From positions 1-33,334 of the forward strand of contig VBEZ01000106.1 in assembly GCA_005882255.1 (NCBI GenBank): a stretch of 33,334 nt of DNA. The letters are read 5' to 3'. The notes below the pieces were generated by a model. It was not told the origin of the DNA and did no database searches. It worked only from the letters and a program-made list of their open reading frames with translations. Every line of letters starts with the position of its first letter. Position 1 is the first letter of the stretch. This document shows, in pieces, positions 1 through 33,334 of the stretch. The stretch is from Chloroflexota bacterium (GTDB lineage Bacteria > Chloroflexota > Limnocylindria > P2-11E). A program made the translations under genes and the position numbers.

Positions 1-260
1 CGACGACCCTGCGGCACGAGCGCAACGCCGGCGGCCGCGACGCGGTGCGGCGGATTCGCGGTGATGTCGCGGTCGCCGACGCGGACCGTTCCCCCGCGCG
101 GGCGGACGAAGCCGACGATCGCGTTGATCGTCGTGGTCTTGCCGGCGCCGTTGCGGCCGAGCAGCGCGACAGACTCGCCTTCGCCTACATCGAGTGACAC
201 GCCTTGCAGCACGTGGCTCTCGCCGTAGTACGCGTGGAGGTCGCGCACCGCGAGGGTCAT
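1..260 (-). CDS. livF: Liv-type ABC transporter ATP-binding protein LivF, N-terminal part
   Basis: This is the cytoplasmic ATPase of a branched-chain-amino-acid-type (HAAT) ABC importer. Only the first 86 or so codons lie in the window; the gene continues past base 1. The translation opens MTLAVRDLHAYYGESHVLQG and has an intact Walker A, ALLGRNGAGKTTT (about residues 32-44), followed by the LivF-typical sequence ending in VPQGRR. The ATG at 260 overlaps the livG stop as ATGA, so the two are translationally coupled. The visible part is intact, unlike livG and livM just upstream. The family assignment is firm; the substrate (amino acid or aromatic acid) cannot be read from the sequence. Confidence 0.9.
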   Translation of the reverse strand, partial: MTLAVRDLHAYYGESHVLQGVSLDVGEGESVALLGRNGAGKTTTINAIVGFVRPRGGTVRVGDRDITANPPHRVAAAGVALVPQGR

Positions 261-863
261 GCGACGACCTTCCCGAGGTAGACCTCGTTGACCAGCGTGT
301 CGCCGCGCACCTCGGAGGGTGTGCCCTCCGCGATGACGCGGCCTTCGTGGAGCACGCTGATGCGCTCCGCGATCCGGAAGACGACGTCCATGTCGTGCTC
401 CACGATCACGAGCGTCAGCGACCGGTCGAGCGACGCGATGAGTTCGGTGATGTACGGAGCCGCGGCCGGCCAGACCGACGCGCTCCAGGAGCGCATCAGC
501 CGCGACGAGCTCGCTCGCGGGTGGCGCGCGGAAGGGACGATACGGACCGGCAGCGGCCGCCACGCCGATCGCGACGTTGTCGCGGGCCGGAAGTGGGTCG
601 AACAGCTCATTCCTTTGATACATCCGCGCGACGCCACGGCGCGCAAGCTCGTGAGGACGCCGACCGGTCACGTTCTCGCCCGCGAGTCGCACCTCGCCGG
701 CTGTCGGCTCGAGCTCGCCGGTCAGCACGTTGAAGAGTGTCGTCTTCCCCGCCCCGTTCGGGCCGATGATCGCGCGACGCTCGCCTTCGGCGACCATCAG
801 CGTGACGCCCGCGAGCGCCTTGATCCCACCGAACTCGCGCCGCAGCTCACGCGTCTCGATCAT
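257..863 (-). pseudogene. livG: LivG ABC transporter ATPase, disrupted by internal deletion and frame break
   Basis: This is the second ATPase of the Liv importer. The ATG at 863 overlaps the livM stop as ATGA. The first frame gives about 134 normal LivG residues with Walker A GPNGAGKTT (residues 34-42), ending near LLERVGLAGR at about base 461. The C-terminal part lies in another frame from about base 454: YITELIASLDRS, then VIVEHDMDVVF with the H-loop His, to the stop at 257. The two parts total about 200 residues against roughly 250 for LivG. The missing piece of about 50 residues should hold the ABC signature and the Walker B motif (LLLDEP). A protein without these could not hydrolyse ATP. 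Either the gene is decayed or sequence is missing from the assembly. Confidence 0.85.
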
Positions 864-1703
864 GCGCGCGCCCGCGCGTACGAGGCGCGCACCAGACCGA
901 CGATGCCCTGACGCGCCGTGAGCACGAAAACGATGAAGACGAGACCGAGCAGCGTTTCGGCGAAGGCGATGTACGAAGGCATCACGCGCTCGATGAACAA
1001 CACGACGACGGCGCCGGCAACGGGCCCGATCAGCGTGCTCGCGCCACCGATCAGGACTGAAACGAAGGCCTCGACCGAGCGCGCGACGCCGACATCATTC
1101 GTCGAGACGAAGCGGATCGAGTAGGCCTGCAGCGCGCCGCCGACGCCGGCGATCGCGCCCGCCAGGACGAAAGCCGACAGCTTGAGGCGCGTGGTGTCGT
1201 AGCCGAGCGCGCGCATGCGCCGTTCGTTCTCGCGCAGGCCGACGAGCGCGCGCCCGTAGGCCGACGACCGGAGCCGCCACGCGAGAAGCAGGACCAGGAG
1301 GAAGACGACCGCGACGAGGTGGAACAGCGCGTCGGGACCGTTGAAGTCGAGACCGAACAGCATCGGACGCCGCACACCCGAGAAGCCGTTCGACCCACCG
1401 GTGATGTCCGCGGCCTGGAACGCGATCGCGAAGACCATCTGCGCGAACGCGAGCGTGAGCATGAGGAAGAAGATCCCCGCGGCGCGCACGGCCACCGCGC
1501 CGATGACGAGCGCGAGGAGCGCGGACACGAGGATCGCAACCGACGAGGAGATCGAGCGAGAGCGCGAGGATCGCGAGAATGAGCATGTCGCGCAGGATGC
1601 CCGTCGCATAGCGCGACGACTCCCACGCCGCCGACCAAATAGGAAATCCAACGAGTAAAGCTGCTGCGACGAGGATGCCGAGCGGCAAAAGGATTCGCCT
1701 CAT
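860..1703 (-). pseudogene. livM: LivM permease, disrupted by internal deletion and frame break
   Basis: This is a membrane permease of the Liv importer. The ATG at 1703 opens MRRILLPLGILVAA and reads normally for 55 codons to LALSLDLLVG (about base 1539), the LivM N-terminal helices. The frame then changes and resumes as VAILVSALLALVIGAVAVRA and FFLMLTLAFAQMVF, running intact to the stop at 860. The expected LivM stretch after LLVG, the conserved SLGHAAFFGIGAY-type region, is absent, so about 35-45 residues are lost besides the frame shift. The total is about 280 codons against a usual 310-340. It ends in an ATGA overlap with livG. As it stands it should not make a working permease. Confidence 0.85.
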
Positions 1704-1743
1704 GAGGGTCGGCCAAGAGCGGACGCGGGTGGCACGGCGAGTA

Positions 1744-1836
1744 GGGTCCTCGCGAGCGAGAGTCGAGGGGCCCCGCCAAGGCGCGGCGAGACGCCACGCG
1801 CAAGGGCGGGGACACGTTTCGAGCGAGCGAGGACCC
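1744..1836 (-). repeat. Nested inverted repeats in the livH-livM spacer
   Basis: The 172-base spacer between the livH stop (1876) and the livM start (1703) holds no gene. It contains nested complementary arms: GGGTCCTCGC at 1744-1753 pairs with GCGAGGACCC at 1827-1836, and CCCCGCC at 1771-1777 pairs with GGCGGGG at 1805-1811. A further short arm, GGCG at 1780-1783, pairs with CGCC at 1792-1795. The transcript would fold into one long interrupted hairpin inside the liv operon. There is no U-tract, so a simple intrinsic terminator is unlikely. An RNA-processing or stability element, or a REP-like intergenic repeat, fits better. One copy in this window cannot decide. Confidence 0.55.
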
Positions 1837-1875
1837 CGAGCCGGGACAGGACCCGCGTCCGCTCGCAGCAAACGC

Positions 1876-2748
1876 TCATCGCGCGATCCGGATGCGCCCG
1901 AGGAGTCCGGTCGGTCGCAGCAGCAGAACGAGCGCCATGACCGCGAAGATCAGCGCGAGCGCGAACTGCGGAAAGAGCACTCTGCCGAACGTGTCGACCG
2001 GCCCGATGAGCGCGCTGCCGGCGACCGCACCGGAAAGCGTTCCGAGACCACCGACGACCACGACGACGAGCGAGTAGATCAGGTAGTCGACGTCCATACC
2101 GGGATAGATCCCGAACACCGGTGCCGCGATGACGCCGGCGAGACCCGCGAGCGCGGCGCCCACCGCGAAGGTGATCGCGAAGAGACGGTCGATGTCGACG
2201 CCGAGCGCCGCGAGCATCGGCGCGTCATCGACGCCGGCGCGGATCAGCGCACCCACGCGCGTGCGCCGGTGTACGACCGCGAGGACAGCTGCGAGCGCCA
2301 CGCCGAACGCGATCACGAACAGCCGGTACGCCGGATAGTCGCCACCCATGATCGAGATGGCGTGGTCGAGTCCGGCCGGGAACGGGATCGAGCGGATCTC
2401 GCGGCCCCAGGTGAGACCGACGAGGTCCGCGATCACGAGAGACACGCCGATGGTGAGCAGTACCTGATCCAGGTGGCGCCCGCGCAAGCGTCTGAGCAGG
2501 AGCGGCTCTATGACGAGGCCGAGCACACCGATGAGCAGCGGCGCGAGCACGAGCGCAAGCCAGAACTGGCCGGTCCGCTGCACGACGGTGAGCGTGATGT
2601 ACGCGCCGAGCATGTAGAAGGCGCCGTGCGCCAGATTGACGACGTCCATCATCCCGAAGATCAGCGACAGCCCGGCGGCGAGGATGAAAAGCAAGGCGCC
2701 GAACGAGATGCCGTTCAGCGCCTGCACGACCGCGGTCTCGGGAGTCAT
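1876..2748 (-). CDS. livH: Liv-type ABC transporter permease LivH
   Basis: This is an inner-membrane permease of the branched-chain-amino-acid-type ABC importer, 290 residues, the normal LivH length. The N-terminus contains the family signature GALLFILAAGLSLIFGMMDV followed by NLAHGAFYMLGAY. The C-terminal half has VVVVVGGLGTLSGAVAGS, the LivH cytoplasmic coupling region. Hydrophobic segments run throughout, and no frame break is seen. It lies 9 bases downstream of the binding-protein stop, in the same operon, and is followed by the structured spacer before livM. Confidence 0.93.
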   Translation of the reverse strand: MTPETAVVQALNGISFGALLFILAAGLSLIFGMMDVVNLAHGAFYMLGAYITLTVVQRTGQFWLALVLAPLLIGVLGLVIEPLLLRRLRGRHLDQVLLTIGVSLVIADLVGLTWGREIRSIPFPAGLDHAISIMGGDYPAYRLFVIAFGVALAAVLAVVHRRTRVGALIRAGVDDAPMLAALGVDIDRLFAITFAVGAALAGLAGVIAAPVFGIYPGMDVDYLIYSLVVVVVGGLGTLSGAVAGSALIGPVDTFGRVLFPQFALALIFAVMALVLLLRPTGLLGRIRIAR

Positions 2749-2757
2749 CCCGGAAGA

Positions 2758-4029
2758 CTATTTGCCCGGATCGGTCACGCGAGCGACCTTGCCGACGATC
2801 GTGTTGACGGCCTGGCCGCTCTGCACCTTCACCTCGCGGATGTAGATGTCCTGGATCGGGTTGTGCGTGTCCTTGTCGAACTCGAAGTCGCCGCGCGGGC
2901 TCTTGAACTTCACGTTCTCGAGCGCGGCGATGAAGGCGTCCTTATTCGTCGTGTCGCCCTTGACGGCCTGCAGCGCGAGGTCCACGGCCTGCATGCCGTC
3001 CCAGGCCTGGACCGCGAAGACGTCCGGCAGCAGGCTGTACTCCTTCTGATAGGCATCCACGAAGGCCTTGTTCTCGGCGTTGTCCAGCGTGACGGCCCAG
3101 AACAGCGAGGTCGTCGCGCCGCTGGCCTGATCCCCCACTTCCTTGAGCACGTCCTGCTCGGTGAGGAACCCGGCACCGTTCATCTTGTAGCCAGCCGCGG
3201 TCATGCCGAGCTGCGTCCACGCCCTGATGTAGTTGATCGCGTCCGTGCCCGAGAAGAAGGAGTAGATGTCCTTCGTCTGCTGTCCCTTGAGCTGCGTCAC
3301 GAACGGAAGAAAGTCGGCGCTTCCGAGCGGCGCCTTGAGCGAGCCGGTGATCTTGCCGCCGCCTTTGGTAAAGCCGCTCGTGAAGTCCGCGGCGGACTCG
3401 GTGCCGAAGCCGTAGTCGGCAACGAACGTGAAGACCTCCTTCACGCCCTTCTGCGTCGCGAAGTATTCCCCGATCGGATAGCTGATCTGGTAAGAGCTGA
3501 ACGAGCTGCGGAAGATGTACTTGCTCTTGCACGAGGGTTTGCAGTCCGTCGTCGTGCGCGTCAGCGCGTTGCCGCCGGCGTTCGTCTCGATGAAGATAAG
3601 CTTGGCCGCGTCGATGGCATTGCGGACCGCGTAGGCGATCGGTGTCGCGACGATGCCCATCATCAAGTCGACGCGATCCGAGTCGATGAACTTCTGCGTT
3701 TTCTGCGCGCCGACGACGGGGTCGTTCGCCTCGTCCTCGTAGACGACGGTGACGGGCCGGTTGGCCAGCGCCTGACCCTTCTGCTTCAGGTAAAGCTTCG
3801 TCGCGCGCTGCATCGAGTTGCCGAGCTCGGCGTAGACCTTGGTGAACGGCAGGAGCATCCCGATCTTGAGCGCTGGGCCGGGCGTCGCGGTCGGCGTGAC
3901 CGACGCACCGCTGGGCCCCGGCGTGGCGGCGGGACCACAGGCTGCGAGCGCCGCCGCGGAAGACGCGGCCAGGAATCGCCGTCTGGTGAGCCGGTAGGTG
4001 CGACGCTCCGCGCCTTCGTTCTCGCTCAT
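2758..4029 (-). CDS. livK: Liv-type periplasmic-binding lipoprotein (type I, LivK-like)
   Basis: This is the extracytoplasmic substrate-binding protein of the adjacent Liv importer, 423 residues. The N-terminus has a twin-arginine signal (TRRRFLAASS, about residues 15-24) and a lipobox LAAC with Cys31. A Pro/Thr/Gly/Ser-rich tether follows, so it is probably a Tat-exported lipoprotein. The mature part begins LKIGMLLPFTKVYAELG, the type I periplasmic-binding fold of the LivJ/LivK/AmiC family, and includes VVYEDEANDP. The start ATG at 4029 follows a strong ribosome site (GGGGGAG, 3-4 bases of spacing). It is the first gene of the liv operon. Relatives bind amino acids, amides or aromatic acids; the ligand is not evident, though the nearby aromatic-type CoA genes make an aromatic acid possible. 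Confidence 0.9.
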   Translation of the reverse strand: MSENEGAERRTYRLTRRRFLAASSAAALAACGPAATPGPSGASVTPTATPGPALKIGMLLPFTKVYAELGNSMQRATKLYLKQKGQALANRPVTVVYEDEANDPVVGAQKTQKFIDSDRVDLMMGIVATPIAYAVRNAIDAAKLIFIETNAGGNALTRTTTDCKPSCKSKYIFRSSFSSYQISYPIGEYFATQKGVKEVFTFVADYGFGTESAADFTSGFTKGGGKITGSLKAPLGSADFLPFVTQLKGQQTKDIYSFFSGTDAINYIRAWTQLGMTAAGYKMNGAGFLTEQDVLKEVGDQASGATTSLFWAVTLDNAENKAFVDAYQKEYSLLPDVFAVQAWDGMQAVDLALQAVKGDTTNKDAFIAALENVKFKSPRGDFEFDKDTHNPIQDIYIREVKVQSGQAVNTIVGKVARVTDPGK

Positions 4030-4251
4030 GTGCTCCCCCCTTTTGTGCTGGTCGGACCGCGGGCGAGCCTAGCCAGCGCGCTGCGGACTGGCAAGCCCGA
4101 CGTCGCGCCCATCCAGCGTTACCGCGATGCGGCATGTCAGGTTCGCGCGGTGGAGCGCCAGAGATTGCGCTCGCTGCATCCTATTTTGGTTTAGTATCAT
4201 AATGATAGTGATGTGCTAGAAGCGATCGAAATCGAATAGGGGAGGCAAGAC
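4030..4251. promoter_or_regulatory. Divergent intergenic region between livK and the SPFH gene
   Basis: These 222 bases separate two divergent genes, so promoters for both should lie here. The left side carries the livK ribosome site. The right 70 bases (about 4180-4250) are strikingly AT-rich for this genome and contain a perfect short palindrome (listed separately) and a GGGGAGGC-type ribosome site before the SPFH ATG. I see no coding frame in it. Confidence 0.6.
4195..4207. promoter_or_regulatory. Palindromic operator-like site TATCATAATGATA
   Basis: TATCAT and ATGATA form a perfect 6-base inverted repeat about one central base, within an AT-rich stretch 45-57 bases before the SPFH start codon. 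Its position is where a promoter -10 region or repressor site would be expected. The second gene of the operon encodes a ribbon-helix-helix protein, a fold that binds such short symmetric sites, so autoregulation is a reasonable guess. No binding evidence is available from sequence alone. Confidence 0.45.
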
Positions 4252-5127
4252 ATGATCCGCGAGAAGTCAGCGTTCATCGCACCTGGTCTGGTCACGTTCC
4301 TGGTCCTGGTCGCTCTCGAGCTGCTCACCGTCGCGGCGCTCGTCATGCTCATCATCGGACGCGCGCCGGCAATCGTGATCATCCTCGACGTCCTTGCGGT
4401 CGCCGCCGTCGGCATCTGCTTCGGCGGCTTCCTGATCGTCAGCCCGAACGAGGCGCAGGTGCTCCAGCTGTTCGGCAACTACACCGGCACCGTCCGTACG
4501 CCCGGATGGTGGTGGACCAATCCCTTCACGATGCCACGTCGCAAGGTCTCGCAGCGGGTGCGCAACTTCGAAAGCTCGCACCTCAAGGTGAACGATCACG
4601 ACGGCAACCCCATCGAGATCGCCGCGATCGTGGTGTGGCGCGTCACCGACACGGCCGAGGCGGTGTTCCAGGTTGACGACTACGAGAACTATGTGAAGGT
4701 CCAGACCGAGGCCGCCGTCCGAAACCTCGCGACGAGCTATGCCTACGACTCGCACCAGGACGACCAGCTCTCACTGCGGACGAGCAGCGACGAGATCACC
4801 GGTCGCCTGCGCAGCGAAGTGCAGGACCGTCTCGCGAAGGCCGGTATCGAGGTCATCGAAGCGCGCTTGTCGCACCTCGCGTATGCGCCGGAGATCGCGC
4901 AGGCGATGCTGCGCCGCCAGCAGGCGAGCGCGGTCATCGCGGCACGCACCCGCATCGTCGAAGGCGCGGTCGGCATGGTCGAGATGGCGCTCGAGGAGCT
5001 CTCGAAGCGCAGCGTGGTCGTGCTCGACGAGGAGCGGAAGGCGGCGATGGTGAGCAATCTGCTCGTCGTCCTCTGCAGCGAGCAGAACACGCAGCCGGTC
5101 GTGAACACGGGCAGCCTCTACACCTAA
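4252..5127 (+). CDS. SPFH (band 7 / prohibitin-stomatin) membrane protein
   Basis: This is a membrane-scaffold protein of the SPFH superfamily, 291 residues. Two hydrophobic segments (about residues 13-37 and 39-62) lead into [20 protein letters not shown], the SPFH domain entry. [22 protein letters not shown] and [11 protein letters not shown] follow, then an Ala/Glu/Arg-rich helix ([20 protein letters not shown]) typical of the assembly segment. SPFH proteins oligomerise at the membrane and organise lipid domains or proteases. The ATG at 4252 follows a GGGGAGG ribosome site. The gene ends one base before the TTG of the small ribbon-helix-helix gene, so they are one operon. The precise role is unknown. 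Confidence 0.88.
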
Positions 5128-5128
5128 G

Positions 5129-5326
5129 TTGGCCGTGGCAGAGAAGAAGGCCTACCTCCTGCGCGTCGACGCGACGCTGCACGAGGCCCTGCAGAAGTGG
5201 GCGGCCGACGAGCTGCGCAGCGTGAACGCCCAGATCGAGTTCGTGCTGCGGCGCGCGCTCCAGGATGCGGGTCGCTTGCCGACGGGACCGCCGCCGGCTA
5301 GGCCGACTCGCGCTCGAAAAGGGTAG
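5129..5326 (+). CDS. Small Arc/MetJ-like ribbon-helix-helix protein
   Basis: This 65-residue protein contains AYLLRVDATLHEALQKWAAD, then ELRSVNAQIEFVLRRALQDA. The pattern of a beta strand plus two helices with Asn-Ala-Gln-Ile-Glu is the Arc/HicB-antitoxin type ribbon-helix-helix DNA-binding fold. A Pro/Arg-rich tail follows. The TTG at 5129 is one base past the SPFH stop; a GTG at 5135 is an alternative start. No toxin gene lies beside it, so an antitoxin role is unsupported. It may be a transcription factor for this operon. Its last 29 bases overlap the convergent thiolase gene. Confidence 0.75.
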   Translation: MAVAEKKAYLLRVDATLHEALQKWAADELRSVNAQIEFVLRRALQDAGRLPTGPPPARPTRARKG

Positions 5327-6503
5327 CCAGGCCCTGCCCGACGCCGATGCACATCGTCGCGATGCCGTAGTGGCCGCCGCGCCGTTCGAGCTCGCGCAGC
5401 ACGGTCCCGGCGAGCCGGGCGCCGGACATCCCGATCGGATGCCCGATCGCGATCGCGCCGCCGTTCGGGTTGGTGCGGTCGTCGGGCAGGTGGAGCGCGC
5501 GAATGCACGGGATCACCTGTGCGGCGAACGCCTCGTTCAGCTCGATCGCGTCGCACTCGTCGGGCGCGACGCCGGTGCGCGCCGCGAGCTTGCGCACCGC
5601 GGGGATCGGGCCGAGACCCATGTAGTCGGGATGCACGCCGGCCGAGGCCGCGGCGACGACGCGCCCGAGCGCGCGCAGTCCCAGCTCGCCCGCCGTCTCG
5701 CGCGCGGCGAGGATGAGCGCCGCGGCGCCGTCGTTGATGCCGGATGAGTTCCCGGCGGTGACCGTCCCGTCCGCCTTGAACGCGGGCTTGAGCTTCGCGA
5801 GCTTTTGGACGGTCGAATCGGGACGCGGATGCTCGTCCTCGTGCACCAGCGTCGTGCCGTTGTGCACGGGCGCGATCTCCGTGGCGAAGAAGCCCTCGGC
5901 CTTAGCCTTCGCGTAGCGCTGCTGGCTGCGCGCCGCGTATTCGTCCTGCTCCGCGCGCGAGATCTTCTCCTTCACGCGGACGTTCTCCGCCGTCTCGCCC
6001 AGCGAGATCGGGTGATAGCCCAGATCGACCATGCGCGGATTGACGAGACGCCAGCCGAGCGTGGTGTCGTACAGGACGCGCTCGCCGCGCGGGAACGCCT
6101 CCGATGGTTTCAGCGTCACCTGCGGCGCGCGGGTCATGCTCTCGACGCCTCCGGCGATGACGATGTCCGCCTCGCCCTCACGGATACGGCGCGCCGCGTC
6201 GTTGACCGCTTCGAGACCGGACCCGCACAGTCGATTCACCGTGACGCCTGGCACCGAGTCGGGGAGGCCGGCGAGGAGCGCCGCCATACGCCCGACGTTC
6301 CGGTTGTCCTCACCGGCCTGATTCGAGGCGCCGAAGACGACCTCGTCCACCTGATCGTCGCCGATGTCGGTGCGCTCGAGCACGGCGCGGATGACGTGGG
6401 CGGCGAGGTCGTCCGGCCGGATCTGCGCGAGCGCGCCGCCGTAGCGACCGATCGGCGTGCGCACGTATCCGAGAACAACCGCATCGCGCGGGTGGCGGCT
6501 CAT
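5298..6503 (-). CDS. paaJ/pcaF: Acetyl-CoA acyltransferase, 3-oxoadipyl-CoA thiolase type
   Basis: This thiolase cleaves 3-oxoacyl-CoA with CoA; the PcaF/PaaJ type converts 3-oxoadipyl-CoA to succinyl-CoA and acetyl-CoA. It has 401 residues from the ATG at 6503, chosen because GAGGGA lies about 10 bases upstream; a TTG at 6521 would overlap the previous gene. The catalytic Cys93 is in NRLCGSG, His355 in IGHPIGMSGA and Cys385 in MCIGVGQG. YDTTLGWRLVNPRM matches the DTTIGWRFVNP region that marks the 3-oxoadipyl subgroup. It is the last gene of the ech-paaG-thiolase operon, 4 bases after the paaG-like stop. A broader beta-ketothiolase role is possible. Confidence 0.88.
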   Translation of the reverse strand: MSRHPRDAVVLGYVRTPIGRYGGALAQIRPDDLAAHVIRAVLERTDIGDDQVDEVVFGASNQAGEDNRNVGRMAALLAGLPDSVPGVTVNRLCGSGLEAVNDAARRIREGEADIVIAGGVESMTRAPQVTLKPSEAFPRGERVLYDTTLGWRLVNPRMVDLGYHPISLGETAENVRVKEKISRAEQDEYAARSQQRYAKAKAEGFFATEIAPVHNGTTLVHEDEHPRPDSTVQKLAKLKPAFKADGTVTAGNSSGINDGAAALILAARETAGELGLRALGRVVAAASAGVHPDYMGLGPIPAVRKLAARTGVAPDECDAIELNEAFAAQVIPCIRALHLPDDRTNPNGGAIAIGHPIGMSGARLAGTVLRELERRGGHYGIATMCIGVGQGLATLFERESA

Positions 6504-6507
6504 CCTT

Positions 6508-7299
6508 CTATCTTCCCTCAAACCTCGCCGGAGTCTTCGACGTAAAGGCGCGCACGCCCTCGGCGTAGTCGCTCGTGCGGCCCGCGCGATCCTGCAGCGA
6601 CGACTCGAGCTCGAGGAAGGACGCGAAGTCGCGGTCCCACGCCGCGTTCAGCCCCTCCTTCGAGAGCGCGTACGCCTCGGTCGCTCCCGATGCCAGGCCA
6701 TGCGCGTACTCGCGCCACTTGTCCGCGAACTCGGCGTCGGACCACACGCGCGTCACGAGACCGATGCGCAGTGCCTCGTCCGCGCTCACCGGTTCACCGG
6801 TGAGGATCATGTCCGTGGCCCTTCCCCACCCGACGATGCGTGGGAGGAAATACGCCGACCCGGCATCGGGCACGAGGCCGACGCGGGTCCACGCCGCGCG
6901 GAACGACGCCGACGAAGACGCGACACGGATGTCGCACGCGACGGCGATACCGAGGCCGGCTCCGGCGACGACGCCGTTGACCGCGGCGACGACCGGCTTG
7001 CGCATGATGCGGATCGCCGCGATGAGCGGGTGATAACGGCGACGCAGCTCGTTCCCGAGTTCGAGCTCTTCGCCGGCCGCGACCTTCAGGAAGCGGTCTC
7101 TCAGATCCTGGCCGGCCGAGAATCCGCGGCCCGCTCCGGTGATGACGACCGCACGCACGGCGGCGTCGGCCGCGACGTCGTCGATCGCGAGCGCCAGCGC
7201 GCTCGTGAGCGCTTCGTCGAAGGCGTTGAGCACCTCGGGGCGGTCGAGAGTGATGACGGCGAGCGCGCCATCGCGCTCGAGACGGAGCGGCCCGCTCAC
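6508..7299 (-). CDS. paaG: Crotonase-family isomerase, PaaG type
   Basis: This is probably a 2-(1,2-epoxy-1,2-dihydrophenyl)acetyl-CoA isomerase-type enzyme or a related enoyl-CoA isomerase, 263 residues. The stretch AGRGFSAGQDLRDRF (about residues 56-70) is typical of PaaG. The two hydratase glutamates are missing: the oxyanion stretch reads VAGAGLGIAVACD. An aspartate (D145 in GLVPDAGSAYFLPR) sits where PaaG has its catalytic Asp. The gene starts with GTG, sharing one base with the previous stop (TAGTG), and precedes the thiolase. The context fits ring-opened aromatic CoA-ester degradation, although the ring epoxidase (PaaABCDE or BoxAB) is not in this window. Confidence 0.8.
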   Translation of the reverse strand: MSGPLRLERDGALAVITLDRPEVLNAFDEALTSALALAIDDVAADAAVRAVVITGAGRGFSAGQDLRDRFLKVAAGEELELGNELRRRYHPLIAAIRIMRKPVVAAVNGVVAGAGLGIAVACDIRVASSSASFRAAWTRVGLVPDAGSAYFLPRIVGWGRATDMILTGEPVSADEALRIGLVTRVWSDAEFADKWREYAHGLASGATEAYALSKEGLNAAWDRDFASFLELESSLQDRAGRTSDYAEGVRAFTSKTPARFEGR

Positions 7300-8072
7300 T
7301 ACTTCCCCTTGAACGTGGGCTTGCGTTTGTTCACGAAGGCGTCGACGCCTTCCTTCTTATCTTCCGTCGCGAAGAGGAGGTAGAAGGCCTTCCGCTCGAA
7401 CTCGAGGCCGGCGTCGAGGGTCGAATTCCAGGCGAGGTCGACGGCCTCGGTCGCGAGCCGCGCGGCGACCGGCGCTTTCTCGGCGATCGTCCGCGCGAGC
7501 GTCTTCGCGTCCTGCAGCCAGCTGGCCGCGGGGTAGACCTGCGCGACGAGGCCGATCGACTTCGCCTCCTGCGCGCCGACGAACCGTCCGGTCAGGATCA
7601 TCTCGTTCGCGACCCACTTGCCCACCGCGCGCGTGAGCCGCTGCGTGCCGCCGGCGCCGGGGATGATCCCGAGATTGATCTCGGGCTGGCCGAACTTCGC
7701 GGTCTCGGACGCGACGATGATGTCGCAGGTCATCGCGAGCTCGCAGCCGCCGCCGAGGGCGAAGCCTGACACCGCCGCGACGATCGGCGTCTTGACCCGA
7801 CGGATCGCCTCCCAGCGTGCGGTGAGATCCTGCGCGAGCATCGTGACCGGGGTCGCGGTCACGAAGTTCTGCTTGATGTCGGCGCCAGCGGCGAACGCGC
7901 GCTCGTTGCCGGTGAGGACGATGCAGCGGATCTCGCCGTCGTCATCGAGAGTCCCCAGCGCCGTCACCAGCTCGCCGAGTACCTCTTCATTAAGGGCGTT
8001 AAGGACGTCGGGCCGGTTGAGCTGGACGACCGCGATCGGCGGCTCGCGCGTCACGAGCACGGTATTCGGCAC
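7299..8072 (-). CDS. Enoyl-CoA hydratase (PaaF/crotonase type)
   Basis: This enzyme hydrates trans-2-enoyl-CoA to 3-hydroxyacyl-CoA. The start is the GTG at 8072, six bases after a perfect GGAGG; an upstream in-frame start would add 28 residues unlike any crotonase. That gives 257 residues, the usual length. Both catalytic glutamates are present: E111 in ALGGGCELAM and E131 in FGQPEINLGIIPGAGGTQRL. The oxyanion-hole segment AFAAGADIK is intact. It is the first gene of a three-gene operon with the PaaG-like isomerase and the thiolase. The chain-length preference is not readable from sequence. Confidence 0.88.
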   Translation of the reverse strand: MPNTVLVTREPPIAVVQLNRPDVLNALNEEVLGELVTALGTLDDDGEIRCIVLTGNERAFAAGADIKQNFVTATPVTMLAQDLTARWEAIRRVKTPIVAAVSGFALGGGCELAMTCDIIVASETAKFGQPEINLGIIPGAGGTQRLTRAVGKWVANEMILTGRFVGAQEAKSIGLVAQVYPAASWLQDAKTLARTIAEKAPVAARLATEAVDLAWNSTLDAGLEFERKAFYLLFATEDKKEGVDAFVNKRKPTFKGK

Positions 8073-8184
8073 TGCTGACCTCCGCTCTGGAAGTGGCGCA
8101 AGTATGCGCGACCGCCTTGATACCGGATGCCCCCGACAGCAGAGGTCCAAGCACATGTCCGCCCATTAGCCTCATCGGTCCGGG
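8073..8184. promoter_or_regulatory. Divergent promoter region between ech operon and GGDEF-EAL gene
   Basis: This 112-base spacer lies between divergent starts. It holds the GGAGG ribosome site of the enoyl-CoA hydratase and a 14-base inverted repeat, GCGCA-AGTA-TGCGC at 8096-8109, that could serve as an operator for either side. No strong consensus promoter or small gene is evident. The GGDEF-EAL GTG start has no clear ribosome site. Confidence 0.4.
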
Positions 8185-10035
8185 GTGGTTGCTGTGGAGA
8201 ATGCGCTGTTCGAGGATCGCCGTCTGGAGCGGACGCTCCAGGTCGCGCGGCTCGCGGGCGCCCTCCTCGTTTTCGCCCTCGGACCGCTCTTTCCAAGCCT
8301 CGCTCCGGCTCATGTCCTCGTCCTCGGCGCCGCTCTCCTCGCGTGGACCCTCATCAACACGCGTCTCGTGGAGGGCGCGCGGACCGCCGCTGGATACGAA
8401 CGCGTCGCGCGCTTCAGCTTCGTCGTCGATACGTCCGTCGTCATCTACGCGATCTGGGTCTTCGCCGCGGATCCGCAGTGGACCGCGTGGGCGGTCGGCG
8501 TGCTCATCATCATCGGCTCGGCGTTCCGCTTCGGCCGACTCGGCGCGCTGGCCTCGATGACGACCATCACCCTCGCGTACCTCGTGATCGTCGGCTGGCG
8601 TCAGCAGACGTACGGCTACAACATCGAGCTCCAGCGCGTCGCGTTCGCCGTGTCGCTCTATCTGCTCACGGCGCTCATCATGTCGGGCGCGATACGCGAG
8701 CTGCTCGAGCTGCGCAAGCAGCGCGAGCACCAGCTTTTCCACGATCTCCTGACCGGACTGCCGAATCGCGCGCTGCTCATCGAGCGCCTGCAACAGCAGC
8801 TGCTCCGTCAGCCGCGCACCGGCGAGTCCGTCGCCGTCCTGGTGATGGATCTCACGGACTTCAAGGCCGTCAACGACAGCCTCGGCCACGCTGTGGGCGA
8901 CGACCTGTTGAAGCAGATCGGACCGCGCCTCGCGGCAAGCCTGCGCACGGCGGACACGATCGCTCGCCTGGGCGGAGACGAGTTCGCGATCCTGCTGCCC
9001 GGCACCGATGAGACCGGCGCGGCGCGCGTCGCCCAGAAGATGCTCGCGGCGCTCGAGCAGTCGTTCCCGCTCGAAGGCGAGGCGCTCGACATCGGCGCGA
9101 GCGTTGGCGTCGCGGTCGCGCCCGGGCACGCGACGCAGGCGGAGCAGCTGCTATCGCGCGCCGACGTCGCGATGTACGCCGCGAAGGGATCGCTCGCCGG
9201 ACTCGCGGTGTTCTCGGCGGAGCACGAGCGCGACGGCGCCGGACGCCTCGCGCTGATGTCCGACCTGCGCCGCGCCGTCGACGAGGGCGAGCTCGTCCTC
9301 TATTACCAGCCGCAGATCGATCTGCGCACCGGTGGGATCACGAGCGTCGAAGCCCTGGTCCGTTGGATGCACCCGAAGCGTGGGCTCGTCGGACCGGATG
9401 AGTTCATCCCCCTCGCGGAGCGCACCGGTCTCATCAAACGGCTCACTCGCACCGTGCTCACCGAGGCGATCCGTCAGGCGCGCGCCTGGGAGCTCGCGGG
9501 TCTGCGCGTCCCGATCGCGGTGAACCTCTCGATGCGCAACATCCACGACCCGCAGCTGCCGCAGACGATCGCCCAGCTGCTGCAGCGCTGGGATGCGCGA
9601 CCGGATCTGCTGCGCCTCGAGATGACCGAAACGGTGCTCGCCGCCGATCCGGAGCGCGCGCTGCAAACGATGGACTCGCTGCGCGCGATGGGTGTGCACA
9701 TCGCGCTCGATGACTTCGGCATCGGGTACTCGTCGCTCGCGTACCTCAACCGTTTGCCGCTCGACGAGATCAAGATCGACCGGTCGTTCGTGATCGGCAT
9801 GATCGACGACGAATCGAGCGCGACGATCGTGCGGGCCACCGTGGAGCTCGGACACGGGCTCGGTTACGCGGTGGTCGCCGAAGGCGTCGAGAACGCGGAG
9901 ACGCGTCAGCGCCTCACCGCGCTCGGCTGCGACGCGATCCAGGGGTTCCTCGTCGCGCGGCCGATGCCGGCGGATCAGACCGCGGAGTGGATCGGGCGCG
10001 CGACCGTTCCGGCCGTGGTGGCCGCCGGGGACTAA
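8185..10035 (+). CDS. Membrane GGDEF-EAL cyclic-di-GMP enzyme
   Basis: This 616-residue protein makes and/or breaks cyclic di-GMP. Residues 1-180 form a membrane domain with about five or six hydrophobic segments. The GGDEF domain follows (about 183-345), starting FHDLLTGLPNR, with active site RLGGDEF (261-267) and an intact inhibitory RxxD site (R254-TA-D257). The EAL domain (about 355-600) has EALVRW (389-394), NLS (447-449), DDFGIGYSSL (509-518), KIDRSF (530-535) and VVAEGVE (563-569). All key residues look intact, so both activities are possible. The start is GTG 8185 (GTG 8194 is an alternative). The membrane domain matches that of the histidine kinase at 24356-25630. The 3' end overlaps the convergent glycosylase gene by 4 bases. 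Confidence 0.92.
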   Translation: MVAVENALFEDRRLERTLQVARLAGALLVFALGPLFPSLAPAHVLVLGAALLAWTLINTRLVEGARTAAGYERVARFSFVVDTSVVIYAIWVFAADPQWTAWAVGVLIIIGSAFRFGRLGALASMTTITLAYLVIVGWRQQTYGYNIELQRVAFAVSLYLLTALIMSGAIRELLELRKQREHQLFHDLLTGLPNRALLIERLQQQLLRQPRTGESVAVLVMDLTDFKAVNDSLGHAVGDDLLKQIGPRLAASLRTADTIARLGGDEFAILLPGTDETGAARVAQKMLAALEQSFPLEGEALDIGASVGVAVAPGHATQAEQLLSRADVAMYAAKGSLAGLAVFSAEHERDGAGRLALMSDLRRAVDEGELVLYYQPQIDLRTGGITSVEALVRWMHPKRGLVGPDEFIPLAERTGLIKRLTRTVLTEAIRQARAWELAGLRVPIAVNLSMRNIHDPQLPQTIAQLLQRWDARPDLLRLEMTETVLAADPERALQTMDSLRAMGVHIALDDFGIGYSSLAYLNRLPLDEIKIDRSFVIGMIDDESSATIVRATVELGHGLGYAVVAEGVENAETRQRLTALGCDAIQGFLVARPMPADQTAEWIGRATVPAVVAAGD

Positions 10036-10886
10036 CGAAGCTGCCCTTTCGGAGGCGGCTGGCACTTCGGGCACACGAACATCTCATCCAGACCATGCCG
10101 CGTCCGCACGATCTTCGTGCCGCAGCGCGCGCACGGATCGCCGACCTTGCCGCGGATCTTCATATGCGTGCGGATCTTTGTGCCCAGCTCCGGCGGAAGG
10201 TCGTGCTCCACGATCTCCACGGCGCGCGCCAGCGTCTCCCGCAGGGCCGCGTACAACCGGTCCATCTCGCCCTCATCGAGCGTCGTGACGCGCCGCTTCG
10301 GATGCAGCTTGGCCTGCCAGAGGATCTCGTCGGCATAGGCGTTGCCGATCCCCGCGATGAAGTCGCCGCTCATCAGCATGTTGCGCAGCTCGCGTCGCGT
10401 CGCCTTCGCGCGACGACCGAACTCGTCCGCGTTCCACGGGAGCGTGCCGGCCTCGGGCCCCTGGCGGTCGAACCCGGGCAGGTCCGCGGTGCTCGCGCCC
10501 GGCTCGACGAGATAGACCTTGCCCATCCGCGTGTCGTCGCGATAGCGCAGGTCACGCGCGTCCTTGAGCGGCGCGCTCGATCCGATGCCGTCGAAGGTGA
10601 GAGCGAACGCCGTCGTCGCCCGGATCTTTGTTTCCGTGGGGACGATGTCGAACAACCCCGACAGCATCGGATTGATGACCAGGCGCGTGTTGTCGTCGAA
10701 CACGAACGTCAGGAAGCGGCCGCGATGCACGACGTCCCTCAGCTCGCGCCCCTTGAGCGCCTCCGGGAGCGGTCGGGTCGCCCGCAGGACCAGCGGGTCG
10801 TGTACGCGCACCGCGGTCACGTGCTTGCCGACGAACGCGTCCGCGAGGCGGCCGCGGAGGACGTGGAGGTCGGGCCACTCCGGCAC
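10032..10886 (-). CDS. Fpg/Nei-family DNA glycosylase-like protein with altered key residues
   Basis: This belongs to the H2TH-zinc-finger base-excision family, 284 residues. The GTG at 10886 gives (M)PEWPDL, so the family's N-terminal catalytic proline P2 and glutamate E3 are present; this fixes the start inside a TAGTG overlap with the upstream gene. M74 (NPMLSG) and the helix AGIGNAYADEILW are kept. The zinc finger C252-X2-C255-X16-C272-X2-C275 is complete. The Fpg lysine K57 is replaced by R57 (HRGRFLTF), and the zinc-finger arginine equivalent to R259 is D267. It is therefore likely a DNA-binding glycosylase-like protein of altered specificity rather than textbook MutM. It is last in a long minus-strand run. 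Confidence 0.8.
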   Translation of the reverse strand: MPEWPDLHVLRGRLADAFVGKHVTAVRVHDPLVLRATRPLPEALKGRELRDVVHRGRFLTFVFDDNTRLVINPMLSGLFDIVPTETKIRATTAFALTFDGIGSSAPLKDARDLRYRDDTRMGKVYLVEPGASTADLPGFDRQGPEAGTLPWNADEFGRRAKATRRELRNMLMSGDFIAGIGNAYADEILWQAKLHPKRRVTTLDEGEMDRLYAALRETLARAVEIVEHDLPPELGTKIRTHMKIRGKVGDPCARCGTKIVRTRHGLDEMFVCPKCQPPPKGQLR

Positions 10887-11856
10887 TAGTCGGCCACCGC
10901 GGCGAGCCAGCGCGGCTCGGGAAGATCGAAACGCCGCGCGGCCCACGCCAGACACGACTTCAGCTGCTGCCGCTGGAACGATCGGATGCGCGGCAGACCG
11001 GCGGCCGGCGGACGGCGCGCGCGGTCGGCGAAGTAGCCGGCGAGGCCCGCCAGCGATGCGTCGACGACGCCGGCGCGAAGCGGCAGGACCTCCTCGTACC
11101 AGTCCAGCACGCGCTCGGGTATGGGTCCGCCCTCGACCGCGACGCTCTGAGCGAATGCCGTGACGTCGAATTCCGGAGGGCCGACGCTTGGATACGGCCA
11201 GTCAAAGATGCGCACGCGGTCCTTCGCAGCGAATGCGGTGGACGCAGGTGCTCGAGTCGTTCCGCGTGCTGGCGTAGGTCCGGCAGCGCGACATCAAGCC
11301 ACTCGCGCGCTTCTTCGGCGCGACGCCGCGCGAGGGCCGCGGTAATCGCGAGCTCGCCGCTCTCGGAAAGACGTCGCCACAGCTCGGCAAAGTCATGGTG
11401 CTCGGTGCGGGACAGCCAGCGCGGAAGCGGGTGGCCGTGCGTGCTCGCATGGAAGGTCGCGAATGAGCGCGCGGACCGCTGCGCCTTCGCCGGGGACCAG
11501 GGCGGCATCGTTTGTGGTCCCACGTCCTCGAGCAGGAGGACGTGCCAGTCGAGCCGCTTGAAGGCGCCGAGAAATGCGGGTGCCCACGGGCGGATGAGCC
11601 GGCCGAGCTCGCGGTACACGCGCTCCTCTTTTGGCAACGCGCCCCGCATGTACTCGTTGCTCGACGCGTTCACGCCTTTGAAAAATGCGTGACGCCCGTC
11701 GGCGAGGACCATGCGGAAGGTGGCGGATGGGGCATAGCCGCCGTAGACGCGCGCCGCTCGAACGACGGTCGATCCCAGCGCGCGCGCAACGTCGTCCTTC
11801 ACAGCAGGTGGCACCGCGGACCAGGGTGGTTTGGCCTCAGCTCCCTGTCGTGACAC
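10886..11856 (-). pseudogene. Aminoglycoside-phosphotransferase-like protein, catalytic loop deleted
   Basis: This is a small-molecule kinase of the APH/choline-kinase-like fold. The first frame from ATG 11856 gives the N-lobe (FRMVLADGRHAFFKGVNA, with the ATP-site Lys) and LGAFKRLDWHVLLLEDVGPQ, then runs to LPDLRQHAERLE near base 11255. The C-terminal part is in another frame: FAAKDRVRIFDWPYPSVGPP (with the DFG-equivalent Asp) to the stop at 10886. The HxDxxxxN catalytic loop that must lie between them is missing. About 10-20 codons are lost together with the frame. The start lies 20 bases inside the acs gene; GTG codons shortly downstream are alternatives. It is either inactive or mis-assembled. 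Confidence 0.8.
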
Positions 11857-13750
11857 TGGCCCGCATCTGCTCCCACGCCTCGCGCGCTTCCTCGACCGAG
11901 CCCTCGTCCTCGATGGTGGAGATGTCGCCGGGATCCTTGCCGAGGATCACCGCCTTCAGGACGCGCCGCATGATCTTGCCGCTGCGGGTCTTCGGCAACA
12001 TGTCGACGAAGTTCAGCTCGCCGATCACCGCCACCGGTCCGAGCTCGGAGCGGACGGTCGCGAGCAGCTCCTTCTTGAGCGCGTCAGATGGCGCGTGTCC
12101 GCTCTTGAGAACGACGAAAGCGGAGATCACCATGCCACGCAGCTCGTCCGGCCGCCCCGTGACGCCGGCCTCGGCGACCGCGGGATTGCGGAGGAACGCG
12201 GTCTCGACCTCGATCGTGCCGATGCGGTGGTCCGCGATCTTGATGATCTCGTCGGCGCGTCCTGAGAACCACACGTACCCGTCCGCGTCGATCGACGACG
12301 CGTCGCCCGTGAAGTACACCGTCTTGCCCGGGACCTTCTCCCAGTAATCCTTTGCGTAGCGTTCGGTCTCGGCCCAGAGACGCGCGGTGAGACCGGGGAA
12401 CGGGCGCTTGATCACGAAGATCCCCTTCTCGCCGGGCTTCACCTCGTTGCCGTCGCTGTCGACGACCGCGGCCTCGATGCCCGCGAGCGGAACGCCGCCG
12501 GAGCCGGGCTTGATCGGCAGGAGCGCCACGCCGTACGGGTTGCCGACGACCGGCCCGCCGGTCTCGGTCTGCCAGTAGTGATCGATGACGGGGATGCGAT
12601 CGCCGAGCGCCTCTTTCTGGAACCACTCCCAGGCCGGCGCGTTCAGCACCTCACCGGCGCAGAAGACGCGCTCGAGCGATGAGAGGTCGTGCTGCTTGGC
12701 CGGCGCGCTGCCGTAGCGCATGAGGAGGCGCACCGCCGTCGGCGAGGTGAACACACCGGTGACCTGGTGGCGCTCGACGATGCGATAGAAGGTCTCGGCG
12801 TCGGGATGATCGAGCGCGCCCTCGTAGGCGATCGTGGTGCAGCCGATGAGCAGCGGCGCGAACACGATGTAGGAGTGCCCGACGACCCAGCCGATGTCGG
12901 AGGTCGACCACCACACGTCGGCCGGCCGCAGCCCGAACATCCACTTCGCCATGCTGTGGACGTAGACCTGATAGCCGCCGTGCGTGTGCACCGCGAGCTT
13001 CGGCTTCGCGGTCGTGCCTGACGTCGCCAGGATGTACGCCGGCTCGTTCGCCTCCATCTGGACATGTGAGTCGTCCTGGCCGGCGGCGCCGCGCAGGAAC
13101 TCGTCCCAGGTGATGTCGCGGCCGGCGGTCATCGCGACCGCGGCCGATCCGCGTTTCAGCACGACGACGTGCTCGACCATGGGCGAGCCGGCGACGGCAT
13201 CGTCGACGATCTGCTTCAGCGGCACGTCCTTGCCTTTGCGATAGGTGACGTCCGTCGCGAAGACGGCGCGCGCGCCCGCGAGGCGGATGCGCTCTCCCAG
13301 CGCGCCCGCCCCGAAGCCGGCGAAGACGACGATGATCACCACGCCGATGCGGACCGCGCCGAGCATCAGCACGATCGCCTCGGCGCAGGTCGGCATGTAG
13401 ATCGCGATCCGGTCGCCCTTCTTGATCCCGAGCCCGCGCAGCGCCGCGCCGACACGCCGCGTCTCCTCGTGCAGCTGCGCGTAGGTGTAGGCACTTCGCT
13501 CGCCGCGCTCGTTCTCGGTGATCAGCGCCGTACGCGAGCCCGCGCCCGTCTTCACGTGGTGGTCGACGCAGTTGTAGGCGAGGTTCGACAGGCCGCCGCG
13601 ATACCAGCGGAACGTCGGCGGCTCCCACTCGAGCACGCGCTCCCACTTGCGGAACCAGGGCAGCGCCTCTGCCGCGCGTCCCCAGAAGCCCTCGGGATCC
13701 TCGGTCGCCTCGCGCTTCCACGCCGCGACCTTGCCCTCCAGCGCGCCCAT
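11837..13750 (-). CDS. acsA: AMP-forming acyl-CoA synthetase, acetyl/propionyl-CoA synthetase type
   Basis: This enzyme activates a short-chain acid with ATP and CoA; it has 637 residues, the AcsA/PrpE length. The ribosome site GGGAGGA precedes ATG 13750. The N-terminus has the ACAS-N motif FWGRAAEALPWFRKWERVLEW. YWQTETGG contains the tryptophan that limits acetyl-CoA synthetases to short acids. MLPKTRSGKIMRRVLKA carries the adenylation lysine. The P-loop is unusual: TSGTTAKPKLAVH where TSGSTGKPKGV is expected (Gly to Ala and Gly to Leu). It follows the benzoate-CoA-ligase-like gene by 10 bases. Acetate, propionate or another short acid is likely; the exact substrate is unknown. Confidence 0.87.
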   Translation of the reverse strand: MGALEGKVAAWKREATEDPEGFWGRAAEALPWFRKWERVLEWEPPTFRWYRGGLSNLAYNCVDHHVKTGAGSRTALITENERGERSAYTYAQLHEETRRVGAALRGLGIKKGDRIAIYMPTCAEAIVLMLGAVRIGVVIIVVFAGFGAGALGERIRLAGARAVFATDVTYRKGKDVPLKQIVDDAVAGSPMVEHVVVLKRGSAAVAMTAGRDITWDEFLRGAAGQDDSHVQMEANEPAYILATSGTTAKPKLAVHTHGGYQVYVHSMAKWMFGLRPADVWWSTSDIGWVVGHSYIVFAPLLIGCTTIAYEGALDHPDAETFYRIVERHQVTGVFTSPTAVRLLMRYGSAPAKQHDLSSLERVFCAGEVLNAPAWEWFQKEALGDRIPVIDHYWQTETGGPVVGNPYGVALLPIKPGSGGVPLAGIEAAVVDSDGNEVKPGEKGIFVIKRPFPGLTARLWAETERYAKDYWEKVPGKTVYFTGDASSIDADGYVWFSGRADEIIKIADHRIGTIEVETAFLRNPAVAEAGVTGRPDELRGMVISAFVVLKSGHAPSDALKKELLATVRSELGPVAVIGELNFVDMLPKTRSGKIMRRVLKAVILGKDPGDISTIEDEGSVEEAREAWEQMRASVTTGS

Positions 13751-13760
13751 GTGGTCCTCC

Positions 13761-15350
13761 CTAACTAGCGCCCAGCTCCCTGAGCTTGAACCGTTGGATC
13801 TTGCCCGTCGCGGTCTTCGGCAGCTCGTCGACGAAGTCGATCCAGCGCGGGTACTTGTACGGCGCGATCCGGGTCTTCACGAACAGCTTGAGCTCGTCGG
13901 CGAGCGCGTCGCTCGGTCTCTGGCCCTGTTTCAGGAGAACGAACGCACGGGGCTTGGTGAGCTCGTCCTTGTCTTTGGCGCCGACGACGCCGCACTCGAG
14001 AACGGCCGGATGCTCCATCAGCGCGGCCTCGACCTCAGCGGGCGAGACCCACTGACCCGAGACCTTGAGCATGTCGTCGGCGCGCCCCTCGTAGGTGTAG
14101 TAGCCGTCGGTGTCGAGGTGGTACTTGTCGCCGGTCACGGTCCACTCGCCGCGGAACGTTGCCTTCGACTTCTCATGCTTGTTCCAGTAGAAGGCGCAAC
14201 ACGAGTCGCCCGACACGTGGAGGTTCCCGGTCTCGCCGGGGCCGAGCTCGCGCCCGTCATCGTCGACGATCTTCGCTCTGTATCCGGGCACGACCGTGCC
14301 GCTCGTGCCGCCACGCGCGCTGCCGGGCCGGTTGCAGATGAAGATGTGGAGCATCTCGGTCGAGCCGATACCGTCGAGGATCTCGATGCCGAAGCGCTTC
14401 TTCCAGGCGTCGAAGAGCGGCTTCGGGAGCGACTCGCCCGCGGACACGCAGAAGCGCAGCGACGAGAGGTCGTATTTGAAATCCGCCTCGGGATACGCGA
14501 GCAGCGCGGCGTAGAACGTCGGCGCGGTGTACATCACGGTCGGCTGCTCGGTGGTGACGATGCCGTAGACCAGATCCGGCGTGGCGCGCTCCGGCTTGTA
14601 GACGACCGACGCGCCGTAGCGCATCGGAACGAACACGCCGTTGCCAAGACCGTAGGCGTGGAAGAGCGGCGATACCGTGAAGTAGCGATCCGCTTCGGTG
14701 CAGCCGAGGACGTGGCGGCCGAACGTCTCGGCCGAATAGATCATGTCGTGCTGGAGGTGCACCGCGCCCTTCGGAAAACCGGTCGTGCCGGACGAATAGA
14801 GCCAGAAGCACATGTCGTCGGGCGTCGTGTCCGCGGGCTCGAGCTCGTCGTCGGCCGCGGCCAGGGCCTCCTCGAATGAGGTGACACCAGACGGCTGGGC
14901 ACCGCCGAGCGGCGACGTGCCCGACGTCGTCACCAGGATGTGCCGGAGACGCGGGCATTCCTTGCGGATCTCGAGCACCTTTGGCAGCAGCGGCGCGCTG
15001 ACGACGATCGCGACCGCGCGACTATCGCGCAGGATGTACGCGAGATCGCGCGAGATGAGCAGCGTGTTCGTCGGCACCGGTATCGCACCGAGCTTGATCG
15101 CGCCGAAGAACGCGTAGACGAACGCCGGCGAGTCGAGACACAGGATGACGACGCGATCCTCGACGTCGACACCGAGCTCGCGGAGCGCATTGCCGCAGCG
15201 ATCCACGTTCCGCGCCATATCGCCGTAGCTGACGGACGCACCCTGGCAGCGGATGGCGACGGCGTCGGGTCGCTCCGCGCGGTGCGCGTCGACGTAGGTT
15301 TCGGCCGCGTTGTACCGGTCGCCGAGCTCAGGAAGTCGCAGCTCCCCCAC
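13761..15350 (-). CDS. Benzoate-CoA ligase family enzyme
   Basis: This AMP-forming aryl/acyl-CoA ligase has 529 residues, the usual length for benzoate-CoA ligases. The N-terminus reads YNAAETYVDAHRAERPDAVA, as in BclA/BadA relatives. The P-loop YSSGTTGFPKGAVH (with the A3 Lys) is intact. ILDGIGSTEMLHIFICNRPG closely resembles the DGIGSTEMLHIFL motif of benzoate-CoA ligases. GRADDMLKVSGQWVSPAEVE and the catalytic lysine in PKTATGKIQRFKL are present. The start is GTG 15350, 8 bases after the glutaredoxin-like gene. It would activate benzoate, a hydroxy- or amino-benzoate, or a related acid before CoA-ester catabolism. Exact substrate unproven. Confidence 0.85.
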   Translation of the reverse strand: MGELRLPELGDRYNAAETYVDAHRAERPDAVAIRCQGASVSYGDMARNVDRCGNALRELGVDVEDRVVILCLDSPAFVYAFFGAIKLGAIPVPTNTLLISRDLAYILRDSRAVAIVVSAPLLPKVLEIRKECPRLRHILVTTSGTSPLGGAQPSGVTSFEEALAAADDELEPADTTPDDMCFWLYSSGTTGFPKGAVHLQHDMIYSAETFGRHVLGCTEADRYFTVSPLFHAYGLGNGVFVPMRYGASVVYKPERATPDLVYGIVTTEQPTVMYTAPTFYAALLAYPEADFKYDLSSLRFCVSAGESLPKPLFDAWKKRFGIEILDGIGSTEMLHIFICNRPGSARGGTSGTVVPGYRAKIVDDDGRELGPGETGNLHVSGDSCCAFYWNKHEKSKATFRGEWTVTGDKYHLDTDGYYTYEGRADDMLKVSGQWVSPAEVEAALMEHPAVLECGVVGAKDKDELTKPRAFVLLKQGQRPSDALADELKLFVKTRIAPYKYPRWIDFVDELPKTATGKIQRFKLRELGAS

Positions 15351-15358
15351 GCCCGGGA

Positions 15359-15583
15359 TTATCGCGGCAGCGTTTCCAACACGGCGAGCACGGCGCTCTT
15401 TCCCTCATGCAGCCGCGCTCCGTCCCACACGGCCGGGACTCGTCTGCCTCCGTGCGCCGCGAATGCCTCCGCGCCGTCGGTGTCGACGTTCCGGAAATCG
15501 ACGCGTCTTTTGATGCCGAGGTCCACGACGCGGCGCCGGACGTCGGCCGAGTCCGGATCGTCTATCCGGTGGTAGAGGATCAC
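15359..15583 (-). CDS. Small glutaredoxin/thioredoxin-fold protein without CxxC
   Basis: This 74-residue protein starts MILYHRIDDPDSADVRRRVV and continues DLGIKRRVDFRNVDTDGAEA to GGRRVPAVWDGARLHEG. The beta-alpha-beta pattern with the cis-proline segment RRVPAVWDG is that of a glutaredoxin or GST N-terminal domain. The redox CxxC site is replaced by DPDSA, so disulfide exchange is unlikely. The ATG at 15583 overlaps the stop of the cation-transporter gene as ATGA. A regulatory or chaperone role for the transporter is only a guess. Confidence 0.65.
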   Translation of the reverse strand: MILYHRIDDPDSADVRRRVVDLGIKRRVDFRNVDTDGAEAFAAHGGRRVPAVWDGARLHEGKSAVLAVLETLPR

Positions 15584-16494
15584 GCGTCGGCCGGAGCGAG
15601 CTCGATGAAGGAATCCGTGACCTCGGGATGCTCGCGCCGCAGACGATCACGGAGGCGGACCATGAGCCGCTCGACGTCGCCGGCGGGGATCTCGTCGTGT
15701 ACCGAGACGCGCGCCATGACGAGGAGCTGGTCCGTCCCCATCTGGACCGCGACGAGCTCGAGGATCTTGTCGATGTACGGCTCGCTCCCGATCGTCGCCT
15801 CGAGTGCCTCGCGCACGCGCTCGGGCGGTGCCTGTCCGACGATGAGTCCGCGAGCGCCCCACGCGAGCTGGTACGCGACGTAGATGAGGACGATGCCGAT
15901 GACGGCGCTCGCGAGCGCGTCGAAACGGTGGTCGCCGGTCGCCACGGTGAGCGCGAGCCCGATGGTCGCGGTGGCGAGACCCGCGATTGCCGCGCTGTCC
16001 TCGTAGATCACGGTGCGCAGCGCCGGATCCTGAAGCTGCCCGAAGAAGCGACGCACCGGAACGTCGTCCTCGCGCGCGGCGTGGCGCAGCTCGCGGACCG
16101 CCACGCTCAGCGAGAACATCTCGAACACGGTCGAGAGGCCGAGCACGATGAACCCGACCGCGGCCTGCTCGACGGCGTGCGGATGTGCGAGACGGTCGTA
16201 CGCCTGATAGATGGAGAAGATGCCGCCGCCGAAGAAGAGGAACAGCGCGACGACGAGCGCCCAGAAGTAACCCTCCTTGCCGTGGCCGAGCGGATGCCGT
16301 TCGGTCGCCGGCCGCGCGCTGCGGCGCAGGCCGACGTACAGGAAGATCTGGTTCAGGGAGTCGGCGATCGAGTGCGCGGTCTCGGCGAGCAGCGCGCCCG
16401 AGCCGGTCATCGCGGCGGCGACCGCCTTCGTGATCGCGATCGCGAGATTCCCGAGGAACGCGGCGAAGACGGCGCGCGTGGTGCCCTCCGACAC
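15580..16494 (-). CDS. Cation diffusion facilitator transporter (SLC30A9-like)
   Basis: This is a divalent metal/proton antiporter of the inner membrane, 304 residues from GTG 16494 (VSEGTTRAVFAAFLGNLAIA). LLAETAHSIADSLNQIFLYV carries the first metal-site pattern with His and Asp. RHPLGHGKEGYFWALVVALF and VIYEDSAAIAGLATATIG are typical of the SLC30A9/ZnT9-like bacterial branch. GDHRFDALASAVIGIVL holds the second metal pattern. The C-terminal cytoplasmic domain (EPYIDKILELVAVQMG) is complete. The upstream in-frame extension has no CDF similarity and was rejected. The gene follows the nuclease gene by 17 bases. The metal, Zn or another, is not readable. Confidence 0.88.
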   Translation of the reverse strand: MSEGTTRAVFAAFLGNLAIAITKAVAAAMTGSGALLAETAHSIADSLNQIFLYVGLRRSARPATERHPLGHGKEGYFWALVVALFLFFGGGIFSIYQAYDRLAHPHAVEQAAVGFIVLGLSTVFEMFSLSVAVRELRHAAREDDVPVRRFFGQLQDPALRTVIYEDSAAIAGLATATIGLALTVATGDHRFDALASAVIGIVLIYVAYQLAWGARGLIVGQAPPERVREALEATIGSEPYIDKILELVAVQMGTDQLLVMARVSVHDEIPAGDVERLMVRLRDRLRREHPEVTDSFIELAPADA

Positions 16495-16511
16495 GGTCGG
16501 TGGTCTGCCTT

Positions 16512-18005
16512 CTACGTCAGCTCGACGGTGTCGCGCCAGGAAGGGACCGCCGTCGTAAAGCCAAGAGCGCGAACTCTCGGCTCGAAGGCCGCCTGCGCGT
16601 CGGGATCGCCGTGCACGATGAACGTAGTTCGCGGCTTCTTGGTGAAGTTCCCGAGCCAGCCGAGGAGCTCGGGCTCGTCGGCGTGTGCCGAGAATCCGCT
16701 GATCGATCGCACCTGGCAATGGACCTCGAGGTCTTGCCCGTCGATCCGGATCTGCGTCGCGCCCTGCTGGAGCTGCGCGCCAAGCGTGCCGTCGCCTTGA
16801 TAACCGACGAAGAGCAGCGTCATCGCGGGATCGGCGACGAGCGCCTTGACGTGCTGGACGATCCGCCCGCCGGTGATCATCCCGTTGGAGGCGACGACCA
16901 TGAGCGGTCGCGCCGCCTGCTCGATCGCGAGAGACTCCTTCTGGCTGTTGGCCTCGATGGCGTCCGGATAGTCGATCGGTGGGTCGTGCCGAGTCACGAG
17001 CGCCCGAGCGTTTTCGTCGAAGTAATCGAGATACGCCCGATACACATCGCTGGCTTTCTGGGCCATCGGAGAGTCGAGGTAGAGCGGCAGGTGCGGGATG
17101 GTCCCGGCGCTGAGCAGCCGGTCGAGCTCGTAGACGATCTCCTGGGTCCGGCCGATCGCGAACGAGGGCATGAGGAGCACGCCCTTCGCGTCACCCGTTA
17201 GCTTCACCGCCTCGCCGAGCAGTCGGATCGCCTCCTCCTGAGGCTCGTGGGTCTTCCCGCCGTACGTCGATTCGATGAGCAGGTAATCGGCGTTCGTGAC
17301 CGGGGTGGGATCGCGCAGGATCGGTGTCCCGGGCCGGCCGAGATCGCCGCTGAAGACGATCGTGCGTTCCTGGTCACCCTCCACGGCGCGGACGCGAATG
17401 ATCGCTGAGCCCAGGATGTGGCCCGCGTCCAGGTACGTTGCCGTGATCCCCGGCGCGACCTGGATTTCGGCCCCGTAGTCGATGCCGTGAAAGAGTCCGA
17501 GCGCGGTATTGGTGTCGTCGACCGTGTAGAGCGGCGCGCGGAGCCCGGTGACGGCTTCCGGCTGCGCCTCCCGCGTCGCGGCGGCGGGATCCTCCTTGGT
17601 CGCGGCCGTGAGCGCGGCCGCGGTCTCCTCGTCCTCTGCCGCAGCGCGGTCAGGATTCCGTTCGGCGAATCGCTGGTGGCTGCGCGCGAATTCCTCCTGG
17701 AGCTTGGCGGAGTCCAGCAGCACCAGTCGGGTGAGGTCGACGGTCCCCTTGGTGCCGTAGATCGGCTTGCGGAATCCGGATGCCGACAGATGCGGGATGA
17801 GACCGCAGTGATCGAGATGCGCGTGCGTGAGCAGCAACGCGTCGATCTCACCCGGTTGGTAGGCGAACGGCACGCGGTTGCGGATCACATCGTGCGGGCT
17901 CCCCTGGAACATTCCGCAATCGACGACGACGCGCGCGCGGTCGGTCTCGAGCAGATATTGCGAACCCGTCACCGTGCGCGTCGCGCCGAGAAAGTGCAGG
18001 CGCAT
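16512..18005 (-). CDS. Metallo-beta-lactamase/beta-CASP RNA-processing nuclease
   Basis: This 497-residue protein has the MBL plus beta-CASP plus RMMBL architecture of CPSF/Int-type RNases. HAHLDH at residues 61-66 is the zinc-site HxHxDH motif. LDAGHILGSAIIRV, FSGDLGRPGTPIL, LIESTYGGKTHE, MPSFAIGRTQEIVYEL (beta-CASP) and ISGFSAHADEPELL with FIVHGDPDA (RMMBL) follow in order. An Ala/Glu/Asp-rich insert (about 112-155) follows the first zinc motif. The start is ATG 18005 (MRLHFLGATRTVTG); ATGs at 18014 and 18017 are alternatives, and the last would overlap the start of the divergent LOG gene. It opens a seven-gene minus-strand run. Confidence 0.87.
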   Translation of the reverse strand: MRLHFLGATRTVTGSQYLLETDRARVVVDCGMFQGSPHDVIRNRVPFAYQPGEIDALLLTHAHLDHCGLIPHLSASGFRKPIYGTKGTVDLTRLVLLDSAKLQEEFARSHQRFAERNPDRAAAEDEETAAALTAATKEDPAAATREAQPEAVTGLRAPLYTVDDTNTALGLFHGIDYGAEIQVAPGITATYLDAGHILGSAIIRVRAVEGDQERTIVFSGDLGRPGTPILRDPTPVTNADYLLIESTYGGKTHEPQEEAIRLLGEAVKLTGDAKGVLLMPSFAIGRTQEIVYELDRLLSAGTIPHLPLYLDSPMAQKASDVYRAYLDYFDENARALVTRHDPPIDYPDAIEANSQKESLAIEQAARPLMVVASNGMITGGRIVQHVKALVADPAMTLLFVGYQGDGTLGAQLQQGATQIRIDGQDLEVHCQVRSISGFSAHADEPELLGWLGNFTKKPRTTFIVHGDPDAQAAFEPRVRALGFTTAVPSWRDTVELT

Positions 18006-18015
18006 CCGAGCCATC

Positions 18016-19071
18016 ATGGCACCCGCGCCGGGCGTGGGCGCCACGGGCAATCCGCGTAGGCTGGACGTCTTGCCGCCCCTTGCGCGACCGGAGCCCTTCG
18101 ACCCACTGCGGAAAGGCTTGTACACCGGCGACGAGCTGATGCAGGGCTACACCCCCTCGAATCCGGAGGGCGCGCTCGATCGGAAGATCGCTCGCTACTT
18201 CGTGGCCGCGGGTGGCCGCAACCCGGCGTCTGCCGCGGAAGCCATCGCCCAGCGGCTCCACGATTTCGGCATCGACCGTGCGCTGACCGCATGGCTCGAC
18301 GGGACCGGCGGCACCGTCCCCAAGGTCGTGGGTCTGATGGGCAGCCACGCGACGCCGCGCAACGATCCGGAGTACGCATCGGTCGCAGAGCTCGGGTGGC
18401 GGCTGGCGCGCGCTGGCTTTCTCGTGGCGACCGGCGGCGGACCCGGACTCATGGAGGCCGCGAACCTCGGCGCCTACTTAGCGAAGTACGCAGAGCGCGG
18501 CGTCCTCGATCGCGCGGTGGCGGTCCTGCAGCGGGCGCCGGCATTCGATCCCGACCACGCTCGGTACATCGAGGCGACGCGGCAGGTGCTCGCCGATTTT
18601 CCGGATGGCGCGGTCAGCCTTGGCGTACCGACCTGGGTCTATCCGGACGAGCCGGTGAACCTGTTCAGCTCGCACATCGCGAAGTACTTCTCGAACAGCA
18701 TGCGCGAAGAGGGCCTCATCGCGATCGGCAACCACGGCGTGGTCATCGCGAGCGACACGCCCGGTAGCGTCCGGGAACTCTTTCAAGCCGCCGAGCAGGA
18801 CAGCTACTGGGTGGGCGATCGCCGCAGTCCGATCGTCCTGTTCGGTCCCCGGGGCTCCTCGAGCCTCCCGCTCTTGATCTCACACGCGCGACGCGACGGC
18901 TACGCCGACGTCGTCAGAACGTTCGAAGAGCCAACAGCAGTCGTCGACTTCTTCGCTCGCACACCTCCATTGATCCGGCCGACCACAGCGCCGATGAAGC
19001 TCGGTGCCGGCGTGCGGCTCAGTCGGTCCCGCGCCGGGTCCAGAAGCCCTGCGGGTCGTACTCGCGAATGA
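18016..19071 (+). CDS. LOG-family (lysine-decarboxylase-like) nucleotide phosphoribohydrolase homologue
   Basis: This 351-residue Rossmann-fold protein is related to cytokinin-activating LOG enzymes. KVVGLMGSHATPRNDPEYAS (about 103-122) is the first strand and loop. The family glycine motif appears as VATGGGPGLMEAANLGAY (about 137-154), in place of the usual PGGxGT pattern. The long N-terminal part (LPPLARPEPFDPLRKGLYTG) belongs to a bacterial subgroup of unknown substrate. ATG 18016 is the first sensible start; it overlaps the possible ATG of the divergent nuclease, leaving almost no promoter space. The last 53 bases run antisense over the end of gctB, and the final 20 or so residues are Arg/Ser-rich tail. 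Confidence 0.75.
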   Translation: MAPAPGVGATGNPRRLDVLPPLARPEPFDPLRKGLYTGDELMQGYTPSNPEGALDRKIARYFVAAGGRNPASAAEAIAQRLHDFGIDRALTAWLDGTGGTVPKVVGLMGSHATPRNDPEYASVAELGWRLARAGFLVATGGGPGLMEAANLGAYLAKYAERGVLDRAVAVLQRAPAFDPDHARYIEATRQVLADFPDGAVSLGVPTWVYPDEPVNLFSSHIAKYFSNSMREEGLIAIGNHGVVIASDTPGSVRELFQAAEQDSYWVGDRRSPIVLFGPRGSSSLPLLISHARRDGYADVVRTFEEPTAVVDFFARTPPLIRPTTAPMKLGAGVRLSRSRAGSRSPAGRTRE

Positions 19072-19786
19072 TGCGCAGCTCCTGCGCGCTCGGCGGCTCC
19101 GTCGCGCGCACGTCGTCCGCCACCCTCATCGTCCAGCCGGTGTTCGCCGCGATCTCGTCGACCGAGCTCGTGGGGTGATAGGACACGAGCACCGCCTCGC
19201 CACCGGTGAAGCGGAACACGCCGAGCGTGGTGATGAGCACCGACGGACCGCCGCGCGGAAGTCCGACGCGCGCGCGCCACTCGCCACCATCGCCGTAGCC
19301 CGGCGAGGTGATGAAGTCGACGCGCTCGCGCAGGCGCCGCTTGTCGTGGGCCATGATCACGATGAGCCGGTGCGCGAGGCTCGCGATGTCCGCGCCGCCG
19401 CCTGAGCCCGGCAGCTGCACGGTCGGATGCGCGCGGTCGGCGCCGATCGCCGTGGTGTTGAGATTGCCATGCCGGTCGACCTCGGCGCCGCCGATGAAGC
19501 CCGCGTCGACATCGCCGCGCTGCAGGAGGCCCATGAGGTCGATCGTGCGTGCGCACCACACCGCACCGGTCACGTTCGGCGGATCGCCCATGGTGTACAG
19601 GAGCTTGGGCGAGGGCTCGTCGCGGACGATGCCGAGCTCGAACAGGCCGACGGCGTTCGGCGCATGCGTCCGTTTCGCGAGCACGAAGGCGATGAGCGGC
19701 AGGCGCATGCCGACGAAGACGCGCTCGCCGTCGCGGATCTCGCGCGCGGCCTGCGCGACCATGAGCTCCCCGGGCGAGACGTCCAT
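19019..19786 (-). CDS. gctB: CoA-transferase subunit B (GctB/IpdB-like)
   Basis: This is the beta subunit of a class I CoA-transferase of the glutaconate-CoA-transferase family, 255 residues. E50 in AVGLFELG is the likely glutamyl-CoA nucleophile. GDVDAGFIGGAEVDRHGNLN, VQLPGSGGGADIASLAHR and RVDFITSPGYGDGG are family motifs. The same family includes the IpdAB ring-opening hydrolases of steroid degradation, so transfer or hydrolysis are both open. The ATG at 19786 overlaps the Yip1-like stop (TGATG). Its partner gctA lies just upstream beyond the Yip1-like gene. The 3' end overlaps the convergent LOG gene. Confidence 0.88.
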   Translation of the reverse strand: MDVSPGELMVAQAAREIRDGERVFVGMRLPLIAFVLAKRTHAPNAVGLFELGIVRDEPSPKLLYTMGDPPNVTGAVWCARTIDLMGLLQRGDVDAGFIGGAEVDRHGNLNTTAIGADRAHPTVQLPGSGGGADIASLAHRLIVIMAHDKRRLRERVDFITSPGYGDGGEWRARVGLPRGGPSVLITTLGVFRFTGGEAVLVSYHPTSSVDEIAANTGWTMRVADDVRATEPPSAQELRIIREYDPQGFWTRRGTD

Positions 19787-20219
19787 CACATTGGGAAGAC
19801 GGCGGTGGCGATGGTGAGCGCGACGGCGATGACGATGAGCTGCCCGATGGCACTGGCGATCGCGATCCAAACGGCTCGACCGGTCGTGATGTCGAGGGCC
19901 GCGCGCAACGCGACGACGGTCGCGACGAGGACCCAGATGGAAACGACCAGCCGCGTAAGTGCCTGCAGCCCCGGAACGAGCTCGAAGAGGATCAGGAAGC
20001 GCGCGGTGTTCGCGTACCCGAGCGTGCGCGCGAGCTCGCCCCAGCTCGACTTCGTCTGGGGCCCCGGGAACAGCTTCACGCCGACGATGTACGCGACCCA
20101 CGCGTAGAACGCCCATCCGAGGAGCGAGCCGAGCGCTCCGAAGAAGCCGCTCGACGCGCCGGTGAGCACGCCGTTCACCGCGCCGCTCACATCCGGTCGA
20201 TGATCGAGCGGGACATCAT
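19786..20219 (-). pseudogene. Yip1-domain membrane protein, N-terminal segment lost
   Basis: This is a small multi-pass membrane protein of the Yip1 family. The proper start is probably ATG 20219: it overlaps the gctA stop as ATGA and has a GGGAGG site six bases upstream. It reads MMSRSIIDRM, the beginning of the family N-terminus, and then meets a stop at about 20187. The rest is in another frame: SGAVNGVLTGASSGFFG, then four hydrophobic segments including GSLLGWAFYAWVAYIVGVKL and RLVVSIWVLVATVVALRAAL. The usual stretch between (the RAARLDxxxYEEVEAD region and first helix) is missing. A GTG at 20226 would permit a short 146-residue product in the second frame. Confidence 0.7.
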
Positions 20220-21106
20220 CCACCACCTCCCACCGAGATTCGCAGCTGCTGCCAGCGCGGGCCGAGCTTCCGCAGGTAGTCGCGGCGGTCGCGAACGCCG
20301 GTGACCCACTCTTTGATCCAGGCGTCGAAGCCTTCCGCGGTGCGCGTGGCGCGATGGTAGTCGTGGAAGAACTCGTGGTCGCGGCCGTAGCGGCCCTGCA
20401 AAGGTGAGGGGTGGCACGCGCCCGGCTCCTCGACCACCGCGACGACCTTCAACGCGGGCACGATGGTGCGGTTCGGATCCGCGCCGATCACCTCGCGCGA
20501 GACGACCTCCTCCGCGAGCACGATGACCCCCTTCGCCGCGAGCGCGGCCTCCTGCGACACGCCCCAGGGACCCAGGAGCTGCGCGTTCCCGTCCGCGTCG
20601 GCCTGCTGCACGGCGATGACGGTCACATCGGGCGTGATCGCCGGGATAAGAAGGAGTGGCGAGCCGTCGAACGGCGACGTCGAAGCGAGGAGCGTTCCGT
20701 TCGCTCGCGGGATGTCGCTCCCGAGGAGCGTGCGGGTCGGCAGGTAGGGCGCGCCGAGGGCGCCGGCGAGCAGCGCCTGCGCGATCGTGAAGTTGCTGTG
20801 GTCGCGCACCGCGATGCGACGCGGGATCCCCTGTTCCATCGCGCGCCGGTAGGCGTGCGCGAGGCCGGCCGACACGTTGCCGACCCACGCGGCGGTGACG
20901 CTGCGCACGCAGCCCGCGCCGATCAGCTGATCGAACGCGATGTCGGAGATCGGCCCGATGAGGTCGAGATCGCGCCGTCGTTGGCGGATGAGCTCGTGCG
21001 CGAACGCGAACGGGATCGCCGGCTCGAGCGCGCATCCCAGCGCGACGGATACGCCGTCCGGGACGAAGCGCGTGACCGCTTCCGCGAGGCTAACGCGCTT
21101 GTCCGT
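20216..21106 (-). CDS. gctA: CoA-transferase subunit A (GctA/IpdA-like), no standard start codon
   Basis: This is the alpha subunit of the class I CoA-transferase, partner of gctB. In frame from about 21106 it reads TDKRVSLAEAVTRFVPDG, then AHELIRQRRRDLDLIGPISD and GAGCVRSVTAAWVGN, as the family expects, giving about 296 residues. DHSNFTIAQALLAGALG, YLPTRTLLGSD and DADGNAQLLGPWG follow. No ATG, GTG or TTG lies in frame at the N-terminus; the first is GTG 20908, which would drop about 66 conserved residues. The codon at 21106 is ACG, just after the enoyl-CoA hydratase stop. A rare ACG start or a small sequence loss at the junction explains this. Confidence 0.8.
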   Translation of the reverse strand, partial: TDKRVSLAEAVTRFVPDGVSVALGCALEPAIPFAFAHELIRQRRRDLDLIGPISDIAFDQLIGAGCVRSVTAAWVGNVSAGLAHAYRRAMEQGIPRRIAVRDHSNFTIAQALLAGALGAPYLPTRTLLGSDIPRANGTLLASTSPFDGSPLLLIPAITPDVTVIAVQQADADGNAQLLGPWGVSQEAALAAKGVIVLAEEVVSREVIGADPNRTIVPALKVVAVVEEPGACHPSPLQGRYGRDHEFFHDYHRATRTAEGFDAWIKEWVTGVRDRRDYLRKLGPRWQQLRISVGGGG

Positions 21107-21107
21107 C

Positions 21108-21881
21108 CTACCGGCCCTTGAACTCGGGCTTCCGCTTTTCGACGAAGGCCTTCACGCCCTCGCGCGCGTCCTCGCTCTTGAAGACCCGGATGAGCGCCTC
21201 GCGCTCGATCGCGAGACCGTCCGCGAGCGGAAGGCCGTAGCCCTGCACTGCGGCGAGCTTGATCTGGCCGACGGCGTAGCTCGGGCCTTCGGCGTATGAC
21301 CGTGCGCGCTCGACGGCGATCGCCTGCAGCTCGGCGGCCGGCACGAGCTCGTCGACGATGCCCGCGTCCTTCGCCGCCTGCGGCGAAAGCGTCACGCCGC
21401 GCAGCATCAGCTCGAGCGCCTTCTGCCGGCCAACCAGGCGCGGCAGCCGCTGCGTGCCGCCGGTGCCCGGGAGCAGGCCCAGCGTCACCTCGGGCAATCC
21501 GATCTTGTAGCCACCCTCCGCCGCGATGCGGAAGTCGCAGCACAGCGCGATCTCGAGACCGCCGCCCAGGCAGTGCCCGTTGATCGCGGCGATGACGACC
21601 TTCGGCGTGCTCTCGAACTTGCTCATCGCCTCGTTCGCGCACACCACGAACGCGTTCTGCGCGTCGAAGTCGCTCTTCGCGAACACCGACACGTCCGCGC
21701 CCGCGGAGAAGAACTTCTCGGATGCGCTGCGCACCACGATCGCCTTGATGCCGTCGTCGCTCCGTGCGGCCTCGATCGCGGCGTCGAGCTCTTCCATGAA
21801 CTCGCGGTCGTAGGAGTTGGCCGGCGGGCGGTCGAGGATGATGTGCCCGATCGCATCCTGCTTCTCGAGTCGCACGGCCAT
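21108..21881 (-). CDS. Enoyl-CoA hydratase
   Basis: This crotonase-fold hydratase has 257 residues from ATG 21881, preceded by GGGGAGG at 8 bases; an upstream start would add 11 residues but ignore this site. Both catalytic glutamates are present: E110 in [10 protein letters not shown] and E131 in [31 protein letters not shown] supplies the oxyanion hole. The C-terminus [12 protein letters not shown] resembles that of the hydratase at 7299-8072. It heads an operon with gctA, the Yip1-like gene and gctB. The pairing suggests a dicarboxylic or ring-derived acyl-CoA substrate. Confidence 0.9.
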
Positions 21882-21951
21882 GTCGCTGACCTCCCCAACG
21901 TGTGCTGCGCGCATACCTTAATCTCCTCTTGATCACGGGGAGGTCCTGACA
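21882..21951. promoter_or_regulatory. Short divergent promoter region, ech-gctAB and aldehyde dehydrogenase
   Basis: These 70 bases separate two divergent operons, and each start has its own GGGGAGG ribosome site (mirror-like arrangement). The central part is AT-richer (ACCTTAATCTCCTCTTGATC) and must contain both promoters, which suggests common control of the hydratase/CoA-transferase operon and the dehydrogenase. No clear repressor palindrome was found beyond TGATCA. Confidence 0.45.
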
Positions 21952-23391
21952 ATGGCCAAGATGCTCATCGGCGGAGAGCTCGTGGACGCCCAGGGCGGCA
22001 AGACCATCGAGGTCCGCAATCCCGCGAACGGCGAGGTGGTCGGTCAGATCCCGCGGGGCACGCCGGCCGACGTCGATGCCGCCGTCGACGCGGCCCGCAA
22101 GGCGTTCCCCGGTTGGGCGGCAACGCCCGGCAGCAAGCGCGCGAAGCTCATGCACCAGGCCGCGCTGAAGATGCACGAGGTCGTCGACGAGGTCGCCGAG
22201 CTGCTCGCGAAGGAGCAGGGCAAGCCGCTCGCGCACGCCAAGATCGAGGCGCAGCGCGTCGCCGAGAATCTCGAGTACTTCGCGGGGCTCGCGGACAAGA
22301 TCCGCGGCGATTACATCCCGCTCGACGATCCGTCGAAGTTCGGCATCACGATGCGGCGCCCGGTCGGCGTGGTCGCCGCGATCACACCGTGGAACTTCCC
22401 GCTGACGCTCTTCGCCAACAAGCTCTGCCCGGCGCTCGCGACCGGCTGCACCATCGTGCTGAAGCCCGCGTCCACGACGCCGCTCGCGACGCAGCGCGCG
22501 ATCGAGGCGATCAACTCGGCCGGCTTCCCGGCCGGCGTCATCAACACCGTGCACGGCTCGGGCGGCGAGATCGGCGACGCGCTGGTGAGCCACGGCAGGA
22601 TCAACAAGATCGCGTTCACCGGCCAGACCGCGACGGGCAAGCGGATCATGCAGCTCGCGGCGAAGAACGTGACGCGTGTCACGCTCGAGCTCGGCGGGAG
22701 CGACGCGATGATCGTCGCCGACGACGCCGACATCCGGCGCGCGACCGCCGCGGCCGCGATCGGACGCTTCTTCAACGCCGGACAGGCCTGCCTCGCGGTG
22801 AAGCGCATCTTCCTGTTCGAGAAGATCGCCGAGGAGTTCATGACCAAGTTCACGGAGCGCGCGCAGAAGGAGTGGAAGATCGGCGACCAGTTCGCCGCCG
22901 ACACGAAGATGGGCCCGCTCCACACCGAGCAGCAGCGCGCCGAAGTCGAATCGCAGGTCGCCGACGCCGTGAAGCGCGGCGCCAAGGTGCTCGCGGGCGG
23001 CAAGCGCCCCGACGGGCCGGAGTACGCGAAGGGCTGGTTCTATCCGGCCACGGTCCTCACCGACGTCCCGGAGGATTCGCGCATGTCGACCGAGGAGGTG
23101 TTCGGGCCGGCGGTGCCGCTCTTCATCGTGAAGGACCTCGACGAGGCGATCGCGAAGTCGAACTCCTCGATCTACGGCCTCGGCTCGTCGATCTTCACCC
23201 GCGATATGGCGAAGGCGCGCAAGGCCGCGGAGCAGCTCGACGCGGGCTACACCTGGGTGAACGACATCCAGGTCGCGTACGACCAGCTGCCGTTCGGCGG
23301 CGCGAAGCAGTCCGGATTCGGCAAGGAGCACGGCATCGAAGCGGTCGAGAGCTACACCGAGAAGAAGTCGGTGGTACTCGGGTCGGCATGA
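21952..23391 (+). CDS. NAD(P)-dependent aldehyde dehydrogenase (succinate-semialdehyde type)
   Basis: This soluble enzyme oxidises an aldehyde or semialdehyde to the acid, 479 residues. The catalytic Cys280 is in FFNAGQACLAVKR, the general base E246 in VTLELGGSD, the oxyanion Asn148 in ITPWNFPLTL, and the cofactor segment is FTGQTATGKR. QLPFGGAKQSGFGKEHG near the end is typical of the family. The overall sequence (PWNFPLT, KPASTTPLAT) is closest in style to succinate-semialdehyde dehydrogenases. GGGGAGG precedes ATG 21952. It overlaps the next small gene as ATGA. In this setting it may handle a semialdehyde from aromatic ring opening; that is inference. Confidence 0.9.
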   Translation: MAKMLIGGELVDAQGGKTIEVRNPANGEVVGQIPRGTPADVDAAVDAARKAFPGWAATPGSKRAKLMHQAALKMHEVVDEVAELLAKEQGKPLAHAKIEAQRVAENLEYFAGLADKIRGDYIPLDDPSKFGITMRRPVGVVAAITPWNFPLTLFANKLCPALATGCTIVLKPASTTPLATQRAIEAINSAGFPAGVINTVHGSGGEIGDALVSHGRINKIAFTGQTATGKRIMQLAAKNVTRVTLELGGSDAMIVADDADIRRATAAAAIGRFFNAGQACLAVKRIFLFEKIAEEFMTKFTERAQKEWKIGDQFAADTKMGPLHTEQQRAEVESQVADAVKRGAKVLAGGKRPDGPEYAKGWFYPATVLTDVPEDSRMSTEEVFGPAVPLFIVKDLDEAIAKSNSSIYGLGSSIFTRDMAKARKAAEQLDAGYTWVNDIQVAYDQLPFGGAKQSGFGKEHGIEAVESYTEKKSVVLGSA

Positions 23392-23657
23392 CGGACGCCC
23401 AGACGCTCATCACCGAAGCGCAGGAGCTCGGTCTGTTCAAACCGCAGGCCGCGTTCGAGGTGCACTGCTCGAACTGCCACGGACGCCTCGACGGCCGTGG
23501 CGACTGCCCGACCTGCGGTCTCATCGGACGCGGACCGGCGGAGCTCGAGCGCCGCGCGCAGACCGACCCGGCCGGCGTGAGCAAGCTGATCTCCGCCGCG
23601 ATCCAGAAGCGCAAGAACTACCGCCCGGCGGGTCGGGAGAAATCCGCAGACCGCTAG
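23388..23657 (+). CDS. Small zinc-ribbon protein coupled to the aldehyde dehydrogenase
   Basis: This 89-residue protein of unknown function starts at ATG 23388, overlapping the dehydrogenase stop as ATGA. It reads MTDAQTLITEAQELGLFKPQ, then C27-SN-C30 and C40-PT-C43 (CSNCHGRLDGRGDCPTCG), a four-cysteine zinc-ribbon pattern. The C-terminal part, AGVSKLISAAIQKRKNYRPA, is helical and basic. It could be an assembly partner, a redox partner or a nucleic-acid binder. Nothing in the sequence decides. The coupling to the dehydrogenase is the main clue. It ends 12 bases before the convergent response regulator. Confidence 0.7.
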   Translation: MTDAQTLITEAQELGLFKPQAAFEVHCSNCHGRLDGRGDCPTCGLIGRGPAELERRAQTDPAGVSKLISAAIQKRKNYRPAGREKSADR

Positions 23658-23669
23658 CGCCGCTCGTGC

Positions 23670-24359
23670 CTAGGGCGCGTTGAGCCGATACCCCACGCCG
23701 CGCACGTTCACGATGAGCCGCGGCTCCGACGCGTCGTCCTCGAGCTTGTCGCGCAGACGCCCGATGTACACCTTGAGGTAGTGGTTCTCGCCGCGGTACT
23801 CCGGACCCCACACCTTCTCGAGCAGCGTCTCGTGCGGTAGCGCTTCACCGCGCCGCGCGGCGAGCTCCGCGAGGAGATCGAACTCGGTGCGCGTCAGCCG
23901 CACCTCTTCACCGCTCAGGAACACGCGGCGCCCGCCGATGTCGATCCGCAGCGGCCCCGCCTCGATCACGCCGCGCGGCGACTCGCCGCGGGGGCGCGTG
24001 GTCCGCCGCAGCACCGTCTCGATGCGCGCGAGGAGCTCGCGCGGGCTGAACGGCTTCGTCATGTAGTCGTCTGCGCCGAGCTCGAGCCCGCGGATCTTGT
24101 CGTGCTCGAGGCCACGCGCGGTCAGCACGATCACCGGCAGATCGCTGGTGCGGCGCAGCTCCTCCAGCACCGAGAACCCGTCCCGCGCCGGCAGCGCGAG
24201 GTCGAGCACGATGATGTCGGGCCGCGCTGCCGCGACCGCGGCAAGCGCCTCCTCGGCGTCCGCGGCCTCGATCGCCTCGAGCGGCACGCGCGCGTACTGG
24301 AGCGCGCTCCTGACCAGCGAGCGGACGTCGGGCTCGTCGTCGACGATCAGTACCTTCAC
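23670..24359 (-). CDS. OmpR-family response regulator (KdpE-like)
   Basis: This two-component transcription regulator has 229 residues from GTG 24359, which overlaps the kinase stop. The receiver domain has D7/D8 (LIVDDEPD), phospho-acceptor D53 (IIVLDLALP), T80 and K102 (YMTKPF). A winged-helix DNA-binding domain (about 130-229) has VRLTRTEFDLLAELA and ENHYLKVYIGRLRDKLEDD with GVGYRL, close to the KdpE subtype. No kdp genes are in the window, so potassium control is not implied. It is the partner of the membrane kinase just upstream. Confidence 0.93.
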   Translation of the reverse strand: MKVLIVDDEPDVRSLVRSALQYARVPLEAIEAADAEEALAAVAAARPDIIVLDLALPARDGFSVLEELRRTSDLPVIVLTARGLEHDKIRGLELGADDYMTKPFSPRELLARIETVLRRTTRPRGESPRGVIEAGPLRIDIGGRRVFLSGEEVRLTRTEFDLLAELAARRGEALPHETLLEKVWGPEYRGENHYLKVYIGRLRDKLEDDASEPRLIVNVRGVGYRLNAP

Positions 24360-25630
24360 GCGCTCTCCGCGCGCAGGCACACCACGAAGGTCGAGCCCCC
24401 GCCGGGCGTGTCCTCGTAGTCGAGCGTGCCGCCGTGGAGCACGACGAGCGATCGTGCGATCGAGAGGCCGAGTCCCGCGCCGGGCGTCGCGCCCACGCCG
24501 CTCCCCCGGAAGAACTTCTCGAACATGTGCCCGCGCTCCTCGGGCGGGATCCCGGGGCCGTGATCGCTCACGGCGATGCGGAACAGGCCGTCCTGTCGCT
24601 GGGCGCGCACCGTGATCGGCGTGCCGGACGGCGCGTACTTGATCGCGTTGCCGACGAGATTGCTGAGCGCCTGGCGCAGCCGGCCGCGGTCGGCGGAGAC
24701 CGTCATCGCGTCGGGCGGCGCATCGAGCGCGAACCATTGCCGGCGCTGTTTCGCGAGGACCTGGTGGTCCGCGACGATCTCGCCCAGCAGCGTGCGAACG
24801 TCGAGATCCTCGGGCTCGAGCGCGACAGCGCCCTGCTCGAGCCGCGCCATCTCGAGCAGGTCCTCGGTGAATTCCTCGAGGCGTCGCACGTTGCGCTCGG
24901 CGCTCTCGGCGAGCTCGCGCTGGCCCGGAGTCAGCACGCCCGGCCGCTCGCCGAGGAGCAGCTCGACCGCGCCGCGCACGACGGTGAGCGGGCTGCGGAA
25001 ATCGTGCGACATCGCCGCGAGGAAGTCGCTCTTCATCTGGTCGACCGCCCGCAGCGCCTCGGTCTCGGCTGCCTGCCTTTGGAACGCTTCGCGCTGACCA
25101 CGCAGCCCGCGCAGCTCACGGACGAGGCCCGCCATGAGGAACGCCGCCAGGAAGTTCACGGTCACGGTGAACACGATCCGCTCGGGCTCCACGGCGTAGC
25201 CGTAGAAATTCGATCGGAAGAGCGCGACGCCGACGTAGGCGAGCGACATCGCGCCCGCGCCGAGGAGCCCGCCACGTCGACCGAAGCGGAAACCGCCGGC
25301 GATGATCAGCAGCGGCATGACGATGTACGTCGTCCAGCGCGGGTCTGATGAGAACACGAAGATCGCGAATGCGACGACGATGAGGTCGACGAAGTAGACG
25401 CCGCGTGAGAGGCGCTCGGCGCCGTCGGTGGTGCGCGTCCGACGCAGGGCCGCCTCGATGGCCACGGCCTCGAGGAGCAGCCCGACGCCGAGGAGCACCA
25501 GCGACCACGCGCCGAGGTTCGGGAAGAACGGACCGAGCACGAACGCGAGGCCGGCGCCGCCGACCCGTACCAGATTGAACGTGCGCTCGAAGCGCACGAG
25601 CTCTTCGCGGCGCTCGTCGGCGAGCATCAC
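24356..25630 (-). CDS. Membrane sensor histidine kinase with the same sensor domain as the GGDEF-EAL protein
   Basis: This is a two-component sensor of 424 residues (GTG 25630; ATG 25627 is also possible). Residues 1-180 form a hydrophobic domain of five or six helices with LGPFFPNL (32-39), SSDPRWT (94-100), FRFGRRG (114-120) and YGYAVEPER (143-151). HisKA follows with H209 in MSHDFRSPLTVV. HATPase has NLVGNAIKYAP (N box), SDHGPGIPPEE (G1), HMFEKFFRG (F box) and GAGLGLSIA (G2). All catalytic motifs are intact. It lies 3 bases after the SDR stop and overlaps the regulator gene. The ligand is unknown; the sensor is membrane-buried, with no large external domain. Confidence 0.92.
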   Translation of the reverse strand: MMLADERREELVRFERTFNLVRVGGAGLAFVLGPFFPNLGAWSLVLLGVGLLLEAVAIEAALRRTRTTDGAERLSRGVYFVDLIVVAFAIFVFSSDPRWTTYIVMPLLIIAGGFRFGRRGGLLGAGAMSLAYVGVALFRSNFYGYAVEPERIVFTVTVNFLAAFLMAGLVRELRGLRGQREAFQRQAAETEALRAVDQMKSDFLAAMSHDFRSPLTVVRGAVELLLGERPGVLTPGQRELAESAERNVRRLEEFTEDLLEMARLEQGAVALEPEDLDVRTLLGEIVADHQVLAKQRRQWFALDAPPDAMTVSADRGRLRQALSNLVGNAIKYAPSGTPITVRAQRQDGLFRIAVSDHGPGIPPEERGHMFEKFFRGSGVGATPGAGLGLSIARSLVVLHGGTLDYEDTPGGGSTFVVCLRAESA

Positions 25631-25633
25631 CGT

Positions 25634-26422
25634 CTACCCAGGGAGGGCGCTCTCCACCGCACTCAGCAGCTGTTCGTCGTCGTGCTGGAGGACCTGGCCG
25701 TTCCGCTGCGTGCCCGGCAGCACGAGATACGCGATGGCGCGCGCCGGCGCCTTCGGATCGATGAGGCGTCCCTCGCGCGCGGCGTCGCGGTACTCGTCCG
25801 CGCGTGGGAAGTCCGACGATGCGGTGCGGCGGATGCGCTCCTGCATGTCGGTGTCCATCGCGCCCGGGTTGAACGCGCAGGCCGTGACACCGGTCCCCTC
25901 GACCTCGAGCGCGAGGCTCCGCGTGAGCTGCACGACGGCGGACTTCGCGGCGGAGTACGCGGTCCACCCCGCGCTCGGTCGCGTCGCGGAGCCCGACGAG
26001 ATGTTGACGATGCGGCCGACGCCGCGGTCGAGCATGCCCGGCAACACCGCGCGGATCGGCAGATAGGTGCCGCCGACGTTGATCGCGATGTTGCGCAGCC
26101 ACAGCGCCGCGTCGGAGCGTGCGAGCGGCGCCATCGGGTCGACCATGCCCGCGCAGTTCACGAGGATCGACGCCGGCCCGACCCAGCGCGCGGTCGCGAG
26201 CGCGAGGTCCTGCACCTGCCGCTCGTCGGCGACGTCGGCGGTCTGCGCGAGCGCGTGGCCGCCGGAGCGCTTGATGCCCTTCACGACCTCGTCGAGCTCG
26301 GGGGCGTTGCGCGACGCGAGCACCACCGAGGCCCCAAGGGCCGCGAGCGTCTCCGAGACGGCGCGACCAAGCCCGCGCCCGGCGCCGGTGACGATCGCGA
26401 CCTGACCGCTGAGAAGCGCCAT
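25634..26422 (-). CDS. Short-chain dehydrogenase/reductase
   Basis: This NAD(P)-dependent oxidoreductase of the classical SDR family has 262 residues. The cofactor motif TGAGRGLGRA (13-22), NCAGM (NNAG equivalent), catalytic Ser in VNISSGSA, and YSAAKSA with the YxxxK pair are all present, as is FNPGAMDTDM after the active site. The substrate is not evident. It lies between a PLP enzyme gene (31 bases upstream) and the histidine kinase (3 bases downstream), so it is transcribed with the two-component system. Confidence 0.9.
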   Translation of the reverse strand: MALLSGQVAIVTGAGRGLGRAVSETLAALGASVVLASRNAPELDEVVKGIKRSGGHALAQTADVADERQVQDLALATARWVGPASILVNCAGMVDPMAPLARSDAALWLRNIAINVGGTYLPIRAVLPGMLDRGVGRIVNISSGSATRPSAGWTAYSAAKSAVVQLTRSLALEVEGTGVTACAFNPGAMDTDMQERIRRTASSDFPRADEYRDAAREGRLIDPKAPARAIAYLVLPGTQRNGQVLQHDDEQLLSAVESALPG

Positions 26423-26453
26423 GGCGGCAACGATAGCGAAGGGGTCTGTTCGC

Positions 26454-27656
26454 TCAGCGCACGGGGCTGGCGAGGGTGCGCGCGAACGCGTCGGCGAGCC
26501 GGTCGATGTCGCCGTCCTGGTGCAGCGCCCAGAACGAGATGCGGATCGCCTCCAGCCCGGGCTCGGAGAGGTGCTTCACGACGATGCGCTGCTCGCTCCA
26601 CATCCGCTCCACGACCTCGAGCGCCGGCGCGCCCTTCGGCGCGGCCACGACGATGCCGGTGGGATCGGTCGGCCGCGAATGGATCGTGAACGGCAGGTCG
26701 GCGAGCCGGTCGAGCAGCCGCGCGCGCAATGCCCGCACCCGTTGTGCGACGGTCGATCCGAGGCGGCGGTGCACAGCGAGCGTCTGTCGGAGTCCGTGGA
26801 ACGCCCCGGCGTCGACGGTGCCGATCTCGAAGCGCGACGCCTCGGGCTTGAGCGTCACCGCGCCTTCGAGGTCCATCGCGTTCTGCGAACGCCAGCCGAG
26901 GCGCGTGCTCTCGAACCGCGTCGGGTCCTTCACCCAGAACGCGCCCACGCCGAGCGGACCGTGGAGCCACTTGTAGCCGAGGAAGGCGTACGCGTCGGCG
27001 CCGAGGGAGTGGACGTCGACCGGGTACTGGCCCAGCGCCTGCGCGCAGTCGACGATCACCGTCCCGCCGGCGTCGTGTGCGATGCGCGCCGCGTCGGCGA
27101 CCGGAAGCACCTTGCCGCTCTTGCAGCCGACCAGCGACATGACGAGCGCCTCGGCCTCGTTCGCGAACGCGCGACGCACCTCCTCGAGGAAGCTCGCGTC
27201 GTCACGGTGCGGGATCACCTGCACACGGTCGCCGCGCGTGCGCCGCGCGAACACCGGCAGCAGCGCGCTGCCGTGCTCCTCCGCCGTCGTGACGATGAGC
27301 GCTCCGCCGCGCCGCGGCAGGCGCGGCCGGAGGCGCAGACCGCCGACGAGCGTGTTGAGCCCATCGGTCGCCGACTGCGCGAGCGCGACACGCGTCGCGC
27401 CACCCTCGTCGCCGATCGCGGCCGCGATGTCGGCGCGCGTGGCATCGAGGCCGGCGTTGTACGCGTCGTACCCCACGTGAGAGAACATGCCGACCGATGA
27501 GAGCCACTCGCGATAGGCATCGGCCGCGCGGTGCGCGACCGGGAACGTCGGCCCGGACCCCGCGACGTTGAAATAGAGGAAGTCGCCGCGCAGCGCCTGA
27601 AGCGCCTCGCGCGAAACGTCGGGTGCCGGGTCGATCTTCGGCGCGTCGTCGTTCAT
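26454..27656 (-). CDS. Class V aminotransferase-fold PLP enzyme
   Basis: This enzyme has 400 residues and is related to cysteine desulfurases and isopenicillin-N-epimerase-like proteins. PLP Lys229 is in FLGYKWLHGPLG, D203 and Q206 in IVDCAQALGQ, and the ring-stacking His128 in TTAEEHGSAL. DFLYFNVAGSGPTFP is the usual N-terminal motif. The desulfurase catalytic Cys loop is not evident near the C-terminus (RISFWALHQDGDIDRL follows directly), so it may be an epimerase, lyase or transaminase instead. It is downstream of the small membrane protein gene by 16 bases. Confidence 0.85.
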   Translation of the reverse strand: MNDDAPKIDPAPDVSREALQALRGDFLYFNVAGSGPTFPVAHRAADAYREWLSSVGMFSHVGYDAYNAGLDATRADIAAAIGDEGGATRVALAQSATDGLNTLVGGLRLRPRLPRRGGALIVTTAEEHGSALLPVFARRTRGDRVQVIPHRDDASFLEEVRRAFANEAEALVMSLVGCKSGKVLPVADAARIAHDAGGTVIVDCAQALGQYPVDVHSLGADAYAFLGYKWLHGPLGVGAFWVKDPTRFESTRLGWRSQNAMDLEGAVTLKPEASRFEIGTVDAGAFHGLRQTLAVHRRLGSTVAQRVRALRARLLDRLADLPFTIHSRPTDPTGIVVAAPKGAPALEVVERMWSEQRIVVKHLSEPGLEAIRISFWALHQDGDIDRLADAFARTLASPVR

Positions 27657-27672
27657 GGTTGCGACGATACCC

Positions 27673-28038
27673 TCACGACGTGGTGATCCCGCGGATCGCG
27701 AGCCCCGCGGTGAACAGCGCGGCGAGCCCCAGCGCGACCGACTGACCGCGCGGCGTGCGGTCGCGCACGAGCGTCACCGCGAGCGGCATGGCGACGGCCA
27801 CGGCGAACCCGTACAGGATGTGCAGCGCCTCGCGTGGCGCGCCGCTGAACAGGAGCACCAGGAGGCCCAGCCCGCCCTGACCGACCGCGGCGATCGTCGC
27901 GATCGCGATGGCCCCGCTGAAGCTCGCGTTCGGCCCGCGGTCGCGGACGCCCTGCACGATGCCCCAGAGCCCCACGAGCGTGTAATAAAGGACAAGCGCG
28001 TAGCCGACGCGGCCGTGGAGCGACAGCACCAGATCCAC
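27673..28038 (-). CDS. Small four-helix membrane protein of unknown function
   Basis: This 121-residue protein, GTG start at 28038, has about four transmembrane segments: YALVLYYTLVGLWGIVQGV, IAIATIAAVGQGGLGLLVLL, ILYGFAVAVAMPLAVTLV and VALGLAALFTAGLAIRGITT. The N-terminal LHGRVGYALVLYY and central HILYGFAVAV place histidines near helix ends. I do not recognise the family. It is the first gene of the run leading to the PLP enzyme, SDR and two-component system, and is divergent from the ABC-2 exporter by 38 bases. Confidence 0.7.
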   Translation of the reverse strand: MDLVLSLHGRVGYALVLYYTLVGLWGIVQGVRDRGPNASFSGAIAIATIAAVGQGGLGLLVLLFSGAPREALHILYGFAVAVAMPLAVTLVRDRTPRGQSVALGLAALFTAGLAIRGITTS

Positions 28039-28076
28039 GGCCGAAGGCTAGGGCATTCGCCGCATATGCTCGTTCG

Positions 28077-29024
28077 GTGATCGACGTGCGCGACCTGTCG
28101 CGTTCCTTCGGGCGCACGGTTGCGCTCGATCACGTCTCGTTCCGCGTCGAGCCCGGCGAGATCGTCGCGCTCCTCGGGCCGAACGGCGCGGGGAAAACGA
28201 CGGCGAGCCGCATCATCGCCGGCATCCTCGCGCCCAGCGAGGGCGACGTACTCGTCGACGGGATCTCGGTCCGCGCGGATCCGCACAGCGTGCGCCAGCG
28301 CTGCGGCATGGTCACCGACCAGCCCTCGCTCTACGAGCGCATGACGCTCCGCGCATATCTCGGCTTCTTCTGCCACCTCTACGACGTCGCGGCCGCCGCC
28401 AAGCGGACCGAGGAGCTCGCGGAGCTGCTCGGCCTGTCCGACCGGCTCGACGTCCGCCTCGGCGCCTTCTCGCGCGGTATGAAGCAGAAGGTCGCGATCG
28501 CGCGCGGCCTGGTGCACGACCCGCCGGTGCTCCTGCTCGACGAGCCCGCCACCGCGCTCGATCCCGAGACCGCGCGCTCGCTGCGGTCGTTCATCGTGTC
28601 GCTCCGCGCGCGGCACCGGGCGATCCTCCTCTGCACCCACGATCTCGACGAAGCGCAGCGCATCGCGGACCGCGTCGTCGTCCTTTACCGCGGCCGCGTT
28701 GCTCGCGAAGGTCTCACCGGCGTGCTGCGCGCAGATTCACATCCGCGCTTCGTCGTCTCCTTCTCCGGCGACGCCGCCGCGGCGCGCGACGCGCTCACGC
28801 GCGCAGGCGTGAAGGCCGAGGCCACGACCGCTGAGAACGGCTACGCCGCGCTGCGCTTCGACGCCGACGAGCCCGGGACCACGAACCCCGCGGTGCTGCG
28901 CGCGCTCCTCGACGGTGGCCTCCGCGTGATCACGCTCGTCCGCGAGGAGCGCTCGCTCGAGGACGCGTACTTCGCGATCGTCGCCGAAGCGCGTGAGCCG
29001 GAGACGGGGAAGGCCAATGGGTAA
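28077..29024 (+). CDS. ABC-2 type exporter ATP-binding protein
   Basis: This is the cytoplasmic ATPase of an ABC exporter, 315 residues. Walker A is LLGPNGAGKTTASR, the signature is FSRGMKQKVAIARGL, Walker B is VLLLDEPATALDP, and the H-loop is CTHDLDEAQR. A C-terminal extension of about 90 residues, with GLRVITLVREERSLEDAYFA, is that of the NatA/CcmA-like drug- or sodium-export ATPases. GTG 28077 lies close behind TATGCT, so the message may be leaderless. The gene overlaps the permease start by 8 bases. The exported substrate is unknown. Confidence 0.9.
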   Translation: MIDVRDLSRSFGRTVALDHVSFRVEPGEIVALLGPNGAGKTTASRIIAGILAPSEGDVLVDGISVRADPHSVRQRCGMVTDQPSLYERMTLRAYLGFFCHLYDVAAAAKRTEELAELLGLSDRLDVRLGAFSRGMKQKVAIARGLVHDPPVLLLDEPATALDPETARSLRSFIVSLRARHRAILLCTHDLDEAQRIADRVVVLYRGRVAREGLTGVLRADSHPRFVVSFSGDAAAARDALTRAGVKAEATTAENGYAALRFDADEPGTTNPAVLRALLDGGLRVITLVREERSLEDAYFAIVAEAREPETGKANG

Positions 29025-29727
29025 GGCCGCGCTCATCGCCTGGCGCGAGATCCGCTGGGAGATCTTCGGCGACCGCGGCGCGATCATCCGCACCGGTTTC
29101 TTCGCGCTGCTGCCGATCCTGTTCGTGCTGAGCGGGCGCGGAACGGGCCCCGGCGGACCGAACGAGATCTCGATGCTCGTCCTCGCGCTGCAGAGCACGC
29201 TCATCCCGGCGCTCTCCGGCGTCGCGCTCATCGCCTCGACCTTCACGCAGGAGAAGGAGAACGGCACGCTCGTGCCGCTGCTCGCGTCGCCGGTGCGCGA
29301 CCTCGACATCGTCGTCGGCAAGCTGCTGGGCATGGTCGGCCCGGTGATGGTCATCTGCACCGGCAGCCTCACCGTCTACTACGTGCTCGCCTCGGCGCTG
29401 TTCGGCGCGGCGCGCGTCCGCGAGGCGCTACCGCCGCAGATCCTCTTCGCGCTGCTCGTGGTCGCATTCCTGTATCTGATCACCGCGGGCAGCTGGGTGC
29501 TCATCATCGCCGCGATCGTTCGCACGACGCGCGCCGGCCAGCAGATCGCCGGTCTCATGATCGGCATCTCAGCGGCGATCTTCGCCGTCCTCGGCGTCGG
29601 CGCCGCGCGCATCGCGGACGGCTGGGCGCTTGTCGGCCTCGGTGTCGCGTTCGTCATCGCGGACGTCGTCGCGCTCGAGGTCGCCCGCCGCGTGTGGCAG
29701 CGCGGCGAGGTCATCGGTCGACTTTGA
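29017..29727 (+). CDS. ABC-2 type exporter permease
   Basis: This is a membrane subunit of 236 residues, partner of the ATPase just upstream. ATG 29017 gives MGKAALIAWREIRWEIFGDR, the cytoplasmic N-terminal helix of ABC-2 permeases. About six hydrophobic segments follow, with the conserved coupling region ASTFTQEKENGTLVPLLASP (the EKExGTL motif). No large extracellular loop is present. It may act as a homodimer. The 3' end lies 22 bases from the convergent SIMPL-domain gene. Confidence 0.88.
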   Translation: MGKAALIAWREIRWEIFGDRGAIIRTGFFALLPILFVLSGRGTGPGGPNEISMLVLALQSTLIPALSGVALIASTFTQEKENGTLVPLLASPVRDLDIVVGKLLGMVGPVMVICTGSLTVYYVLASALFGAARVREALPPQILFALLVVAFLYLITAGSWVLIIAAIVRTTRAGQQIAGLMIGISAAIFAVLGVGAARIADGWALVGLGVAFVIADVVALEVARRVWQRGEVIGRL

Positions 29728-29749
29728 ACTCGCGTTCCGCGACGGGGCG

Positions 29750-30470
29750 CTAGGGGGCAAGCTCCCACTGCACTTGCACTCGGACGACGACCTGAGGCGC
29801 CCTTGATAGCCCCGTCGACGGTCGGCGTGAGGCCGATGTCGTTGACGCTGATGACCTTCCCGAGCTGCACGCCGGCGGTCGTTGCCATCGCCTGCGCTTT
29901 CGCGCGGGCGTCTTGGATCGCCTGTTCGCGCGCGCTCGCCTGCGCGGCTTTGGCGTCGAGGAGCGCGAATGCCACCGTCGCGGTGGTCGCGGCGTCACCG
30001 CCCTGGACGAGTGTGTCCAGCGCCTTGCCGACGCCGTCGGTGCCGTGGAGCGTGAGGGCGATCTGTTGCGATGCCTGGAATCCGGTGAGCCGGGGCGCTT
30101 TGCCCTGTTCGTACGCGTACTGCGGATCGATGCGGTAGGAGACCGTCTTGGTGTCGCTATCGGCGATCGCCAGGGCTTTCGCACGTTCGAGGATCTTCGC
30201 GATCCGCCCGGAAAGCTGCGCCTGCGCTTCGTCCGCCGTCGCCTCCTGCGCGATGGTCCCGACGGTGACGATCGCGCCATCGGGCTTCGCCTTCACGGTC
30301 GCGTCGCCGGTCGTGACGATGCCGGGCGGGATGACCGCGTTGACCGGAAGCGAGAGCGCGGGCGCGAAGGTCGTCGCCTGAGCGGGCGCCTTGGCAGCGA
30401 CGACGAGTGCAACCACCAGGAAACCGAACACGAGGACCACGATGAGTGTCCGTTGGAAGAGCGTGAACAT
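29750..30470 (-). pseudogene. SIMPL-domain (DUF541) envelope protein with a C-terminal frame break
   Basis: This is a secreted or membrane-anchored protein of the SIMPL/DUF541 family. ATG 30470 follows GGGAGGG. A hydrophobic anchor (IVVLVFGFLVVALVVAA, about residues 10-26) precedes TTGDATVKAKPDGAIVTVGT and YRIDPQYAYEQGKAPRLTGF, the family motifs. The first frame is good to KVISVNDIGLTPTVDGAIKG (about base 29795). The natural last strand, PQVVVRVQVQWELAP, with stop at 29750, lies in another frame. The first frame otherwise runs on antisense through the permease gene, which is implausible. A one- or two-base error, or loss of part of the linker, would explain it. Confidence 0.75.
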
Positions 30471-30556
30471 CCGATGAATCCCTCCTGCCCTGATGTACCG
30501 GATTGACGCGCCCCGAGTTGAAAAGTTCCGGCGTGCGGGCGCCAGCTTGGCCGGCG
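30471..30556. promoter_or_regulatory. Spacer between the SIMPL gene and the ilvE promoter
   Basis: These 86 bases carry the GGGAGGG ribosome site of the SIMPL gene and should contain its promoter. They also hold a second TTGACG (about 30502), a weaker -35 candidate on the plus strand. I see no gene in it. Confidence 0.35.
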
Positions 30557-30585
30557 TTGACGGACCCGCACTGGCCCGTTAACGT
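30557..30585 (+). promoter_or_regulatory. Sigma-70-type promoter for the leader-ilvE-pheA transcript
   Basis: TTGACG at 30557-30562 and TAACGT at 30580-30585 are separated by exactly 17 bases, close to the -35/-10 consensus. The predicted transcript would start around 30592, only a few bases before the leader-peptide ATG at 30596, so the leader would be nearly leaderless. This matches the absence of a ribosome site in front of it. Confidence 0.65.
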
Positions 30586-30595
30586 TCGCGTCCTC

Positions 30596-30670
30596 ATGGC
30601 ACGCAGCGTGTTCTTCGTCATCGTTATCGAGCTCCCCAGGGGAGCCGGCGGAGGAGGCGCGCTCAGCTAG
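30596..30670 (+). CDS. Attenuator leader peptide of the ilvE-pheA operon
   Basis: This 24-codon open frame reads MARSVFFVIVIELPRGAGGG and ends ALS at TAG 30668-30670. Codons 5-11 are Val-Phe-Phe-Val-Ile-Val-Ile, followed by Glu-Leu, and include one GTT, an uncommon codon here. The operon downstream makes branched-chain amino acids (ilvE) and phenylalanine (pheA), exactly the residues in the run. It starts just after a good promoter, probably on a near-leaderless message, and a terminator hairpin lies between it and ilvE. These are the hallmarks of ribosome-mediated attenuation, as for ilv and phe leaders in other bacteria. The peptide itself is expected to have no other function. Confidence 0.7.
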   Translation: MARSVFFVIVIELPRGAGGGGALS

Positions 30671-30706
30671 CGGAACGGACAGCACCAGCGGAATGAAGCC
30701 TCCCGA
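30631..30706 (+). promoter_or_regulatory. Alternative RNA pairings of the ilvE-pheA attenuator
   Basis: GCTCCCC (30631-30637) can pair with GGGGAGC (30639-30645) just after the Ile/Val codons, although the loop must open a few pairs. GGAGGC (30653-30658) can instead pair with GCCTCC (30698-30703), the 5' arm of the terminator. A ribosome stalled on the Val/Ile/Phe codons would block the first hairpin and favour the second pairing, preventing the terminator. This is the classical 1:2, 2:3, 3:4 arrangement. The antiterminator is short (six pairs), so this part is the least certain. Confidence 0.5.
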
Positions 30707-30727
30707 AGTCGGGAGGCTTTCCTGTTT
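30696..30727 (+). terminator. Rho-independent terminator hairpin upstream of ilvE
   Basis: AAGCCTCCCGA (30696-30706) and TCGGGAGGCTT (30709-30719) are perfect complements around a tiny loop (effectively ten pairs with a four-base loop), followed by TCCTGTTT. It lies after the leader-peptide stop and before the AGGAGG ribosome site of ilvE, inside the operon's own transcript. It therefore acts as an attenuator rather than an end-of-operon signal. Confidence 0.75.
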
Positions 30728-30743
30728 CTAAGAGGAGGAAGCG

Positions 30744-31718
30744 ATGGCCAGCAGCGTTCACGAACGGATGAAGGAGACGGCGGCGCTCGGGACGGAGATC
30801 CCCGAGACCGGCTGGGCCTACCAGGACGGCGTGTTCAAACGACTTGCCGACGCGCACGTCAGTCTCGCGACGCACGCCCTCAACTACGGCACCGGCGTCT
30901 TCGAGGGCATCCGCGCGTATTGGAACGCCACGCAGGAGCAGCTCTACGTCTTCCGGTTGCGGGAGCACTTCGAGCGCATGCGTGACAACTGCAAGCTGCT
31001 GCGCATCGAGCTGCCGGGCGACAGCGCGGCGCTGTCCGAGGTCACGCTCGAGCTCCTGCGCAAGAACGAATTCCGTACCGACGTCTACATCCGGCCGCTC
31101 GCGTACAAGGCCGCGCGCTCGATCAAGGTCGCGCTGCACGACCTGCGCAGCGGTTTCGGCATGTTCGCGTTCCCGATCGGCGCGTATCTGCCGACCTCCG
31201 GACTCGCCGCCCGTACCGCGACCTGGCGGCGCACCGCCGATGACGCGATCCCGGCGCGCGGAAAGCTGACCGGCGCGTACATCAACACCGCTCTCGCGGT
31301 GGACGAGGCGCACGATGCGAACGCCGACGAGTCGATCTTCCTCACGCGCGACGGCCACGTTTCCGAGGGCGGCAGCGCGAACCTGTTCATGGTCCGCGGC
31401 GGCGAGCTCATCACTCCCTCGGTCACCGACGACATCCTCGAGGGCATCACGCGCGACACGGTCATCGCGATCGCGCGCGAGGAGCTCGGCCTCACCGTGA
31501 CCGAGCGCGCGATCGATCGCACCGAGCTCTTCATCGCCGACGAGGTCTTCTTCTGCGGGACCGGGGCGCAGGTCGCGCCGTGCGTGAAGGTGGACGGTCG
31601 CGAGGTCGGCGACGGGGCGATCGGCCCGGTCGCGCGCCGGATCGGGGACGTCTACTTCGCGATCGCGCGCGGCGACGACAAGCGCCACGCCGCGTGGCGC
31701 ACGGCGGTCCAGCGCTGA
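30744..31718 (+). CDS. ilvE: Branched-chain amino acid aminotransferase
   Basis: This is a fold-type IV PLP transaminase, 324 residues, catalysing the last step of Val, Ile and Leu synthesis. ALNYGTGVFEGIRAYW near the N-terminus, YIRPLAYKAARSIKV, the PLP lysine in RGKLTGAYINTALA, and SEGGSANLFMV with the following phosphate-binding segment are characteristic. AGAGGAGGA lies six bases before ATG 30744. The gene follows the leader peptide and terminator described above and overlaps the start of pheA. No frame break is seen. D-amino-acid or aminodeoxychorismate-lyase members of the fold are less likely given the BCAT motifs. Confidence 0.92.
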   Translation: MASSVHERMKETAALGTEIPETGWAYQDGVFKRLADAHVSLATHALNYGTGVFEGIRAYWNATQEQLYVFRLREHFERMRDNCKLLRIELPGDSAALSEVTLELLRKNEFRTDVYIRPLAYKAARSIKVALHDLRSGFGMFAFPIGAYLPTSGLAARTATWRRTADDAIPARGKLTGAYINTALAVDEAHDANADESIFLTRDGHVSEGGSANLFMVRGGELITPSVTDDILEGITRDTVIAIAREELGLTVTERAIDRTELFIADEVFFCGTGAQVAPCVKVDGREVGDGAIGPVARRIGDVYFAIARGDDKRHAAWRTAVQR

Positions 31719-32575
31719 GCGTCTCGTATCAGGGCCTGGCCGGTGCGTTCTCGGAGGCCGCCGCCGCGGCGCTGTTCCCCGACCAGAAGCTCCTGCCGCG
31801 TCGCACCTTCTCCGAGGTCTTCGACGCGCTCGAGAATGGAGAAGTCGACGCGGCGGTCGTGCCGGTGGAGAACACGCACGCTGGATCGGTCGCCGACGTG
31901 TACGACCTGCTGCGCAACCACAGCGGTGTCCGCATCGTCGCCGAGGCCGTCGTGCGCGTGCGTCATTGCCTTCTGGCCGTGCCCTGGGCGAGGATCGAGG
32001 ACATCAAGATCGCGCGCTCGCACCCGCAGGCGCTCGCGCAGGTCGAGGACTTCCTGCGCACGGCGAGGATCCAGCCGGAGGTCGCCTACGACACCGCGGG
32101 CGCGGCGGCCGACATCGCCGCGTCGGGCGATCGCACCGTCGCCGCGGTCGCGAGCCGCCGCGCCGCCGAGCGGTACGGGCTCAAAGTCCTCGCCGAGTCG
32201 ATCGAGACGAGCCCGGATAACTTCACGCGCTTCTTCGCGCTCGCGCGCGATGGCGACGACAGCGTGGCGCACCGCGTCCCCGCCGCGCTCCTCACCGGTC
32301 CGTGGAAGACGAGCGTCGTCTACGCCGCGGCGAACGTGCCCGGCGCGCTGACGCGCACGCTTCAGCCCTTCGCGACGGCCGGCGTGCAGCTGACGAAGAT
32401 CGAGTCACGGCCGAGCCGCGCCGGGCCCTGGGACTACGTCTTCTACCTCGACTTCGAGGCCGACCCGCGGACCTCGCCGGCGCGCGAGGCGCTCGCGCTG
32501 ATGCGGACGTGCTGCGAATGGGTGCAGCCGCTCGGGACGTACCGCGCCGCGACCACCGTGCTCGAGCCCGACTGA
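31694..32575 (+). CDS. pheA: Prephenate dehydratase with C-terminal ACT domain
   Basis: This enzyme converts prephenate to phenylpyruvate in phenylalanine synthesis. SVSYQGLAGAFSEAAAAALF opens the domain, VVPVENTHAGSVADVYDLL is the conserved PxEN...GSV motif, and NFTRFFAL contains the catalytic Thr-Arg-Phe. The ACT domain has PGALTRTLQPFA and KIESRPS (the ESRP Phe-binding motif), so feedback inhibition by phenylalanine is expected. There is no chorismate mutase domain. The start is uncertain: GTG 31694 is the first standard codon (293 residues), while CTG 31715, overlapping the ilvE stop as CTGA, better matches the usual N-terminus. Confidence 0.9.
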   Translation: MAHGGPALSVSYQGLAGAFSEAAAAALFPDQKLLPRRTFSEVFDALENGEVDAAVVPVENTHAGSVADVYDLLRNHSGVRIVAEAVVRVRHCLLAVPWARIEDIKIARSHPQALAQVEDFLRTARIQPEVAYDTAGAAADIAASGDRTVAAVASRRAAERYGLKVLAESIETSPDNFTRFFALARDGDDSVAHRVPAALLTGPWKTSVVYAAANVPGALTRTLQPFATAGVQLTKIESRPSRAGPWDYVFYLDFEADPRTSPAREALALMRTCCEWVQPLGTYRAATTVLEPD

Positions 32576-32666
32576 GCCGCGCGTAACGGGCGCACCAGCA
32601 CCCGGAAAGACACGTTGAGCGAAGGCAGGCGACGTACTCTTAGTCCGGGCTGAGGAGCGATAAGGG

Positions 32667-33290
32667 TTGGATCGACAGGGGACCGCGGAGGCACTCCAGC
32701 GTCTCGCCGACGAGGCGACGGCGCGCGAACCGTCGCTCGGAACGGTGCTCGCGCGGCTCGCCGACGCGGTGCGCGAGGGACGGACGACCGAGGCCGCCGC
32801 GTACACCGGCGCCGTCGACCCGCGCGGTCTGGCCGAGCTCCTCGCCGGCAAGCACTCGCGCCTATGGGCGGTGCTCGAGGTCATCCGGAACGTGCTCGTC
32901 TTCGCGCCGAAGGGATTCGACGGCCGCGTCGTGCTCAACTTCTCGTCGCTCGCGATCACCGACGCGAGCCTCATCGGCGTGCTCATCCTGCTGTCGCTCT
33001 CGCTGCACATCCGCAGCGAGATCCGTGACGCGCAGGTGCGCACGCGCGCGCTCTTGAAGGAATCGGAGATCCGCGCGCTCCTGGGTCACGTCTCGTCGCT
33101 CGGCGCGCTGGACTTCGGGACCGGCGACGCCGAATCGATCCTCGCGGACATGGCCGCCGAGGAGCGGCGCATCTACGAGCGCGCCGTCGAGCGCGAGGGT
33201 CAGCTGTTCGATCTCGAGGGTGTCGTCGAGAAGCTGCGCGATGCAGCCGTACGTCTCGAGCGCGCCGCCGATTCGCTCGCGCGGCGTTAG
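32667..33290 (+). CDS. Unrecognised protein with one membrane segment and coiled coil
   Basis: This 207-residue protein starts at TTG 32667 with GAGGAG nine bases before it. Residues 1-90 are mostly helical and charged (GTAEALQRLADEATAREPSL, LARLADAVREGRTTEAAAYT). Residues 91-112 (about SSLAITDASLIGVLILLSLSL) form a single hydrophobic segment. The rest, IRSEIRDAQVRTRALLKESE to VVEKLRDAAVRLERAADSLA, looks coiled-coil and may project from the membrane. I do not recognise the family. The 91-base gap after pheA holds a weak promoter-like TTGAGC, so it may be separately transcribed. Confidence 0.65.
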   Translation: MDRQGTAEALQRLADEATAREPSLGTVLARLADAVREGRTTEAAAYTGAVDPRGLAELLAGKHSRLWAVLEVIRNVLVFAPKGFDGRVVLNFSSLAITDASLIGVLILLSLSLHIRSEIRDAQVRTRALLKESEIRALLGHVSSLGALDFGTGDAESILADMAAEERRIYERAVEREGQLFDLEGVVEKLRDAAVRLERAADSLARR

Positions 33291-33293
33291 GCC

Positions 33294-33334
33294 ATGCCGG
33301 GCTCCGCGCACCGCAGCGTTTCCTTCAATCTCGC
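33294..33334 (+). CDS. Possible start of a further gene, cut by the window edge
   Basis: ATG 33294 lies three bases after the previous stop and reads MPGSAHRSVSFNL to the end of the window. The close spacing is normal for this genome, but only 13 codons are visible and no clear ribosome site is present. No function can be given. Confidence 0.3.
   Translation, partial: MPGSAHRSVSFNL

Follow-up and report, generated by a model that had tools for sequence, protein, structure and literature searches.

The ilvE-pheA locus and its leader

The window analyzed here is positions 1 to 33,334 of contig VBEZ01000106.1 of a Chloroflexota bacterium, whose assembly comprises 2.7 Mb in 252 contigs. It carries an ilvE-pheA gene pair preceded by promoter hexamers, a small open reading frame (the leader) and an intrinsic terminator, which lies between the leader and the first structural gene, ilvE. 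The features are as follows:

30557-30562, + strand: -35 hexamer TTGACG, read from the sequence
30580-30585, + strand: -10 hexamer TAACGT, read from the sequence (TAGCGT in most relatives)
30596-30670, + strand: leader ORF MARSVFFVIVIELPRGAGGGGALS, ATG at 30596, 24 codons, stop codon TAG at 30668-30670; frame conserved
30608-30628, + strand: control codons Val-Phe-Phe-Val-Ile-Val-Ile (codons 5-11), read from the sequence
30611-30619, + strand: part of region 1, UUCUUCGUC, base-paired to region 2 when the RNA is free
30631-30645, + strand: small hairpin GCTCCC-CAG-GGGAGC within the leader, stem kept in 11 orthologues
30647-30658, + strand: region 2, GGCGGAGGAGGC, 5' arm of the antiterminator; GGAGGC conserved
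30695-30720, + strand: terminator hairpin, stem of 11 bp, loop of 4
30698-30704, + strand: region 3, GCCTCCC, within the terminator hairpin
30711-30717, + strand: region 4, GGGAGGC, within the terminator hairpin
30718-30729, + strand: interrupted T-rich tail following the terminator stem
30744-31718, + strand: ilvE, branched-chain amino acid transaminase, 324 aa (NCBIfam NF005146/TIGR01122, above cut-off)
31715-32575, + strand: pheA, prephenate dehydratase (NCBIfam NF008865, above cut-off)

The family matches bear out the gene identities proposed in the initial annotation of this DNA. The start codon of pheA is probably the CTG at 31715-31717, which overlaps the ilvE stop codon; the corresponding codon in relatives is GTG or TTG. 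The promoter that had been described, with a 17-nt spacer between TTGACG and TAACGT, is confirmed in its coordinates as a set of sequence parts. The 24-codon leader contains the seven control codons, followed by Glu-Leu. The terminator hairpin stands as annotated; its tail (CCTGTTTCT) is only moderately T-rich. Because the leader ATG lies about 10 nt 3' of the -10 hexamer, the leader would be leaderless or nearly so.

Only 2 of the 473 small-ORF starts in the window have a run of at least seven Phe, Val or Ile codons, and both belong to this leader frame, one being a longer start of it. No Rfam family (T-box or other leader families) matched the window at gathering score.

Conservation in related genomes

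Pairs of ilvE and pheA are present through the family of the host genome (f1). We located the leaders of relatives by their position before ilvE, not by structure. Leaders precede ilvE in G002, G003, G013, G016, G018, G020, G022, G023, G024 and G025, and variant leaders in G004, G008 and G009. Most of the relatives' leaders retain TTGAC (G002 lacks it), TAGCGT and the spacing to the start codon, which again falls about 10 nt past the -10 hexamer. In the scan of named genomes, Chloroflexi bacterium isolate CF_64 was the single close relative with IlvE (97% identical). We found no leader before ilvE in G026 and G006, and no such leader at the second ilvE copy of the host genome or at the ilvE-pheA pairs of another family in the class (G086, G100). 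The initial annotation had proposed comparing the leader frame and hairpin across relatives, and its reading survived this comparison: before ilvE, further genomes of the family keep the leader with its promoter spacing as well as the terminator and the antiterminator arm.

Two loci depart from this arrangement. In G027 (L064 / L203, G027:C298) the promoter and terminator are kept before ilvE-pheA and the leader is gone; either the switch has decayed or the assembly is at fault. In G008 (L045, ~1299-1430) the leader is enlarged to 43 codons; this looks like the insertion of a GC-rich inverted repeat that removed most control codons.

In the alignment of 11 leaders, 64 of the 66 codons at positions 5-10 have T as their second base, the first base varies (G, A or T with a single exception), and the invariant columns are spaced three apart over the control codons. 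Because position 2 is almost fixed as T while position 1 varies, the alignment shows selection on codon identity, that is, for Val, Ile, Phe or Leu codons rather than for a fixed RNA sequence. The pairing arms GGAGGC (region 2), GCCTCCC (region 3) and GGGAGG (region 4) do not vary across an alignment with a mean identity of 71%, and covariation within the orthologous set is therefore slight. In G022, G023 and G025 the leader stops just 5' of GGAGGC, and the motif is retained there though untranslated, so it is conserved at the RNA level.

Alternative folding of the leader RNA

In the free RNA of the window, the control codons UUCUUCGUC are paired to GGCGGAGGA and the terminator forms separately (z = -2.1). 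Equilibrium folding of the full-length leader RNA favoured the terminator in most species. It is thus little informative on the switch, which must be kinetic, and we instead folded the nascent RNA up to the terminator loop with a ribosome at various positions in 11 genomes.

For the window, stalls at codons 4-14 gave a region 3-region 2 pairing of 0.70-0.93, and the value was 0.07 without a ribosome. With the ribosome at the stop codon it was 0.00 in all 11 genomes. In the relatives, region 3 pairs with region 2 at most stall positions and elsewhere at few (late codons in G003, G023 and G025). The folding thus reproduces the alternative pairings of the initial annotation, as a switch between region 2-3 and region 3-4 pairing. 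The antiterminator is predicted to exclude the terminator; a ribosome stalled on the control codons would free it, and one that has reached the stop codon would block it. The ribosome-free nascent RNA strongly prefers the antiterminator in five relatives (G013, G016, G018, G020 and G022) and partly in G002, so in the models the untranslated basal state is not uniformly "off"; the state without translation may differ between species.

Phenylalanine codons and pheA

All 12 leaders of pheA-containing operons have Phe codons, as does 1 of the 24 branched-chain leaders of operons without pheA or not known to contain it. The Fisher p of 1e-8 for this linkage is not corrected for ancestry and, because the species are related (the 12 leaders fall into three genera), is not an independent-event probability. 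Among the other pheA genes of the family, those without an adjacent ilvE were inspected for Phe leaders and none was seen. IlvE produces the branched-chain amino acids, and in E. coli it can also transaminate phenylpyruvate, the product of PheA. Since IlvE could in this way complete phenylalanine synthesis, one leader reading Phe together with Val and Ile would fit the products of an ilvE-pheA operon, by analogy with E. coli. The match to both products was the central claim of the initial annotation, and the tie of Phe codons to pheA supports it.

Alternative explanations

The attenuator could be real and yet sense branched-chain amino acids only, its Phe codons being incidental hydrophobic codons with T at position 2. 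Val and Ile codons do outnumber Phe in most leaders, and some leaders of pheA operons have a single Phe, at the end of the run. We nevertheless consider this improbable, given the 12-of-12 against 1-of-24 distribution and the case of G004, where ilvE stands alone, pheA is on other contigs, and the leader (MSRVVVIVVIASVGSVSDTGEGGARS) has Val and Ile codons without Phe.

Less probable still is that the leader works through translational coupling or Rho-dependent termination rather than an intrinsic terminator switch. Leader genes elsewhere can act via Rho or reinitiation (PMC4833913), and the T-tail here is interrupted; but all aligned orthologues have a strong hairpin with a T-rich tail whose formation is exclusive with region 2 pairing, and the leader stop codon is ~70 nt from ilvE, far for reinitiation. 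As for a chance small ORF beside an ordinary terminator, the sheer number of small-ORF starts in the window speaks for it, but the conservation of frame and position in relatives rules it out, leaving it a negligible probability. Moreover, the neighbouring gene on the upstream side (29379-30470) runs on the opposite strand, which leaves no adjacent + strand gene in need of this terminator, and the leader and terminator sit between the promoter and their own operon.

Proposed mechanism

We are confident that the region is a ribosome-mediated transcription attenuator, a class to which the leader can be assigned on all sequence features tested. It very probably switches ilvE-pheA on when Phe, Val and Ile are short. 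From the sequence, we infer the transcription start, termination, stalling and response to each amino acid as follows. RNA polymerase would start a few bases 5' of the leader AUG, and translation of the leader, which has no Shine-Dalgarno sequence, would follow immediately. A shortage of charged Phe-, Val- or Ile-tRNA would make the ribosome stall at codons 5-11 and cover region 1. Region 2 would then pair with region 3 before region 4 is made, no terminator would form, and ilvE-pheA would be transcribed. When amino acids are plentiful, the ribosome would reach the stop codon and cover region 2, so that regions 3 and 4 would pair and transcription would terminate.

A recurrent cassette in the order

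We scanned the family genomes for the pattern region 2, 22-52 nt, region 3, region 4. Most genomes contained matches (1-5 each), and the reversed control pattern was almost absent. We also searched with a covariance model of the 11 leaders and read its matches individually; some of these (for example L184, L194, L196 and L161) were chance-like on reading. Among the matches are further leaders, presumably near-leaderless, with the stop codon just past GGAGGC and, in most leaders found, a -10 hexamer ~4-11 nt before the start codon (positions from sequence). The cassette, comprising a presumably near-leaderless leader, a GGGAGGC antiterminator arm and a GCCTCCC terminator, recurs through the order.

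A G precedes GGAGGC in 42 of 51 pattern matches, though the pattern did not require it. Covariation is seen between the base flanking the core antiterminator pairing and its partner 3' of GCCTCCC (C-G 17, T-A 8, T-G 5; Fisher p = 0.009). A few chance matches and related genomes enter both sets of counts. His, Thr, Leu, Trp/Phe, Cys and branched-chain runs suit the genes they precede, which speaks for the attenuator reading. The leaders and their targets are listed below; the names aspartokinase, asd, leuA (L183) and DAHP synthase come from reading N-terminal sequences, not from a family search.

His run, before hisZ-like: L099, L105, L112, L113
Val/Ile/Leu run, before ilvB: L108, L109, L107, L158
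Val/Ile/Leu run, before PucR-ALS-like-ilvC-leuA: G000 C212; start of the same gene order in G001 C4
Leu run, before leuA: L183
Thr/Ile run, before aspartokinase: L190
Thr run, before aspartate-semialdehyde dehydrogenase (asd): L193
Trp/Phe run, before DAHP synthase: L148
Met/Ile/Pro-rich leader, before threonine synthase: L120, L123, L127, L091, L116
Leu/Ile run, before MocR-like aminotransferase: L100, L126
Ala run (VTKVRSSAAAATAAGGGG and similar), before glutamate synthase large subunit: L206 (G000:C62), L207, L208, L174, L178, L187, L195
Cys/Met run, before PucR-type regulator: L121, L103

In the threonine synthase leaders the abundant residues are Met, Ile and Pro, not Thr. A 16-kb contig of the host genome (G000:C212, L131) carries three more attenuators on the minus strand, with matches near 5611, 7868 and 12140: a branched-chain leader before PucR-ALS-like-ilvC-leuA, a Met leader before thrC and a Cys/Met leader before a PucR-type regulator. 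A tandem arrangement, in which an attenuator, a small PucR-type HTH regulator and a second attenuator precede ilvB/ALS-like, occurs at L175 (G006), L188 (G007), L182 (G011), L176 (G015) and L133 (G001). In G004 (L067 / L044, G004:C162), two divergent attenuators lie back to back, before ilvE and a PucR-like gene.

Beyond the order, additional cassette matches were nearly absent from a phylum sample of 121 genomes, and those other than G140 look like chance, as judged from the matched sequence only. In G140, from a distant family, a small ORF rich in Leu, Val, Ile and Phe (L214) ends at GGAGGCTAG before a GCCTCCC terminator; by its sequence it looks like a real attenuator, possibly a convergent one. 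At L153 (G037) and L160 (G031), in another family of the class, attenuator-like leaders (LITGSRRE) come with a terminator of different sequence, CCCTCGCC.

We lean, with little more than even confidence, towards an order-wide regulon in which one cassette has been copied across the genome and retuned via the codon run only (Phe+Val/Ile, His, Thr/Ile, Leu, Trp/Phe, Cys, Met, Ala). Part of it would drive small PucR-type regulators, so that an attenuator of local effect would come to signal amino-acid starvation in trans.

Comparison with known attenuators

Ribosome-mediated attenuation is a textbook mechanism, known chiefly from Proteobacteria and from some Actinobacteria. Like the proteobacterial attenuators (pheL-pheA, ilvL-ilvGMEDA, thrL, hisL, trpL), the locus has a leader with control codons, regions 1-4 and mutually exclusive antiterminator and terminator. 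One leader reading several amino acids also has a parallel in thrL, which reads Thr and Ile. Unlike the proteobacterial systems, it combines Phe and branched-chain codons before ilvE-pheA, its leader is apparently (near-)leaderless, it comes from the phylum Chloroflexota without an Rfam match, and one GGGAGGC/GCCTCCC cassette is common to many operons.

The trp, ilvBNC, leuA and aroR leaders of Corynebacterium glutamicum are reportedly leaderless (Neshat et al. 2014). The actinobacterial leaderless attenuators resemble the present ones in leader translation from the 5' end, which is predicted here, in the TAnnnT -10 and TTGACn -35 elements, and in operon types (ilv, leu, thr, aromatic). They differ in that the antiterminator and terminator here are complete and form one common sequence cassette, and that the targets here are ilvE-pheA, hisZ, gltB and PucR-type genes. 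Actinobacterial ilv, leu, cys and trp leaders have been described (PMC1262725); LeuL1 has no typical terminator, and attenuation of ilvB is disputed (PMC8079986, PMC1262725). The promoter consensus of Streptomyces lividans, TTGACn / TAnnnT, is the same as here (PMC8079986). Near-leaderless leader translation had been put forward as unusual in the initial annotation. The position of the start codon agrees with it, the transcription start being placed from the promoter, but near-leaderless leader peptides are not new: leaderless leuL, ilvL and others are reported in S. lividans (PMC8079986).

Searches of an open-access library found no account of such attenuation as a general system of the Chloroflexota, although single Chloroflexi attenuators may have been mentioned before. 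The new elements are the Phe plus branched-chain leader on ilvE-pheA, the common cassette across pathways and the attenuators before PucR-type regulators. Attenuation appears to control amino-acid operons widely in this uncultured order of soil Chloroflexota. Its leader peptides are a directly readable record of the amino acids sensed per operon, for instance Phe with Val and Ile, and their codon runs can guide the annotation of target pathways. The cassette before PucR-type regulators suggests a link between attenuation and regulation in trans.
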